Part shown: positions 1 to 64,000 of the stretch, piece after piece
Layout: each line of letters opens with the position of its first letter
Numbering within the stretch: position 1 is the stretch's first letter
From: an uncultured Planctomycetaceae bacterium
GTDB lineage: Bacteria; Planctomycetota; Planctomycetia; Pirellulales; Pirellulaceae
Length of the DNA stretch: 64,000 bases
Assembly (NCBI GenBank): GCA_937862885.1
Contig: CALMEE010000002.1
Span: forward strand, 1 to 64,000
Direction: 5' to 3'
Notes under the pieces: generated by a model
What the model saw: only the letters and a program-made list of their open reading frames with translations
The model's database searches: none
Told to the model about the DNA's origin: nothing
Program-made: the position numbers and the translations under genes

Positions 1-55
1 CCAAATAGGCCCGTTTGACCGTAATCACGCTGACCGCCAGTTCCGCCGCCAATTG
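1..55 (+). repeat. 55-bp direct repeat, copy 1 (probable assembly overlap at a contig end)
   Basis: Bases 1-55 are identical to bases 3448-3502, which lie inside the GntR regulator gene. The two copies diverge at the next base (ggga here, tcta there). In copy 1 the bases read as an open frame into the PLP-enzyme fragment, but the encoded peptide does not look like that family; the family resemblance begins after the repeat. A match of exactly 55 bases at a sequence end fits a shared k-mer of a de Bruijn assembly better than biology. Confidence 0.8.
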
Positions 56-313
56 GGGACGATCGACCGCGCTAATCGCTTTATGGAAAGATTGCAGAAC
101 CAACATTCGTTCGGCTTCATGGCGGTCAGTTTGGGCTACTTTGAAACGCTGATGAGCTGTTCCGGAAGTTCGACATCGAGCGAGTTGACGGAAGATGAAC
201 AACGAGTCGCCGGGATCTCGCCAGGGCTGGTGCGTATTAGCGTTGGCTTAACCGGCAGTATTGAACAGCGCTGGGAACAATTAAGCGACACGCTGGCCTA
301 CATCGATACGTAG
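2..313 (+). CDS. C-terminal fragment of a Cys/Met-metabolism PLP-dependent enzyme
   Basis: This is the 3' end of a fold-type I PLP enzyme of the cystathionine gamma-synthase / methionine gamma-lyase group, which makes or cleaves C-S bonds in sulfur amino acid metabolism. The visible part has the family's C-terminal pattern: an AVSLG motif followed by a Ser/Thr-rich loop (SCSGSSTSS) and an ISPGLVRISVGL segment, then a final helix. Active-site lysine and the PLP domain are outside the window. The frame is open to the left edge, but bases 1-55 duplicate sequence from 3448-3502, so the first 18 codons are probably not part of the real gene. Substrate cannot be decided from the fragment. Confidence 0.75.
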   Translation, partial: QIGPFDRNHADRQFRRQLGTIDRANRFMERLQNQHSFGFMAVSLGYFETLMSCSGSSTSSELTEDEQRVAGISPGLVRISVGLTGSIEQRWEQLSDTLAYIDT

Positions 314-472
314 TGGTTGCCGGTGCAAATCGCGCTTACTTGTCGTTTGCAAATTATCGATGTCGCAAACTTGCTTTGATCATTGTTGATTTCAGCGCAT
401 TGCAGCCACGAGATATTGACGAATTCGAGGTTGCCACGACGAGGGGGACATTTTTCAGCGGATGCTCCTCGT

Positions 473-1645
473 TCAAGGAAAAGTTCGCCTGCCGTTGAGC
501 ATCCAACCGATGGGGGTGTAACGCACAAAGACCAAATAAGTGGCTACGCAGAACAACCAAGCCCCGATCGTCACCACACACAGTTTTCCCCATACGACCC
601 AGGGAACGGGTATCAAAAGGGTCTGCAAAAAGAGCACGACTGGCAGGTGGATCAAGTACACCCAATATGACGAATCCGCACAGAACTTAAGCCAAGCATT
701 CGAGCGCGCAAGAAAACGCTGACCGATTAGCAAGGAAGTGATCGTTAATAAAACGGCAAGATAGGCAGTGAGCACACATTCCACCAAATACGATCCAGCG
801 GACAGTTGAGATTGGCCGGTCAAAATTATCTTAATGTCCAGCACAGGTAGCAGCCAATAATACGGTACAAATAACAGAGTACTTGCCAGCGCCATCCACC
901 AACAATAAGGCTGTAACTGGTCTAAGAAATCTTCATGGCCGAACAGCAGCCATCCCCCTAAATAAAACAAGCCATAGAACAAAAACGGCCACCACGTGGG
1001 GACGAACGATTCGGGGGCTGCAACTGGAAGGCCTCCTCCGAAGATTCCGGGAACTAATGCCAGTGGCGCAGATGCCAATAGCCATTTTCTGTTTAGTAGC
1101 TGTCCAAGCCTCAAGAAAATTCGACGAGTGAAACGACTGAAGGCGACGGCAATCGCTGAAAACATCAGCAAATAGTACAAGAACCACAAGTGCATTGTGC
1201 TCCAAGTTGGCGTGGCTTGAACGGCTTCAGGATTTTGACCAGCCGCGATAATGTACTGCAACAAACCTTCTGGCTGCTCGACATATGATACAGCAAATGC
1301 CAACACAATCATCATCCCCACCCACAATGGCGGGTAGAACAACAAGAAAGGCAAAGCGAGGCGAATCCCGCGATTCCAAATAAACGCTCTATGCCCGCGT
1401 CGCTCAATCAAAAGTTTAGCAAAGTAACCTGAGAGCAAGAAAAATAAGCTCATCCGAAACAGGTGAATCCACCAAATCGACGCGTCGATCGCCATGCTTC
1501 CGCGCCGATCAGTCGCCAACCACACGGAACGAGAAGGCTCGGCGTATGCCAAGGCACCATGTAGATACACGCCCAGCAACATCGCCAGCGCCCGCAGGTT
1601 GTCCAGGTAATGAACGCGCTGCGATTCGGTCGGTGGGCTGGACAT
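473..1645 (-). CDS. Acyltransferase 3 family membrane protein (OpgC/MdoC-like)
   Basis: An integral membrane acyltransferase of 390 residues, of the family that transfers acyl or succinyl groups to extracellular glycans. The N-terminus has the family signature (YLDNLRALAMLLGVYLHG, with Arg and His about residues 16-30) and a FFLLSGYFAK segment follows; about ten hydrophobic segments run to the C-terminus. The start is placed at the ATG at 1645 because it overlaps the permease stop as TAATG, a translational-coupling arrangement; a longer reading to 1750 would run through permease codons. It is the last gene of the GntR/ABC operon, suggesting envelope remodelling under the same regulator. Substrate is unknown. 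Confidence 0.85.
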   Translation of the reverse strand: MSSPPTESQRVHYLDNLRALAMLLGVYLHGALAYAEPSRSVWLATDRRGSMAIDASIWWIHLFRMSLFFLLSGYFAKLLIERRGHRAFIWNRGIRLALPFLLFYPPLWVGMMIVLAFAVSYVEQPEGLLQYIIAAGQNPEAVQATPTWSTMHLWFLYYLLMFSAIAVAFSRFTRRIFLRLGQLLNRKWLLASAPLALVPGIFGGGLPVAAPESFVPTWWPFLFYGLFYLGGWLLFGHEDFLDQLQPYCWWMALASTLLFVPYYWLLPVLDIKIILTGQSQLSAGSYLVECVLTAYLAVLLTITSLLIGQRFLARSNAWLKFCADSSYWVYLIHLPVVLFLQTLLIPVPWVVWGKLCVVTIGAWLFCVATYLVFVRYTPIGWMLNGRRTFP

Positions 1646-2319
1646 TAGACCAAGTCTCGGCTTCGGCACTGCCAGATTAAGGCGAACGCCAGCGAGGCCA
1701 AAATGACGCCGCCTTGTATGCACACAATTTGAATGACGATCGGGGGCCACGTTAGCGCGTCACTTTTGACTACCTCAGAAATCACTGGATGTTGGAAGAT
1801 CGATTTAAGGAACAGGTTAAACAATACGTTGCCCAATACCACCATGACAATCGTCCAGCCGACCGATTCCGTTAGCACGGCCGTCACAATCTGCACACAG
1901 AAGCTGGCCAACAAAAACAAGAACATCGGCACCAAGGCAACGAGCACACCGGGTTTGGCATCGGGTACGATGTAGATCAACACCGTCAGACAGGCCAACA
2001 TGCCGATCCACGGAATTAAGAATGAAGCCAGCACTACAGAAATCTTGGCGATGGAGTAGTCTAGCAAACTGACCGGCAGGCTCATGATAAAGGTCCGTGT
2101 CATATCGATCGGCTCAGCCAATAACAAGACACCGATCAGATGAATCCCGGCCGCTATTGTTACCGTTACCATCAAGATGAAGCCGATGAATCCCATCATC
2201 TCGCCAGGTATACAAGTGATCGCGGCACTGACCAGCCCTCCGACCAAGTAGCCAAATAGATACCGTCGACTAAGAAACAAATCTTTTAAAAACAAAAGTT
2301 GGACCGCTTGCGGGTTCAT
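1645..2319 (-). CDS. ABC-2 type transporter permease
   Basis: A 224-residue hydrophobic protein with about six predicted membrane segments and no soluble domain, the expected partner of the ATPase encoded just upstream. The ATG at 2319 overlaps the ATPase stop codon as ATGA; a TTG two codons earlier (2325) is possible but less likely. Its own stop overlaps the start of the acyltransferase gene. The small permease plus a GntR regulator resembles YtrA-type operons of Gram-positive bacteria, where the transporter responds to cell-wall-active compounds; that function here is inference. Confidence 0.85.
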   Translation of the reverse strand: MNPQAVQLLFLKDLFLSRRYLFGYLVGGLVSAAITCIPGEMMGFIGFILMVTVTIAAGIHLIGVLLLAEPIDMTRTFIMSLPVSLLDYSIAKISVVLASFLIPWIGMLACLTVLIYIVPDAKPGVLVALVPMFLFLLASFCVQIVTAVLTESVGWTIVMVVLGNVLFNLFLKSIFQHPVISEVVKSDALTWPPIVIQIVCIQGGVILASLAFALIWQCRSRDLV

Positions 2320-3239
2320 ACACAAATTTCCTCTCGACCGCGTTTGACGGCGGTAACAAAAATCTCTTCCAACGACATTGCCTCGGAGGCTTCCAGTGTT
2401 GCGCCAGACAACTTCAGTTGTCCTTCAATGGCGGGTTGATAACCATCCAACGTCATCACGCGCAGGTTGCCAAGAGTCGACTCCAATCGCAGGCCGTCGA
2501 TTGCTGGCGGCTGCCACCCTTGTGGTACATGTAACTTGAAGCGTCGCCACCGGTCCAAAAAGTCATCTCGGTTGTTGGTGGCAAGCAAACGGCCCCGATC
2601 GATAAAGGTGACCGTGTCGCTGATTTGCTCGACGTCTTGCGTATGATGTGACGAATACAAAATTGTTCGTGTTTCGTCATTGACGATCTGCATTAACTCG
2701 GTGAGGACTTCTTGCTTGGCAACCGGATCGAGCCCGTTTGTCGGCTCGTCGAGAATTAGCAGTTGAGGCCGCCGCGCGAGGATCAACAATAACATGGCTT
2801 TAACCCGCTGTCCGTGTGAAAGTCCTTTGACCTTTTGTTCCGCACTCAGCCCAAAACGATTGATAAGTTGTCGAGCATATTCGTTATCCCAAGTAGAGTA
2901 GAACGATCGGACGAACTGCATATGCCACCCCAGCGTTTCCGATTTGTACAGCCGCATGTCTTCCGAGAAGTAGCCAAGGTCTCGTTTGACTCTCGCTTGC
3001 CGTGAAGAAATCGGCTGACCCAAGATCGAAACGGATCCTCGGTCGGGCCTCACTAATCCCACCATGATGCGCATGGTGGTGGATTTTCCAGCTCCGTTTG
3101 GTCCGATCAAGCCGTTGACCTTGCCGGGTTCGATTTCCAAATCGATGTTTTCCAATCGAAAGTGTTGGTACGTTTTGGAGATGCCGCGCAGCGAAATCGC
3201 TGCGGTGAATTGCCTGAAAGCGGCAAGAGTTTTACTCAT
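2316..3239 (-). CDS. ABC transporter ATP-binding protein
   Basis: Nucleotide-binding subunit of an ABC exporter, 307 residues. Walker A GPNGAGKS is at about residues 46-53, an LSHGQ signature at 140-144 and Walker B LLILDEP at 160-166, followed by a switch histidine (YSSHH). The signature is a degenerate form of LSGGQ, as is common in YtrB-like subunits. The last 90 residues form an accessory domain. Its ATG overlaps the GntR gene stop by 4 bases (ATGA) and its stop overlaps the permease start, so the three genes are translationally coupled. It probably works as a dimer with the downstream permease. Confidence 0.92.
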   Translation of the reverse strand: MSKTLAAFRQFTAAISLRGISKTYQHFRLENIDLEIEPGKVNGLIGPNGAGKSTTMRIMVGLVRPDRGSVSILGQPISSRQARVKRDLGYFSEDMRLYKSETLGWHMQFVRSFYSTWDNEYARQLINRFGLSAEQKVKGLSHGQRVKAMLLLILARRPQLLILDEPTNGLDPVAKQEVLTELMQIVNDETRTILYSSHHTQDVEQISDTVTFIDRGRLLATNNRDDFLDRWRRFKLHVPQGWQPPAIDGLRLESTLGNLRVMTLDGYQPAIEGQLKLSGATLEASEAMSLEEIFVTAVKRGREEICV

Positions 3240-3634
3240 TGATTTTCCTTTTGAATCCTCTCATGGGCGCTGCCAAGCCGCCGCAGTAATTCAGTTTTGG
3301 TCAAGCCCAACAATATTCCTAACTCGGCCGCTTGATCCAAGTGTTCTTGCAACTCATGCTGGGCAATCGATGTTGTTAACCCAGGCTGGTCGGAAACCAC
3401 GGATCCTTTGCCGTGCCGAGTTGTGATTGTGCCTGCTCGTTCCAGTTCCAAATAGGCCCGTTTGACCGTAATCACGCTGACCGCCAGTTCCGCCGCCAAT
3501 TGTCTAATCGACGGCAGTTCTGTTCCTGGTGCTAAATCCCCCACGGCCACACGGCGTTGAATTTGCTCGAAGATCTGCAGATACAATGGCCGCGAGTCAA
3601 CCTGCGAGACGGTGAGCCAACTGTGCTTGTTCAT
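3236..3634 (-). CDS. GntR-family transcriptional regulator, YtrA type
   Basis: A short (132 residues) GntR protein: winged helix about residues 14-84 (PLYLQIFEQI, GTELPSIRQLAAEL, VKRAYLELERAG, HGKGSVV), then only a short helical dimerisation tail, which is the YtrA subfamily layout rather than FadR or HutC. It heads the operon with ABC ATPase, permease and acyltransferase. The start is the ATG at 3634 because a promoter at 3641-3670 lies immediately upstream, leaving no room for a leader; a longer frame to 3670 would start inside the -35 box. The repeated GTGTATA motif over the -10 region is a likely autoregulatory operator. Confidence 0.9.
   Translation of the reverse strand: MNKHSWLTVSQVDSRPLYLQIFEQIQRRVAVGDLAPGTELPSIRQLAAELAVSVITVKRAYLELERAGTITTRHGKGSVVSDQPGLTTSIAQHELQEHLDQAAELGILLGLTKTELLRRLGSAHERIQKENQ
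3448..3502 (+). repeat. 55-bp direct repeat, copy 2 (inside the GntR gene)
   Basis: Identical to bases 1-55. Here the sequence is intact coding sequence of the winged-helix domain of the GntR regulator, so this copy is the native one. Confidence 0.8.
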
Positions 3635-3640
3635 ATACAC

Positions 3641-3670
3641 AGTATACACACAGTGCATTTCGCCGGTCAA
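3641..3670 (-). promoter_or_regulatory. Sigma-70-type promoter of the GntR/ABC operon, probable leaderless start
   Basis: Read on the minus strand: TTGACC (3665-3670), an 18-base spacer, then TATACT (3641-3646). The ATG at 3634 begins six bases after the -10 box, where transcription would start, so the mRNA is probably leaderless. A GTGTATAC/GTGTATAT repeat overlaps the -10 box and is a good candidate operator for the GntR protein. Confidence 0.65.
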
Positions 3671-3758
3671 GTGGGAATCTTGGCCGAAATTGTGGCTCGG
3701 AGAAGTGATGCGTGGAAAATTTGTGAAACGCTTGAGAAAGTGTTGCCAATAGACGAGT

Positions 3759-6700
3759 TCACTTGATCGAATCCAGCAACTCTAGAAACTCGGGCAATTC
3801 TTGCAGTGACTTGAGGTCGGGGTCATTACGCAAGCGCTGTACGTCGTCTAAGCCCATTTCTACCAGCGTCTTTAAAATTTCGATCGAGCGCTGGGAATGA
3901 GACTCGTCCAAAGTATTGCCGAATGCGACCGCGTGAATCCTGGCACGGGCGAACAGCGTTGGGGCTTCAAGGACGGCAGCCAATGAGTCAGCAATTTCAA
4001 TGGCGCGTTCCGTTTCTCCAGCTCTGACCAAACTTTGTGCAGTCTTGCTTCGATAAACGGTATTTTCGCCGAGAGGATAGAGACTGGCCAAGGTGTCCCA
4101 GTCTTTGGCGGCAAGGGCATGGCTGTTGGAGGCATCGAGGCTTTCGGCCCGACGCTGGAGGGCGTTCTGCAAGTATGCCAGCAAAGTTCTATTATTAGGC
4201 TGCTGTTCGCGGGCGGAAACCAATCCATCGATGGCCTGATCAAGCAGTTCAATCGCCGCTGCATAAGTTTTGGAAGCAATTTGCGATTGGCTGCGATTGA
4301 CCAGATTTCCGCACCACGATGTTTGAACCAAGAGATTTTCGGGAAACATCTTGCTGAGAGGCTCGAGAACGGCGGTTGCGGCCTGCAAGTTGCGGGTGGC
4401 AGCGTCATCGTCACGTATCTTCGTATGCAGAATCCACAAATTGGTGTGCGCACCCGCTAGATCAAGCGGCCCCGATGGATTCTTCGGTGCGACTGCCGCC
4501 AGCTTTTCAAGTTCGGGGAGGACCTCTTCGTAAGCCTTTGCCGCAGCCTGAAAATCATACAACTGCTCGTGAGCTAAGCCTACAAACATTCCCAAGCGGC
4601 AGTAGCGGTTCGCTTGGGCATGAAGCTCTGGGTGTTGCTGAATGACTTCCCGCTGATGAGCAAACGCCGTTTGGTAAACAGTGAGGGCTGCTTGTGAATC
4701 ACCTCCGTTGAGCAACATTTCGGCGAGGCTCCAGTAACAGTCGACGCGCCGTGCCTGGTGGCTCAATTCATCTGGCTGTCGGATGATTACGTGATCGATC
4801 AACTGGGCGGCGCGTTGGTATAAGTCTCGAACGGTTTTGAAGTCGCGCTCGCGTTGGGCAGCGCTTGCGCTGTTCTCGAGGCACCGCGCCAATCCGAGCA
4901 GATTATTTATGTCGTCAGGGTATTTTTGCACGAGCGGGTCGGCAATGGCAATCGCACCGTCCAACTCTTGTTTCGCCAGCTCCAAATCATTTGATTCTGC
5001 GAGTGCACGACCGAGGGAACTTCGGCGCAGGGCGTAGTCCAGCTGAAAACTGTTTGAGTCGGGAAAGTCGCTGGCCATTTTTCCGATCAACTCAGCGGCC
5101 TGGCGGAGTTGCTGAATCCGCTCGCTGTGTTTGCCCAGATGTTCAAGACAAACAGCCAAGTTGGCACAAAGGTCGGCCAAGCGCAGCCTGTATTCAGGGA
5201 TCAAAGGAAACTCGCCATGGAGTTTCTGGACGATATCACGAGCTGCCGAGTAATGCTGCAACGCCTGGGCAAAGTTGTTCTGTCGTTCATAGAGGTCACC
5301 CAATCCGTAGTGGCTGTGCGACAAATCGAGTCGAAAATCGGGATCAAGCGGATATCGTTTGACAAGATCTTCGCGCAAACTGAGCCCGCGCTTGTAGAGC
5401 TGTTCAGCGGATTCCGATTCACCAAGGGCCAAATAGAAATTACCTTGATTATTCAGATTGGCCGCAAGCGATTGGCTGAACTCAGAGTTGTCCGGGTGCA
5501 ATTGAACCAGTTCCGATTGCAACTCGCTGGCTCGACTGTAAGCCTGCTGCGCGAGTTTCGTTTCTCCTTTGGAGCGCCACACCACGCCCAGTGCATTCCA
5601 AAGATTCGCCTCGGCTTGCTGTAAACCGGAATCAGCTGGCGATTTCTTCCGGGCAGCAGCGATTTCGCCCCTCGCTAGTTCCAGTTGCTCGACAGCTTCG
5701 TTGAACTGACCGTCCACTCTTAATCGGACGGCCAGCCCCGTGCGGGCATCGGTCAATGAACGAATTAGAGAAGCAGGGGCGGAATCTAAGTCCAATCCCT
5801 CGGCGAGCAAGTCAACTGAACGTTGGTAACCCAGTTTTGCTTCACCAACTTCACCCAGTCTTTCGCGTAATTTCGCCACTCGGAATTGTCCTTCAGCGCG
5901 AGTCAGACGAGCCTGTTCGCTGTCACCCTGGGCCGTTGCAAATACTTCCCATTGCCGTAAAGCCTTTTGGAGTATCGCGCGATCATTGGGGGAGAGGATG
6001 GTTCGAGTACTGAACTGCTGCTCGACGAATTCATCGGTAAATGATTGCAGCGCCAACAGAGCCTGCTGAGTCGCGGCTTCGGCGTGGCGGCGCTGTTCGC
6101 GTTCGGCCAAACGCGCTTTGTTGGCGTTATTGCGCTCCGTGAGGGCTTGCCACATTCCCATGCTGGTGCCGCCGATTCCAGCCAACAGCGACAAAACGAC
6201 GACTGCGGCGGCAGCGACGGGTCCACGATGCTTTTTCAAAAACTTCTGCAGACGGTAGCGTCGACTGGGGGGTGCGGCCAATACCGGCTCGCCGACCAAA
6301 AATCGCCGGATATCAGCGGCAAATCCGCTGGCCGAATCGTACCGTCTCGTCCGATCCTTTTCCAGCGACTTCATCACAATCCAGTCCAACTCACCCCGCA
6401 CCAGCTTCGTCAACCGGCCCGGATCCGACTGGCGTTTAGCGCTAATTGCGGGCAAGCCTTCGTCGGTACTCAGTTTGCTGCTGGGTGTAGAAGGGTCGAC
6501 CTCGCGGATAATCCGCAGCACTTCATAGATGGCAGCTTTACCTAACTGATTCCTGTCGAATGGCAAACTGCCCGTCAACAGTTCGTACAGCACGACCCCA
6601 AGCGAATAAATATCGGTGCGCGTGTCGATATCCATTTGTTCAGTGTTCGCTTGCTCCGGTGACATGTAGATTGGTGTGCCGACAATGGCGCCGAAAGCTG

Positions 6701-7499
6701 TATTCAGAGACTTATCGGTCAACGCCTGACCCGTTGCTTTTGCCACTCCAAAATCGATCACTTTGGGAATGGCGCGCCCATCGATGACACCCACCAATAT
6801 ATTAGAAGGCTTGATATCCCGATGGATGATGCCTTTTTGATGGGCGTGCTGGATGGCCTCGCAAACAGAAAGGAACAGTTCTAGTCGCTGGCGAACCGAC
6901 AGCCGATTTTGGTCACAATACGCGGTGATCGGAACGCCGCGGACCAGTTCCATGACGAAGAATGGCAACCCGAAGGGTAATGCGGTACCACCGTCCAGAA
7001 TTCGTGCGATGTTGGGATGATCCATCACGGCGAGAGCCTGGCGTTCTGCTTCAAAGCGGGCGACCACGAGCTTCGAATCGGCACCAGAACGAATCAGCTT
7101 CACCGCCACCTTGCGTCGTACAGGCTCAGTTTGATCGGCCATCCAGACCGTCCCCATTCCACCTTCGCCGATCATTTGGATCAGTTTGTACCGTCCCGCG
7201 ATGACCATTCCCGCCTCAACCGCTGCGGTCGGAGAAGCCTGAACAGGCGCGTCGGAAAAAGACAGGCCATCGCCATCGTCGTGTATTGGGTAATCGGACG
7301 TACCTGCCAAGGAATCATTCTTGCTATGCGTAGGTTCATCGACCCCCTGCTGCCGAGATTGCAGGTTCAACTCCCTCTCGACTGCCCGTAACAATTCAAC
7401 ATCTCCTCCACAGAGTCGCTCAAGTTGCCCTGCTCGCTGCGCAAGGGGCAGTGCCGCTAGTAACTGAATGATCTCTTGGATTCGACTGGATTCGGCCAT
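3759..7499 (-). CDS. Membrane-anchored Ser/Thr protein kinase with TPR array
   Basis: A 1246-residue Hanks-type kinase of the Pkn family found in large numbers in planctomycetes. The kinase domain (about residues 105-395) has the glycine loop GEGGMG, VAVKL, the catalytic loop HRDIKPSN and DFGVAK in place of DFG. A transmembrane segment follows (about 420-445), then a long series of TPR-like helical repeats to the C-terminus. Thus the kinase is cytoplasmic and the TPR part lies across the membrane, or the reverse. The start is the ATG at 7499, giving the usual N-terminal helical region; a longer frame to 7595 has no support. It lies upstream of, and on the same strand as, the GntR operon, which has its own promoter. 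Target proteins are unknown. Confidence 0.93.
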   Translation of the reverse strand: MAESSRIQEIIQLLAALPLAQRAGQLERLCGGDVELLRAVERELNLQSRQQGVDEPTHSKNDSLAGTSDYPIHDDGDGLSFSDAPVQASPTAAVEAGMVIAGRYKLIQMIGEGGMGTVWMADQTEPVRRKVAVKLIRSGADSKLVVARFEAERQALAVMDHPNIARILDGGTALPFGLPFFVMELVRGVPITAYCDQNRLSVRQRLELFLSVCEAIQHAHQKGIIHRDIKPSNILVGVIDGRAIPKVIDFGVAKATGQALTDKSLNTAFGAIVGTPIYMSPEQANTEQMDIDTRTDIYSLGVVLYELLTGSLPFDRNQLGKAAIYEVLRIIREVDPSTPSSKLSTDEGLPAISAKRQSDPGRLTKLVRGELDWIVMKSLEKDRTRRYDSASGFAADIRRFLVGEPVLAAPPSRRYRLQKFLKKHRGPVAAAAVVVLSLLAGIGGTSMGMWQALTERNNANKARLAEREQRRHAEAATQQALLALQSFTDEFVEQQFSTRTILSPNDRAILQKALRQWEVFATAQGDSEQARLTRAEGQFRVAKLRERLGEVGEAKLGYQRSVDLLAEGLDLDSAPASLIRSLTDARTGLAVRLRVDGQFNEAVEQLELARGEIAAARKKSPADSGLQQAEANLWNALGVVWRSKGETKLAQQAYSRASELQSELVQLHPDNSEFSQSLAANLNNQGNFYLALGESESAEQLYKRGLSLREDLVKRYPLDPDFRLDLSHSHYGLGDLYERQNNFAQALQHYSAARDIVQKLHGEFPLIPEYRLRLADLCANLAVCLEHLGKHSERIQQLRQAAELIGKMASDFPDSNSFQLDYALRRSSLGRALAESNDLELAKQELDGAIAIADPLVQKYPDDINNLLGLARCLENSASAAQRERDFKTVRDLYQRAAQLIDHVIIRQPDELSHQARRVDCYWSLAEMLLNGGDSQAALTVYQTAFAHQREVIQQHPELHAQANRYCRLGMFVGLAHEQLYDFQAAAKAYEEVLPELEKLAAVAPKNPSGPLDLAGAHTNLWILHTKIRDDDAATRNLQAATAVLEPLSKMFPENLLVQTSWCGNLVNRSQSQIASKTYAAAIELLDQAIDGLVSAREQQPNNRTLLAYLQNALQRRAESLDASNSHALAAKDWDTLASLYPLGENTVYRSKTAQSLVRAGETERAIEIADSLAAVLEAPTLFARARIHAVAFGNTLDESHSQRSIEILKTLVEMGLDDVQRLRNDPDLKSLQELPEFLELLDSIK

Positions 7500-7759
7500 G
7501 TTCGAAAACTCTAGGTGGCAGGGACTGGTGCAGTGTGCCTTCACCGAAACGTTGAGTTTACGCATGCCTGCACAAATTCGCCGCGCAAGTCCCACACTGA
7601 TTTTAGTTGTCGGCAGTTGGAATCACAACTATCGAGCGGCATTAACCAAGGCCTACTATTTACAGAAACCATGAAGAGCAGGCGCTTACCGGAGTCGTCG
7701 GAAATAACGAATCTCAGGACACTTCTCGCGGATCGCCGCCGAGGCTCGCCGCAAAATCG

Positions 7760-7846
7760 TTTCGTACTCAATGAAATGGTACTCGTGCTCGCAAACCCAC
7801 GCGGTTTCGAAAAGGAGTACGAGTACCGCACGAGCTGAGTACGAAA
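7760..7846. repeat. Compound imperfect palindrome built on GTACTC/GAGTAC
   Basis: The outer arms are perfect 11-mers (TTTCGTACTCA at 7760-7770 and TGAGTACGAAA at 7836-7846). The inner arms GGTACTCGTGCTC (7778-7790) and GAGTACGAGTACC (7815-7827) match at 12 of 13 positions. The hexamer GTACTC or its complement occurs five times in 87 bases. It could form a two-tier cruciform or RNA hairpin, or be an operator array. It lies 260 bases upstream of the kinase start. Confidence 0.7.
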
Positions 7847-8138
7847 ATCCAGTTGTTTTTGGCGATGGGCATAACTAGGTAATGGCGATCAGCGAGAATT
7901 GTCAATTGCAGCTGACCTTTTGGAGGGTCAAAATAAATTCTCCCGCCAATCCAACAATGGGAACATGAAGGCAAACAAGTCTAGAGCGTGCTCAGGGGTC
8001 TGGCGTCTTGCATGCGGCCTTAAAGATTGTTCAAAGGAGTCTTCAATAGCCGTATGCGATAACTCGAAGCGGGTATGCAGAAAGTTCGTCTGCCAACGCT
8101 GTATGTGCGTCCGTGCAGAGGTTTGATTTGGGGCATGA

Positions 8139-8175
8139 CGTAACCGTTCACGACGGAAGGTCATGAACGGTTACG
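8139..8175. terminator. Perfect 12-bp stem-loop downstream of the PEP-CTERM gene
   Basis: CGTAACCGTTCA (8139-8150) and TGAACGGTTACG (8164-8175) pair perfectly around a 13-base loop. A second nested pair, CATGAC and GTCATG, allows an alternative fold. It lies 67 bases beyond the stop of the minus-strand gene ending at 8242, a usual place for a transcript end, but no T-run follows on either strand, so intrinsic termination is not proven. Confidence 0.4.
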
Positions 8176-8241
8176 CTGCGGTCAACGACAGTAAATGCGC
8201 TATCGGGGCCAACGGTCTGAGGTCTATGCAAGGTGCTCCGC

Positions 8242-11200
8242 TCAGGAAACGTTACGTCGCTGGCGGCGTCGAGCCAAAGCGCAAACGCTGCCGATCAGTA
8301 GCATTCCCACACAAGACGGTTCAGGAATCGGATTGAAATTGCCGAGGGTGACTGAGTTGTTGGAGTATGTTACTTCGAAAAACCCGCCGCCTACGACATT
8401 AACTGTAGTTGATGCGTTGCTAAACACGCCACTCAAAGAGTTGGCGCTCAATATCACAAATAAGTCGGTAGAGTCAGGAACAAAACCATTCCACAAACTG
8501 ACGACTAAATTACCGTCGAGGGTGGCGCTGCCACCGACAAGCAAGTGATCGTAGCTGATGCCTTGATTCAAGCCACCGACCTCAATCAACAGACTGCCGC
8601 CACCGGCCTGTACATAACTGCCGACAATTTCCAGTTCACCTGGCGACAGTCCCGGAGCGAATGTTGCCGATGTATTCGAGACATTGCCATTGATCGTGCC
8701 GTTACCGAATACTAGGCCGCCCGTGAAATCGTTCATGGCTCCGGTCAAGTTGACCGTAGCTCCGTCGAACAAACCGAGCGAACCACCCGACTGCGTGTAG
8801 TCGCCATTGACCGTCAAACTCGTCAGGGCACCATCCAAGATCATGTTACCTGCGTTGGCTAATCCGCCGGTGAGGTTCATTGTGCGTCCGTCTCGCAAAA
8901 TGAGCGATCCAGCGATAGTGTCCAAAGTCGAATCGATCGAGATGTTCGCGGCTCGCACAGTGAAGTTCGAGTTGGCTCCGCTCAACTCGATGGCAGCGGT
9001 GGCCCCGATGGTGTTGATCAGACTCGTGGTGTTGTTCTGCACGCGAACGTTGGCACCGGCACCACCGTCGATGGCTCGCCAAGTTCCCTCGACTAACGTT
9101 CCAGCCGAAATGCTCTGAGTGATGGCACTGCCGTCAAACAACAAATTGCCGCCATTGAGTGCCTCGTAAACACCCCCGCCTTTGAATTCACCGCCTCCAC
9201 TACCGGTCAAGGTCAATGTTCCACCCGCCGCGCGAACCGTGCCCGTGTTATCAAAGGTTGCTACGCCAGCGCCAGCATTTCGCGGGTCGATGACGAGATT
9301 CTCCCCAGTTCCGGACAGGATTGTCCCCTGATTGATGATCTCCAACACATTGTTGCCGACGTTGCCGTTGCCGGAGATGATGTTATCAACGTTCGTCAAG
9401 GTTCCAGTGCCAGTGATTCGAGTCAAGTTCGTCGAAGTCAGTCGAATCGTCCCACCACCATCCAAAGTCGTGGTACCCGAATTAGAAATGGACGTGACAT
9501 TTCCCACCGTGGTTAAAAGAATGTCTCCCGAGTTAGTCAAACTGTTTTGGAGAAACAAGCTGGTGTTATTGTTCAGAACCATGTTGCCGTTGAGGGTCAC
9601 ACCGTCAAAAGTTCCTGTGCTGCTGTTCTGCAGTCGAATTTCTCCGCTGCCTGAGGTCGCAAAGGTCGTATTGCGAGCGATCAAGCCCGAGACCAGATCG
9701 ATTCGCGAACCGCCCTCAGCTCGGTAAGTTCCGCTGCCGCCGAATTCGCCCCCGGCGTTTCCGGTTAGCACGACCACACCGCCATCAAAGGCGCGCACCA
9801 GGTTCTGGTTGTCGAAGGCGATATTTCCTCCTCCCAAATTGGCCGGATCGATCGTCAGGACCTCGCCTGCCCCAGCTTGAAAAGTCCCCTGGTTAACGAT
9901 TCTCAGCAAGTTGTTGCCAATCATGCCGTTACCGGAGATTGTATTGTCAACGTTCGTCAGAAAGCCGGAGCCGGCGATTCTCGCAACATTCCCGCCCGCC
10001 AGTCGAACCGTACCGCCGCCGTCCAGCGTCGTCGTACCGGAATTTGACAGCGTAGTGGCGTTTCCAATTGAGTCTATTAAAATGTCCCCCGAGTTGGTCA
10101 GGCTCGTCGCAATCGTCATCGTCGAGTTGTTGCGTAGGACCATGTTGCCGTTGAGGGTCACATCATCAAAAGTTCCTGCGTTGCTATTCTGCAACCGAAT
10201 TTCTCCACTGCCTGAGGTCGCAAAGGTCGTATTGCGAGCGATAATCCCCGAGACCAGATCGATCCTGGAGCCCGCTTCAGCCTGATAGGTTCCAATGCCG
10301 CCGAATTCGCCTCCAGCGTTTCCGTCAAGTACGACCACACCGCCATCAAAGGCCCGCACCAAGTTCTGGTTGTCGAAGGCGATATTTCCTCCTCCCAAAT
10401 TGGCCGGATCGATCGTCAGGACCTCGCCTGCCCCAGCTTGAAAAGTCCCCTGGTTAACGATTCTCAGCAAGTTGTTGCCAATCATGCCGTTACCGGAGAT
10501 TGTATTGTCAACGTTCGTCAGAAAGCCGGAGCCGGCGATTCTCGCAACATTCCCGCCCGCCAGTCGAACCGTACCGCCGCCGTCCAGCGTCGTCGTACCG
10601 GAATTTGACAGCGTAGTGGCGTTTCCAATTGAGTCTATTAAAATGTCCCCCGAGTTGGTCAGGCTCGTCGCAATCGTCATCGTCGAGTTGTTGCGCAGGA
10701 CCAAGTTTCCGTTGAGTGTCACACCGTCAAAGGACGCCGTATTGCTATTCTGCAGTCGAATTTCTCCGCTGCCTGAGGTCGCAAAGGTCGTATTGCGAGC
10801 GATAATCCCCGAGATCAAATCGATTCTGGAGTCCGCTTCAGCCTGATAAGTTCCGCTGCCACCGAATTCGCCTGCTCCATTTCCTGTCAGCACCACAATC
10901 CCGCCGTCGAACGCGCGAACCAACCCACTATTGTTGAATGAGGCATTTTCGGTACCAATGTTGCTGGGGTCGATCAACAGGGATTGTCCACTCCCCGCCT
11001 GGACGGTCCCCAGGTTGTTAATTGACAGCAAGTTGTTTCCCAAATTTCCTGAGCCCTGAATGGTGTGATTGGCACCGTGAGTTAAAGTTCCCGATCCCGA
11101 AATAAAGGCGGTATTTGAAGCGCCGTTGAAATTAATCGTACCGCTGCCATTGATTGCGGTAGTGCCCAAAAAACTCAGGAATGTCGTATTGCCAATCGAA

Positions 11201-11604
11201 TTGATGTTGAGCGTTCCGTCATTGTTCAAAATTCCTGCACCGGCTTGGCCTGTGTTACTGATAGAGAGCGTTCGATTGTTGAGGATATTGAGCCCATCTC
11301 CCGCGTCGATGTTGAGCTGGTTGATCGTGGACGTCAAATCCATGTTCACCGTCGAGTTGCCAGCATCGCCATTATCGATGAAGACATTCCAGTTCGTTCC
11401 TCCATTCCCGTTGTTAGGGACGAAGCCACCGCTCCAGTTACCCACAGAATTCCAAATGCCGGAACCCCCACCGATCCAGTTGGTATTGGTTTGTGCTGAC
11501 AGCGAACCGGCATAGAATGCCAAAGTACAAGTAGTCGCGGCAAATAGAAGTGGCTTACATATTGCCAAGTTTAGTTTTGTTCGAGCGTGTAAACGGCAAC
11601 TCAT
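8242..11604 (-). CDS. Large PEP-CTERM surface protein with beta-helix repeats
   Basis: A 1120-residue exported protein. A signal peptide covers about residues 1-38 (basic start, hydrophobic core, cleavage near LSAQ). The body is rich in Gly, Asn, Ser and Thr, with repeated patterns such as TLDGGGTVRLAG, SLTNSGDI and GGEFGGSGTY, typical of autotransporter-like right-handed beta-helices. The C-terminus is a PEP-CTERM sorting tag: PEP, a hydrophobic stretch and a basic RRRQRR tail. Such proteins are processed by an exosortase; none is encoded in this window. Three related units of about 187 residues lie in the middle, two of them partly identical at DNA level. It may be an adhesin or matrix protein; the function is inferred only from architecture. 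Confidence 0.88.
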   Translation of the reverse strand: MSCRLHARTKLNLAICKPLLFAATTCTLAFYAGSLSAQTNTNWIGGGSGIWNSVGNWSGGFVPNNGNGGTNWNVFIDNGDAGNSTVNMDLTSTINQLNIDAGDGLNILNNRTLSISNTGQAGAGILNNDGTLNINSIGNTTFLSFLGTTAINGSGTINFNGASNTAFISGSGTLTHGANHTIQGSGNLGNNLLSINNLGTVQAGSGQSLLIDPSNIGTENASFNNSGLVRAFDGGIVVLTGNGAGEFGGSGTYQAEADSRIDLISGIIARNTTFATSGSGEIRLQNSNTASFDGVTLNGNLVLRNNSTMTIATSLTNSGDILIDSIGNATTLSNSGTTTLDGGGTVRLAGGNVARIAGSGFLTNVDNTISGNGMIGNNLLRIVNQGTFQAGAGEVLTIDPANLGGGNIAFDNQNLVRAFDGGVVVLDGNAGGEFGGIGTYQAEAGSRIDLVSGIIARNTTFATSGSGEIRLQNSNAGTFDDVTLNGNMVLRNNSTMTIATSLTNSGDILIDSIGNATTLSNSGTTTLDGGGTVRLAGGNVARIAGSGFLTNVDNTISGNGMIGNNLLRIVNQGTFQAGAGEVLTIDPANLGGGNIAFDNQNLVRAFDGGVVVLTGNAGGEFGGSGTYRAEGGSRIDLVSGLIARNTTFATSGSGEIRLQNSSTGTFDGVTLNGNMVLNNNTSLFLQNSLTNSGDILLTTVGNVTSISNSGTTTLDGGGTIRLTSTNLTRITGTGTLTNVDNIISGNGNVGNNVLEIINQGTILSGTGENLVIDPRNAGAGVATFDNTGTVRAAGGTLTLTGSGGGEFKGGGVYEALNGGNLLFDGSAITQSISAGTLVEGTWRAIDGGAGANVRVQNNTTSLINTIGATAAIELSGANSNFTVRAANISIDSTLDTIAGSLILRDGRTMNLTGGLANAGNMILDGALTSLTVNGDYTQSGGSLGLFDGATVNLTGAMNDFTGGLVFGNGTINGNVSNTSATFAPGLSPGELEIVGSYVQAGGGSLLIEVGGLNQGISYDHLLVGGSATLDGNLVVSLWNGFVPDSTDLFVILSANSLSGVFSNASTTVNVVGGGFFEVTYSNNSVTLGNFNPIPEPSCVGMLLIGSVCALARRRQRRNVS
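9802..10134 (-). repeat. 333-bp perfect internal duplication, copy 1
   Basis: Identical base for base to 10363-10695. The offset is 561 bases, exactly 187 codons, so the reading frame is preserved. Flanking parts of the same 187-residue unit have diverged, so identity is limited to this core. Confidence 0.9.
10363..10695 (-). repeat. 333-bp perfect internal duplication, copy 2
   Basis: Second copy of the core repeat at 9802-10134, in the same gene and orientation, 561 bases away. Perfect identity at synonymous positions indicates recent duplication or gene conversion. Confidence 0.9.
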
Positions 11605-12105
11605 TCTTATTCCCCTAATGCTGACTCAATGTTGTTGATGACGCTGTCGGCTGGCAGTCAAGAGCTGGCCCCATGAAACGTGTTGCCAACAAATCTCCAA
11701 CCTTTAATGCACTCCAGCCCAAAATGCCGCCATGAAATTTCGTCCATACAACTTGCGTTTTCATTCGTAATTCGAACGTCCATCCGCACACTAACTTACG
11801 ACCATCCCTGATGCTCTCTTCCATTTAGCCCAATGAAGGACTTCACTTGGAATGGCAATCTAGGCAAGATAAACTTCTAGGCGAAATCGGTTAGCAAGAA
11901 GTTGAAGGGAATTTTCCAAGAAGTCTTAAAAATCGCAAGAAAGCAAGATTTGGCCGATTCAACATTGAAAAACGTCGACTTTTGCAGCGGGAGGCGATTT
12001 TGTCGTGCGATAGAATACAATCAGTAAGCGCGACAATTGGAAAATGTCGCGTGTTCAGCAACTGTTGAGCAAAAACAGGAATTTTCGCAGAGTGTAGTGA
12101 CTCGT
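11605..12105. other. Intergenic region, nothing convincing
   Basis: About 500 AT-richer bases between the start of the PEP-CTERM protein gene and the end of the M56 peptidase gene. It must hold the promoter of the PEP-CTERM gene, but I see no clear -35/-10 pair. A 69-residue minus-strand frame at 11615-11824 has no ribosome binding site or recognisable features. Confidence 0.5.
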
Positions 12106-14160
12106 TTATTTGCGAATGGACTTCACGGCCTGTGCAATCTTGTCGCTGTAGTCTGGCCAGAGCGCTTTGGTTGATCGAGGTAGACTCAACACGTAGGTGT
12201 GACCTAGTGCAGTCTCGCCCAGGTAATCAACATTGGCCTGGGCAAACACCTTGTCTTCCCCTGGTACTGGCAAACCGAGACTAAAGTCATCAGGGAGTTT
12301 GTCGGTGGCATAACGCACGGTTACCGATGTAATGTCTTGCTTTAAATTTGTCGGGGCGTGCATTAAATAGAATTCGCTAACGCCGACTGAGAGTGTCCAA
12401 TCCTCAGGCTTGACCGACAACAGGGCCGCGATCAATTCTTGTCTGGGGGGCAGTGTCCCTGTCTCGAGTGTGACGCGTAAGCGATTCGAATCACGATGAA
12501 TGGTTTGCGTGGCCCATTTCCCTCCGGATGCGAAGATCTCGTACTCGCGTGCTTCCGACAGCAAAAACAATTCGCCCACATCCACATCTTCCCACAAGAG
12601 ACGCACTTCACCCGGTTCAAGCGTGACTTTCTGGCCTGAAGTTTGACGCTGTAAGCCAATAAATGCTGGTGGCTCTACGGCATGGGGCCGCTCCGCTCTT
12701 AAAACACGAAAAGGCACGTAATTCTGCGGATCGAATTGCGTAGGCTTGTCACCGGCATTCCGCAGTTCTAACTTGACCTTCAGAGGTTGACCGACCTGCG
12801 GCCGTGCGGTTTGTAGGGTCAAACGAGATTGCAAGCCGGAGAGTTCGGCGATCATTCCCCAATCGTCGTCAGATCCAGTTTGTTCCGTATCATCAATTGG
12901 TCCCAAGTTTTCGTGTTTATCCGCTGCAGGAATGAGCGCGTTGTTTCGCATCACATTCTCAGATAACCTCGACGTAGCTGCCACAGGCAAGAGCGTATTT
13001 GGTAGGGTCGGAACCCTTGCCGCCGACGATGAAATCCACAACCCCCCTGCTGTTAGCAGAGCCGTCGATAGAACGAGCAGTCCTGCCTGCCATTTCGTGG
13101 CTGGGTGAATGTCTTGGGGGAGCGCAATACGGCGAATGCGATCGACGAGTGCACCGCCGGATGACGATACCGCAAGAGCAGCCGAGCAACGAGTCTCCTC
13201 CAAGCGTGCCAGAGCCTTGGCCAGCGCTAGCCGATCGCCACAGACCGTTAACGCCAGATCATCACAACAGTTTTCTCGTTCTAGGCGAATCACTCGCGAA
13301 GTCCACCAGGCCGCTGGATGATAGAACAACAATGTTTCGACCAATGTCTGAACCAAGTTCATTAGCCAGTCGTGTCGTCGAATATGGGCCAGTTCATGTG
13401 CCAAGATCGATTCGACCTCATTCGTCGTCATTGCCGAAATTACGCTGAGGGGGACGATCACCACTGGTCGCCAGAACCCAACAACGCAAGGCACCGATAT
13501 TTCAACGGATTGCAACAGTCCTACGCGACTCCGCATTCCAAGCCGACGTGAGAGTTGTTCGATCAATTGGATCAGCTTAGAGTCCACCACAGGTTGGCCG
13601 CGGCGTCGCAAGCGAGTGACGTGCCACAATGCGCCCAACAACCTAACCGAAAAGACGATAACACCAACGATCCAAAATGCCGAGAGTAGGGGCATCCACC
13701 GTGCGAGGCCGAGTCCATTGGTATGCCCCGCGATGAATTGCAGCATCCAGTTATCTCGGATACCTGTGTTGACTCTACCATCCGCGTGATCTGAGTCACC
13801 AAGGACGGATAACGCAACATCGCTGTCAGGCGTCGACGAGGCTGGGTTTCGTTTAATCGCGTCCGATGACTCGCTTGTTATCGCGGAACCCGAGAGGGCA
13901 ACTGTTTGTTCACCGCGCCATCGCCCATGATCGATGTTGGCTAACAAATAGAGTAGTGTAGCGACTGGCAACAGGGCCATCATCGCCAAACACGCGCAGG
14001 AAAGTGCATATCGTGTGGTCGCAGAATTGCGACGCAACAGCCGGAGGCCGCAGTACAAGAGAAAGGCCACGGCAGCTCCTTGCCAAAGCGAATGAACGAG
14101 CGTCCAGCCGAGCACTTCGGCAATAGGGTGTTGAACAAATGTATTCCAAATCGAGTTCAT
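12106..14160 (-). CDS. M56 family membrane metallopeptidase, BlaR1/MecR1-like
   Basis: A 684-residue membrane protease, partner of the BlaI-type repressor just upstream. The N-terminal half has several membrane segments and the zinc motif HELAHIRRHD at about residue 255, followed by a further conserved ENCCDD segment. After another membrane segment (about 350-370), the C-terminal half is an extracytoplasmic domain with an Ig-like pattern (PLKVKLELRNAGDKP), not the penicillin-binding sensor of BlaR1. So the sensed signal is probably not a beta-lactam. In the family, the activated protease leads to cleavage of the repressor. The start overlaps the repressor stop as ATGA, indicating coupling. 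Confidence 0.88.
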   Translation of the reverse strand: MNSIWNTFVQHPIAEVLGWTLVHSLWQGAAVAFLLYCGLRLLRRNSATTRYALSCACLAMMALLPVATLLYLLANIDHGRWRGEQTVALSGSAITSESSDAIKRNPASSTPDSDVALSVLGDSDHADGRVNTGIRDNWMLQFIAGHTNGLGLARWMPLLSAFWIVGVIVFSVRLLGALWHVTRLRRRGQPVVDSKLIQLIEQLSRRLGMRSRVGLLQSVEISVPCVVGFWRPVVIVPLSVISAMTTNEVESILAHELAHIRRHDWLMNLVQTLVETLLFYHPAAWWTSRVIRLERENCCDDLALTVCGDRLALAKALARLEETRCSAALAVSSSGGALVDRIRRIALPQDIHPATKWQAGLLVLSTALLTAGGLWISSSAARVPTLPNTLLPVAATSRLSENVMRNNALIPAADKHENLGPIDDTEQTGSDDDWGMIAELSGLQSRLTLQTARPQVGQPLKVKLELRNAGDKPTQFDPQNYVPFRVLRAERPHAVEPPAFIGLQRQTSGQKVTLEPGEVRLLWEDVDVGELFLLSEAREYEIFASGGKWATQTIHRDSNRLRVTLETGTLPPRQELIAALLSVKPEDWTLSVGVSEFYLMHAPTNLKQDITSVTVRYATDKLPDDFSLGLPVPGEDKVFAQANVDYLGETALGHTYVLSLPRSTKALWPDYSDKIAQAVKSIRK

Positions 14161-14546
14161 GGTTTACCCTTTTCCAATTCATCAATCAATTTGCGAATTT
14201 CAGCCAACTCAGCCGGGGTCGACTTGCGGGCTGTTAAGGCCTGTACTACTAACTGTTGAGCGGAGCCAGCAAAAACCTGTTCCAGTAACTCCTTCACGAT
14301 TCGCCGCTGAGTCTTTTGGCGACTGATGGCGGGAGAGTAAATATGCGAGCGGCTGGATGCATCGCGCGTGAGCAAGCCTTTGTCAAACATGATTTGCATT
14401 AGCTTGAGCGTTGTCGTGTATCCGGTCCCGCGTTCCGGCTCCAGAGCGTCCTGAACCTGCCGCACGGTCGACGGCCCGCGTTCCCACAAAACGTGCAAGA
14501 TCGCCATTTCTGCCTCGGTCGGCTTGGACGTGGAACGTTTGTTCAT
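14157..14546 (-). CDS. BlaI/MecI/CopY family transcriptional repressor
   Basis: A 129-residue winged-helix repressor: the TEAEMAILHVLWERGPSTVRQV segment and the YTTTLKLMQIMFDKGLL recognition region are typical, and the C-terminal helices serve dimerisation. It should repress its own operon until cleaved through the M56 protease encoded downstream. The start is the ATG at 14546, the first position giving the normal family N-terminus; the frame can be read to 14582 but those codons are not conserved-looking. A strong promoter with two dyads lies about 90 bases upstream. Confidence 0.92.
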   Translation of the reverse strand: MNKRSTSKPTEAEMAILHVLWERGPSTVRQVQDALEPERGTGYTTTLKLMQIMFDKGLLTRDASSRSHIYSPAISRQKTQRRIVKELLEQVFAGSAQQLVVQALTARKSTPAELAEIRKLIDELEKGKP

Positions 14547-14631
14547 GCGGTATTTACTCCTGACTTTGAATCCGATTGACATCCTGCGACTGGCTCGCGT
14601 ACCCAGCTACGATTCACCGTCGGAAATGACA

Positions 14632-14674
14632 TTCTACGAAATAGTTCGTATGTTGTCAACGAAGATTTTCGTAA
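14632..14674 (-). promoter_or_regulatory. Promoter with two operator dyads for the BlaI/M56 operon
   Basis: On the minus strand: TTGACA (14655-14660), a 17-base spacer, TAGAAT (14632-14637). Two dyads overlap it: TACGAA-N4-TTCGTA at 14636-14651, and ACGAA-N4-TTCGT at 14660-14673, with centres 23 bases apart. One covers the -10 side of the spacer and the other the -35 box and its upstream flank, the arrangement expected for a dimeric repressor. The transcript leader would be about 80 bases. Confidence 0.75.
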
Positions 14675-14806
14675 TTTTAGCAAAAAAATGAAGATTTGAA
14701 CTTTAGCTTCGAACGCACCAATTCTAAGTCGATGTTTTCCGCGGGTGATTGCAGGTGCAGCGAGTTTGGCGCGAGATCCTACCTTCAGCCAGCGGGCAGG
14801 ATTTTT

Positions 14807-15760
14807 CTAGCTGAGAGAATCTGCTGGTTTGATCACTTGGGACGAAGAAATTTTTGCTTTCGTTTGTGACCGTGGGTGAGCCTTTTCGTAGACTGAGCGG
14901 AGGTTGGCTGTGCTGAGGTGCGTATAGATTTGCGTCGTAACCAAGCTCTTGTGTCCGAGCAATTCTTGTACGCTACGAATATCGGCGCCTCGATCAAGCA
15001 AATGCGTGGCGAAGCTGTGGCGTAATGTATGCGGCGAAGTACGCAAATCCAAACCGCTTAGTTTCAAATACTTTTCTAGCATGCGTCCGATACTTCGTGT
15101 CGTGATGCGGTCACCATATTTGTTGACGAACACCGGTGACAACCCGCGCTTTCCAGACTTCCTGGAAAGTCGGCGCACATTTAACCAACGTTTTAGCGCG
15201 CGGCAGGCGTAGGTGCCCAATGGTGCCAGCCTCTCCTTTTTACCTTTGCCGCGTACGCGCAGTAATCCTTGTTTAAAATCGACGTCTTCGTCATTCATGC
15301 CAACGAGTTCGCTGACCCGCAGTCCTGCCGAGTACATCGTTTCTAAGATGGCGCGGTCCCGCAAGCCGAACGCTTCGTTGGCCGGTGGGGTATTCAACAA
15401 TGTGCCGATTTGTTGCGTTGTTAGAAAGTGGGGTAGTTTGCGACGCTTGCGCGGGTTGCGTAAGGGTTTGGCTGGGTTATCGCGTACCAGCTTATTTCGT
15501 TGAGCATATTTAAAAAAGCTGCGTAACGACGCTAGGCGACGGCTGATCGATGTTTCGGCGTAACCGGCTTCATGCAACGCGGCTACATAGTCGCGCAGCT
15601 CTAACGGCGTCAGTTCTGATGGGTGGGGCACGCTACCTAATGTCGCGACCAAATATTCCAGAAGGCTATCCAGGTCTTCGCGATACGACTTGATCGTTAA
15701 GGCTGAAGCGTTTCGCTCGACCTTTAAATATCGCAAGAACCCAGCAACCGCTTCCACCAT
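14807..15760 (-). CDS. Tyrosine recombinase, XerC/XerD type
   Basis: A 317-residue site-specific recombinase, probably for chromosome dimer resolution. The SAM-like N-terminal domain (about 1-90) is followed by the catalytic domain with all key residues: Arg in AGLRVSEL, Lys in GKGKKER, HTLRHSFATHL, LGHKSLVTT and the nucleophile Tyr in TQIYTHLS. Length and architecture match Xer proteins rather than phage or integron integrases, and no mobile element surrounds it. The ATG at 15760 is preferred over a TTG at 15772. XerC versus XerD cannot be decided by eye. Confidence 0.9.
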   Translation of the reverse strand: MVEAVAGFLRYLKVERNASALTIKSYREDLDSLLEYLVATLGSVPHPSELTPLELRDYVAALHEAGYAETSISRRLASLRSFFKYAQRNKLVRDNPAKPLRNPRKRRKLPHFLTTQQIGTLLNTPPANEAFGLRDRAILETMYSAGLRVSELVGMNDEDVDFKQGLLRVRGKGKKERLAPLGTYACRALKRWLNVRRLSRKSGKRGLSPVFVNKYGDRITTRSIGRMLEKYLKLSGLDLRTSPHTLRHSFATHLLDRGADIRSVQELLGHKSLVTTQIYTHLSTANLRSVYEKAHPRSQTKAKISSSQVIKPADSLS

Positions 15761-15923
15761 AAAACACCTCAAGCAGCGGACCGGCGTCCCAAACGTCTGC
15801 TTTCACTTTTCCAGCTTGCAAAGCGATTGCGCCGATGATAAATCGCTATCAAACAATTGGCTCGCATGCAGCCAGTAGGCGGAGGGGTTGATTGCTTAAC
15901 GGAAATAACTCGAATCATCGACA

Positions 15924-16181
15924 TTAGTCGAGATCGAACAAGTCTTCCATTTCGTTGTTGTCGACAGAATAGGTAGCACTCTCTTTTACGGCTGGTTTCT
16001 TGGAGAGGTGCCGCACTTTTTGGCTCAAAACGGCGGCATCGTACCAATTGAAGCTCAACTCAGGATTTGACGCAAATCGCCCCAATGTTCTCAAGGCTTC
16101 GCTTCGCTGGTCATCGTTGAACAGGATGACATAACGTTCTTCGCCTTTGACTAGTGCTAACACATTGATGTCGCCTGACAC
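15924..16181 (-). CDS. Small conserved protein of unknown function
   Basis: An 85-residue soluble protein starting with GTG, preceded by GGAG six bases upstream, which decides the start. It has a hydrophobic core pattern (INVLALVKGEERYVILF), a helical middle and an acidic tail (NNEMEDLFDLD). It lies 163 bases upstream of the Xer gene on the same strand, so the two may be co-transcribed. I do not recognise the family; the composition and start signal support a real gene. Confidence 0.6.
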   Translation of the reverse strand: MSGDINVLALVKGEERYVILFNDDQRSEALRTLGRFASNPELSFNWYDAAVLSQKVRHLSKKPAVKESATYSVDNNEMEDLFDLD

Positions 16182-17030
16182 AAACTACTCCGAGGTTGAC
16201 TGCTTGATAAAGTGCATGGATCTCGTTGATAGATCAGTTCTTAATATCGGTTTCTCAACGCAAATCTTTACAGCGCAGTTGTATTTCCATGACCTGCGAG
16301 CGAGTTTCCCGCCGCTTAAGTCGCTAAAACTTGCATTAGTCGAACCGCTTGCTGGCGAAATTCATGCTACTAGCTGCCTGGAGGTACATTATGAGTTGAT
16401 TGTTGGATTAGCTCCATGTCGACGGAAACAGGCCTTTCGCTAAGTGACGCGTTCACATACGGCCTCGACATTCCCATAAACGAGTTGACCTACATCCGCG
16501 CCGACAATTGCGCAGTCGTTCTAACCAACACGACCGAAAATGCCGTCAAAATGTTCAATCCAATCAACTGATTGCGCAGATTTTGGTGCATTCCTAGCGT
16601 TATTTTTGAAAAAAGAATGTCCCCGATGGGTCGCAGCTTGCGCTCATCTTAGTTGCTGGCATTTCTGTTGCCGGATTAGCAGAAAGCTTTAGATACGCGG
16701 CCTAAGGCTTGGCGGCCAAGAGAGCGTTGCGGCTGGCGGGTCAGGGATCTTGGATGCCGTATGCACAGGTTCGGCTACAGTCTCAAAACACTTTTTTGAA
16801 TTGAGCATACAGACTTTGCTTTTTGTCAAATTTGTCGGCTGAAGTGATCGGCGGGTAATCAATCAAAACAACCATCGAATTTTTGGCCGCGGATCAATCC
16901 TTTGCTTAATAAACCTGTAACTTTTGCTGGGTGGCACCTTCATGAAATGGTGGATAAATTGGCTTGTACGTGGATTGGATAGTTGAAACTTCGTTCGCGA
17001 TGGACTAGATTTTGTCAATGGAGACATCTC
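16182..17030. other. Long intergenic region, nothing convincing
   Basis: About 850 bases between divergent genes. Open frames on both strands are short and have no good start sites. It should contain promoters for the small protein gene (left) and the caspase operon (right). No RNA gene or strong hairpin was recognised. Confidence 0.5.
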
Positions 17031-18695
17031 ATGACGGTTCGCTTTCTTGTTTTTCTGCTGGTGGTGCTGCAGCATCTTTTGATGACTGGGGCGTTGCTGG
17101 CGCAAAACAAATACGCGTTCATAGTGGGTGTACAGAATTATGATCCCGAGTTTTTTCAGAACCTGCGATTTGCTGAATCCGATGCGACAAAACTCGCAGG
17201 CCGCTTGAGGTCGATGGGTTACGCGACGATTCTGATGACTTCGGGCCAGACGAATCCCCAACACAAGCCGACGACCCCTGCCAAAATCCTCCGTTTGCTT
17301 GACGGTCAGCTTCAAGCGATTGGTCCGGCAGACACATTTATCTTGTCATTGAGTGGCCACGGCATTCAATTCAAAAGCGAGGAGGCGCTGGAAGGTGGTG
17401 GAAAAGAAACGTATTTTGTGCCCGAAGAGGGTTCGTTGGAAGATAAGGAGAGCCTGCTGCCGATTGTCAAAGAGATCATCTCCCGCGTCGATCAATGCAA
17501 GGCAGAACGTAAGCTTGTGTTGATCGACGCTTGTCGTAATGAAGTATTGTCTCCGTCTGGTGATCGAAGTTCGAAGAAGATCGATCTGGGGAGCGTTCAC
17601 GAGCATGTTCAGTTTGTCCCTAAGGGAATGGCGGTGGTGTTCAGTTGCCAAGGCGGACAAAAGTCGTGGGAGAATGAAGAACTGCAGCACGGCGTGTTTA
17701 CGTCATTTATCTTAGAGTACTTGTCGGGTCAAGCCAGCAGCGACCTATACGACGGCCGACTCGCCGACGCGAGTGGCATGATTGAGTACGCTCGTCGCAA
17801 GACGAATCAGTATGTGATTGAGAAGATTACACCTGCCGGCCAGTATCCCGAGCGAATTGGGGACGTGGAGCAATGGCCGATCGGTCGCGTGGGTCCGTCG
17901 CTGGAATTTACGTCTCAGTTCGGTCATGAAATGGTGTTGATTTCTGAGGGCGTTTTCGAAATGGGATCGCCTGAATCCGAGCCGGATCGCGAGGATGACG
18001 AAAAACAACATCGTGTCCAAATAACCAAAGCCTTTTATATGTCGGCGCATGAGATTACCGTTGAACAGTTTCGCGCCTTTGTCACCGCGACCACTCGGCA
18101 GATGCCGCAGGCAGAATTGGGATTCGATAGCAAGACAGCGTCGTTTATTTACGGCGAATATAACTGGGAGAACCCGGGCTGGAAACAAACGCCCCATGAT
18201 CCAGTTGTCTTGGTGAGTTGGCAGGACGCGACCGATTATTGCCAGTGGCTATCCTCGATCGAAGGTCGGAAGTACCGGCTTCCCAGTGAGGCGGAATGGG
18301 AATATGCCTGCAGAGCCGGTGCGGATACACCCCATCCCTTTTCGCTGAATGAGATCGACGAACATGCTTTTTATCTGGGCGAGGATTTGTCCGCAGTTGG
18401 CAATGTGCCGTCAAGTTTAACTTCACCGGTTGGCCAGTTCAGGCAAAACGTGTTTGGTATGTTTGATATGGTCGGCAATGTCAAAGAATGGTGTCACGAT
18501 TTTTACGGGAAAACGTATTACGAAGTGTCTCCGTTGCAAGACCCCGTGGGACCAGCAGACGGTCGCCGTCGCGTCATTCGAGGCAGCGCATTCAACTCGG
18601 AGATCACCGCATTACGGTCCGCAAGTCGCAGCAGTTCGCGATCGGATAATCGATTTCCCAACGTAGGCTTTCGCATTGTTTGCGAGGTCGAGTAG
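17031..18695 (+). CDS. Exported caspase-like (C14) protein with SUMF1/FGE-like domain
   Basis: A 554-residue fusion. A signal peptide (about 1-24, ending ALLAQ) precedes a caspase-fold p20 domain with the catalytic dyad His110 (LSGHG) and Cys168 (IDACRNE). From about residue 300 to the end is a formylglycine-generating-enzyme-like domain (EMVLISEGVFEMGS, EITVEQF, YRLPSEAEWEYACRAG, MVGNVKEWCHD, RVIRGSAF, VGFRIV). The cysteine pair of true FGE is missing near RVIRGSAF, so this part is probably a binding domain. The ATG at 17031 follows GGAGA by 6 bases and starts the signal peptide. It is the first gene of an operon with two more exported proteins (gaps of 54 and 10 bases). Predicted to act outside the cytoplasm; target unknown. 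Confidence 0.88.
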   Translation: MTVRFLVFLLVVLQHLLMTGALLAQNKYAFIVGVQNYDPEFFQNLRFAESDATKLAGRLRSMGYATILMTSGQTNPQHKPTTPAKILRLLDGQLQAIGPADTFILSLSGHGIQFKSEEALEGGGKETYFVPEEGSLEDKESLLPIVKEIISRVDQCKAERKLVLIDACRNEVLSPSGDRSSKKIDLGSVHEHVQFVPKGMAVVFSCQGGQKSWENEELQHGVFTSFILEYLSGQASSDLYDGRLADASGMIEYARRKTNQYVIEKITPAGQYPERIGDVEQWPIGRVGPSLEFTSQFGHEMVLISEGVFEMGSPESEPDREDDEKQHRVQITKAFYMSAHEITVEQFRAFVTATTRQMPQAELGFDSKTASFIYGEYNWENPGWKQTPHDPVVLVSWQDATDYCQWLSSIEGRKYRLPSEAEWEYACRAGADTPHPFSLNEIDEHAFYLGEDLSAVGNVPSSLTSPVGQFRQNVFGMFDMVGNVKEWCHDFYGKTYYEVSPLQDPVGPADGRRRVIRGSAFNSEITALRSASRSSSRSDNRFPNVGFRIVCEVE

Positions 18696-18749
18696 CGATT
18701 CTAAATTCATCACAATAAATTTGGTCAGCAAAAAGTTTGGAAGGTAACG

Positions 18750-20174
18750 ATGCAAGCGAGAAATTTCATAAACGCAAGATGGTGGGCTGGCGTGTTCATG
18801 TTGAGCGTGCCGTTGCTCCTAATACCGTCGGCGGGTACGTTGAGCGCATGTTCTGACGGACTTGCCTATCAGTGGTTTGGTGTCGCGATGTCATCGTATG
18901 TGCTGACGCCGACAACACCCGAGCCGGGATTAACTCCGCCAACAACCCCCTTAACTTATAAGAACGAAATTGAGGCCGTTGACTACATTTCACGCCAACT
19001 CGAGCAGCAATTGCGTAGCGCCTCAGCGCGTTCCATTTTTGTGCGGCATTTTCGCGGTCCTGGCAGCAACGAGTTACAGATCACGAATTTGTTAACGCAG
19101 TCGTTGGAACGACAGTTCCCCATCGGGCCCGGGGGAGCAGAAATCGAAGGGCGAGTGCGCTCTCTGCCGGGTGCGAACGATGGGCCGGCTTCTGGCTATC
19201 GGATTACGGTGAGTGTGGAAACGCAGTCCGGCATTGAATTGCCCGGAGTTTCCGTAGATGTCATGAATGATATTGAGGCAAACATGAAGCTCAAAGAATC
19301 GGGTGCGGTGCGTCCTCAGCCGCCCCGAGAAGAAGGTCGGTCCGTAGATCCCATCCGTCTTCAGAAACCGCCCATAAGTGATTTGATCGTCGGGAGCAGA
19401 ATCTACGCTGCGCCTGGCAGCCCCTACTCCATGGAAATTCTTGTGCGTGATCCAGATGGAAATTTTGTTCCACGGCAGCCATTTATCGAACAAGATGCGA
19501 TTGTCGTAAAGTTGGAACGCGGCGAAGTTTACCGTGTGCGCGTGTTCAATGATTCAGTCTACGAGGCGTTCGCATTCTTAAATATCGACGGCTTGGGAAG
19601 ATTTGCCCTGAGCCATGATCCCCAACAACGTCGCAACATCGACCTGGTGAAGACGAAAGCGAATCGAGATTTTGTCGGCTATTACTTGACCCCCGATCGC
19701 GCGGCGAGTTTTATGGTCGGCTCATACGAAGATTCGGTTGCGAAAAGAGTTTTGGGAGATGCTCCGGATATCGGCACGATCAGTGTCGCTTTTGGATGCA
19801 CGTGGGTTGGCGATAACATACCGGCATTCGAGCGAGAAACCAAACAAGTTGAACGCCAAATTACGGAAACCATCAATGTTCCGGTGGAAGTCGTAGTGCC
19901 GCGGACGATTGTCGAGCAAGTTGAAGTCCCAATAAAGGGTGCTTATGGATCACGTGCTGGTGGACCCCCACCGACCAGAACGGAAACGCGCACGCGGACG
20001 GTGATGGAAACCCGCACGGAGATGCGTCAAGAGATGCGGACGCGCACGGTTGTCGAAAACCAAGTGGTCGGAACGACGGAGGGACCGGCGGTCGGCGACA
20101 ACGTCCGCACGGTATCTCGCAAGTTCGGTTTGACACGTGCAGTAATTAAAGTCCGGTACTATGCCACCAACTAA
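18750..20174 (+). CDS. Exported protein of a new family (paralogue of the protein at 43085)
   Basis: A 474-residue protein with a signal peptide (about 1-34). The N-terminal part resembles CsgG/LpoB-like folds by pattern only (SIFVRHFRGP, then a helix and AEIEGRV). The central domain (about 210-355) has a run of motifs shared with the product of 43085-44197: PYSMEILV, GEVYRVRVFN, a FxVGSYEDSVA segment, and GTISVAF. It ends with RKFGLTRAVIKVRY, also shared. Between these is an insert rich in Arg, Thr, Glu and Met with TRTRT/TRTEM repeats. AAGG precedes the ATG by 6 bases. It is the second gene of the caspase operon; its stop lies in the ribosome binding site region of the next gene. Function unknown. 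Confidence 0.8.
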   Translation: MQARNFINARWWAGVFMLSVPLLLIPSAGTLSACSDGLAYQWFGVAMSSYVLTPTTPEPGLTPPTTPLTYKNEIEAVDYISRQLEQQLRSASARSIFVRHFRGPGSNELQITNLLTQSLERQFPIGPGGAEIEGRVRSLPGANDGPASGYRITVSVETQSGIELPGVSVDVMNDIEANMKLKESGAVRPQPPREEGRSVDPIRLQKPPISDLIVGSRIYAAPGSPYSMEILVRDPDGNFVPRQPFIEQDAIVVKLERGEVYRVRVFNDSVYEAFAFLNIDGLGRFALSHDPQQRRNIDLVKTKANRDFVGYYLTPDRAASFMVGSYEDSVAKRVLGDAPDIGTISVAFGCTWVGDNIPAFERETKQVERQITETINVPVEVVVPRTIVEQVEVPIKGAYGSRAGGPPPTRTETRTRTVMETRTEMRQEMRTRTVVENQVVGTTEGPAVGDNVRTVSRKFGLTRAVIKVRYYATN

Positions 20175-20184
20175 AGGAACCGCA

Positions 20185-21240
20185 ATGTTTAGAACATGCT
20201 CTTGGATTTTTTGGATCAGCCTGTTGATGAATTGGGGTATAGACTCGTCCCATGGGCAAATTCGCACGCGCCAGCAATTGGCCGATTCCATTGTGAAGGA
20301 ATTTCAAGTCTTCGCGCGCGGACAGCAAAAAGTCGTAGTACGAGAGTTGCGAGTGCCCGAAGGCGTAGACCACGAGCTAACGGATCTGCTCAAGCAACAA
20401 TTGCAGTCGCAAGGGATTTCGCCAGCGTTATCCGCTGCCTATGAAATCGAAGGGCGCTTCAAAAATAAGCGCGCTGGAACTTCTGTGTCTCGAGTCTTTG
20501 AGGTCAAGATTATCAACCCGCAGGGTTACGACCATACGCGTGAGTTTAGTGTGCCCGTTACTTGGTCGTCGCTAGGCGAAACTGACATTCCAATCGATAG
20601 TCAACCAATAAGTCCCTCTGCTGGGCATCAAATCTATCCAATTCAAGAATGGAAGCACTATCGCTTGCCGGCTGACGCGGTGAATGAGCTGACGAATGGA
20701 TTTATAACCAGTGAATCATCGTGGCGTCGGTTTTGGGCAAAAACCGGCTCGTTATCTCCGTTGCCTTATGTCGATTTTCGCGAGCAGGTGATACGCGTGG
20801 AGACTGCACCGTATCCTCGAACCATCAGCGCGTCTATTTATTCAGCGGGTGAAGGGCGCGTGGACCTTAAAAAAGATATTTCCAGTGACCCAATCGAACC
20901 AGGGGGGAATTTGAATGCCCACGTTCTCTTGATTCGAATTTCTGAAATGGGGGAGCGTAGAGGTGTGCGGTTCGGAGTAACCGTAGATCCCGCGCAGTCG
21001 GGTCGAGGCGTTGTGATTACGAGTACGGTTCCTAATTCGCCCGTGACTCGCGGCTGGTTTGACGATGGGCGCTCCGTCCAATTGGAGGCCGGCGACGTGA
21101 TTCTCTCGATTAACGGCATCCGCACCGACGCAGTTAGCACGTTCGCTGAGATCATCAGAAATACAGACTCCATCATTCGAGTCGACATCCTGGATGTGCG
21201 CACAGGCAACGTAATATCGGCAAACTTCCGGCTGGAGTAG
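20185..21240 (+). CDS. Exported PDZ-domain protein of the caspase operon
   Basis: A 351-residue protein with a signal peptide (about 1-25, cleavage near SHGQ). The first domain shares its pattern with the two family paralogues in this window (KVVVRELRVPEG, helix, AAYEIEGRF). A middle part (about 175-260: SESSWRRFW, PYVDFREQVIRV) is reminiscent of the PrcB C-terminal domain, which is a weak call. The last 90 residues form a PDZ domain (RGVVITSTVPNSPV, LEAGDVILSINGI). The ATG at 20185 is chosen because AAAGGAA lies 5 bases upstream; a longer frame from 20161 overlaps the previous gene. PDZ domains bind C-terminal peptides, so it may present or recognise substrates for the caspase protein; that is inference. 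Confidence 0.78.
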   Translation: MFRTCSWIFWISLLMNWGIDSSHGQIRTRQQLADSIVKEFQVFARGQQKVVVRELRVPEGVDHELTDLLKQQLQSQGISPALSAAYEIEGRFKNKRAGTSVSRVFEVKIINPQGYDHTREFSVPVTWSSLGETDIPIDSQPISPSAGHQIYPIQEWKHYRLPADAVNELTNGFITSESSWRRFWAKTGSLSPLPYVDFREQVIRVETAPYPRTISASIYSAGEGRVDLKKDISSDPIEPGGNLNAHVLLIRISEMGERRGVRFGVTVDPAQSGRGVVITSTVPNSPVTRGWFDDGRSVQLEAGDVILSINGIRTDAVSTFAEIIRNTDSIIRVDILDVRTGNVISANFRLE

Positions 21241-21299
21241 CCGCCGCTTCCTGTTTGCCGTTAAAAGACTGCGTATTTGCATAATCTGCTGATCACGGT

Positions 21300-21327
21300 T
21301 TGACGAACCGGCAGGCACGCGTAGAAT
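21300..21327 (+). promoter_or_regulatory. Promoter of the SRP RNA gene
   Basis: TTGACG (21300-21305), a 16-base spacer and TAGAAT (21322-21327). Transcription would begin near 21334, about 20 bases before the paired part of the SRP RNA. The position relative to the RNA supports the call. Confidence 0.6.
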
Positions 21328-21352
21328 AGTTGGTCCTATTGAAGCGAGTGAG

Positions 21353-21462
21353 TGTTGCTGGAAAGTGAACTCCGCGAGGGGGAGCCGTGAACCGGGTCAG
21401 GTCTGAAATATGGAGCAGCCCTAAGCGGGGTACTCTTGTGCGGAGTTCACTTTCCGGCAATG
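21353..21462 (+). ncRNA. ffs: Signal recognition particle RNA (4.5S type)
   Basis: The conserved apical SRP domain is present: GGTCAGGTCTGAAATATGG followed by AGCAGCCCTAAGCGG, which binds the M domain of Ffh. The two ends form a long stem: TTGCTGGAAAGTGAACTCCGC (from 21355) pairs with the segment ending TTTCCGGCAA (21460) with a single G-U pair. The size of about 110 nucleotides matches the short bacterial SRP RNA without an Alu domain. The gene lies upstream of dnaX-ybaB-recR, the same neighbourhood as scr in Bacillus. Confidence 0.92.
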
Positions 21463-21824
21463 CATGCGTGAAAATGGCTGGAATATTTTCTGGCAATTGA
21501 TTTGTTGAATCGTAAGGCTGGAGTATTTAGCGGCTTGAGTCCCTTTTCAGTTTCGCTGACGAATTGGCGAGGTTGTGAGGTTGCAACAAGTTGACGCCAT
21601 TCGATGTCCCCTTTTTGGAATACCGGTCGCATTGCCGACCTGCGTGCCCAGGATTCGGGCACGTGGTGGCTGACTCGTTCGTGGATCAAATTGTTCACCC
21701 GCGAAGGCGCATCTACAGGCGCCAATAAGGCGAACTTATTTTTGACTCGAAATTAAGTCTGCCAGCAGTGTTGTCATAGATGCAAGTGCACGCGCACGGT
21801 GTATTTGAGGCTTCCCGAGGATTT
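21463..21824. other. Intergenic region between SRP RNA and dnaX
   Basis: About 360 bases without a supported gene. Small hairpins are possible (GCCC-N7-GGGC near 21648 and GGCGC-N7-GCGCC near 21705), but none has the T-run of an intrinsic terminator. The dnaX promoter is probably here. Confidence 0.45.
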
Positions 21825-23681
21825 ATGGCGAACAAGAAAAAGGCAGAAATTCCAAAAGCCGCATCCGGCTCCGTTGTGCGAGATATGTCGGACGATCCAC
21901 AAGCTGAAAATTACATGGTGGTGGCGCGGCGGTATCGGCCACAAACCTTTATCGATCTTGTGGGGCAGGAGCAGGTTGCTAAGGCGCTGCGTAATGCCAT
22001 TGAGCGTGACAGGGTTGGTCATGCGTATTTGTTCACCGGGGCACGCGGCGTCGGCAAGACCTCAACGGCTAGAATTTTTGCCAAGTGCCTTAATTGTGTA
22101 CATGGTCCAACCGACTCACCCTGCGGTCAATGCGACTTGTGCCAGGCCGTTGCTCAAGGTGAGGATGTCGATGTTTTGGAGATCGATGGCGCGAGTAATC
22201 GAGGCATCGATGAGATTCGCCAACTCCGGGCGAACGTCAGCGTGCGACCCAGTCGAGCGCGGTACAAGATCTACATCATCGACGAAGTGCACATGTTGAC
22301 TAAGGAAGCCTTCAATGCACTCTTGAAAACATTGGAAGAGCCCCCCGCCCACGTTAAGTTTTTCTTTTGCACGACTGATCCGGAGAAAATCCCGATTACC
22401 GTGCGATCGCGTTGTCAGCGGTTTGATCTACCGCCGATCTCCACGGCGCAGATTCGAGACCGCTTACGCCATATCGCCCAGCAAGATGCGGTTGACATTG
22501 ACGATGATGCACTCGACATTCTAGCGCGGCGCGCAAATGGATCGATGCGCGACAGCCAATCTCTGCTGGAACAGTTATTTGCATTTTGTGGAAACAAGAT
22601 CCGGTCGGCAGATGTGCATGCCTTGCTTGGAACGGCCGACAGCGCCATGGTATTGCAGATTTTGAAGGCCTGCGTCAACCGCGATGCACACTCGGCCCTG
22701 CAGCGGATCGCGGAAGCCATTGACGGCGGCGTGGATGCGGGTCAACTGGACGAGCAGCTCTTGAATTTATACCGTGACATGATGGCCTTACGCGTTGGCT
22801 GCGGTGAACAGCAAGTTCTGCATTGCCATTCAGCCGATATCGCGGAAATGCGTGAGTTGGTAAAACTGACCTCGTTGGAGCAAATTTTGGCCGCCATTGA
22901 AATCCTGGACAACTCGCTGATCCGCATGAAGCACAGCGCACATTTGCGTACGCTCTTGGAGGCCGCAGTGCTGCGTATCTGCAGTTTACCGGAACTGCAA
23001 CAAATCGCGAACTTAATTGAGCAACTGAGGCTTGGCGGTGGTGCAGCGAGTGTCCGGCCATCAGCCTCGGTCGTAAAGGAATCGGTCTCAAAACCAACGC
23101 CAACGACGCCGGCGGCAGCGGATTCTGCCAAAAAAAAAACGGACCTAAACGATCCGAGTGAACAGGCAGAGTTGGACATTCGTCGTGCGGAACCACCACG
23201 ATCCGTGCCGCCAGCCCAAATTGAAAATGATGCTTCAAATAGCTTGCATGAGGTGTCCAACCAAGGTTCCCCACGAGGTTCAGCCTTGCTTGAGTTGACG
23301 GACGATACTTGCGAGTACGTGTGGCAATCCGTGCTCCAGCAAATTGACGATATGACTTCGGACATTGCGTCCATGTACGAGTCATTTCGACTCGAGGAGC
23401 ATCGCTTGGTGGTGATGATGAAGGATGTTTACCACCGAGATGCCTGCCAACGAAACGAGCGAAAGCAACGATTGGAACGGGCATTGTCCCAGGTCGTAGG
23501 AAAACACGTTGTGCTGGACTTCCAAGCGTTGAGTCAACCTACCGTTGCGGCGGCAACTGTCAAGTCCAAAGAAACGCGGATCCAGAAGATTCGGCGATAT
23601 GAAAAACACCCTTTTGTGCAACAAGCGCTGGAATTGTTCGAGGGTGAGATTGCCGATGTGATCCAATCCCCCGATAATTAG
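21825..23681 (+). CDS. dnaX: DNA polymerase III subunit gamma/tau
   Basis: Clamp-loader ATPase of 618 residues. It has Walker A GARGVGKT (about 72-79), the zinc module with four cysteines (CLNC...CGQC-DLC, about 90-110), Walker B/DExx IIDEVHML and the sensor region TVRSRCQRF. The C-terminal half is the tau-specific extension. An A10 run at codons 436-439 gives short alternative frames (see the separate site). The ATG at 21825 follows GAGG and gives the cleanest N-terminus; a later start at the MSDDPQ methionine is possible. It begins the dnaX-ybaB-recR group downstream of the SRP RNA gene. Confidence 0.95.
   Translation: MANKKKAEIPKAASGSVVRDMSDDPQAENYMVVARRYRPQTFIDLVGQEQVAKALRNAIERDRVGHAYLFTGARGVGKTSTARIFAKCLNCVHGPTDSPCGQCDLCQAVAQGEDVDVLEIDGASNRGIDEIRQLRANVSVRPSRARYKIYIIDEVHMLTKEAFNALLKTLEEPPAHVKFFFCTTDPEKIPITVRSRCQRFDLPPISTAQIRDRLRHIAQQDAVDIDDDALDILARRANGSMRDSQSLLEQLFAFCGNKIRSADVHALLGTADSAMVLQILKACVNRDAHSALQRIAEAIDGGVDAGQLDEQLLNLYRDMMALRVGCGEQQVLHCHSADIAEMRELVKLTSLEQILAAIEILDNSLIRMKHSAHLRTLLEAAVLRICSLPELQQIANLIEQLRLGGGAASVRPSASVVKESVSKPTPTTPAAADSAKKKTDLNDPSEQAELDIRRAEPPRSVPPAQIENDASNSLHEVSNQGSPRGSALLELTDDTCEYVWQSVLQQIDDMTSDIASMYESFRLEEHRLVVMMKDVYHRDACQRNERKQRLERALSQVVGKHVVLDFQALSQPTVAAATVKSKETRIQKIRRYEKHPFVQQALELFEGEIADVIQSPDN
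23130..23139 (+). promoter_or_regulatory. A10 slippage site in dnaX
   Basis: Ten consecutive A residues encode Lys-Lys-Lys and the first base of a Thr codon in the tau frame. A -1 shift gives seven new codons and TGA at 23159-23161 (a product of about 445 residues). A +1 shift reaches TAA at 23146-23148. Thermus thermophilus uses an A9 run in dnaX for transcriptional slippage to make gamma. No strong downstream hairpin is evident, which favours transcriptional slippage over ribosomal frameshifting; this is inference. Confidence 0.6.
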
Positions 23682-23866
23682 TTTACGGCTAAGATTTCCA
23701 AGTTTGCTTGATTGATGTCAGCAAGAAATGGCTGTAATCGACGGCAAGTAGGAACAGCCCGAACGCAAATTATTGTTTGGCGGCACAACGTGATTGCCCT
23801 CGTGCGACAAGTGCCTGTTAGATAACGCTCGGGTGGCCGATCAAAATTAGATAGAAAGGCAAATCG

Positions 23867-24241
23867 ATGTTCAAGGGATTAGGAAACTTGGCGTCGCTCA
23901 TGAAACAAGCGACAGAACTCAGCGGCAAAATGGAAGATTTGACGCAGGAGTTGAAGGGCAAACGAGTGACGGGCAGTGCTGGCGGTGGTCTCGTTACCGT
24001 GGAAGCGGATGGAACTGGCATGATCCTTAAAGTGACCATCGATCCCGTTTTGCTACAAGACAATGACCTGGAGATGATCCAAGACTTGTTGCCCGCCGCT
24101 ATCAACTCGGCCACCCAAAAAGGCAAACAACTCCACATGCAAATGATGCAACAGATGACCAATGGTTTACCGATTCCGGGCCTGGACGCGGCATTTGGGA
24201 AGATGATGGGCGAGATCATGCCGGACGATGAAAAAGAATAG
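23867..24241 (+). CDS. ybaB: YbaB/EbfC family nucleoid-associated protein
   Basis: A 124-residue small DNA-binding protein: helical N-terminus (LMKQATELSGKMEDLTQELK), the conserved beta core (GGGLVTVEADGTGMILKVTIDP) and a helical C-terminus. It forms dimers that bind DNA around the nucleoid. AGAAAGG lies just upstream of the ATG. Its place between dnaX and recR is conserved across many bacteria and confirms the assignment. Confidence 0.93.
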   Translation: MFKGLGNLASLMKQATELSGKMEDLTQELKGKRVTGSAGGGLVTVEADGTGMILKVTIDPVLLQDNDLEMIQDLLPAAINSATQKGKQLHMQMMQQMTNGLPIPGLDAAFGKMMGEIMPDDEKE

Positions 24242-24352
24242 CAAGCGACTGGCGAATTTATTTAGCAAAATCAGTCAAAGGAAGTGTGATCATCAGGCTC
24301 TCCGATTTCGTACCTAGTTATTGTCTTTGAAAGAAGTGCATCGAGCGAGGTT

Positions 24353-24952
24353 ATGACACAGCTTTCTGAATCGGTAGTCAGGCTGATTGATCAGTTATCG
24401 ACGCTTCCGGGGATCGGTCGCAAATCCGCAGAGCGGCTGGCCTACCATTTATTGAGGATTCCTCAAGATGATGCGTTGGCGTTAGCTGACGCAATTCGAG
24501 ACGTTAAGCTGAATGTTCGCTATTGCGCACGTTGTTTTAATCTAGCAGAACAGGAATTGTGTAATATCTGCCTAGATCCCTCGCGTACGCAGGATGTTAT
24601 TTGTGTCGTCGAGCAGCCACGCGATCTGATGGCCTTGGAGCAATCAGGAGGCTATCGCGGTATGTACCATGTGTTGCTCGGGAAAATTGCTCCGCTAGAG
24701 GGGCAGGGCCCAGAGACCTTGACTATTGATAAGCTGGTGCAGCGAGTCAAGCAAGGAAACGTCCGTGAGGTGATTATGGCTACCAACCCCAATGTGGAGG
24801 GGGACGGAACGGCGCTCTATATTTCAAATATGCTTCAAGGGCTGAACGTTATTATTAGCAAGTTGGCGCGGGGGATTACTCAGGGGAGTATATTAGAACT
24901 CACGAACAAGGAGATTTTGGCTGACGCCATAAGTGAGCGCCGACCTTTCTAA
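24353..24952 (+). CDS. recR: Recombination mediator protein RecR
   Basis: A 199-residue protein with all parts of RecR: helix-hairpin-helix LPGIGRKSAERLAYHLL (about 17-33), a Cys4 zinc finger (CARC...CNIC, about 57-72) and a TOPRIM domain (VICVVEQPRDLMALE and ATNPNVEGDGTALYI). Forms a ring that loads RecA with RecO/RecF during gap repair. It ends the dnaX-ybaB-recR group. Confidence 0.96.
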   Translation: MTQLSESVVRLIDQLSTLPGIGRKSAERLAYHLLRIPQDDALALADAIRDVKLNVRYCARCFNLAEQELCNICLDPSRTQDVICVVEQPRDLMALEQSGGYRGMYHVLLGKIAPLEGQGPETLTIDKLVQRVKQGNVREVIMATNPNVEGDGTALYISNMLQGLNVIISKLARGITQGSILELTNKEILADAISERRPF

Positions 24953-25391
24953 AACATCCACGATAGGTGGCGAGAGGACCATATTCAGCATGCAGCCAAG
25001 TGAAGTCAAAAACATCACACAAAATTTTGCAATCAAACTGCACGCCTAGGCCCGCCAATTGGAGAAACTGCGGGACAAGCATAACGCGTCTTGTTACAAT
25101 GTCGGTGGGAATAAATTTGAGGATCTTAACTATCGTCAGCGATTGGTGGGGAAAAAGTTGGCCTGGATGGTGTTTGCGAGTTACATTTGCATTGGCGGCG
25201 CAATTGGCTGGTTGCGAAGTGGCATTTTTTTGCTCGGAATTCGGTCGTTGGAAGGGGGCTTGGTTTCGCAAGGGACTTCCCCGGTATCGGTGACCTACGT
25301 TGCGGCGAATCATTTTAGTTACGACAGTTGAACAGGTTGGCAACCACAGCATGGGCAAATCCAGGCGGCGACCAATAATGCGACGGAATCT
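24953..25391. other. Gap between recR and rpoN
   Basis: About 440 bases. A plus-strand frame of 90 codons (25059-25331) has one hydrophobic segment but a TTG start, no clear ribosome binding site and an unusual composition, so I do not call it a gene. No RNA or terminator was recognised. Confidence 0.4.
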
Positions 25392-26888
25392 ATGAAATTA
25401 ACCTTCGGACAACACCTCGCTCAAAAGCAAACACAAACGCTGGCTCCCCGCATGATCCAGTCGATGGAGATTTTGCAGATGGCATCTGCAGAATTGGAGG
25501 AAAGGATCGAGGCCGAATTAATCGAGAATCCGGTTTTGGAACTTCGCGAACGTGATCCGAGTTTGCCAGATGAAGGCTTGGAAGAACTGCAACGCGAACG
25601 CCAAGAGCGGGAAGTCGATGTCGAACAAAAGGAATTGGTCGTTGATGAAGCCCACCACCATGCCGACGACTTTGAGCGATTGTTGAACTTGGACCAAGAG
25701 GTTCCCGACCACTTCGATAGTTCGAAGCCCAGCCAAAGCCGTATCGACGAATCAGCTGACCGAGCGCACGACATGATCGCAAATATTGCCGATCGTGAAG
25801 AGACGCTGCAAGAATACTTGATGGAACAAGTCAGTTTGCTGGACTTGGACCGTGATATTCGCAAGATGTGTGAGCGGATTATTTCCACGTTGCATCCGGA
25901 AGACGGCGGGTATCTGCGAGTTTCGTTGATCGATTTGCTCCCCCCGGATTATTCGAATGCCGATCAAAGGAATATCGAAGCCGCCTTGCAAGTAATTCAG
26001 CAGCTTGATCCGCCGGGTGTCGGCGCGCGCGATTTGAAAGAGTGCTTGTTGTTGCAATTGAACGAGGACACGCCGCTGCGGAAAGAAGTCGAACTCATCA
26101 TTCGGAACCATTTGGAAGATCTGGGTGAAAACCGCATGCCGCTAATCCAGAAGGCCACGGGGTTTTCGCTGGAAAAGATCCAAGAGATTCGCAAAATTAT
26201 CAGTCGTTTGAAGCCAAAGCCCGCATCTGGTTTCGTCAAACAATATGCGATGGCTGTCGAGCCGGACCTATGGGTCGAAAAAGATGATAATGGTGCGTAC
26301 GTAGTGAAAATGGATGAAGGCCCGGCGCGGCGACTCTACATCAGTCCTTATTATCGTAAGCGGCTGGAAAGTGGTTTAGCCACGAACGACGAAAAGGAAT
26401 TCATCAAGAGCAAGGTCAATTCAGCTCAATGGCTTATTGACGCGATCAACCAACGCCGCTCAACACTTTTGAAGGTTGCGCAAGAAATCGTCAACCACCA
26501 AACCGCATTTCTGGACTCAGGACCGGAAGAAATTGTTCCGCTGAAGATGCAGCAAATAGCGGATATTGTTAAGGTGCATGTCACAACCGTCAGCCGCGCC
26601 GTGCATGACAAGTGGATCGAAACTCCCCGCGGGATTTTTCCGCTGAACCGCTTTTTTGTCGGCGGGACGCAAACCGATGACGGCGAGGATGTCGCCTGGG
26701 ACACGATTCGCATAAAACTCAAAGAAATCATCGATGGCGAAGATAAGTCCAAGCCATTGAGTGATGAAGAACTGGAAAAACGACTGAAGATGCTTGGGTT
26801 CAATATCAAACGACGAACGGTCACCAAGTACCGCAAAAAAATGGGTATCCTCAGCTCTCGTCAGCGTCGCGATTGGTCCAAACAATAA
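25392..26888 (+). CDS. rpoN: RNA polymerase sigma-54 factor
   Basis: A 498-residue RpoN. Region I is the Gln/Leu-rich start (QHLAQKQTQTLAPRMIQSMEILQM) that interacts with activators. An acidic region II follows (about 55-115), then the core-binding domain, a helix-turn-helix (VHVTTVSRAV) and the RpoN box RRTVTKYR near the C-terminus, which reads the -24 element. Directs activator-dependent transcription. No enhancer-binding activator is encoded next to it. Confidence 0.96.
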   Translation: MKLTFGQHLAQKQTQTLAPRMIQSMEILQMASAELEERIEAELIENPVLELRERDPSLPDEGLEELQRERQEREVDVEQKELVVDEAHHHADDFERLLNLDQEVPDHFDSSKPSQSRIDESADRAHDMIANIADREETLQEYLMEQVSLLDLDRDIRKMCERIISTLHPEDGGYLRVSLIDLLPPDYSNADQRNIEAALQVIQQLDPPGVGARDLKECLLLQLNEDTPLRKEVELIIRNHLEDLGENRMPLIQKATGFSLEKIQEIRKIISRLKPKPASGFVKQYAMAVEPDLWVEKDDNGAYVVKMDEGPARRLYISPYYRKRLESGLATNDEKEFIKSKVNSAQWLIDAINQRRSTLLKVAQEIVNHQTAFLDSGPEEIVPLKMQQIADIVKVHVTTVSRAVHDKWIETPRGIFPLNRFFVGGTQTDDGEDVAWDTIRIKLKEIIDGEDKSKPLSDEELEKRLKMLGFNIKRRTVTKYRKKMGILSSRQRRDWSKQ

Positions 26889-27256
26889 TGTTGTCGGCGT
26901 AGCTCGTTTACAACCTTTCTGGCATACGCCAAACGCAAGGGTGAAACGAGATTCCATCGGGCAGATCGGCTGTCCAGTAGCATACCAGAAATCGATTAGC
27001 CGCGTGCAGAGTTCTATCGTGGCTTCCGCGTCAATATCCTGACGCAGTGCTTTCCTGGCGAGCCGTTCGTTTTGACTGTCAGAGTTGCACCAAAAGCTAT
27101 GTCAATTTGGTCGATCGCCAGATAAAATAAACGGGTTCTGGAAATGCTTGGTATCTCGCTCCCTTCGAAGTTGCGAGGACGTAGGAGCCCATGTTGAAGC
27201 GCTCACCGTGAACATGTGTAAAGAAACTGATTATTGCGAATTTACTCTACGCGAGA
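26889..27256. other. Gap between rpoN and the DnaJ-like gene
   Basis: About 370 bases without a supported gene, RNA or clear hairpin. The promoter for the DnaJ-like gene and perhaps the rnpA genes should lie here. Confidence 0.4.
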
Positions 27257-28267
27257 ATGTCCAAAGATTATTACGAAATTTTAGGTATCGTCCGCGACGC
27301 ATCGGAGGACGAAGTTCAAAAAGCTTATCGCAAGCTAGCGCGAAAATACCATCCTGATTTGCATGAACAACTTGATGATAAGGAAAAGAAAGAAGCCAAA
27401 AAAAAATTTCAGGAAGTTCAGAATGCCTACGACGTTTTGAGCGATCCCAAAAAGCGTCAACTGTACGACCAGCTTGGCCCGAACTTTGAAAATATGGGGG
27501 GCAGAAACCCCTTCCAAGAGTACGCTAACGCTGCCGGCGGCACACCCTTTGGCAATATGGAAATCGATCTGGGCCAAATTTTTGGTGGCGGCCAGCCCAG
27601 GCCAGGTGGATTTGAAGAGTTTCTTCGCCAATTCGGGTTTGCGACTGGAAAAAAGCAACGACCGGGGCCTCCTCCTTTTCAATATGGGGGAAACCAACAA
27701 CCTCCCGTGCCCGCAAGCCGCGGACAAGATATCCAGGAGACCATCACCATCCCTTTTGCCACAGCCGTGTTAGGCGGCCAGTATCAGCTATCGTTACAGC
27801 GGGGAGACGGCAGGATTGACAACATCACCGTGACTGTTCCGGCCGGTATTGAGCACGGGAAGAAGGTGCGGTTGCGTGGGCAGGGGCGCGTCAGTCCGAC
27901 AGGCGGGGCTCGGGGGGGCTTGCTCGTGAAAGTGTTGATCGCCAATCATCCCAATTATGTTCGCCGCGACTTAGACTTACATGTAACGGTACCCATTTCG
28001 GTAACTGAAGCCGCCTTGGGAGCGACCGTGGACTTACCCACGCCGCATGGTACGGTGGCGTTGAAAATTCCACCGGGAAGCACAAGTGGAAAGACGCTAA
28101 GATTGAAGGGAATGGGCATTCGCCCAAAAAATCAGGAATCGGGAGACTTGTTCGCAAAATTGGAACTGCATATCCCTCAGACGATGTCGGCTGAGGAAAA
28201 GAATCTGTTCGAACAATTGCGCAATCGCTGGTATGATTTTTCACCGCGTGGTGAACTTCGCTGGTAG
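27257..28267 (+). CDS. DnaJ-like co-chaperone without zinc finger (CbpA type)
   Basis: A 336-residue J-domain protein. The J domain covers about residues 1-73, with the HPD tripeptide in KYHPDLHE that stimulates DnaK. A Gly/Phe/Pro-rich linker follows (about 78-150), then the two beta domains of the C-terminal substrate-binding region ([43 protein letters not shown]). The CXXCXGXG zinc repeats of DnaJ are missing, so this is the CbpA/class II type. It lies just upstream of rnpA. Confidence 0.92.
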
Positions 28268-28380
28268 AATTGATTCTCCAGTGTTGTTGGTTGATTGGCC
28301 GGTTCCGCTTTCCGTCAAAGCTGCTTGAAAAAATGAGTCGTGCCTAAAGACCCTTGCTCGGATTTCACCCGACGTTTGCA

Positions 28381-28770
28381 ATGAAGAATGAGCGATTTGG
28401 TAAGGAAAAACGGGTACGAAAGCAGTTGGAATTTGATCGCGTTTACAAATCGAATGTGTATGCGACCGATGCGACCCTGGTCTTGATGGGCGTTCCAAAC
28501 GAGTTCGACTACTCGCGAATTGGGATAGTTGTGTCGAGGAAGACAGGCAACGCGGTTCAAAGAAATTATTGGAAGCGCGTAATACGCGAGGCGTTCCGTA
28601 CACAGCAATCGTTGATTCCAACCGGATTCGATTTTGTTGTTCGCCCTCGCAAAGGAGCGGTTTGCGATCCGGACCACGTCCGGCCCTCCCTGCGCGCTTT
28701 GTCCAAACGAATTGCCAAACGGGTGGACAGCTTGAATCAATCGAGTAAAGTCAAAAAGAGAGAGATATGA
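28381..28770 (+). CDS. rnpA: Ribonuclease P protein component
   Basis: A 129-residue basic protein that assists the RNase P RNA in tRNA 5' maturation. It has the family's N-terminal FDRVY segment and the RNR-type motif ([28 protein letters not shown], read in parts), including the conserved basic helix. The ATG at 28381 gives the normal N-terminus. Its stop overlaps the yidD start as ATGA. The usual partner rpmH is not upstream; a DnaJ-like gene is found there instead. Confidence 0.92.
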
Positions 28771-29006
28771 TCCAGGTCGTTCGAGGCTTAGCATCTCTGC
28801 CAAAGCGTTTGATGATCTTGATGGTTCGATTCTATCAAGTGACCATAAGTCCTCTGCTCGGACCCCAATGTCGCTTTCAGCCGACTTGCAGCAGCTACTT
28901 CATTCAAGCGGTGGAAAAATATGGTGTGATCCGAGGCACTTTTCGTGGGATCCGGCGCGTGCTCCGCTGTCATCCGTTCAACCGCGGTGGATGCGATCCG
29001 CCGTAG
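28767..29006 (+). CDS. yidD: Membrane protein insertion efficiency factor YidD
   Basis: A 79-residue protein with the family signature: an amphipathic N-terminus ([14 protein letters not shown]), [21 protein letters not shown] and a C-terminal GGCDPP. It associates with the inner membrane and helps YidC-dependent insertion. Start overlaps the rnpA stop by four bases, so the two are co-translated. The expected yidC gene does not follow; an opposite-strand sigma factor gene is next. Confidence 0.95.
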
Positions 29007-29069
29007 ACAGTGCCGTCGAGTGCCATGAGTGCTGTAACAAGCGCGGTTCTGTTCCGCGGTTATGAAACG

Positions 29070-29102
29070 AGCAATGGGCACACAACGTACCCATTGCTGT
29101 TT
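29070..29102. terminator. Bidirectional terminator between yidD and the sigma factor gene
   Basis: AGCAATGGG (29070-29078) and CCCATTGCT (29090-29098) form a perfect 9-bp stem around an 11-base loop, followed by GTTTCTC on the plus strand and CGTTTC on the minus strand. It lies in the 100-base gap between convergent genes, which supports a shared terminator, although both T-runs are short. Confidence 0.6.
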
Positions 29103-29108
29103 CTCATG

Positions 29109-29678
29109 TTATGCCACTTCCAAGAGTTGATCAGCAAGCCGCTTGCGCGCAACGTGCAGGCGACGCTTGATCGTTCCCATTGGAGCATTGAAAACTTCGC
29201 ACATTTCGTTGAGCGATTGTCCATCCATGTAGAACGCTTGCAATGCTGCGCGGTCCATATCGCGCAGTCGCGCCATGCCGTCGCGGATTTGTTGGCGAGT
29301 TTCCTCGTCAAGCAAACCAACTAGCGGCGAAATCTCATCGCCTTCAACGGCCTGCATGACGTCGACATCGGCTGTTACGACGTTCTTGACTCGTACCAAA
29401 CGGTTGATCGCCAAGCGGTTCGTGATCGACTGTAGCCATCCAGCAAAACATTCTGGACCGCGAAGTTGTCCGATCTTTTCCATCGCCTTGATGAACACTT
29501 CCTGCACGAGTTCTTCAGCCTCTACTTCGCTCTTCATGCGACGCAGAGCCACGGCGAACACGACGCGTTCAAAGCGCACGAACAGCTGGCCAAAAGCTTC
29601 TCGGTCGCCGCGTTGTGCAGCTTCCACTAGCGATACTAATTCTCGGATTTTGTTGAGGTTTTGATCTAGTGCGTTCAT
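29109..29678 (-). CDS. RNA polymerase sigma factor, ECF-like sigma-70 family
   Basis: A 189-residue sigma factor with region 2 (GDREAFGQLFVRFERVVFAVALR, EELVQEVFIKAMEKIG, FAGWLQSITNRLAINRLV) and region 4 (MDGQSLNEMCEVFNAPMGTIKRRLHVARKRL), joined by a short acidic linker. Regions 1 and 3 are absent, as in extracytoplasmic-function factors. The ATG at 29678 is used; the frame extends to 29699. No anti-sigma factor is visible, and the only candidate partner is the uncertain small gene at 29828-30229 upstream. Confidence 0.9.
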   Translation of the reverse strand: MNALDQNLNKIRELVSLVEAAQRGDREAFGQLFVRFERVVFAVALRRMKSEVEAEELVQEVFIKAMEKIGQLRGPECFAGWLQSITNRLAINRLVRVKNVVTADVDVMQAVEGDEISPLVGLLDEETRQQIRDGMARLRDMDRAALQAFYMDGQSLNEMCEVFNAPMGTIKRRLHVARKRLADQLLEVA

Positions 29679-29827
29679 TAAATTTGCCTTTGGCCACATT
29701 TCCTTGTGGACAAAACAGGTACAAACAATTGCTTCCGGGACGAAAACCGATCTGAAACAGGTGGGTCAGACCACACCATTTCCAGGTCGCCAGAGGAGCC
29801 ATTTAGGTTGCGAATTCGAGGCTGGGA

Positions 29828-30229
29828 TTAAACAGCGATTCCCAAATTCGTCGTCGGCGCCATCGATGGACTTTGCTGCCAAGCGGATGTCAGATTGACA
29901 ATCCCACAGGCAACGGACGACTGGCTATCGACTGACAGAAGAATGTTCCATCTCCTGCCGCTTCGATTCGCCTGCGTCTGGGGGTTTTCGTTGACCAATC
30001 GAGCATCGACACCATGCTGCAAGTCACTGCGTTGCAATGACTGTATGGTTGACTCGCTCGACCGCTCCGAAACTGTTCCCAGACTGCTGCCAGCGCAATA
30101 GTCCCCGGTAAACATTTGCATGAGGCGTAACGGATCCGAATTGGAGTTGGCGCGCATTTCCACCACAATCGCACGACTTGCGAAAACCGATTTGTCGCCG
30201 ACGAAATGTGTGAAAATGTTACTTCGCAT
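29828..30229 (-). CDS. Possible small gene of unknown function upstream of the sigma factor
   Basis: A 133-residue frame with a strong ribosome binding site, GGAGG seven bases before the ATG at 30229, which is why I list it. The product has no membrane segment or recognisable motif and is rich in Ser, Asn, Gln and Arg. It lies 149 bases upstream of the ECF sigma gene on the same strand and could be co-transcribed. Composition is not clearly that of a conserved protein, so it may be a chance frame. Confidence 0.35.
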   Translation of the reverse strand: MRSNIFTHFVGDKSVFASRAIVVEMRANSNSDPLRLMQMFTGDYCAGSSLGTVSERSSESTIQSLQRSDLQHGVDARLVNENPQTQANRSGRRWNILLSVDSQSSVACGIVNLTSAWQQSPSMAPTTNLGIAV

Positions 30230-31187
30230 GTCACTCCCTCCGGGTGCCGTACGCACCGCATCAGAGATCAATGTTGATAGATAAAACTCGTTACTTCATG
30301 TAAGGAGTTACGAAACTAGCTACGCCAACTATATCATCACGATTGGCTTCGGGCAAATGACAACAAATTTTTAAAAATGAATTGTCGAACGTCACCAGCC
30401 ATTGATAAAAATCGGAGGTCTCTGGAGTCAAATTGACCATTTGGACCCCGAAGTTGGCAGCGGGCCACGAACATTGTCGACCCGCGGTTCTCACATAGAC
30501 AATAAAACTAATCCAAAGTTCGCACAAATTCAAAAAAATTTGCCAAAAGTGCTGTCACACGCGCAAAAACACGGAAAAAGTGGTCGCGAATCCCCAAAAA
30601 TTGCAAAATCCAGGTTTGAGAGCGATTTCATACGATCGTTGATTTAGTTGCACAAGCGGCCTGAAATCCTGTGCCAGTTCGTCCTTGGACGGCTGCAAAG
30701 AAAACAGGGCGCCGATTCCTGGGGGAAGTTCAAAGACGTCGGCCGGAGTCAGAGCAAAAGTCTGCTTATGCAACCGCGGTGCCTGCGTAGTCATGCGCGT
30801 CGAGGTTGCCAGTTGAACATGGAGATAGTCGCGCGCCAGGGAGTATGGAATCTTGCAGGCGATGATAATCGAAGTGTAAACGTGGCCGTGTTTCGTCTAA
30901 CGCAGGAGTTCCGCTTCACGGTGTTTCTTCTCGCTTCTCCGAGAACACTCATGAATTAGAATCGCCCAATCCCGAGACGCCGGAATCTGACGCAAGGTAT
31001 GTCAATCCACTGCAGTGTCGTTGCCACATAACGACATGCGTGAATCTTCCTGGTTTGAATGACGGGCATCGGTGATTGTCGTTGAGTGTTGACTTGTCTA
31101 GACTTACCCATTGGATTTGGAAATCGGAAAGTGGATTGAACGGATTAGCAAGTTCTGTCTTTTGAATATTTACGGGGGTCTGTGGAT
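30230..31187. other. Long intergenic region, nothing convincing
   Basis: About 960 bases, AT-richer around 30300-30640. Several short frames on both strands (for example 30555-30794 minus and 30648-30959 plus) lack start signals and familiar composition. No tRNA, SECIS-like or terminator structure stood out. Confidence 0.5.
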
Positions 31188-32735
31188 ATGTTGTCCGTCA
31201 TTCGACTGTTAGCGTTTATTTTCGTTGGTTGTTTGGTCCAGGTTGCATGTGGACAGGCATTAGATGCCCGACTGGAGGAAATTGACCGACGAGCGCAAGA
31301 GATCATGGCTGATTGGAATGTGCCTGGAATGGCGGTGGCGATCGTCAAGGATGACCAAGTAGTTTTTGCCAAGGGTTATGGATTCTGCATACTGGCAGGC
31401 GATGAACCTGTTGACGCCGACACGCTATTTGTGATCGCTTCAAATTCTAAGGCGTTTGTGACTGCAAGTCTGTCAATTCTCGTCGCTGAGGGAAAGTTGA
31501 AATGGGATGATCGGGCGACTGATTATTTGCCGGAGTTGCGGCTGTACGATCCAGTAGCTACTCAAGAGATCACGATTCGCGATCTGGTATCACATCGCAG
31601 CGGTTTGGGTACGTTCAGCGGCGATTTGCTGTGGTACGGGACGACCTATTCAGCGGCGGAAATTCTATATCGCACGCGTTTGCTTAAACCGGTTACGAGC
31701 TTTCGCAATCAATATGGTTATCAAAATCTGATGTATATTGCTGCCGGTCAAATCGTCGAGCGAGTTTCCGGGCAACCTTGCGCGGATTTTGTGCGCGAGC
31801 GAATTTTGGAACCGCTGGGTATGAACCGTACGACGACCAGCGTCCGTGACTTTCGGGAGAACGTGGCTAGTCCGCACAATGAGTCGGGAGGATCACTGCG
31901 CGTGTTGCCCCATGGCAACGTCGACAATTGTTGGGGGGCTTGCGGATTGAATTCATCGGTGGCCGATTTGAGCCGTTGGTTGCGAATGCAATTGGCCCGC
32001 GGACAATTCGAGGGGAGGCAAGTTTTAGACAGCCAGCAAGTGTGGGAGATGTGGCAACCCAGCATCGCGCTAAAAATTTCCGAAGATGCCGCGCGATTCA
32101 ATCCGACGCGAAACTTTCTGGCTTACGGACTCGGTTGGCAACTCTCGACGTATCAAGGTCGGCGGGTTGTGGGTCACGGCGGCGGATTAGATGGTATGAT
32201 CTCACAAACGGCGATGATGCCCGAAGAGAAATTGGGCTTGGTTGTGCTTACCAATAGCGAATCGCCGGTTTCGAGTATTTTACGCGAAACGATTTTTGAC
32301 ATTATGCTCGACGTCTCCGAGCGAAAGGATTGGAATGCCGAGTATAAGGAGCGCATCGCAGGGCGAAAGCAAGCTGAACGATCGGCCGAGGAAAAACGAC
32401 TGGCAGCCCGGATCCCCGACGCACCGCCAACCCTTTCCCTTGAGCATTACTGCGGCACCTACCGGTGTCCTTTTTATGGCGACGTCACAATTTCGCTGGA
32501 GGGCGGCCACTTAGTGCTGCGAATGTTGCCGGCACCTGACTTCGTCGCGGACTTGGAGCACTGGCATTACAATTGTTATTCAATTCGTTGGCGATCGACG
32601 GTCAACTACCGCTTTCCAGCTGGGTCGGTCAATTTTACGATCGATGCCAACGGCCAATCTCATCAGTTAGTCATCGATCAACCCAACGACGACTTTTGGT
32701 TTTATGAACTCGATTTGCGACGGGTCCAAGAATAG
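31188..32735 (+). CDS. Exported serine hydrolase of the beta-lactamase/PBP-like fold
   Basis: A 515-residue class C beta-lactamase-family protein (Pfam Beta-lactamase). The signal peptide ends near residue 23 (VACGQ). Catalytic Ser85 and Lys88 form the SxxK motif in ASNSKAF; a YQN tripeptide (in YGYQNLMY) is the second motif, and a GHGG segment follows in place of KTG. The last 100 residues form a beta-rich C-terminal domain like DUF3471. Members are mostly peptidases or esterases rather than antibiotic-resistance enzymes. The ATG at 31188 is preferred over the GTG at 31182 because GGGGG lies 9 bases upstream of it. Confidence 0.9.
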   Translation: MLSVIRLLAFIFVGCLVQVACGQALDARLEEIDRRAQEIMADWNVPGMAVAIVKDDQVVFAKGYGFCILAGDEPVDADTLFVIASNSKAFVTASLSILVAEGKLKWDDRATDYLPELRLYDPVATQEITIRDLVSHRSGLGTFSGDLLWYGTTYSAAEILYRTRLLKPVTSFRNQYGYQNLMYIAAGQIVERVSGQPCADFVRERILEPLGMNRTTTSVRDFRENVASPHNESGGSLRVLPHGNVDNCWGACGLNSSVADLSRWLRMQLARGQFEGRQVLDSQQVWEMWQPSIALKISEDAARFNPTRNFLAYGLGWQLSTYQGRRVVGHGGGLDGMISQTAMMPEEKLGLVVLTNSESPVSSILRETIFDIMLDVSERKDWNAEYKERIAGRKQAERSAEEKRLAARIPDAPPTLSLEHYCGTYRCPFYGDVTISLEGGHLVLRMLPAPDFVADLEHWHYNCYSIRWRSTVNYRFPAGSVNFTIDANGQSHQLVIDQPNDDFWFYELDLRRVQE

Positions 32736-32834
32736 CTTGGACTACGACGTCATTCGATGGACGATATGCCGGCGCGAAGAACGTTGGAGAAGACATCGGC
32801 ATCAGGCGAATTAAGGCCTGTCGAGGTGTTGAGT

Positions 32835-34361
32835 TTACTCGAAGATCCCCTGCTGCAAAGTTTCCGCAGCATACAGGCTAGTTCGTGCCGTGATGTAGAG
32901 CGTGGAGCCGACGAGCGTGCAATTCGCGGGTGGTTCAGGCAAGGTCAGTTCCGCCAACTGCGCGCCGTTGCTGGAGAATACGTAAATTGCGTCGCGCCAG
33001 GTCAGATAGACGTTGCCCGCGCGATCGATCGACATGCCGTCGCTGCCAATCGAGCAGAATAATCGTTTATCCTGCAAGCTACCATTGCCGACCACCGTGT
33101 ACGCCCACGTTTTCGCGTCGGCGAAATCGGCGACATACAGGGTTTTTCCGTCTGGAGATAAAATGATGCCGTTTGGTTGCTTAAGATCATCGATGACGCG
33201 GCTGATTTTTCGTGCGGCATCGACATAATAAACACCTTCGACCTGCATCTCCATAGTATCGCGATTGCCATAACGAGGGTCTGTAAAATAGAAGCCGCCC
33301 GAATTGTCAAGTGTCAAGTCGTTCGGGCTGTTGAGCTTTGCGTTTTCAAACTGGTCAACCAAGACCTGAAGATTGTCTTGCCAGATTCGGGTAACGCGGC
33401 GATTGGTTCCTTCGCAACAAAGCAACGCGTCGTTGGCGGTCCAGTACAAACCGTTCGCGCCCCCTGTATTTTCCCGAAACAGCGTTGTGGTTTTGTGCAC
33501 TCGATCAAAACGATGGATGGCGTTGTTGGGAATGTCGCTGAAGTAAATCGCGCCATCCGGGCCAACTGCGGGACCTTCAACAAATCGGAAGCCGCTGGCG
33601 AGTTTTTGGATTTTCACGTCGTCAACAAAAATTTGCGTCGATGCAGGCTTTACGTCGATCGATGTATCAGCCGGTGATTTTTCGTCCGAAACGTCACCGC
33701 GATCGCCCTTTGTAATTTCTCGGAGGCGTAGGTTTCTCCATTTCACCGTTAGCTTGTCGCTACGTCCACCCACGCCATGGACTTGCAGCCCAATAAAGCC
33801 TTCAGCAGTCATGTCATCAATCAGATCAGCTGCCGCGACACCATTAAGCCATGTTTGAATTCTCGGTCCAAGCGCTTTGATGCGAAGATGATTCCACGCT
33901 CCCTGTTTGAACGCATAGCGGGCCTCAGTATTTGCGCTGAGGTCGTACAGCCAACCTCGTCGGCTCTCGTCGTAAATACCGGCCGTCCATGCTCGGTCAG
34001 AAGGATCGATCTCGACCTGATAACCATGAACACGCCCAGCTTGATAATCAGGGAGACTGTTGGAGCGAATTTGAATGCCGGAATTTAACTCCGGATGCAC
34101 AAAGAATTCTAGCTCCAATTCAAAATCACTGAAATGCTGTTCAGTACAGAGAAAGGAATTCGGGGTATTGGGGACTGTCGAACCGATTATTTCTCCGTTG
34201 TTGACCTCATATACTGCCGCGCCGCCGCGCTGTGTCCAACCGTCTAGTGATTTGCCATCAAATAAATCAACCCACGTGGATTCCTGGGCAACAAGCAAGC
34301 GGACCGCTGCGAAAACAAAGACAGCGCACAGGAGACAACGTATGCTCAAGCGGTGGTACAT
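32835..34361 (-). CDS. Exported DUF1080 - SMP-30/gluconolactonase fusion protein
   Basis: A 508-residue exported protein with signal peptide (about 1-25). The first domain (about 28-215) is DUF1080, a concanavalin-like fold related to 3-keto-disaccharide hydrolases (WVDLFDGKSLDGW, DFELELEFFV, NSGIQIRS, GYQVEID). The second (about 250-508) is a six-bladed SMP-30/gluconolactonase propeller (FVEGPAVGPDGAIYFSDI, LNSPNDLTLDNSGGFYFTDPRYG, PNGIILSPDGKTLYVAD). Both domains act on sugars or their lactones, so the fusion suggests stepwise degradation of a glycan in the periplasm. Converges with the hydrolase gene on the left. Confidence 0.9.
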   Translation of the reverse strand: MYHRLSIRCLLCAVFVFAAVRLLVAQESTWVDLFDGKSLDGWTQRGGAAVYEVNNGEIIGSTVPNTPNSFLCTEQHFSDFELELEFFVHPELNSGIQIRSNSLPDYQAGRVHGYQVEIDPSDRAWTAGIYDESRRGWLYDLSANTEARYAFKQGAWNHLRIKALGPRIQTWLNGVAAADLIDDMTAEGFIGLQVHGVGGRSDKLTVKWRNLRLREITKGDRGDVSDEKSPADTSIDVKPASTQIFVDDVKIQKLASGFRFVEGPAVGPDGAIYFSDIPNNAIHRFDRVHKTTTLFRENTGGANGLYWTANDALLCCEGTNRRVTRIWQDNLQVLVDQFENAKLNSPNDLTLDNSGGFYFTDPRYGNRDTMEMQVEGVYYVDAARKISRVIDDLKQPNGIILSPDGKTLYVADFADAKTWAYTVVGNGSLQDKRLFCSIGSDGMSIDRAGNVYLTWRDAIYVFSSNGAQLAELTLPEPPANCTLVGSTLYITARTSLYAAETLQQGIFE

Positions 34362-34603
34362 CTAGAGATCCTCATCAAATTAATTAGCAAGTTGAGATAT
34401 CGTCGCCATATCTTTGGGTTGTATCAAGACGCAGTCCACATTGCGCGCTTGCGATCGCTATGGCAACGACCACGACTAAACGGATACAAAGTATCAACTG
34501 TATCATACCATAGCGATTCTCTTCCGCGCCACAGAAATGAAGCAGTGACAGTCGACGGACTTCAGTGAAACCGTGGTCGGTCAATGGAGGACTGAGGCGG
34601 ATT

Positions 34604-35920
34604 TTAATTCTTTTTGCGTACAGAGACATTATCAAATGAGGCCGAGCCCAACGCGCCGAATAAGCCGATGCGAACAATTGCTTCCCGTGCTCCCTCTGGC
34701 ACGCGAATTTCGCGGTCATAATTTTGCCAGGCACGTGTACCCTGGAATGGCCCGATAAAGGCCGTGCCCAAGTTTTCTCGATTCTCATCAAAAAACATGA
34801 TGCTGATCGCGGGGAGATCGCTGGGGTTTAGTCCCGCGCGCACGTTATCGCATTTGAATGAAGCGCTCATGACAATGTTTGAAACAGTGCGTCCGTCGAT
34901 GGCCAATCCTTGCATCAGGTGGGCGGCATGTCCAGGTACCTCATTTGAGAACGTGACAAAGTATTCGCCATGCGGTGCCAACACTTCTTGTTCGCGCGTC
35001 AATTGACGCTGATAATACCAGCCCGGCATGGTTCCGCTTTGGTCAGGCTCTTCCTCGAAGCTGGGGTTTAGCAATCGCGGGTTTGATCCATCGGGCAAGA
35101 TTTGTCGTTGGTCTTCCGCTTTGCCGGTCATGGGAACAAAAAGGGTGGGATGCAACGCCTCGCGCACCATTTCACCATCCTTCTTCCTCATCAAATACAA
35201 CGTTTGTTGGTGTCGCTCTCCCAAGGGGACAACGATTAAGCCCCCCTCTTTCAATTGATCAACCAGTGGAATGGGAATATCTTCTGGGGAACACGTTACA
35301 ATAATCTTGTCGAACGGAGCTTTTTCAGGCCAACCCAGAAATCCATCACCAACTTTGACCTCAACATTGTTATATTTCAGACGACTCAGTGTGCGCTGCG
35401 CGCGACGCCCCAACGGTTCGACAATCTCGATGGTGTACACCTTGTCAACCAAGCCACTTAACACAGCGGCTTGATAACCGCTGCCGGTACCGATCTCCAG
35501 GACTTTGTCCGTCGGCTGAGGATCCAGTGATTCCGTCATGTAGGCGACGATGAAGGGGGAAGAAATCGTCTGTTTTTCGCCGATGGGAATACCTGCATCC
35601 AGATATGCGTATTGTTGTACCTCCTTCGGCATGAATTCATGGCGTGGAACATCGAGCATGGCTTGCAGCACTCGCTCATTTGTCACCCCGGCAGCTTTGA
35701 CAAACCGTTCAACCATAATGCGTCGCTGCGCCGCATGTTCAGCAGTCGTCTGAGCTTGAGCCAATGAACCTACCGAGATCGACACCATTATCATGACGGC
35801 GCTCACGCAGCCCATTTGCATTGAGAATGTGCTACGGAGCATGGCCAAGCGGTTAGCCCAGTACGCCGCGAGGTGTTGTCGATTCAGCGACCCAGTTTGT
35901 TTAGAAATGCGAGAAAACAT
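34604..35920 (-). CDS. Exported protein-L-isoaspartate O-methyltransferase with C-terminal beta domain
   Basis: A 438-residue protein. After a hydrophobic export signal (about 36-57) comes a PCMT domain (about 65-265) with the SAM motif VLEIGTGSGYQAAVL, DVPRHEFMP, and SPFIVAYMTESL, which repairs isoaspartyl residues using SAM. The last 165 residues form a beta-sandwich resembling carbohydrate-binding modules (NPSFEEEPDQ, PGWYYQ, SFDNVSVRK). A SAM-dependent enzyme outside the cytoplasm is puzzling, because SAM is not known to be available there. The first ATG (35920, preceded by GGGGA) is kept; a start at 35842 is possible. Confidence 0.85.
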   Translation of the reverse strand: MFSRISKQTGSLNRQHLAAYWANRLAMLRSTFSMQMGCVSAVMIMVSISVGSLAQAQTTAEHAAQRRIMVERFVKAAGVTNERVLQAMLDVPRHEFMPKEVQQYAYLDAGIPIGEKQTISSPFIVAYMTESLDPQPTDKVLEIGTGSGYQAAVLSGLVDKVYTIEIVEPLGRRAQRTLSRLKYNNVEVKVGDGFLGWPEKAPFDKIIVTCSPEDIPIPLVDQLKEGGLIVVPLGERHQQTLYLMRKKDGEMVREALHPTLFVPMTGKAEDQRQILPDGSNPRLLNPSFEEEPDQSGTMPGWYYQRQLTREQEVLAPHGEYFVTFSNEVPGHAAHLMQGLAIDGRTVSNIVMSASFKCDNVRAGLNPSDLPAISIMFFDENRENLGTAFIGPFQGTRAWQNYDREIRVPEGAREAIVRIGLFGALGSASFDNVSVRKKN

Positions 35921-36050
35921 AAAAAAGTCCCCAGCTAAACCCGAAATTGACTTCGGAAATAATTACCCGCTCGCTTATTATAGCATTTTCGCACAAAATT
36001 TCCGCGTCCAATCGATGCGTTACAGCACTTAGTCGAATCGAGGCAATCAC

Positions 36051-36881
36051 TTGAATACCGAAAGTCCTGACAGTTCCCAACAAAATGAGCCTTGGTGGCC
36101 GGTGGTTGTTCCGTTCGTGATATTCATGATCGTTACAGCGATGGAGCCCAAGTTGGGAGACACGTTCAACAACTGGGCGGACCTGAGCGAAGGTGCGGGT
36201 CAAGCCGACGGCGAGCAAGGGCAGGTCGCCGAAGAAGAATCCACGATTGGCGGCTGGGCATGGAACAATCCCGCCAGCAGATATTTCGTGATCTACAGCG
36301 TGAAGATAATTCTAATCGCGGTAATTGTCATTTATTGTTTCCCATTTTACTTAAGACACTTCCCCTGCAAACTGAGTTGGTGGGGGATCATCGTTGGTGT
36401 CGTTGGAGCAGTGTTGTGGATTGGCCTATGCCAATTACAACTGGAAAGAGCAATCGCCACGACGTTGGGTTTACCGGAGACATGGTTTGCACAACGCGCG
36501 GCGGCGAACCCAGGGCTGCATTTTCAATCGCTTATGCCTATTGGTCTATTTTTTCTTGTGAGGTTTTTTGGCTTAGTGATCGTCGTGCCATTGATTGAAG
36601 AACTGTTTCTACGAGGATTCTTCATTCGATATATTGAAGACGTTGAATGGTGGAAGGCTAAGTTTGACCAACTCGGCTGGTTGCCTTTGCTCATGCCGTC
36701 GATTTACGGAGTGCTGGCTCATCCGATGTCGGAAGCGTTCGCAGCGGCAACTTGGTTTGGCTTGGTTACGTGGTTAATGGTGCGCACACGCAGTTTATGG
36801 GATTGCATTATGGCGCACGCGATCACCAACTTGATGTTGGGGTTGTATGTGGTGCGGTACGAGCAGTGGCACTTGTGGTGA
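36051..36881 (+). CDS. CPBP family intramembrane metalloprotease
   Basis: A 276-residue membrane protein of the CAAX-protease/bacteriocin-processing family. The conserved motifs are EELFLRGFFIRY (glutamates as catalytic base and ligand), a HPMSEAFAA W-containing motif, and a last HAITNL. Six or more membrane segments are visible. It starts with TTG, preceded by GAGG. Planctomycete relatives are annotated as CAAX prenyl protease-related; some family members accompany exosortase systems, and this genome has PEP-CTERM proteins, but no direct link is shown here. Confidence 0.88.
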   Translation: MNTESPDSSQQNEPWWPVVVPFVIFMIVTAMEPKLGDTFNNWADLSEGAGQADGEQGQVAEEESTIGGWAWNNPASRYFVIYSVKIILIAVIVIYCFPFYLRHFPCKLSWWGIIVGVVGAVLWIGLCQLQLERAIATTLGLPETWFAQRAAANPGLHFQSLMPIGLFFLVRFFGLVIVVPLIEELFLRGFFIRYIEDVEWWKAKFDQLGWLPLLMPSIYGVLAHPMSEAFAAATWFGLVTWLMVRTRSLWDCIMAHAITNLMLGLYVVRYEQWHLW

Positions 36882-36891
36882 TCAAATGACC

Positions 36892-37830
36892 TTAGCAACG
36901 CGCAGCTAAACCGAGTTGGTCCAAAACACACTGCCTAACCGCATTGTGTTCGATGGAACAAGCGACCTCTAGGTTCTCGCGCCATTCACGGAAACTGCGG
37001 CGATCAAAGACAGTCACTCCTCGTGTCAATTGGCCAGCGATTTCTACTTGGCCTGCCATCGGTTCAAACTCGAAGAGGCGAGGTTCGAGCAACGAGACCA
37101 AGCCGACCGCATCATTTAAGGTGATGCTTTCGGCAGCGAGTTGCTGGCGATAAGCGCGGTATGCAAATGGCAAAATCTGCCGCAAAAAACTGCCGATTCT
37201 GGTATCTTCATCCGGAAGTTGGTGTAGGAAATCCAAGTCAAATTGGACCTGCCGCGTGATGTTGAGCGGGATGAGCGTTTTGGCAGTGCGCGATTCCAAT
37301 ACTTCCTGTGCGCTAATTGGGTCAAAATAGAAATTGAATTCGGCCGCTGGTGTGATGTTGCCGATACCGTCAACGCTGCCGCCAACGATGACTAGGCGAT
37401 GAATCAAGTCGGCGATAGTGGGGTCGCGGCGAAATGCACGGGCAATGTTGGTCAGCGGCCCCAAACACACGACCGTAACATCATTCGGATTTGCACGCAC
37501 GCAATCAGAAATCAATTTCTCCGCATCCAGGATGTGCTTTAACTCGGCAACATTGAAGTCGCTATTACCTAGTCCGTCACTTCCATACAAAAACGTCGTG
37601 TTGTCTGCCGGCGCATCATCGCAAGGCTTGGCCGCGCCGATTCTTGGATATTTAGGAGGATCAAGTACATCGAGGATGACTTGCATGTTGCGCGTCGCTT
37701 GATCGGCCGATACGCAACCCTCAGTGGCCGTTAGTGCCAGGACCTCCAAACGGCTATCGAATAGCGCCATGCTGATGGCAACAGCGTCATCAGTTCCCAT
37801 ATCACAATCGATAATGACTTTGCGTGTCAT
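36892..37830 (-). CDS. Inosine-uridine preferring nucleoside hydrolase
   Basis: A 312-residue enzyme that cleaves the N-glycosidic bond of ribonucleosides. The calcium-binding motif DCDMGTDD (residues 8-15) is the family signature (DxDxxxDD); VCLGPLTNIA, a VIVGG motif and an AEFNFYFDP segment complete the active site. Length is normal. It converges on the CPBP gene with only 10 bases between stops. Base preference cannot be read from sequence. Confidence 0.92.
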   Translation of the reverse strand: MTRKVIIDCDMGTDDAVAISMALFDSRLEVLALTATEGCVSADQATRNMQVILDVLDPPKYPRIGAAKPCDDAPADNTTFLYGSDGLGNSDFNVAELKHILDAEKLISDCVRANPNDVTVVCLGPLTNIARAFRRDPTIADLIHRLVIVGGSVDGIGNITPAAEFNFYFDPISAQEVLESRTAKTLIPLNITRQVQFDLDFLHQLPDEDTRIGSFLRQILPFAYRAYRQQLAAESITLNDAVGLVSLLEPRLFEFEPMAGQVEIAGQLTRGVTVFDRRSFREWRENLEVACSIEHNAVRQCVLDQLGLAARC

Positions 37831-38664
37831 AATAAATTCATCCTAGATGTGCGTTTTCCACTTGCTGTCCCGCTTCACTAAGGCGAAACGGCTCGGGCCA
37901 ACCAAGGTCGTTGGGCCTCTGGGGCATGCCACCAAAACTGGCGAGTGCAACGATAACCGCTTACATTATTCGGATCAGACCCACCTTCATTCACCCGGCA
38001 ATTGCGGCTCGCGAAATCGTGACAACTCAACTGAAAGGCGAACGCCGGATGATTCCGGCTTGAGGCGGAATGTCCCACGTTCACCATGTTTGATTCAGCC
38101 GGACTCCATCTGTTGCAGAGCGAATAAAAAAATGATTCGGTGATTGATGATACGATTCCGACAATTTTTCAACCGACAGCCGCAGACGTGCGAACCTGCA
38201 GAGTGTACTCCGGTTTTCTAGTAAACCCCGCAGGCCAGCGGATCAACGACAAAACACCCAAAGTATTCTTGCTTGAGCATGAACTCAAGCCCGCAATCCC
38301 TACCAACAAATTCATAATTGAATTGCGCAGACACTGCTGACGGCTAATTCAGTTAGCGGGATTTTAGTTTTAATCCCCCCTTGATACAAGTAAATTCTGC
38401 TGATTTTCCCGAGTAGTGCGAGATCCTGCAAACGGGTTGCGTTAAACGTTAGCGTTCATTCGGATTAGGAAAAAGCCTACAATCGGCTACGTTCTCGCGT
38501 GAAAAACCCCCGGCATGAAATCAAGCGGCAATATCTCCTAGGTTTGACAATATTCTGATAGTTTACAGGAACGAGTTTCGCCTTTCAGAAGGTGCGTTCG
38601 AACGAACCCTCAATTGCCGGAAAATATCGTCAATTACTCGTCTTTCATAGGACGAATTTTTATT
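37831..38664. other. Long intergenic region upstream of trpD
   Basis: About 830 bases. Frames such as 37847-38143 (plus) have no start signal or known pattern. A GGGATT-N8-AATCCC hairpin occurs at about 38358-38378 but no T-run follows. No trp leader peptide with tandem Trp codons was seen. Confidence 0.5.
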
Positions 38665-39678
38665 ATGTGGAATGTAGCAATCAGAAAATTGCACAAGGGC
38701 GAATCGCTGGCCTTTGACGAAATGGTCGAGTTGATGAACACGATCATGTCGGGGTCGCTCACCGATGCCGAGATTGCGGAGTGCCTCACCTTATTGGCTC
38801 GCAAGGGAGAATCCGTTGACGAATTGGCGGGGGCCGCCGCAGCGTTGCAGCAGCGGATGACAACGATCACCTGCTCGAGAGACTACTTGATCGATACTTG
38901 CGGTACTGGGGGGAGTGGTAAGCATACGTTTAACATCAGCACCGCGGCAGCGTTCGTGGCGGTGGCGGCTGGAGCCACCGTGGCAAAACACGGCAACCGG
39001 GCCATCACGGGAAGTTCCGGTTCGGCAGATGTCTTACAAGAACTAGGTGTCAGGGTCGATGCACCATTTGCCGTGATTGAGGATTGCCTGAACGAGATTG
39101 GGATTTGCTTTTGCTTTGCTCCCCAATTTCATCCTTCAGTCAAACATGCGGCAGCGGCTCGCAAACAATTGAATTTCCCAACGATTTTCAATTTGCTAGG
39201 GCCACTCTGCAATCCAGCTCGGGCTCCTTACCAATTATTAGGGGCTGGGCGAGGTGAGACGCGAAGGCTGCTGGCCGAAGCGCTTGCTAGGTTGGGGACA
39301 CAACGCTCAGCGGTCTTGCATGGCCGCGACGGCATCGGCGAGGTATCGATCTCTGCCGAGACCGATGTTGATTGCGTAACTGGAACAGGGATCGAAGTTG
39401 GCGTTTGGAGTCCAGAAGATTTTGGTGTGACGCGCGCGGATCTGGGGACAATACAGGTCAGCTCTCCACAGCAAAGCGCTAACTTGATTCGACAGGTGTT
39501 GGACAACCGCGAAGGCCCCTGCCTTGAAATTGTTGTGGCTAATGCTGCTGCCGCATTGTGGCTAGTCGGGATCGCAGAGAGCTTTCAACAAGCCAGCAAA
39601 CTCGCGCGTCAGGCACTCGCCAGCGGTATGGCCAAACATGTGCTGAATCAACTGGTGGAACGCACCAACTCGTGCTAA
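38665..39678 (+). CDS. trpD: Anthranilate phosphoribosyltransferase
   Basis: A 337-residue enzyme joining anthranilate and PRPP in tryptophan synthesis. The PRPP loop GTGGSGKHTFNIST (about 83-96) and the KHGNRAITGSSGSADVLEELG-like segment are clear; NLLGPLCNPA is the anthranilate-side motif. The ATG at 38665 gives the normal N-terminal helix; the upstream TTG at 38614 would add a hydrophobic peptide not typical of the family. No other trp gene is nearby, so the pathway is dispersed. Confidence 0.93.
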   Translation: MWNVAIRKLHKGESLAFDEMVELMNTIMSGSLTDAEIAECLTLLARKGESVDELAGAAAALQQRMTTITCSRDYLIDTCGTGGSGKHTFNISTAAAFVAVAAGATVAKHGNRAITGSSGSADVLQELGVRVDAPFAVIEDCLNEIGICFCFAPQFHPSVKHAAAARKQLNFPTIFNLLGPLCNPARAPYQLLGAGRGETRRLLAEALARLGTQRSAVLHGRDGIGEVSISAETDVDCVTGTGIEVGVWSPEDFGVTRADLGTIQVSSPQQSANLIRQVLDNREGPCLEIVVANAAAALWLVGIAESFQQASKLARQALASGMAKHVLNQLVERTNSC

Positions 39679-39747
39679 ACATTCGTTGGCCAGAACGCCA
39701 GACGGTTACTCGATAGCCAGGGAAATATCTCGGAATTGTCGTCTGCG

Positions 39748-40206
39748 TCAGTTGCGATTCTGCGACTGTAACAACTGCGTTGCCAATTGTTTTACGCGTT
39801 GCACCATGGCAAACAAACCGTTGCGGCGATTTGGGCTGAGATGCAAGTCGAGTCCAAGCTCTTTGAACAGGCTTTTCTCATCGCATGCAATTATCTGTTG
39901 CGGAGACATGCCCTGGTACAAGCTAAGCAGGATGACAATTAAGCCTTTCACAATCAATGAATCGCTGTCCGCAAAAATGGTCACGGAGGGAGGAAGACTA
40001 GAGTCGTGAGTTGGTTGTTCGACTAGGTCCAGCCACACCGTACTCATGCAACCTTGTACAATGTTTTCGCTGGTTTGAAATTTTGGATCCAGCGGCGGGA
40101 GTTCTCGGCCGAGTTCAATGATGTAGTCCCAGCGTTCATCCCACTCTGGCATCTCGTGGAATTCGCTGACAATCTCGTCACGGCTTGGCGGAAACTTTGC
40201 GTTCAA
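39748..40206 (-). CDS. sufE: SufE family Fe-S assembly protein
   Basis: A 152-residue sulfur-acceptor protein. Cys53 in the VQGCMSTVWL loop is the conserved residue that takes sulfur from the SufS cysteine desulfurase; the N-terminal helix (WDERWDYIIELGRELPPL) and the LSLYQGMSPQQI segment are typical. No other suf gene lies here, so it acts with partners encoded elsewhere. Convergent with trpD. Confidence 0.93.
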   Translation of the reverse strand: MNAKFPPSRDEIVSEFHEMPEWDERWDYIIELGRELPPLDPKFQTSENIVQGCMSTVWLDLVEQPTHDSSLPPSVTIFADSDSLIVKGLIVILLSLYQGMSPQQIIACDEKSLFKELGLDLHLSPNRRNGLFAMVQRVKQLATQLLQSQNRN

Positions 40207-40936
40207 TTTTGGCTTACAAGGTTGAGTTGTGAGACTTGATGTATGAAATTGATGGTATCGAATACTCTGACAGGCAGCCTATCTTACATGATCAGCTAAT
40301 CAATGTACCGCCAGGGAGCATTTGAGCTAATGCGATTTGCCCAAAAGACGAAACAACATTTTACGGGTTAGGCGACAAACCGTTGGCCGTCCGAGCTTCT
40401 CGCTCCGCTTATGATCGGCCGATTCAATTGAATGATGGCTGCATATCAGGAATTGTAGATCATTGATCTGTCTCCCAGCATACTCTAGTCTACGGGCGAA
40501 GGGCAAAGGTGGAATGTTCGGTAGCGAAAATAGGTGGCGCGCGAAACTTAAGCCGAGAGTACTTTTAACCAAGGACTGCAATTGAGGGCTGGTTGAATTT
40601 CCCAAGTTTGCCAAAGTTTTGCAGGCATCTCCGCATTTTTCGAGCGATCGTGACCCCTTTTTCCTGTAACTTACGCCTAGATATCTAGCCGTTTTTGTTG
40701 AGATTTTTTGGAATGTATCTCTTCTTGCTTCGTTTACCCAACTAGAAAACAGTCCAATGCTTGGTCGATGAACGCTTTAGATCCATTGGTTCCCGTTGGG
40801 AAATCCCGGAAATCATCGAGAGAAACCACAAAACACGATTGTATTCCAATTTTTGCGAAATCTATAATGGCCGTTGCTCAATTTCCAACATGGAATGAGA
40901 ACTTTGGCTCAACACTTTTGAATATGAGATCAATTC
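40207..40936. other. Intergenic region upstream of the di-haem cytochrome gene
   Basis: About 730 bases without a supported gene. A perfect 12-base palindrome CTAGATATCTAG lies at 40677-40688, followed by a T-rich stretch, 250 bases upstream of the cytochrome start; it may be an operator, but length alone is not strong evidence. Confidence 0.45.
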
Positions 40937-43000
40937 ATGAGAAGAACTTGCGTGCGCACTAACCTAATTTTGATAACAATCAGCTTTTTTGTGGGGTTCG
41001 TTCTCGCCAGTCGCCTCGATGCCCAGCAATATGACATCGAATTATCGAAGCAAGCCACGGAAATTTTGCGCGACTATTGCAAGTTATGTCATGGCGATGA
41101 CTTTAATTTTCCGCTGTTGGATGTGATGTCGCGAGAATCGCTGTTAGCACCAAACGGAAAGAACAAGAAGCCGTTTGTGGTTCCAGGAAAACCAGACGAA
41201 TCACGAATTTGGTCGCGCATCAAGGCTGACGAGATGCCGCCTGACTACATGCCTCAGCTGTCGGAAGACCAAAAATCGATCGTTCAGCGCTGGATTGCGG
41301 ATGGTGCTTACTTCCCGCCAATTAGTGCCGAAGAGCGGACTGTGCGTCCATTTTTTGGCCAAGAAACCACGCTGCAGATGATTTCGGAAGACTTGAATAA
41401 TATCGACCAAGAGGACTATCCCTATATCCGTTATTTTTCGTTGATGCATCTTTGGAATAATGTCGAAGGCCCTGACCCGATCACCGATGAAGATTTGCGG
41501 ATGGTGCGTGCGGCGGTGTCGAAGATGATCAATAGTCTTTCCACGCGTCCGAGAATCGTCCCGCCACGTGTTGTCGAAGCGGAATACGGCACGTTGCTCG
41601 CTATCGATTTGCGCGACTACGGGTGGACGAGTTGGCATTGGAATCAGCTGCTCACTGAGTATCCTTATGGATTGCGAATCGGCGGGCGTGATGCAAATCG
41701 AGTTTACAATTATTTAGGGACGCGCGTGCCCTACCTGCGTGCCGATTGGTTCGTGTTTCATGCATCGCGGCCGCCTTTGTATCATACGCTGTTGAATATC
41801 CCCATGAATGCCAAGACGTTAGAAGAACATCTTGGAGTGAACATTTATGAGAACTTCACGAAAAACACGCTGATGCGAGCGGCCTTTGACGGCAAGTCGA
41901 GCGGGGTATCCAAACAAAACCGGCTGGTTGAGCGTCACGAACCTACGCGAGGCACGCGGTTCTATTGGAAGAGCTATGACATGCTGCCGGAGGTGGCTTC
42001 GACTGCAGCGGGAGACTTCACTCGCAGTCCACTGGGTCCGATATTCGAAGAGTATGCTGGTCGACGACAACTGGCTGCTTTCGAACATGATGGCGGCGAA
42101 ATTATCTACAGTCTTCCTAATGGGTTGCAGGCGTACATGCTGGTGGATGGCAAAGATCGACGCATAGATGCCGGGCCGTTGTCAGTTGTCCAGGATCCTA
42201 ACCAGCACTCGAACACGCCAGAGATTGTTAATGGTATCAGTTGCATGGGCTGTCATGATCAAGGCATGATTACTTGGAAAGCCGATCAAATCCGCCCCAT
42301 CTATTTGCCGCAACAAGGTTCAGCCGTTGCCGACAAGGTGCTGAAACTGTTTCCCGAGAATGATGTTTTCCAGCGAATTGTGGATGAAGACCGCCAATAT
42401 TTCATGGAAAATCTGAAGAAAGCAACCGGTGACTTCTTGATGGCAGGCCAACGGAAACGTGATGCTCAAGCCATGACAAAGTTCTATACGGGCTTATTGC
42501 AAGCGACGGATACCAAATACGACGCAGCTAAACTTGAAGGCTTCGTTGACGAGGAAATGGCGCGTCCGAATATGGAAACCATGGAGCGCAAACAGCTGGT
42601 GATGAACATGATCGCCAAAGGCAATGATAAATTCGAGTGGGGACTGTCCATCGATGATGCAGTGGCCATGTACGAAATCAATCCGATTAAACATGAAACC
42701 AGTTTCAATAGTTTTGCTGATCCAGTTACCAAGATTTCGAAGATCTATTATCGCGATGTAACGATTCATGACATCGCTCGGGAACTTGGCTTGCCGGATC
42801 GACAAGAAGATGCTGACCGGCTCAACATGAAGACTGCCGCGCATCTCAAACTGATGTGCAGTATGCCGCAATTCCAGAACCTGGGACTGGCCACATTGTC
42901 GCAAAATGGTGGAACCATCAATCGTGCAACTTGGGAACGAGCATATGGACGTGTGGCTCGCGAAATGGGATGCGGCGTGCCGGTTGATATTCAGCAATAA
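40937..43000 (+). CDS. Exported di-haem c-type cytochrome-like protein
   Basis: A 687-residue protein with a signal peptide (about 1-30) and two CXXCH haem motifs: C48-K-L-C-H52 in a PSCyt1-like N-terminal domain (about 35-125), and C436-M-G-C-H440 in the middle. The rest is mixed alpha/beta without a family I recognise. It is probably periplasmic and involved in electron transfer. It is followed after 84 bases by the gene for the new-family protein at 43085, with the same orientation, so they probably form an operon. Substrate unknown. Confidence 0.8.
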   Translation: MRRTCVRTNLILITISFFVGFVLASRLDAQQYDIELSKQATEILRDYCKLCHGDDFNFPLLDVMSRESLLAPNGKNKKPFVVPGKPDESRIWSRIKADEMPPDYMPQLSEDQKSIVQRWIADGAYFPPISAEERTVRPFFGQETTLQMISEDLNNIDQEDYPYIRYFSLMHLWNNVEGPDPITDEDLRMVRAAVSKMINSLSTRPRIVPPRVVEAEYGTLLAIDLRDYGWTSWHWNQLLTEYPYGLRIGGRDANRVYNYLGTRVPYLRADWFVFHASRPPLYHTLLNIPMNAKTLEEHLGVNIYENFTKNTLMRAAFDGKSSGVSKQNRLVERHEPTRGTRFYWKSYDMLPEVASTAAGDFTRSPLGPIFEEYAGRRQLAAFEHDGGEIIYSLPNGLQAYMLVDGKDRRIDAGPLSVVQDPNQHSNTPEIVNGISCMGCHDQGMITWKADQIRPIYLPQQGSAVADKVLKLFPENDVFQRIVDEDRQYFMENLKKATGDFLMAGQRKRDAQAMTKFYTGLLQATDTKYDAAKLEGFVDEEMARPNMETMERKQLVMNMIAKGNDKFEWGLSIDDAVAMYEINPIKHETSFNSFADPVTKISKIYYRDVTIHDIARELGLPDRQEDADRLNMKTAAHLKLMCSMPQFQNLGLATLSQNGGTINRATWERAYGRVAREMGCGVPVDIQQ

Positions 43001-43084
43001 CACTGGATAAGACCTGCACGACACCCGTTGCCCGACCACCAACTTAAAACACAAATCGATACATATAAAATTCGGAGTATATCA

Positions 43085-44197
43085 ATGAGGACCATTCTGA
43101 CATGGATAACCGCTGGCACACTGTTGCTGGGCTTTGCTGGGGCGACCGTCCGAGCCAACGAAACAGAACCGGTGATTGCGCAGGCTATGGAAAAAGTGTG
43201 CGTCGCCGTGATGAAGATTCTGCAGGACGAAGGGCGGAAACACGAGATCATCGTGGGTGATATTTCCGGAATGCCGAATCTCAAAGCAAGTGGCGGCGTC
43301 GAACTCGCTCGGCAACTTGAGTTGGCGCTGGAGCGTGCCGGCATTCGTGTTCACGATGACGCCGACACCCAGCTCATGGGGACGTTCAACATGATCCAAG
43401 ACAAGGCACATCCGGACCATGACTTCGATTCACTGGCTATGAAAATCCATTTGAAGCTGATGGATGAATTTGGCAAGGAACTTGCCGAGCCAGAGATCTT
43501 GGTGTATGGCAATCAAATCTTGCAAATTGCTGGGATCAACACGCATATTCCCCCGCAAAGTACCCCTAAAGAAAAACAACAAGAAATTATTCGCCAATTC
43601 AGGAAACCGGACACCGGTTTGACCGGCAATCAGGTTCACGCGGGAGGTCCGTTCGCAATTGAAGTTTTCGTCAACAATAGTGGAAAACTGTTATCTAAAG
43701 TTCCGTCGATCGATACAAAAGGTCGGCCATTCGTTCCGCTGCATCATGGTGAAGAGTATGTCGTGCGATTGCACAACCATGCGGATTTCGAAACGGCAGT
43801 GACCTTGGTGATTGACGGCGTGAATGTGTTTGTGAATTCCCAAGATCCAGGATTGAAGGCAGATAGCAAATTTATCGTAAAGGCTAAATCAGCCGTCGAT
43901 ATTCCCGGGTGGTTCATCACCAAGAGCCATTCCAAGGCGTTTGAAATCGGCGGCTATCTGGAAAGTGTTGCGGCGCAAAAGGGAGTGCAAGCATCGTCTG
44001 GAAAAGTTGGAACGATCACGGCCGTCTTTCAAGCCTCGTGGGAAGTCGGTGGACGACCCCCAGCAGACGAGCCATCAGGCAATCCAAAAGGTGGCAAGGC
44101 AACCAAAGAAGGTCGAGATATTACCAAAGAATATCAGCAAGTCACGCGCGACTTTGGTGTTGTCCGTTCAACGATCAGCGTGCGTTACGATCGCTAG
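43085..44197 (+). CDS. Exported protein of the new family (paralogue of the protein at 18750)
   Basis: A 370-residue protein with signal peptide (about 1-22). Its first domain (HEIIVGDISGMPNL, a helix and a QLMGTFNM strand) and second domain (PFAIEVFV, GEEYVVRLHN, an IDG motif, F-x-IGGYLESVAA, GTITAVF) match the product of 18750-20174 in order; the ends RDFGVVRSTISVRY and RKFGLTRAVIKVRY also match. It lacks the Arg/Thr-rich insert. The ATG at 43085 has GGAG seven bases upstream. The partner here is a di-haem cytochrome rather than a caspase. Function unknown. Confidence 0.78.
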   Translation: MRTILTWITAGTLLLGFAGATVRANETEPVIAQAMEKVCVAVMKILQDEGRKHEIIVGDISGMPNLKASGGVELARQLELALERAGIRVHDDADTQLMGTFNMIQDKAHPDHDFDSLAMKIHLKLMDEFGKELAEPEILVYGNQILQIAGINTHIPPQSTPKEKQQEIIRQFRKPDTGLTGNQVHAGGPFAIEVFVNNSGKLLSKVPSIDTKGRPFVPLHHGEEYVVRLHNHADFETAVTLVIDGVNVFVNSQDPGLKADSKFIVKAKSAVDIPGWFITKSHSKAFEIGGYLESVAAQKGVQASSGKVGTITAVFQASWEVGGRPPADEPSGNPKGGKATKEGRDITKEYQQVTRDFGVVRSTISVRYDR

Positions 44198-44451
44198 CCG
44201 TAAGACGCTCAACGAATGATTGCCAGCGAATTGAGTTCAACTTGGGAATAGTCCATGAGAACTTCGTTGCCATACGTGGCATGAGATGTGTGTTGACTCG
44301 GTTTGCCGACGAGTCACGTTCCTCCAATGTGAAAAATGCTGCTTTTTCGTGTTGCGGTCAACCGAAGCGGATCTTTGCCTAACGACAAAGACTTGGCTGT
44401 GCTACAATAGACCTCAGGTAACAACTGCTAAACTGGGGAATTGTTGGCACA

Positions 44452-47400
44452 ATGATCATGACAGGTCTACTCAAGTTGCTGATTGTAGGTTGCTGCACCG
44501 GAGCGATGACTGCCGCTTATTGCGGGCAGAGCATTAATGCTCAAGAGGAAGCGCCACAGCTCGCTGGGAAAATTCATTTTGCTCGCGATATTCGACCGAT
44601 CTTGGCGGACACTTGCTTTAATTGTCACGGTCCCGATGAAGAAACGCGCGAGACGGATCTGCGGTTGGATCAATATTCCAGTTTACTGGACGCTGGTATC
44701 TTGGTGCCGGGGGACGTTGAAGCCAGCGAGCTTTTCCGGCGGTTGGTTGCCAAGGATGCGCGGACCAAAATGCCTCCGCCTGATTTCCACAAGAAGCTAA
44801 CTGATGAACAGATTCAGATGTTCCGGCAATGGATTGAGCAGGGAGCAACATGGAGCGAACATTGGTCGTTCGTTTCACCTATCAGACCACCCATTCCAGA
44901 GGTCAATCAGGTCGGCTGGCCGCAAAACCCGATTGACTATTTTGTCCTTGCGCATAATGAATCGCTGAAATTACTGCAAAACCCGCCTGCAGATAAAGCG
45001 GCTCTATTGCGGAGGGTCTATCTGGATTTAATTGGCCTTCCTCCCAGCCCAGAAGAGATCAGCGCTTTCATGCAAGATGATCAAGTCGATGCGTTCGAGC
45101 GAGTGGTTGATCGCATGTTGAGTTCACCCCGCTACGGAGAGCATCAAGCTAGGTTTTGGCTCGATGCAGCACGGTACGGTGATACCCATGGTTTGCACTT
45201 AGATAACTACCGGGAAATGTGGTTATATCGGGACTGGGTCATCGACGCCTTTAATCGTAACTTGCCGTATGACCAATTCCTCATTGAGCAGCTTGCTGGA
45301 GATTTGTTGGAGGCGCCAACGGTCGACCAACTTGTCGCCACCGGCTTCCATCGCGCTCACGTCACAACGAGTGAAGGAGGAGTGATTGACGAGGAAGTGT
45401 ACGTTCGCAATACGGCGGACCGCGTGGCCACCACGGGGATTGTGTTCATGGGGTTGTCGTTGGAGTGCGCCGCTTGTCATGATCACAAATACGATCCAAT
45501 CAATATGCGCGAATATTATCAGCTCTTTGCATTTTTCAACAGCATTGACGGCCCGCCACTGGACGGCAACGCCAAGGTTCATGAGCCAAGTCTGGCCAAG
45601 CCCAGCGAGCAGCAAAGCCAGCGGCTGGAACAACTGGAAAGCGAGTTGCTGGCGGCGCGACAAGCTATCGAGGTAGAGCTTGCCAAGATTGAATACTCGG
45701 AACCGATCATGGCCGAAGTCGCTGAGACACAAATTGAATCCGGGCCAAAGTCATTTGTTTGGCTTGATGACAAATTGCCGCTCGGTGCGAAGCCTCAGGG
45801 GAATTGGTCGTTTGTTGATGCCGAAGCAGGTCCTGTTTACAGTGGTGCGCGATCGCATAAAGGTGCCGCGGTTGGGTTTCATCAGCATTTTTTCGAAGGC
45901 GCCGACAAGCCGTTGAAAATTGCTGCTGGGGACAAGCTGTTTTGTTATGTTTATCTTGATTCGCAAGACGTGCCGCAGCAGATCATGCTGCAATTCAATG
46001 ACGGTACGTGGGACCATCGAGTCTACTGGGGTAGCAACATCATTAACTTCGGCGAGGATGGTACGCCCTCGCGCTGGCGCGTCGGAGATTTGCCGCCGCC
46101 CGGGGAGTGGGTTCGCTTGGAAATCCCGGTGGAAAGTGTCAACTTGCAGCCAGGTGCTATGGTTCACGGTTGGGCTTTTTCCCAATCCGGCGGGACCGTT
46201 TATTGGGACTATGCGGGCATCGAAACATCCATCAACCAGGAGGAGCACTATCGTTCGTTTGCCGGTTGGCTCGCTGACCAACGCCTGCAAAAAGGACGCG
46301 GTTTGCCACAGCCATTGGCTGAATGGCTTAGTCAAGAGGACTTCCAACTTGATGATGAACGGAATGCGAAATTGCTAAATCATTTTTTACAATTCGTCTT
46401 CGTCGACACGCGCGAGGTGTTCAAGCCGATGCAGCAGACGATCGAGTCATTGACGCGTGAACAAGAACGAATTCGAACGGAAATTCCAACGACCCTGATC
46501 TATCGCGAGATGGCTGAGCCAAAACAAGCTTACGTTCTGTTGCGCGGCGAGTACGATCAACGTGGCGAGCCCGTTGAGCGCGGAGTGCCTGCATTTTTGC
46601 CACCGTTGGATGCGGACTTGCCCCTTGATCGTTTGGGGTTGGCAAAATGGTTGGTGTCTGGACGTCATCCGCTGACCGCCAGAGTTCAGGTCAATCGTTT
46701 GTGGCAACAATTGTTTGGAATTGGTATTGTCGAGACCCAAGAAGATTTTGGCGGACAAGGTGCTTGGCCGAGCCATCCTGAATTACTGGATTGGCTGGCC
46801 GTCGAGTTTATGGAAGCGGGCTGGGACATCAAACACCTGCTCAAGCTCATGGTCATGTCGGCAACATACCAACAAGCAGCTCATATGACACCCGACAAGC
46901 TAAAACGTGATCCGCGCAATCGAAATTGGGCACGCGGGCCTCGTGTTCGTTTGGATGCCGAGGTGTTGAGGGACCAAGCGTTGGCCGTAAGTGGATTGCT
47001 GGTCGAGACAATCGGCGGGCCGTCCGTAAAACCTCCACAGCCAGCAGGATTGTGGGAAGCCGTTGGCTATTCCGCTTCAAACACCGTCAAGTTCACAAAG
47101 GACGTGGGGCGCGATAAGGTCCATCGCCGCAGCTTATACACGTTTTGGAAGCGGACAGCCCCGCCGCCACAAATGATGCTGATGGATGCTCCCTCTCGAG
47201 AAAGTTGTACGGTACGGCGCGAGCGAACCAATACGCCATTACAGGCGCTAATGTTGATGAATGATCCTCAATACGTGGAAGCCGCACGTTATCTGGCCCA
47301 ACTTGCCTTACAAAATCGATCGAGCGACACGGAACGAATAGAGTGGATGTTCCTGCGGGCCTTGGGACGTGAGCCAAATGCGCAAGAGCGAATGATCTTT

Positions 47401-47580
47401 GCCGAATACTTGAGCGCAACCAGCCAACGATTTATGGCCGATGAAGCTGCCGCGCAGGCGTTATTGGCCATCGGCGAAGAACCCGCTCAGAAAGTCGGCC
47501 CAGCCGCGACGGAACTTGCCGCCTGGACGATGGTGGCCAGTCTACTCATGAACATGGATGAATTCGTGACGAAGCCCTAG
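44452..47580 (+). CDS. PSCyt1-PSCyt2-PSD1 protein (DUF1549/DUF1553)
   Basis: A 1042-residue exported cytochrome-like protein of a group typical of planctomycetes. The PSCyt1 domain has C55-F-N-C-H59. PSCyt2/DUF1549 follows (about 155-365: [30 protein letters not shown], a second [11 protein letters not shown] haem motif). A concanavalin-like beta domain sits in the middle (about 425-590), and PSD1/DUF1553 ends the protein (LARWLV-type segment, [33 protein letters not shown]). Its usual partner, a DUF1501 protein, follows 96 bases later. The pair is thought to act in polysaccharide or organic-matter oxidation; no substrate is proven. Confidence 0.93.
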
Positions 47581-47676
47581 TGGCAACACATGAATGGCGG
47601 CGAGAGCCGCCGTTGAATATTAACGCTGGAATTTGTCAGATAACCGTAGAACCGAAAAGCTAAAAAGGTAATCCAA

Positions 47677-49173
47677 ATGCGAACGGACCCCATCAGGGAA
47701 CTTCTACAACGGGAGACACGTCGGCAGTTTTTCGCCAAGGGGGCGTTGGGGTTGGGCAGCGCTGCGTTGACCAGCCTAATGTCGCCATCGACGTGGTCGC
47801 AAGCGGAAATCTCGCACGATCAAGACAATTCACAGCGAGTTCATCCCGGTTTGCCCGGGCTGCCGCACTTCGCTCCGCGTGCCAAGCGTGCCATCTACCT
47901 TTTTATGTCGGGCGCGCCATCGCAAATGGACATGTTCGATTACAAACCTGCGATGCACGATTGGTATGATAAAGACCTACCGGAATCGATTCGCGACGGG
48001 CAACGATTGACAACCATGACTTCTGGGCAAACTCGCTTTCCGATTGCCCCATCGAAATACAAATTTACCAAATACGACAATGGCGGGGAGGGAATGTGGG
48101 TCAGTGAGCTGCTGCCGCACATTGCAAGTGTTGTCGGCGAACTCGCGTTCGTGCGCAGCGTCTGGACCGAAGCCATTAATCACGATCCAGCCATTACCTA
48201 CATTTGTACAGGAAATCAACTGCCCGGTCGCGCCAGCCTCGGCTCTTGGCTCAGTTACGGTTTGGGTAGCGAGAATGATAATTTGCCGGCATTTGTCGTG
48301 CTTACTCCGTCGTGGACCGGCCGCAAAGAAGCGCAAGCCTTATTCAGTCGTCTGTGGGGAAATGGATTCTTGCCGCCTAAATATCAGGGCGTGATGCTGC
48401 GAACTGGTGCGGATCCAGTCCTATTTCTGAACAATCCGGCAGGAGTCGATATGTCGATGCGGCGGCGAATGTTAGACGCATTGTCTGAGCTGAATCAACG
48501 AGCGTACAACGAGTTAGGTGATCCAGAAATCCAAGCCCGCATTTCTCAGTACGAGATGGCGTTTCGCATGCAGAGCAGCGTACCAGAGTTGACAAATTTA
48601 GCGGACGAAAGCCAGTCTGTTTTGGAAAGTTATGGCCCTGATGTACACACACCGGGAACGTTTGCCCACAGTTGTCTTTTAGCGCGAAGGATGTCCGAAC
48701 GCGGCGTGCGTTTTGTCCAGCTCTTTCACCGCGGCTGGGATCAACACTTTAATATTGCCACCGACTTGCCTAACCAATGTCGCGACATCGACCAACCAGC
48801 GGCTGCATTGATCCGGGACCTGAAACAGCGCGGACTGCTCGACGAAACGTTGGTTGTTTGGGGGGGCGAATTCGGGCGCACGATTTATTGCCAAGGGCAG
48901 CTGACACGAGAGAATTACGGACGAGACCATCATCCTCGCTGTTTTACAATGTGGATGGCAGGCGGTGGCATTCGGCCGGGTGTCGTTCATGGAGAGACCG
49001 ATGAGTTCAGTTACAACGTTATTCGCGATCCTGTTCATATTCGCGATATGAATGCCACCATCTTGAATCGCTTGGGCATCGATCATGAGCGGCTGGTGTA
49101 TAGTCATCAGGGCCTCGATCAACGCCTGACCGGTGTGGAAAGTGCACACCCAATCAAGGCGATTATGTTGTAG
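47677..49173 (+). CDS. DUF1501 exported protein (sulfatase-like fold)
   Basis: A 498-residue protein with a Tat-type signal ([21 protein letters not shown], read as two parts). Family landmarks include [23 protein letters not shown], a [11 protein letters not shown] segment, [12 protein letters not shown], and WGGEFGRT, resembling alkaline-phosphatase/sulfatase folds. It is the second gene of the PSCyt/PSD1 pair, a pairing repeated many times in planctomycete genomes. Export by Tat suggests folding with a metal in the cytoplasm. Substrate unknown. Confidence 0.92.
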
Positions 49174-49364
49174 CGTTGCGATGCCGAAAAAAGCAAAGGT
49201 CAAACGCCCATCGAGAACCTATGACGCGCACGCCGTTTTGCCAAGGGACGTGACGTAGGACATTCTGGCGCACGAGCAACGGGCATGTTTTTGTTTTGTG
49301 ATCATTGCTGCATTCGTGCCATGCGGCGACCTGCTGGCGTTTCTGTTTTTGAGATGAAGAGCAA

Positions 49365-50870
49365 ATGATGGACAAAAGTTATTCCGCACTGACGGAACAT
49401 TATCGAGAAGTCAAACGGCTTGCTGGAGTGCAAGCGGTTCTGGAATGGGACCAGCAAACCTATATGCCCGACAAGGCTAATGCATATCGAGCTGAGCAAT
49501 TGACCATGTTGGCTGGTTTAACACATCAACGAAAAACAGATCCTCGTATTGGCGACTGGCTTGCTGAAGCGGAATTGGAAGCCGCCAATCTTGCACCGGA
49601 GGCGATGGCAAACGTGCGCGAATTGCGGCGACGCTATGAAAAGAGCAAGAAGTTACCTGAATCGTTGGTCAAGCGAATCGCGCACTGTGCGGCCTCAGCA
49701 CATCCGGTGTGGATCGATGCACGGCAACGAAATGATTTCGCGTCGTTCAAGCCCTACCTGGAGCAAATGATCGAACTAAAACGTGAAGAGGCAGACGCTA
49801 TCGGTTACTCCGAATGCCGATACGATGCATTGTTAGACGATTATGAACCAGGAGCATTGACCCGTGAGGTCTCTCAGGCGTTAGCCGATCTCAAGTGTGA
49901 GCTGATTCCATTAGTGCAAGCAATCAAGGAGTCGAAAGTTGCGCAACCTGGCGACGTGTTGAAACGCCATTTTCCGATAGAGCAACAAAAGAGTCTGGCG
50001 GAACGGGCGGCAGCGGCCATTGGCTTCGACTTCAAGCGTGGGAGGTTGGACACCACGCATCATCCTTTCTGTACTGAACTCGGGCCGCATGATGTCCGAA
50101 TCACGACGCGTTATGATGAACGGTTTTTCAGCACGGCCTTTTTTGGAGTGCTGCACGAAGCAGGACACGGACTGTATGAACAAGGGTTGAGGGAGGACCA
50201 ATATGGCTTACCCGTCGGCAGCTATTGCAGTTTGGGCTTTCATGAGTCGCAGTCCCGATTGTGGGAAAATATCGTGGGTCGCAGTCGAGAATTCTGGACA
50301 TGGCTTTATCCGCAAGCTCAAGCCAGTTTTCCCAGCATAAAAGACGTAAGTTTGGACCAATTTTACCGAGCCGTTAATCAGGTGACCCCATCCCTAATTC
50401 GTGTCGAGGCCGACGAAGCTACCTATAATTTGCATATAATCATACGATTCGAACTGGAGCAGGAACTTATGGACAGAAAATTGCAAGTATCGGATTTACC
50501 GCAAGCATGGAATGAACGGTACCAAAATGAGTTGGGCTTGACTCCAGATTCGGATTATAACGGTGTATTGCAAGATATTCATTGGAGCGCTGGTCTGATA
50601 GGCTATTTTTCTACGTATTCGCTTGGTAATCTATATTCAGCACAGCTCTTTGCTGCGGCTGAGCGAGAATTAGGTGAGTTGCATTCCGGATTTGCTTCCG
50701 GGCAATTTGAGCATCTATTCGATTGGCTGCATAGAAACGTGTTTATCAAGGGTGCCAGTTACGGCTCCGCGGAGTTGTTGAAACAGGCGACCGGTAGTTT
50801 GCTTGATCACCGCCCCTTGATTGAATATTTACGACGTAAGCTCTCTCCGCTGTACGAGTTGCATGTTTAG
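49365..50870 (+). CDS. Carboxypeptidase Taq (M32 family metallocarboxypeptidase)
   Basis: A 501-residue cytosolic zinc carboxypeptidase. The zinc motif HEAGH is at residues 264-268, with the preceding DVRITTRYDERFF segment and ESQSRLWENIVGRS supplying further ligand and substrate residues; length fits the family. Removes C-terminal residues from peptides, except after proline. It is followed by a zinc-ribbon gene after 57 bases. Confidence 0.94.
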   Translation: MMDKSYSALTEHYREVKRLAGVQAVLEWDQQTYMPDKANAYRAEQLTMLAGLTHQRKTDPRIGDWLAEAELEAANLAPEAMANVRELRRRYEKSKKLPESLVKRIAHCAASAHPVWIDARQRNDFASFKPYLEQMIELKREEADAIGYSECRYDALLDDYEPGALTREVSQALADLKCELIPLVQAIKESKVAQPGDVLKRHFPIEQQKSLAERAAAAIGFDFKRGRLDTTHHPFCTELGPHDVRITTRYDERFFSTAFFGVLHEAGHGLYEQGLREDQYGLPVGSYCSLGFHESQSRLWENIVGRSREFWTWLYPQAQASFPSIKDVSLDQFYRAVNQVTPSLIRVEADEATYNLHIIIRFELEQELMDRKLQVSDLPQAWNERYQNELGLTPDSDYNGVLQDIHWSAGLIGYFSTYSLGNLYSAQLFAAAERELGELHSGFASGQFEHLFDWLHRNVFIKGASYGSAELLKQATGSLLDHRPLIEYLRRKLSPLYELHV

Positions 50871-50927
50871 TCAAGTTTTTCGGAAGTGCAATCTCTGGCT
50901 TACTGAATTGTTTGGAGTTGAATCGCA

Positions 50928-51644
50928 ATGAATACCTCGACTGGACAGGCCGATTTTCGTGTGGCGAGTTGCAGTAATTGTAGCTCGGATATCCGTATCC
51001 CGGCGAGTGTCAAGCCGACTGCGAAGATTCAGTGCCCGATTTGTCAGGCAAAGTTTACTGTTTCTGAGCTGTTTGCACCGCCAATCGCGATTGTCATCGA
51101 TGAAGAACCCGCTGCCAGCGAACAGCCGCAGCCTGAAAAGCCAGCGACCAATCCAGTTTCCGCCCAACAAAAGGTAGCGCCCAGCACAGACGATAGTGTG
51201 CCATATATCGATCGTGTGCTGGTCGAGGGGAAAGATATTGTAATTCCTTCATACGAAAAAACGACGGCTCGCGGGCGCGCACGAGCGGTTGGGGAAGAAG
51301 TTTCTCCCCCAGAATTTACTGAACCCCGATCACCTCGCTATCGCAAATCAGAATCGAGAAGGAAAGAAAAGTTTAAATCAAACCCGAAGAAGGATGCTCT
51401 CAAAATCGTTTTGGCGGGGATTTTGGCTTTGCCGGTGGCACAGTTGATTCTTTGGTGGCTCTTCGCTCATGATCCACTTTCATTAGCGCCCAGAGTTCAT
51501 AGCTTTGCTCCATTTTTGGTGCCGGCCAAAATGGTTCAGCGAGAAGATACCGAAGTGGTAGACCGCGTCGGTCCCGTAGCGCCTGATGCGCCCGATGGCA
51601 TGCGTGTTCAGGATAAGAAGAGTTCATCCTTCAATTTGAGATAG
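50928..51644 (+). CDS. Zinc-ribbon (MJ0042-type) membrane protein of unknown function
   Basis: A 238-residue protein. The N-terminus has a two-CXXC zinc ribbon (CSNC...CPIC, about residues 14-40) like the MJ0042 motif. A long disordered Pro/Glu-rich middle and a basic region follow, then one transmembrane segment (about 160-180). The last 60 residues would lie outside. This domain order is widespread in planctomycetes. The role is unknown. Confidence 0.75.
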   Translation: MNTSTGQADFRVASCSNCSSDIRIPASVKPTAKIQCPICQAKFTVSELFAPPIAIVIDEEPAASEQPQPEKPATNPVSAQQKVAPSTDDSVPYIDRVLVEGKDIVIPSYEKTTARGRARAVGEEVSPPEFTEPRSPRYRKSESRRKEKFKSNPKKDALKIVLAGILALPVAQLILWWLFAHDPLSLAPRVHSFAPFLVPAKMVQREDTEVVDRVGPVAPDAPDGMRVQDKKSSSFNLR

Positions 51645-51815
51645 CGCTCTTTTCATCCGAATCATGATACTATTGTCTGGCGCAAGCAAAGACGACGTCG
51701 GATCCTCAGCCACAGCGAGATGTTCGTCTTGTTTTCCGCGCCCTGCGATCTATGCATTGAATGGCCCAGAATTTTCCCAACCGACCTGCGTTACTCTGAA
51801 CCAATCGCCAAATAA

Positions 51816-53933
<2,118 letters not shown>

Positions 53934-54323
53934 TCAGCGACTTTCCAGCCCGCATTCCGGTACGACGGTAACGTTTTTACCGACGGCCGAACTGGGAATC
54001 AGACACAGAAACTCAAAGTTGGTATCTCCAGCATTCACGAACTGGTGAACATCATTGGGGGCAACGTAAACGACGTCACCGGGTTGGATCGTATGCCATT
54101 GGTCGCCGTCGAGCACCTGACCTTTCCCGGATAAAACGTACACCTCGTGCTCGTAATCGTGAAAATGGCGCGGAGTATGCCCGCCTGGTTCCACAGAGAA
54201 TTGACGCATAACAAAGTTCGGAGCCGATTGCTTCTCCCCGACAAGGATCCGTACATGGCAACCCATCGCGCCCTCCATGTCGACCTGTTTTTGTTCGATT
54301 GATCTGGCATTGGCAACGTGCAT
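53934..54323 (-). CDS. Small cupin-domain protein
   Basis: A 129-residue single-domain cupin. The metal-binding motif is H-x5-H-x-H-like (GGHTPRHFHDYEHEVYVLSG) with the second motif GDVVYVAPNDVHQF, the pattern of a double-stranded beta-helix that binds a metal. The ATG at 54323 follows an ideal GGAGG site. It precedes ligA on the same strand, but the products are not obviously related. Ligand unknown. Confidence 0.88.
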   Translation of the reverse strand: MHVANARSIEQKQVDMEGAMGCHVRILVGEKQSAPNFVMRQFSVEPGGHTPRHFHDYEHEVYVLSGKGQVLDGDQWHTIQPGDVVYVAPNDVHQFVNAGDTNFEFLCLIPSSAVGKNVTVVPECGLESR

Positions 54324-54873
54324 TGGTACCTCCGAAGATGTCAGCAAAGTATGTGGTTCAGCAATCCGTTCGCTGCAAGGCCGTTGGCGAAGCTGACTTT
54401 GCCGCGAGCCGAATACAGATGGCTTGGCGACCTGCTATCGCGTTCGAATCTAACATCAGTTTAAGTTACCGGCAGAAGTTTGCGAACTGGTGTTTTGTAA
54501 GAATTTCATTCCAACCGCGGTCGGGTTGACCTCATTATCCCGGCTTGAAATTAGACGAAATGCAAACGCAACGGCGCCAGTTCAGGGTTCAGGGCGAAAG
54601 TGTGCTGGTGATCGCACAAATCGGCCAAATCAGCTCATTAACTTGTGAATTCGCTTGGATTGGATATCGAGTCCGCCTTCGCTTCGCGTGCCTGTCCCTT
54701 CGAGGCCTTTTAGACTCTAAACGCCGGCCCTTTTAACTTCGCTTCAAGCTTTTGAACTATAAGTTCACTTCCCTAACAGATTCTAGGTCCACAGTTTTGT
54801 ACGCCGGTATCTGAACAAATTCTGTGATCGATCCAATAAACGCAATTTTTGGGCGAATAGATGCCATGCTAAA
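54324..54873. other. Intergenic region upstream of the second ABC exporter
   Basis: About 550 bases between divergent genes; no supported gene or RNA. The frames at 54299-54529 and 54545-54736 look random. Promoters for the cupin and ABC genes are expected but not clear. Confidence 0.45.
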
Positions 54874-55785
54874 TTGCAGTTGAATGGGAGTTTACCACCG
54901 TTGATTACAGTCCATAAACTGAAAAAATCCTACGGCGACCGGGTGGCCGTAAATGGAATCGACTTCGACATTCAACGTGGCGAGACGTATGGTTTTCTAG
55001 GCCCTAACGGAGCTGGTAAGACGACAACGATCAGTATGCTGGTTGGTCTGATTGCACCAGATTCCGGTAGCATCAGAGTCGCGGGCGGCGATCCGTTTCA
55101 GCTCAAAACGCGAATCAAGCTGGGAGTCGCTCCACAATCCCTTTCGTTGTATGACAATCTTTCCGGCACGGATAACTTGCGATTCTTCGGTTCACTTTAT
55201 CAACTGAGCGGGAACCATCTGCGACACCGAACGGATTGGGCCTTAAAGTTGGCGGGACTAACGGATCGAGCCAAAGACAAAGTGGCAACTTACTCGGGTG
55301 GGATGAAACGGCGGCTCAACATTGCTGTGGCGTTGCTGCACGATCCTGAAGTCCTGTTGTTAGATGAGCCGACGGTCGGTGTCGATCCGCAATCGCGAAA
55401 TCATATTCTAGAGACGATCGGCGAGTTGTCTCGTCAGGGGTTAACGATCATCTATACAACGCACTACATGGAAGAAGCCGAACGGCTCTGTCATCGAATT
55501 GCGATCATGGATTATGGAACCATCCTTGCCAACGAAACCAAAGATCAACTGCTGGCCAAATACGGCGGCGATGCAACAGTCAAAGCCTTGATAGCAGCCA
55601 ATCCACTAGGGCTTGAGTTGCCGGGGCAAATAACGAATGGCCACGTCGAGTTCCGTTCTGCTCGCCCAGTGGACGAGCTATCGGCTTTGCACCAACAAGG
55701 AGTCGAGTTTAGCGAGGTCCATATCGCCAAGCCAAATCTCGAAAATGTTTTCTTGAATTTGACCGGAAGGACCTTGAGAGACTGA
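54874..55785 (+). CDS. ABC-2 type exporter ATP-binding protein
   Basis: Up to 303 residues. Walker A GPNGAGKT (about 43-50), signature YSGGMKRRL, Walker [12 protein letters not shown] and the switch [11 protein letters not shown] mark a drug/lipid-type exporter ATPase like those of the CcmA/NatA group. The start is uncertain: TTG codons exist at 54874, 54880 and 54901, and the last has GGGAG ten bases upstream; no ATG is in frame. The stop shares a base with the permease ATG (TGATG). Confidence 0.9.
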
Positions 55786-57107
55786 TGCGAGCCATAGCTT
55801 CAATTGCCTGGAAAGACATACGTTTGTTGCTCAGCGACAAGATGGCAGCTTTTTTTGTATTGGGATTTCCGATCCTGATGGGACTGTTTTTCGGCAGCAT
55901 GATGACCATCGGGGGCAGTGGCAGTCAGAGCAAAATGAAAGTAGCCCTCGTTGATCTGGATCAGTCTGAATACTCGCGGGCGCTGAGCAGCAACCTGGGC
56001 AAGAGCGATGGCCTTATTTTGGAGCCCGAGGATGGACTGGAGGAGGCCCGACAGAGCGTCCAGGGGGGCAAACGAACTGGAATGATCGTCATCCCACAAG
56101 GTTTCGGAGAAAAAGCCGGGTTGTTTTGGGAGGAGCAAAAGTCAATCCAAGTGGGAATCGACCCGGCGCGATCGGCCGAAGGAGCAATGCTCGAAGGGTT
56201 GGTCATGGAGGCGATGGCAGGCTTGTTCGGTCAGCGATTTGCAGAACCGACGTCGTTCCTTCAACCCATTCGACAGTCGTTGGACGACGTCCGCAAAAAC
56301 GAAACGCTCGAGGCGGAACGTAAGGGCAAACTGGAAACAATGTTTGATACCTTTATCGAATTCATCGATTCGCTAGAAGACGTCCAAAATGATTCGAGCG
56401 GCGAGTCGGAAAATGAACGTAGCGGAGCGCCGAATTTCCAGCTGGCCTCGATTGAAAGGTTGGACGTCACGAGAATGATTGATCCAACCAGCCGAGAGGG
56501 TCAACTCAAGAAAGTGCGCAAAGGTTGGGATATCAGCTTCCCCCAAGCCATGCTCTGGGGCGTGCTCGGTTGCGCTGCAGGTTTTGCGATTTCGCTTGCT
56601 CAGGAACGCGAAAACGGAACGCTGATGCGGTTACAGATTGCACCAATTTCTCGCGGGCAGATTCTCGCCGGAAAAGCGTTGGCCTGCTTCCTGTCGATTC
56701 TATTCGTCGTGGTTCTGATGACTATCGTCGGTCTGATGTTGGGAATGCGGCCGCTAAGCTATCCGAAACTGATCGTCGCCGCGATTCTGGTGGCAATCTG
56801 CTTTGTGGGGATCATGATGACGTTATCCACCTTAGGCAAATCGGTACAGTCGGTCAGCGGTACAGGTTGGGCTGCCAACATGATTATGGCGATGTTGGGT
56901 GGGTGCATGATTCCAGTAATTTTTATGCCTGAGTTCATCGCGAAATTGAGTGTCTTCAGCCCCGTGCGGTGGGCTATTCTCAGCCTCGAAGGCGCCATCT
57001 GGCGTGACTTTTCCTGGCTGCAACTCGGCTGGCACGGCATGATTTTGTTCGGATTCGGCTTAGCGGGCTTGCTAGTTGGTGTCTGGAATAGCCGACGAAA
57101 TTCCTGA
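55785..57107 (+). CDS. ABC-2 type exporter permease
   Basis: A 440-residue permease with one N-terminal membrane segment (about 20-42), a large extracytoplasmic domain (about 45-245) and five C-terminal membrane segments. The sequence LAQERENGTLMRLQIAPISRGQILAGK, in the first cytoplasmic loop, is typical of the ABC-2/YhgE-type group. It is coupled to the ATPase by the TGATG overlap. Substrate unknown. Confidence 0.92.
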   Translation: MRAIASIAWKDIRLLLSDKMAAFFVLGFPILMGLFFGSMMTIGGSGSQSKMKVALVDLDQSEYSRALSSNLGKSDGLILEPEDGLEEARQSVQGGKRTGMIVIPQGFGEKAGLFWEEQKSIQVGIDPARSAEGAMLEGLVMEAMAGLFGQRFAEPTSFLQPIRQSLDDVRKNETLEAERKGKLETMFDTFIEFIDSLEDVQNDSSGESENERSGAPNFQLASIERLDVTRMIDPTSREGQLKKVRKGWDISFPQAMLWGVLGCAAGFAISLAQERENGTLMRLQIAPISRGQILAGKALACFLSILFVVVLMTIVGLMLGMRPLSYPKLIVAAILVAICFVGIMMTLSTLGKSVQSVSGTGWAANMIMAMLGGCMIPVIFMPEFIAKLSVFSPVRWAILSLEGAIWRDFSWLQLGWHGMILFGFGLAGLLVGVWNSRRNS

Positions 57108-57317
57108 GTAGATTAGATTAGCCCAGCGTACGGAAATGACGGCGTGACCAAGCCTCCGCGAGCGGTTCTTAAGGCCTTTATAACTCAGGAAAACTTTTCA
57201 TCACCTATCTCCGTCAGTCTAAAAATGTTTTGCGGATAGCCTCCACGCGTCTTCAAGTGGTGGGCTGGTGCACGTCTGCGGCCCGCGAACTGAAAATAAA
57301 TGTCAGTTCAACGGTTG

Positions 57318-57352
57318 AAAAAAGGTAGCAAAGAAATCTCTCTACTACCTTT
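57318..57352 (-). terminator. Intrinsic terminator for the gene ending at 57388
   Basis: On the minus strand AAAGGTAG and CTACCTTT form an 8-bp stem around a 16-base loop, and the T-run at the end is six bases long. It lies 36 bases beyond the stop codon of the exported-protein gene, as expected. The large loop makes it moderate rather than strong. Confidence 0.55.
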
Positions 57353-57387
57353 CGCTTGATATTCAGACGCTCAATTTGCAGTCGCGA

Positions 57388-58083
57388 CTAACGGGTTGGT
57401 ACCAGCTTCCATCGTCGACCATCAAGGTCCCTGAAAGACATCTTGTGCAACTGTTCGGCATCAATGAAGAAGTCAATTGATTCGTCCCCCATGATGCGAG
57501 CCGAAACAGGCGCTGGAGTCAATCCGTGCGTGAAATTCAGAAACAATGCATCAATTGAACCCTCTGGGCCAGTTGTCACTGACAAGGGCGTGGGATGAGA
57601 CCAGTCTGGAGGAGGATAAAAATTTGCCTCCAATTCACGATTGGGACCTGCAAGGACCGACAAGGGGACAGGATCACCGACTTGTTTCTCCTGGAACACG
57701 GCGGAAATTGTCTGACTGTTCGATCCGATGGTTATCATGGCATTGGCAGGCAATTCAGGATCCGGAGGGTCGGCGGCGGTCACCTTGATCTTGTGCGCCA
57801 CGCTATCATGGGCCTGAATATTGACTCCAACTCGATCCGGCCGAAACTTCACATCAAGCTGAATACCGCACCACCAATTGAGTAACGAATTGGCCCGCGC
57901 CACACTATTGGCAATGTGCGCCTCCTTATCGCGATCTTGTGCGTGAGCAGAATACGATGCGGATAATGTTACTGCAGCGACGCAACCGCAGATAATGACT
58001 CTGAACCAATTGGGATACTTGGCGGTGGTTCGCCGCCGGAGATCAACTCTCGGTGAGATCTCTGTTAAAAACGTACGATTCAT
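57388..58083 (-). CDS. Exported protein of unknown function
   Basis: A 231-residue protein with an N-terminal region that is basic and then hydrophobic (about 28-48, cleavage near AHAQ). The rest is predicted beta-rich, with Pro-rich segments and no motif I recognise. AGGAG seven bases before the ATG at 58083 supports the start. A terminator lies downstream, so it appears to be a single-gene unit. Confidence 0.65.
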   Translation of the reverse strand: MNRTFLTEISPRVDLRRRTTAKYPNWFRVIICGCVAAVTLSASYSAHAQDRDKEAHIANSVARANSLLNWWCGIQLDVKFRPDRVGVNIQAHDSVAHKIKVTAADPPDPELPANAMITIGSNSQTISAVFQEKQVGDPVPLSVLAGPNRELEANFYPPPDWSHPTPLSVTTGPEGSIDALFLNFTHGLTPAPVSARIMGDESIDFFIDAEQLHKMSFRDLDGRRWKLVPTR

Positions 58084-58829
58084 TGCAAACTCCTTGTAAG
58101 TTTTGCGGGCAGGTTTTGTTTCCTGGTTTAGTCAAACGGCATGGCGTACGGCAGTCTCATACGGAGATTGCTCATTCCACAACCGAACGGTATCGAAGCG
58201 GTTGTCACATACGACATCCGCTTCGAAGACGTAATGCCCAGAGGTGCGAGAAGTGTTACACGATTTTTGGAAACAAGTCCGAAACTCTGAATGCTAAGGC
58301 TCCGCAAAGTATGGATCCGCAAGGTGCAATCGAGAATTTGCTGGCGGATTAGGGAAGGTTCCTTTCCTTAAACCAAGTCCTTCAATCTATTCGATGGATC
58401 ATATTGTCAAACGCGAGTCAATGCACTGGTTGTTCATGAGGCTTACAGGTTCGAACGACCATGAAAATGACTTGGACCAACGTTCGTCTGTGCTGGCGTT
58501 TAGTACCGCTGCCATCAAACCAGATACGAATGCGAATTGACCAATTGCTCGGTTGAAGAAAATCGAGTCTAAAGATCGAAGTCAGTTCGCCAGCCCAGTC
58601 TCATCCGTGAATCGGCGTGAATCGGAAGGCCTTAATGCGCGCAGGCGGGGCAGTCGGTTGGAGCTACGAGGTGCGCCCAGGCGCCGGCAGTTGGCCCTCG
58701 GTTTCCCGAGGGCCGCAACCGGGTGCGATCATTGTCAAATGCCCCGAAGACAAAACATCTTGTTCGACGACATAAGAAACAATCGCCATTGCCTCAATCC
58801 TTGGCAATCTATCGATTTTCCCCTCAATC
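58084..58829. other. Intergenic region with a strong hairpin
   Basis: About 750 bases. The only notable structure is a GC-rich perfect hairpin at 58693-58714 and a smaller GCGCC-CA-GGCGC palindrome near 58674. A GGTTCGAA motif at 58447 resembles a tRNA T-arm but no cloverleaf fits around it. No gene is supported. Confidence 0.5.
58693..58714. terminator. Perfect 9-bp GC-rich hairpin downstream of the propeller gene
   Basis: GGCCCTCGG and CCGAGGGCC pair around a TTTC loop, and the flanking GTT and AAC can extend the stem across a small bulge. It lies about 115 bases beyond the stop of the minus-strand gene at 58830. No T-run follows, so termination would need another mechanism; a REP-like element is the alternative. 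Confidence 0.4.
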
Positions 58830-59771
58830 TCAGCTCCGTCGTCGGCGCAGGAGAGTGAGACCCAACCCCAGGCTGCTCAGCAGCAAGCCGGCAGCTGGCT
58901 CGGGAATTGTGACAAACCCTACGTGGCGCCCGTCTCCGACATAGACCTGCGAACTGGTGCCCAAATTCACATCATAAACGTGGGCGCCCGTCCCACTGGT
59001 CCACAGGATATTGCCGTTACCCAATTGGTAGACACCACGAGCTCCCCCAGCAGTGAACGTGCTGATCGTTGCCCCCGTATTGGGGTCCATGCGGACAACA
59101 TTATTCGATGAGAAACCCGCGGCCAACACGTCGCCGTTGGCAGCAATAATCAGTTGGTGCGCAAAATTCAACGTGGCGCTGTTATGAAACGTTCCCAGAG
59201 AACTTCCCACCAAATCAAACCGATGGATATCATCGTTGGCGCTTGAAGAGGCGACCAGCAGCCCTCCCTGATGCTCGATTACCGAAAATGGACTTGGTGC
59301 CAACCCTGCTGCGTTAAAGAATCCCAAGTTGTTTCCGTTAGTATCGAACATCACAACGGCGGCGCCGGGTGCGTTGTTTAATGTTCCCGCGTTGGTCACG
59401 TAAATCGTGTTGTTGATCAATTCCATGCCGCGAATATTATCCAATCCTCCACCTGCGAATTGACCTCCAATATTTCCTAAGTGATTCCCGTTGAAATCCC
59501 AACGGGATATTCGATCGCCAACCTGTTCCGACACCCAGATTTGGTTGCCCACCTGCAACGCGCGAATCGGCGTTCCCGCCTGCAATCCGAAAAAGTTCGA
59601 ATTGACCACGGAACCATTAAACGGGTCAAAAAGTACAAGGCGATTATTTGTCGAATCCGGCATCATGAGGAATTGGCCTTTCGCCGAATTCACCATGAGT
59701 CCCGTCATCAACAAAACCATCCCGGCAATCGACATCATTAGTCGCGATAGCCAAGTATCCATAGACTTCAT
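58830..59771 (-). CDS. PEP-CTERM protein with NHL-like beta-propeller
   Basis: A 313-residue exported protein. The signal peptide covers about residues 1-32 (cleavage near AKGQ). The body is a repeated beta-propeller pattern (NRLVLFDPFNG, ISRWDFNGNHLG, NVVRMDPNTGATI), similar to NHL or SMP-30 propellers. The C-terminus is a PEP-CTERM tag (IPEP, hydrophobic stretch, RRRRS). GGAGG upstream of the ATG at 59771 fixes the start. It is the second exosortase substrate in the window. Confidence 0.9.
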   Translation of the reverse strand: MKSMDTWLSRLMMSIAGMVLLMTGLMVNSAKGQFLMMPDSTNNRLVLFDPFNGSVVNSNFFGLQAGTPIRALQVGNQIWVSEQVGDRISRWDFNGNHLGNIGGQFAGGGLDNIRGMELINNTIYVTNAGTLNNAPGAAVVMFDTNGNNLGFFNAAGLAPSPFSVIEHQGGLLVASSSANDDIHRFDLVGSSLGTFHNSATLNFAHQLIIAANGDVLAAGFSSNNVVRMDPNTGATISTFTAGGARGVYQLGNGNILWTSGTGAHVYDVNLGTSSQVYVGDGRHVGFVTIPEPAAGLLLSSLGLGLTLLRRRRS

Positions 59772-60263
59772 TTCCACACCTCCAAACAATTTAAACAATG
59801 TTGACAATCGGATGCGACGGGAAGCGCAGGAGGCACGCCGCGCATCAACCGACGCCATTTTGATCGAAAGTTAACGTAATTTCCACAACCTTTCGCAGTT
59901 TTTTGTGCCAATTTATACTTATCCAGCATGCTGGAAATGGTCGAAGCCGTGGCGAGACCGCTGAGACTTGGCCACAACCCAACGCCTCCACAAATCCCAA
60001 GCAAGGCACGCTATGATCTAATACTCCAAACGATTATCAGTCATTTTTGCGTTGTTTCGTCCATCCCCATTCCATCTGCTTCGATGCAGACGGCAGCATT
60101 TTCGTGGCCGAATGGCTACTAATCAGGCGTGTCTCGTGATTGCGCCGCGGTTAAGAAAGCACTCTGCGGCGGCAGGATTCGCTGAATCGACTTGATCATT
60201 GAAAACACGCGCAACTATACTGGTGAAAGAAGCAGTAAGAAACGGCGAAAAAAAGGTATATCG
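59772..60263. other. Divergent intergenic region before the selenoprotein candidate
   Basis: About 490 bases between two divergent exported-protein genes. It should hold both promoters. No RNA gene was recognised, and no tRNA-Sec was found here or elsewhere in the window. Confidence 0.45.
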
Positions 60264-61415
60264 ATGGGCTGTGCGAGAATGATTGCGTGGGCGGCGGTTC
60301 TGATCGGCTTCTGTGTCCATCCACTGCTCGGACAGGACGCGACGGTGGACGTTGCCGAGAAATGTGCCACCATCTGCCAACCCACGGATGCACCGTGGCG
60401 GTCAATTCCTTGGCAAATCGATTTGCTGGAGGCGCAGAGATTGGCCGTGGAGCAGTCTCGACCACTATTAATTTGGGCGATGGACGGCCATCCACTAGGC
60501 TGCACATGAAATAACGGTGTGCTCGACCGTGAGTCGACCTTTGCCGATCCCGAAATTCTTCAAATGCTGCGCGACCAGTTTGTGCCTGTTGCCATCGACC
60601 AATGGTACACTCGCCGCCAACAAGTCACCGAAGGGGACTTCTACCGCAAGATTGCCGGGCAGAGTCCCCGCAACGACTTTAGTCGCACGACTCAAGGTCT
60701 GTACATTGCTGACCCGGCCGGAAGATTGTACTTCTACAACAACAATCGTGGGCCGGACCGGATTCGGCGTTTCATGCGCGAAACACTGGCCGCTTATCAA
60801 GCGCCGGATGTCGAACCGTTGCAGCGAGAGTCGACCGACGCGCGGTATGTGACGCAACCGTCGGAGGGGACTGCCGTTGTTCGCTCCAGTGCGCGAATTC
60901 CCGAAGGTTATCTGACGACGGATGACCTGTGGCAGAAGATTTTTCAGACCGCCATCTCGCGCGACAACCTGTGGATCACACCCGATGAACAAACTGAACT
61001 GCTGGCCGACCGGGTGCCTGAACGGTTGATCCGCCGCATTGCTCGTTTCCATCTGGTGGACAACACGCGCGGCCAGCCCGATAGCTGGGCACTTGAAGAG
61101 ATCCAGAGCCTTGAGATGACAATCGTTGATGGGCGCATTTCGGGTCGAGTCGTTCTGGAGTCGAAAGATGGTAAACGCGGTTACGACGTGACGCTGGAAG
61201 GAATCGTCAGCGGAACCACTGGACGTGTCGAAAGATTTGACTTGCTGGCAGTCGGCAAATTTTTCGGATCCGGCCAGTACACGCTGCAGGCACCACCCGG
61301 AAGATTCCCTCTGGAGATCTCATTTCAACTCGTTGACGGAAGTGATACAGCTGACCGCATTCCACCGCACGCGTCACGCGGTTGGCTAGATGGATATCTG
61401 TACCCGGAACGCTGA
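60264..61415 (+). CDS. Exported thioredoxin-like protein with in-frame TGA (candidate selenoprotein)
   Basis: Two open frames are exactly in phase and separated only by TGA at 60507-60509. Read through, they give 383 residues with a signal peptide (about 1-24, ending LLGQ) and a thioredoxin-like pattern: RPLLIWAMDGHPLGCT, then the TGA, then NNGVLD, FADPEILQML and FVPVAIDQW. Residue 82 (the TGA) lies two positions after a Cys, at the site where Trx-like proteins carry the redox cysteine, so selenocysteine is plausible. A small stem-loop follows at 60523-60537. The ATG at 60264 has AAGG upstream. The alternative is a nonsense mutation; no other defect is visible. The C-terminal half (about 200-383) is an unknown beta-rich domain. 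Confidence 0.7.
60507..60537 (+). promoter_or_regulatory. Candidate selenocysteine TGA with SECIS-like stem-loop
   Basis: TGA is followed after 13 bases by TCGAC-CGTGA-GTCGA, a 5-bp stem with a five-base loop that starts 18 bases after the TGA. Bacterial SECIS elements have loops about 16-37 bases after UGA, with G (and often GU) in the loop, as here. The stem is short, and a competing pairing (GCACA/TGTGC at 60502-60506 and 60518-60522) exists, so structure alone does not prove it. Confidence 0.45.
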
Positions 61416-61459
61416 CGCACTCCCGTAACGGGTTCATTGTTCTCTGGCGTTCCTGCGGA

Positions 61460-61846
61460 TCAACATGGCGCGCAGAACGAACTACGTCCGGCCACGGAAC
61501 GCGCGATGAATGCGCGGATCGAGCCGGATGCCTGAGTGATTTCCGAATCAATCTGCAGCGGGGCAAGATCGGGCCCGACGATGACCGAACTACGACTGGT
61601 CATCTCCTGTGGCGTACCCAGCAATTCCGTGAGCAGCCGCGTCCGATTGACATAGGAAACTTTTCCGTCGGATTGCGGCGTGACCTGCACGTGCGATGTT
61701 CCCCAAACTTGTTTGCCGTCCATAAAGACATACCATGTGCTGCGTGCAGAAGGGTCCTGCGCGATCGCCGCAACAGGATACAGCACGCAACCATTGATGG
61801 CCACGCAGGCAATTTTCAACAACATCAAATACGGAAACCGCTTCAT
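61460..61846 (-). CDS. Exported protein of unknown function, possibly truncated
   Basis: A 128-residue protein with a signal peptide (about 1-29, cleavage near AIAQ). The middle (TWYVFMDGKQVWGTSHVQV, ELLGTPQEMTSRSSVIVGPDLAP) looks like the N-terminal part of larger planctomycete exported proteins, but the frame ends soon after in an unrelated-looking CAPC tail, so the gene may be shortened. The ATG at 61846 follows AGGAGAT, an ideal site. It converges with the selenoprotein candidate, 44 bases between stops. Confidence 0.6.
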   Translation of the reverse strand: MKRFPYLMLLKIACVAINGCVLYPVAAIAQDPSARSTWYVFMDGKQVWGTSHVQVTPQSDGKVSYVNRTRLLTELLGTPQEMTSRSSVIVGPDLAPLQIDSEITQASGSIRAFIARSVAGRSSFCAPC

Positions 61847-62174
61847 CAATATCTCCTGGTAGCTCGCGTAACAGAATCGCCATCGGCCTTTCGTGAACAC
61901 TGCGGCATCCTCGTCAATCCATGCGGAACAAGTTCACTGTCACGAGTACTCCAACACCTGCATTGTACCGCATTATCGCCGGTTCTTGATCGAGCGATAG
62001 TTACTTCGCGCGCTGATCTGAAACCTTGATGCGAATTCCAGGTATTCTGATCAAACGTATGCTTTTCTAATCGACCGGAAGCAACTTTCGGTGAGCCAAT
62101 CTGCGCTGAAATGGAAACATTCATAGGTCGCCGGAAAGACAGGACCCGTATAACGAGATCAGACACGTTCACTC
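61847..62174. other. Intergenic region before the TPR protein gene
   Basis: About 330 bases with no supported gene or clear hairpin. Confidence 0.4.
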
Positions 62175-64000
62175 TCAATTGATCTCATCAAGCATAGCCT
62201 GCCATGAGGCGGTTTCCATCAGGATCGTGGCGGGTGCGGAGTCGCGTAGCTGCGAGATGGCATCGCTGGCACTTTCTTGAGCCGCAAACCAGCGGCGGGC
62301 GGCGACGGCGGTGACTGCTGATACGCTTTCGATCATTTGTGAAACAACGCCGGCCCCCTCGGCATCGTCCGTTGATTGCTCGACCGCTTCCTTTAGCGAG
62401 TCGTGTAACGCACGGACGAGATTGGCGGCGCGTTCGACGTAGTTCCAATCAGGGACCCGATTTGCTGCCGCACGCTCGACGAATCGATCAAAGGCAACGA
62501 TGGCGGCGTCCAACTGGCCAGAACGCGCCAGGCAGGTTGACAATTCCGCGTAACGTTCCGATTCGGCGCGTTCGCCCAGCGCATCGATCGACCTTTGGAT
62601 GACTTCTATAGCCGTCAACCAATCCTCATCGGCCTGGGCGAGCACTGCCAGTCGATAACAATTGTTGGCCAAGAATCGCCTTGCTTCGCCATTGGCCGGA
62701 TCCAGTACGATGATCGCTTCCAACTCCTCATTGGATTCCGCGAACGATGTCTTGGCTAGGTCGTGCTGGCGGAGATTCATATATGCGGCTCCCAGACTGC
62801 CGACGACCCCGGCCAGCGACAGGCGTTCGTGCAGCCGATTGCCATTCTCGCGAACCAAGCGCTCGTTGACTGCCCGCGATCGCTCCAATACCTCCAACTG
62901 CGCATTGTAATCCTCCAGCCGCCCGAGGACGATGCCGAGCAGCGCGAGGTTATCGCCCTGTATGCGGAGCGATGTTTGAACTTCGGCTGGAAAACGCGCC
63001 AACACGGTTTCGACAAGGTCGATATTTGCCTGCAGTCGTTGCGTCGCCTCGTCGTATCGACCACTCATGTAATACGCTAAAGCCTCATTGTACCCGATTC
63101 CCGCCAATCGATTGTGGTACATCGGGACCATCGGATGTCGGTTGACTAGGTGAGTCGTTATCTGGCTGGCTTTTGCAAAGTGTTCGAGTGCCGTGTCGGT
63201 CTGCCGGTTATACAGAAACCCCAGGATGCGGTGACCTTCCGAGATTGAATCTAGCAGTAGAGAATTTTCGCGATCCGGATCGATGTTCATTTGGTCCCAG
63301 ATTGATGCTGCTCGTTCGAGGTACTCGGTGGCCTTGTCGCGTTGTTCAATCGCAGCATACATGCGGGCGGCTCGCTGGAACGTAACCGCTTTTGCCGCCT
63401 GGTACTCGCGATTCGCCTCGATCAACTGCGGATCAAGTTGTTCCCAGGCCGCAATGGCCTCTTCGAACAATTCCCGGGCGGCGGTTCGTTCTCCAACATT
63501 ACCCAACAAGTCCGCTGCATCGGAGAGAACGCCGATCAGGTCGACGTAATACCCATCATCATGTAAGGTGGCGGGACTATCGCTGGATGATTTCAACGCA
63601 CGCCGGGCCGCCTCGACAGCGGAACGCGCAGTGGCAGCAGGCATAGAAGCGTCATTCCGGTGGAGGTACTGACGGGCTTTTAGGATCAAGAGTACCGCCC
63701 GCTGCTGTTCAACTTCTCGCGGGACATCCAGACCCTCGGGCATCGCGGTCAGCAATTGCTCGGTGAGTTCCAGAACGCCATCGCGGTCACCTAACACGGC
63801 CTTGATACGGGCCAGGCTGAACAATGCCGAACGGTGTTTCTGTTCCAACGCAGAGTCTACGGGCCGATCTCGCACGAGTTCATGGTAAAAACGATTCGCT
63901 TTCTCCAGGAGTTTGCGCCGCAGCGACTCGAAGCCTTGCAATTTCAGTTCCGGCGTTTCGGCAACACCCAACAACAATCCGTCGACCGCTGACACCACTT
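62175..64000 (-). CDS. C-terminal TPR region of a large protein, probably a Ser/Thr kinase (partial)
   Basis: The frame is open to the right edge of the window, so the N-terminus is missing; a GTG at 63998 is probably internal. About 608 residues are visible, almost all helical TPR-like repeats (for example AARELFEEAIAAWEQLDP and RDKATEYLERAASIWDQM). The opening segment (PGLQPLRRELLEKA-like: FESLRRKLLEKANRFYHELV) is typical of planctomycete Ser/Thr kinases after the transmembrane segment. The kinase domain itself is not in the window, so this is inference from the TPR pattern and the complete relative at 3759-7499. Confidence 0.75.
   Translation of the reverse strand, partial: VVSAVDGLLLGVAETPELKLQGFESLRRKLLEKANRFYHELVRDRPVDSALEQKHRSALFSLARIKAVLGDRDGVLELTEQLLTAMPEGLDVPREVEQQRAVLLILKARQYLHRNDASMPAATARSAVEAARRALKSSSDSPATLHDDGYYVDLIGVLSDAADLLGNVGERTAARELFEEAIAAWEQLDPQLIEANREYQAAKAVTFQRAARMYAAIEQRDKATEYLERAASIWDQMNIDPDRENSLLLDSISEGHRILGFLYNRQTDTALEHFAKASQITTHLVNRHPMVPMYHNRLAGIGYNEALAYYMSGRYDEATQRLQANIDLVETVLARFPAEVQTSLRIQGDNLALLGIVLGRLEDYNAQLEVLERSRAVNERLVRENGNRLHERLSLAGVVGSLGAAYMNLRQHDLAKTSFAESNEELEAIIVLDPANGEARRFLANNCYRLAVLAQADEDWLTAIEVIQRSIDALGERAESERYAELSTCLARSGQLDAAIVAFDRFVERAAANRVPDWNYVERAANLVRALHDSLKEAVEQSTDDAEGAGVVSQMIESVSAVTAVAARRWFAAQESASDAISQLRDSAPATILMETASWQAMLDEIN

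Follow-up and report, generated by a model that had tools for sequence, protein, structure and literature searches.

A conserved planctomycete gene module of a di-haem cytochrome c, an LpoB-like protein and a putatively exported caspase

Introduction

What bacterial caspases do is, to our knowledge, mostly obscure, and the search for their roles has concentrated on the cytoplasm. In the stretch of planctomycete DNA analysed here (64,000 nucleotides, hereafter the window) a caspase gene with an apparent export signal heads a compact operon of three genes, and the question that it raises is which genes such a caspase is tied to and what might control it. An earlier note on this DNA had suggested that the three genes form an extracytoplasmic proteolysis or sensing module. 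By sequence comparison, however, the conserved unit is not that trio; it consists of a di-haem cytochrome (P5), a protein of a family without a name in which an LpoB-like domain is followed by an Ig-like domain (P24), and a probably exported caspase, and may be called a "cytochrome-adaptor-caspase" module.

The caspase operon

The three genes lie on the forward strand with gaps of 54 and 10 bp, in full agreement with the positions and strand given previously, and a purine-rich ribosome-binding site stands upstream of each start (Table 1). Signal peptides had been claimed for all three products; judged by hydropathy only, there is a strong N-terminal hydrophobic segment in genes 1 and 2, whereas that of gene 3 is weak. 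The operon ends before a small bacterial SRP RNA (21361-21457) that is situated between gene 3 and dnaX. Upstream of the operon, on the reverse strand, are a gene for an M56 peptidase of the BlaR1 type, preceded by a short gene that resembles a BlaI-type repressor (12106-14582), and, at 8242-11604, a gene for a 1120-aa repetitive exported protein whose tail is PEP-CTERM-like and in which Pfam finds no match.

Table 1. Positions of features in the window and of neighbouring genes at other loci (locus identifiers given).
Feature	Position	Strand	Evidence
Gene 1 (P0001), 554 aa, putatively exported caspase (Peptidase_C14) with SUMF1/FGE-like domain	17031..18695	+	Pfam, N-terminal hydrophobic segment, tree
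Gene 1, caspase p20-type domain	17109..17744	+	Pfam and catalytic-motif inspection
Gene 1, catalytic codons	His110 17358-17360; Cys168 17532-17534	+	
Gene 1, SUMF1/FGE-like domain without FGE cysteines	17925..18680	+	
Gene 2 (P0002), 474 aa, divergent P24-family protein	18750..20174	+	P24 HMM 6e-76; tree
Gene 2, possible lipobox LSAC (LSAC34)	18840-18851	+	
Gene 2, LpoB/TolB-N-like domain, residues 71-173	18960..19268	+	AF2 model, VIA-align
Gene 2, Ig-like beta-sandwich region, residues 215-474	19392..20171	+	AF2 model, structural alignment
Gene 2, Arg/Glu-rich low-confidence insert (likely disordered), residues 354-437	19809..20060	+	
Gene 3 (P0003), 351 aa, P24-type N-domain, middle part and C-terminal PDZ	20185..21240	+	
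Gene 3, P24-type (LpoB-like) N-domain	20257..20532	+	P24 HMM 3.5e-8; hhalign 1.1e-6
Gene 3, PDZ domain	20959..21150	+	PF00595
P5 (P0005), 687 aa, di-haem c-type cytochrome	40937..43000	+	PSCyt1 27.9 bits; CxxCH motifs; tree
P5, CxxCH haem motifs	41078-41092 and 42242-42256	+	
P0004, 371 aa, canonical P24-family protein directly 3' of P0005	43085..44197	+	family searches, tree
~160-aa Tyr-rich protein, examples	L030:8787-9329; L032:10422-10898; L047:12106-12600; L053:12368-12856		
ECF sigma factor and partner genes	L025:14920-16508; L029:7338-8809; L055; L083; L103; L146:15489-17002		

Gene 1 joins a Peptidase_C14 domain (residues 27-238, 57.4 bits against a curated Pfam cut-off of 21.4) to an FGE-sulfatase domain (residues 299-550, 184.7 bits). 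The His110/Cys168 dyad is complete, with both the SGHG and the DACRN motif present, and the earlier reading of an intact caspase dyad is therefore correct; Asp166 precedes the catalytic Cys and gives the DAC of the orthocaspase type. Proteolysis after Arg or Lys is predicted from this Asp-X-Cys motif together with the known preference of orthocaspases (PMC6426788). When aligned with human FGE, neither of the two catalytic cysteines is met by a Cys in gene 1 and the aligned stretch GSAFNSEITALRSAS is Cys-free, which confirms that the SUMF1-like domain is without the FGE cysteines; because these are absent the SUMF1 part, whose nearest solved relatives are PvdO and FGE, is more likely to be a binding domain than an enzyme. 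A comparison with the EACC1-associated caspases (NF047832) gave 46.7 bits, under the NCBIfam cut-off of 140.

No Pfam family scores over its cut-off in gene 2, and the structural assignment comes from an AF2 model (41-row alignment, mean pLDDT 75.7). Residues 71-173 match the C-terminal domain of LpoB (4q6z) with a VIA-align Z of 11.4 and an rmsd of 2.2 over 95 residues, PelC, TolB and FlgT being the next fold matches, while residues 215-474 are similar to Ig-like sandwiches, at Z values of at most 6.5 that are not diagnostic. An insert of 84 residues, 13 of them Arg/Lys, occupies a place where most relatives have 4-20 residues; pLDDT drops below 50 for its residues 378-419, and an Arg-rich insert was found only in gene 2. 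Searching the PDB with the P24 sequence profile yielded nothing useful, and Foldseek alone gave no match at E 0.001 for the gene 2 and P5 models. Two candidate domains were rejected: MG4 (macroglobulin), which at 18.0 bits is below the cut-off of 24.7 and was retained only as an Ig-like hint, and DUF4384, considered for the C-terminal region of P24, which has no Pfam match in P0002 or P0004 and whose family search matches no P24 site. A single-sequence search located relatives of gene 2 in 8 of 97 other genomes, and a paralogue (P0004) is present within the window itself.

The PDZ domain that had been recognised at the C-terminus of gene 3 is there, with a PF00595 score of 24.3 bits that is barely above the Pfam cut-off of 23.2. 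The claim of an N-terminal domain common to genes 2 and 3 also stands, at profile level only (hhalign E 1.1e-6, HMM 3.5e-8), for a direct BLASTP of one against the other finds no match and the common domain thus rests on the profiles. Unlike HtrA-type PDZ proteases, in which a trypsin-like domain accompanies the PDZ, gene 3 has no protease domain by Pfam, and PrcB_C, suggested by eye for its middle part, gave no match genome-wide at E 10, nor with the fragment. Full-length relatives of gene 3 were found neither in 98 related genomes nor in about 100 further loci scanned, matches in other genomes being confined to the PDZ, and by the refuting condition that the earlier note had set, the three-gene set is therefore not conserved. 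Among the PDZ domains nearest to that of gene 3 are those of three small caspase/C13-like proteins of the Pirellulales with a PDZ-type C-terminus (L036:6679-7794, L038:7622-8761 and L040:6576-7790), the match in L038 being by phmmer only.

The conserved cytochrome-P24-caspase module

Loci were gathered by fetching up to 20 kb around relatives of genes 2 and 3, and a P5 profile, run against 84,980 species genomes, gave 80 loci. With duplicates removed there were 39 loci with P24, of which 31 also had a caspase match, one of these (L029) without catalytic motifs; at three of the eight P24 loci lacking a caspase (L051, L061 and L068) the contig ends just after P24. The commonest and usual order is P5-P24-caspase on one strand with short gaps, P24 usually coming after P5 and the caspase before or after P24, and co-directional junctions, mostly with short gaps, number 34 for P5-P24 and 25 for P24-caspase. 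Intact operons are seen at L043, L044, L027 and others, and copies of the module occur in the cultured Rhodopirellula rubra, Singulisphaera acidiphila, Lacipirellula limnantheis and Neorhodopirellula pilleata. A typical P5 has about 600 aa with two CxxCH motifs and PSCyt1, and the caspases carry SUMF1, TPR or WD40 partner domains, WD40 in many loci. The dyad is intact in 42 of 46 caspase matches, whether of the module or related, and a signal-like hydrophobic segment was present in 37 of 38 caspases of P24 loci; on such hydropathy evidence only, the parts of the module are probably exported.

Where loci had been recruited by P5 alone, a caspase was present in 22 of 27 with P24 as against 2 of 38 without it (Fisher p 1.4e-10). 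Starting from P24, a caspase was found within 5 kb at 13 of 22 loci in 14 genomes, compared with 0.13 expected from caspase density (42 caspases in the 88.9 Mb of 14 whole genomes that were picked for carrying P24, not caspases), the remaining 9 loci being without a caspase match in that distance. Such p-values overstate the association, since related genomes are not independent, and the spread of the module over five planctomycete families (Pirellulaceae, Planctomycetaceae, Gemmataceae, Isosphaeraceae and Lacipirellulaceae) is a better argument. The earlier note's proposal of an extracytoplasmic protease with partners of its own finds good support in the proximity of the gene-2 family to exported caspases, far above chance; its more specific set of three genes does not hold, the conserved trio being P5, P24 and the caspase.

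Two natural fusions join parts of the module. At L090 P5 and P24 form one protein, and the caspase encoded next to it has a possible lipobox. Only two P5 loci have a caspase in the absence of P24, namely L099, where the caspase immediately precedes P5 at the end of a contig, and L079, where a single protein (L079:4350-7823) contains FHA, a TM helix, a caspase domain in which neither catalytic residue is present, and a P5 with three haems, so that caspase fold and haem domains would be on the same side of the membrane. Caspase-P24 loci with no adjacent P5 also exist (L028, L145 and L147), and P5 is thus not obligatory; at L147:7591-12575 P24 is followed by a tandem pair of caspase-SUMF1 genes and P5 is absent nearby.

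Two further kinds of gene were observed around the module. An exported Tyr-rich protein of about 160 aa (RQYYSSW...YYYNP...YWGRYD) that belongs to no Pfam family is near it in 11 loci; it could be a client or a further, fourth component. A gene for an ECF-type sigma factor, together with a partner gene of 300-350 aa, lies near several modules and hints at a stress regulon.

The P5 cytochrome

P5 has PSCyt1 with a CxxCH at its N-terminus and no other Pfam domain over cut-off. Across 36 relatives the second haem motif is invariant and the first is kept in at least 90%. In a predicted model (36-row alignment, mean pLDDT 86.1) residues 29-134 are similar to class I cytochrome c, and residues 288-450, which include the second CxxCH, weakly resemble cytochrome c'-beta at Z values below the trust level (7ead Z 5.8, 7s5o Z 4.7). 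Sequence searches of this second region for cytochrome P460/c'-beta gave no match; the modelled likeness is suggestive, both being haem proteins. Longer relatives of P5 (about 700-1550 aa) were discarded as parts of the module, there being no P24 or caspase nearby; one that was scanned has TPR. Such longer forms occur in Rhodobacteraceae (L108, L111-L120 and similar), and in one of them (L108) there is a C-terminal DUF4384, which may stand in for P24.

A split module in the window

P5, P24 and the caspase are not in one operon in the window, where all three are present in two places: P5 and P24 lie together at 40937-44197, and the caspase is found 22 kb upstream, accompanied by two additional adaptor-like genes. 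Maximum-likelihood trees of P5, P24 (P0004) and gene 1 from the window each place the gene with its counterpart in the L043/L044 operon, with supports of 100/99, 100/99 and 100/96, respectively. Because the three trees each point to one intact operon, it appears that the caspase became separated from P5-P24 and now has genes 2 and 3 as new neighbours. Gene 2 is a diverged copy of P24, its placing in the P24 tree being unsure owing to a long branch, and gene 3 is a P24-like domain fused to PDZ. The reduced caspase-P24 arrangement is not unique to the window, as the three loci without an adjacent P5 demonstrate. The genome to which the window belongs has further lone caspases, without P24 or P5, on contigs C8, C53, C64 and C128 of G000.

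Comparison with known systems

In animals cytochrome c triggers caspases in cell death, by way of an apoptosome of cytochrome c, Apaf-1 and caspase-9. The module resembles it in pairing a cytochrome of the c type with a caspase, and in the WD40 repeats of many of its caspases, but WD40 is here on the caspase itself, the cytochrome is large, exported and has two haems, and neither CARD nor an NB-ARC NTPase was seen. The likeness is at most a functional parallel of parts, not homology of the systems. No NB-ARC, STAND or NACHT domain was found among the module proteins scanned with Pfam, a scan that took in a minority of the flanking genes.

Bacterial metacaspases and orthocaspases share with the module Peptidase_C14, the His/Cys dyad, Asp-X-Cys and extra FGE-sulfatase, WD40 or TPR domains, and caspase-FGE-sulfatase and caspase-WD40/TPR proteins are already known (PMC3501461, PMC4933709, PMC5756287); the module caspases differ in their probable export and in their link with P24 and a di-haem cytochrome. 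The words cytochrome, heme and haem are absent from the main text of the Asplund-Samuelsson 2012 survey of metacaspase operons (PMC3501461). VMAP (vWA-MoxR ternary) and related caspase conflict systems include caspase and FGS (SUMF1-type) domains and occur in planctomycetes, but have vWA, MoxR/iSTAND NTPases or GTPases at their core (PMC7159879), none of which was seen in the module. P24 has the N-domain fold of the LpoB, TolB-N, PelC and FlgT proteins, from which it differs by its added Ig-like C-terminal region and a sequence identity of about 10%, and no gene for a penicillin-binding-protein partner was seen in the module. P5 is like the planctomycete PSCyt1 cytochromes in its PSCyt1 with an N-terminal CxxCH, and unlike them in its second, weakly cytochrome c'-beta-like haem region and the lack of any other Pfam domain. 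A literature search that covered few subscription papers found nothing matching a cytochrome-caspase module and no paper with both PSCyt1 and caspase. What appears new is the composition of the system, each part belonging to, or folding like, a known family.

Possible functions of the module

The composition, conservation, co-localisation and fusions of the module, its intact dyad and its haem motifs are all read from the sequences; we infer export (from hydropathy), haem-gating, Arg/Lys specificity and the substrate. The best explanation, to which we give an even chance, is an exported Arg/Lys-specific caspase under the control of a haem protein by way of P24. P5 would respond to redox state or to a haem ligand (NO, peroxide or oxygen), P24 would relay the state of P5 or tether the caspase to the envelope, and the protease would cleave envelope proteins after Arg or Lys. 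The Arg-rich disordered loop of gene 2 is a plausible built-in substrate, and the PDZ of gene 3 a plausible recruiter of cleaved C-termini. Against this explanation count the separate operons of caspase and cytochrome in the window, the 9 of 22 P24 loci without a caspase match within 5 kb, the caspase-P24 loci that lack P5, the catalytically dead caspase of the L079 fusion and a P460-type, gas-binding likeness of P5 that stays below the trusted Z; P5 could also serve plain electron transfer.

An envelope-maintenance protease free of haem control, in which P24 ties the caspase to machinery of the outer membrane or the peptidoglycan and the cytochrome is co-operonic through a common stress with no contact, is rather unlikely, although it agrees with several observations. 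The proteins that P24 matches best in fold (LpoB, TolB, PelC and FlgT) all belong to the envelope, the ECF sigma factors and their partner genes would fit an envelope regulon, and there are caspase-P24 pairs without P5. It accounts poorly for the fusion of P5 to P24 at L090 and to a caspase fold at L079, and for the rarity of a nearby caspase (2 of 38) among P5 relatives without P24. It is improbable that the caspase is instead a processing enzyme that matures secreted precursors, presented to it by P24 and PDZ proteins while the cytochrome supplies oxidising equivalents: likely export of all parts (by hydropathy), the PDZ of gene 3 and the variety of interaction domains (SUMF1, WD40 and TPR), which suggests varied clients, would suit such a role, but the module has no dedicated client gene except for the Tyr-rich protein, and a constitutive maturation enzyme would need no haem protein. 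Least probable by a little is self-destruction or defence, a loose apoptosome parallel in which the cytochrome would signal an attack or a failure of respiration and the cell would be killed by the caspase, for although cytochrome c, caspase and WD40 repeats on the caspase itself are the parts that it would call for, all parts appear exported, whereas the described bacterial caspase conflict systems act with cytoplasmic NTPases (PMC7159879), no STAND or NACHT NTPase is among the scanned proteins, and the PADLOC match of the gene 1 caspase is weak at 28.2 bits.

Control of the caspase by P5 can be taken one step further, though tentatively. The module may be a bacterial equivalent of caspase activation under cytochrome c control, in which the haem state of a dedicated di-haem cytochrome c, relayed by an LpoB-fold adaptor, would switch the exported caspase. 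If this possible haem switch exists, the pairing of cytochrome and caspase would be independent of the animal apoptosome or, possibly, would predate it.

Implications

The conserved operon and the fusions give a testable activator and a testable compartment for a whole class of exported caspases. A gene set that is widespread in planctomycetes invites comparison with the triggering of animal caspases by cytochrome c, and the existence of a cytochrome-caspase link outside eukaryotes becomes a question that can be tested directly.

Follow-up and report, generated by a model that had tools for sequence, protein, structure and literature searches.

A conserved in-frame UGA points to a probable family of exported selenoproteins with many paralogs in Planctomycetota

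Introduction

The stretch of planctomycete DNA that we analyzed (64,000 nucleotides; hereafter the window) contains a gene in which two phased open reading frames are joined by a single in-frame TGA, and this locus raises the question of whether that TGA is a stop, an error, or a codon for selenocysteine (Sec). An initial annotation of the window had proposed the last of these, that is, an exported, thioredoxin-like selenoprotein. The proposal is supported by the conservation of the TGA, by a covarying stem-loop downstream of it, and by a complete Sec pathway in the host; the gene is very probably a genuine bacterial selenoprotein gene.

Results

The gene and its in-frame TGA

A single gene of 383 residues is located on the forward strand, with an ATG at 60264, the in-frame TGA at codon 82, and a TGA stop at 61413-61415. 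The residues around the Sec codon are GHPLGCT-U-NNGVLDRESTF. The features of the gene and its upstream region are as follows:

60264..61415, + strand: very probable selenoprotein gene (reading frame; 80 relatives of the same architecture; dN/dS of 0.06-0.16 past the TGA)
60507..60509, + strand: predicted Sec codon TGA, residue 82 (TGA in 81 of 81 loci, a Cys codon in none)
60252..60256, + strand: AAAGG, ribosome-binding-like, 7 nt 5' of the ATG (sequence reading)
60264..60335, + strand: probable signal peptide, residues 1 to ~24 (hydrophobic N-terminus, by sequence reading)

The coordinates, context, and stop of the interrupted frame are all as the initial annotation had described them, and the AAAGG resembles the ribosome binding site that it had noticed. 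The N-terminus also reads like the signal peptide that it had proposed, and a hydrophobic N-terminus is present in most homologs for which the N-terminus is complete, so the product is probably exported. The source is a draft genome (5.36 Mb, 152 contigs, 94% complete) in which the gene is the sole match at E ≤ 0.001, both with the protein query and with the profile built from alignment A1.

The TGA is conserved in the core family

We scanned the genomes of 84,980 species with the protein as query, with Cys written at codon 82; the scan patterns left the Sec codon out, and a query with Cys should, if anything, favor Cys forms. The scan identified 86 relatives, and we retained the best 80; these are titled mostly as Planctomycetota and Verrucomicrobiota and share 33-73% identity with the query over the best segment. 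The aligned codon is TGA in all 81 loci (the best 80 of the 86 relatives and the gene itself), each gene has a single in-frame TGA ahead of its stop, and Cys occurs at the Sec codon in none of these 81 loci. Because TGA is found everywhere, the core family is without a Cys form among the loci examined. Purifying selection acts on the frame past the TGA (dN/dS of 0.06-0.16 in the pairs for which it could be computed).

These data also bear on the two least probable explanations. The initial annotation had recognized that a sequencing error, or decay of the gene in its relatives, would undo the selenoprotein reading, and a single stop that splits a frame in a draft assembly of 152 contigs could be either; the same TGA occurs in 80 other public loci from independent assemblies, with one TGA per gene and selection maintained beyond it, so the gene is neither decayed nor mis-sequenced and the probability of this explanation is negligible. 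Similarly, a GTG (60519) is located just 3' of the TGA, such that the locus might instead contain two genes, one for a short secreted peptide terminated by the TGA and another for a protein that starts at the GTG. We reject this arrangement as extremely improbable. The thioredoxin fold predicted by AlphaFold2 spans the TGA (strand 68-73 before it, helix 83-90 after it), and the residues that are invariant in 55 aligned members continue across it (among others, I70, W71, A72, M73, D74, G75, H76, P77, C80, Sec82, N83, N84, G85, D88, and R89); also, two separate genes would leave the stem-loop and the co-occurrence with selB, both described below, without a role.

A wider paralogous family

By sequence comparison, the window protein belongs to a larger paralogous selenoprotein family in Planctomycetota and their relatives. 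Profile searches across Planctomycetota identified distant subfamilies that keep the TGA at the same column in a variety of contexts (e.g., GNCLGFV-U-GNG, GGAPAAGC-U-TAGR, DEPLDRC-U-GYAAG, NEPLGVC-U-SAA, and ATGIGSC-U-SGGR); the nearby Cys is absent from some of these paralogs (GNCLGFVU, SPLSRTU), and one genome (G110) has as many as seven matches. With alignment A2, matches were found in 146 of 294 Planctomycetota genomes, and most of the full-length matches contain one TGA.

The initial annotation had named three conditions that would refute its proposal, and two of them (absence of the Sec genes, and an error or decay of the gene) clearly do not apply. The third was a lack of Cys in homologs at residue 82, which it had suggested searching for Cys or U; Cys homologs aligned at Sec are usual for bacterial selenoproteins but not essential. 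Surprisingly, U, as TGA, is what all of the 81 core loci contain; Cys occupies the column only in two distant thioredoxin-like relatives of ~290 residues or fewer (L141 and L142). The full-length stop-less copies that we fetched have Ser (four), Asp (two), or Arg (L110) at this column. The L110 copy appeared to be a Cys-for-Sec form from its placement by the HMM; an ungapped comparison with its neighbor instead aligns Cys with Cys and Arg with Sec. In four loci (L110, L130, L135, and L136), a Sec copy has, within a few kb, a neighbor that lacks the stop and carries Arg, Asp, or Ser at this column, and such stop-less copies may be non-catalytic partners of the Sec copies. Two divergent Sec members are found close together in three other loci (two copies in L111, members on both strands in L115, and two copies in L144).

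The stem-loop covaries as a SECIS element

The initial annotation had pointed to a small stem-loop with a GU-containing loop at a suitable distance from the TGA and had named covariation in homologous loci as a check on it:

60523..60537, + strand: putative bacterial SECIS core, 5-bp stem 60523-60527 / 60533-60537, loop CGTGA at 60528-60532 with GU at 60529-60530 (covariation; frozen synonymous codons)

The hairpin in the window is TCGAC / loop CGTGA / GTCGA. When the T of the TGA is numbered 0, positions 16-20 pair with 26-30 and the loop, CGUGN, occupies positions 21-25, that is, its center is ~20 nt downstream of the UGA. Taken singly, the window stem-loop is weak: it is not unusually stable (fold z-score of -1.0), and an Rfam search with the hairpin gave no match. 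Across relatives, it covaries far beyond chance. In the core family, 100% of the cells are paired and two pairs show double changes (C17-G29 to U-A or G-U, and C20-G26 to U-A), with all of the compensatory changes at third codon positions. In the paralogous subfamilies, for which the hairpins were registered by the loop CGTG (CGCG in one member; five copies lacking CGTG were excluded), 97.5% of the cells are paired and all five pairs have changed on both sides, compared with 26-43% paired in slid controls. The codons that encode the hairpin are also frozen: R89 is CGT in 54 of 55 members, S91 is TCG in 48 of 52, and D88 is GAC in 54 of 55; for comparison, the share of the top codon averages ~47% for conserved residues with 4- and 6-fold degenerate codons. 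In L075 (5139-5166) and the L114/L115 subfamily, GG replaces GU in the loop and the stem is kept.

The family co-occurs with the Sec pathway

All four of the genes that the initial annotation had suggested looking for are present in the host genome, that is, selA (570.7 bits), selB (367.9 bits), selD (374.6 bits), and a tRNA-Sec with the anticodon tca (UCA). The window gene is not adjacent to them; selA, selB, and selD are located on other contigs.

A TGA-bearing match to the family is found in 42 of 199 genomes of the same class. Without correction for shared ancestry, selB is present in 41 of these 42 genomes vs 58 of the 157 others (p=5e-14) and tRNA-Sec in 38 of the 42 vs 55 of the 157 (p=4e-11); the sole TGA-bearing genome of the class without selB (G190) is 88% complete. 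Among further hosts, Verrucomicrobiota included, selB was found in 45 of 50; the five assemblies without selB at the threshold include some that are small and partial. In eight loci (L022, L028, L030, L034, L042, L052, L054, and L080), a selD with a fused flavin oxidoreductase domain is located 0.1-1.1 kb downstream of the family gene on the opposite strand; selA and selB come after selD in six of these, and L034 and L080 show selD only, their contigs ending there. Two fuller loci (L156 and L157) contain the complete operon in the order selB-selA-selD, convergent with the family gene.

A conserved in-frame stop does not by itself name the residue that is inserted, so the TGA might be read as another amino acid (e.g., Trp) or by general read-through. 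We consider this very improbable: the stem-loop shows the covariation expected of a SECIS, the family tracks selB and tRNA-Sec and in some genomes is a neighbor of selA-selB-selD, and Cys occupies the column in the two distant relatives mentioned above. In addition, TGA is the final stop of the window gene and of 37 of the 81 genes, and is therefore a normal stop elsewhere; a different genetic code is rejected as well.

Together, these sequence comparisons show that the UGA at codon 82 is kept across relatives as a sense codon, with a covarying SECIS and in a genome with a complete Sec pathway. By analogy with established SelB biology, SelB and Sec-tRNA(Sec) would recode the UGA as selenocysteine; when selenium is lacking, translation would stop there and leave a fragment of 81 residues.

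Fold and active site

The structure was modeled by AlphaFold2 with Cys replacing Sec (pLDDT of 92 for the whole model and 91.8 for the N-terminal domain alone), and two domains are predicted:

60390..60797, + strand: predicted thioredoxin-fold domain, ~residues 43-178; C80 and Sec82 immediately precede helix alpha-1 (AlphaFold2, Foldseek, 3ira profile)
60861..61412, + strand: predicted C-terminal alpha/beta domain of unknown kind, ~residues 200-383 (confident model; no fold or family match)

The N-terminal domain alone matches structures of the Thioredoxin_7/DsbH/ERp18/AGR type in Foldseek with a probability of 1.00, and its profile matches 3ira with an E-value of 1.2e-4; the initial annotation had likewise read a continuous thioredoxin-like pattern from the sequence. 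For the protein as a whole, Foldseek found no match to the model in the PDB at E ≤ 0.001, a PDB search with the A1 profile gave no relative, no Pfam model scored above its cut-off, and NCBIfam gave no match. The initial annotation had described the C-terminal half as being of unknown kind, in agreement with the absence of matches to it in Pfam, NCBIfam, and PDB folds.

In the alignment with 3ira, Sec is aligned with the first Cys of CHWC. The C-x-U motif proposed initially, with Sec at the position of the catalytic cysteine, can be refined; because Sec replaces the first (nucleophilic) cysteine of CxxC, the motif is better written as C-x-U-x-x-G. In this site (C-x-U-N-N-G), the position of the nucleophile is kept, the second Cys is lost, and an invariant Cys is located at -2. 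This Cys is often the sole one in the mature part, which contains only one Cys in 44 of 75 full-length members.

The fold and the position of the residue suggest that the protein is an extracytoplasmic thiol/selenol redox enzyme, and we lean, with modest confidence, toward a disulfide-type redox role. Sec82 would attack the substrate (a disulfide, a peroxide, or the like) and would be resolved by Cys80 as a selenenylsulfide; the C-terminal domain probably sets the substrate or partner. The selenoprotein might instead act as a peroxidase that depends on selenium, or bind a metal or metalloid, a reading that we regard as possible though rather unlikely. One Sec with, usually, one Cys would suit a peroxidase equally well, Foldseek also gives weak fold matches to glutathione peroxidase, and the paralogs that lack a nearby Cys are compatible with such functions; however, the closest matches by fold and by profile are to disulfide-handling or related proteins (DsbH, ERp18, AGR, and DUF255), and no glutathione peroxidase or peroxiredoxin family is matched in Pfam or NCBIfam.

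Discussion

Relation to known families

Like Thioredoxin_7 (PF13899) and Thioredox_DsbH/DUF255 (PF03190), of which 3ira, 3f9u, 1sen (ERp18), and 3ph9 (AGR3) are solved examples, the window protein is predicted to have a thioredoxin fold and an export signal, as many members of those families do. Unlike them, it has Sec for Cys and Gly in place of the second Cys, its loop is longer and bears a Cys at -2, and its C-terminal domain is unrelated; its score with the PF13899 model is 15.9 bits vs a cut-off of 27. Two known types of selenoprotein are in the same broad class. The VPGUxxT thioredoxin-like (seleno)protein type 2 (NF041383) has a different motif and length; it does not match the window protein at E ≤ 1, and the few paralogs that match it do so weakly (best E of 0.003; 17.1 bits for the best paralog shown vs a cut-off of 275). 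The Trx7/PDZ selenoprotein (NF041199), also of the Thioredoxin_7 type, has a CxxU motif and a PDZ domain (PMC13188914); the window protein does not match this model, and its paralogs reach an E-value of 0.002 at best. The matches of the paralogs to the Thioredoxin_7, DsbH, VPGUxxT, and Trx7/PDZ models are all weak.

Selenoproteins are a known kind of protein, and the family described here is an apparently new one that is unusual for its Sec-only core. Selenoproteins from planctomycetes, the phylum of the window gene, have been reported, with fdhA and fmdB named in the main text of that study (PMC4807772); an earlier listing of the gene among its candidates (S9 Table) is possible. The family is not recognizable among the 119 prokaryotic selenoprotein families in a 2026 table (PMC13188914). 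The suggestion in the initial annotation that the family may be undescribed is consistent with that table and with the lack of a Pfam or NCBIfam model, and is tempered by the possible earlier listing. The family is large and apparently undescribed, and Cys almost never takes the place of its Sec. We think it probable that Planctomycetota and Verrucomicrobiota share an undescribed, paralog-rich superfamily of such exported selenoproteins, the core family of which exists in the Sec form only.

Searches for bacterial selenoproteins depend on Cys homologs. A core family without Cys forms would be filtered out by such searches, and this may explain why the family was missed; members are probably annotated as a truncated protein of 81 residues and a headless fragment. 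As an example, the deep-Sep method (2025) drops new candidates that have neither a known Sec homolog nor Cys matches, and its authors state that every known selenoprotein now has Cys homologs (PMC12013277). The family is common in planctomycetes with the Sec pathway, and a single genome can contain seven matches; it raises the question of which chemistry in the cell envelope is beyond Cys.

Genome neighbors

The genes counted near members of the family include some that, by eye, resemble sulfatase, DUF1501, and Gfo/Idh genes; these probably reflect the general gene content of planctomycetes. In the window, an exported repeat protein is encoded upstream of the selenoprotein gene on the reverse strand (58830-59858); the C-terminus of this protein, IPEPAAGLLLSSLGLGLTLLRRRRS, looks like a PEP-CTERM sorting signal.
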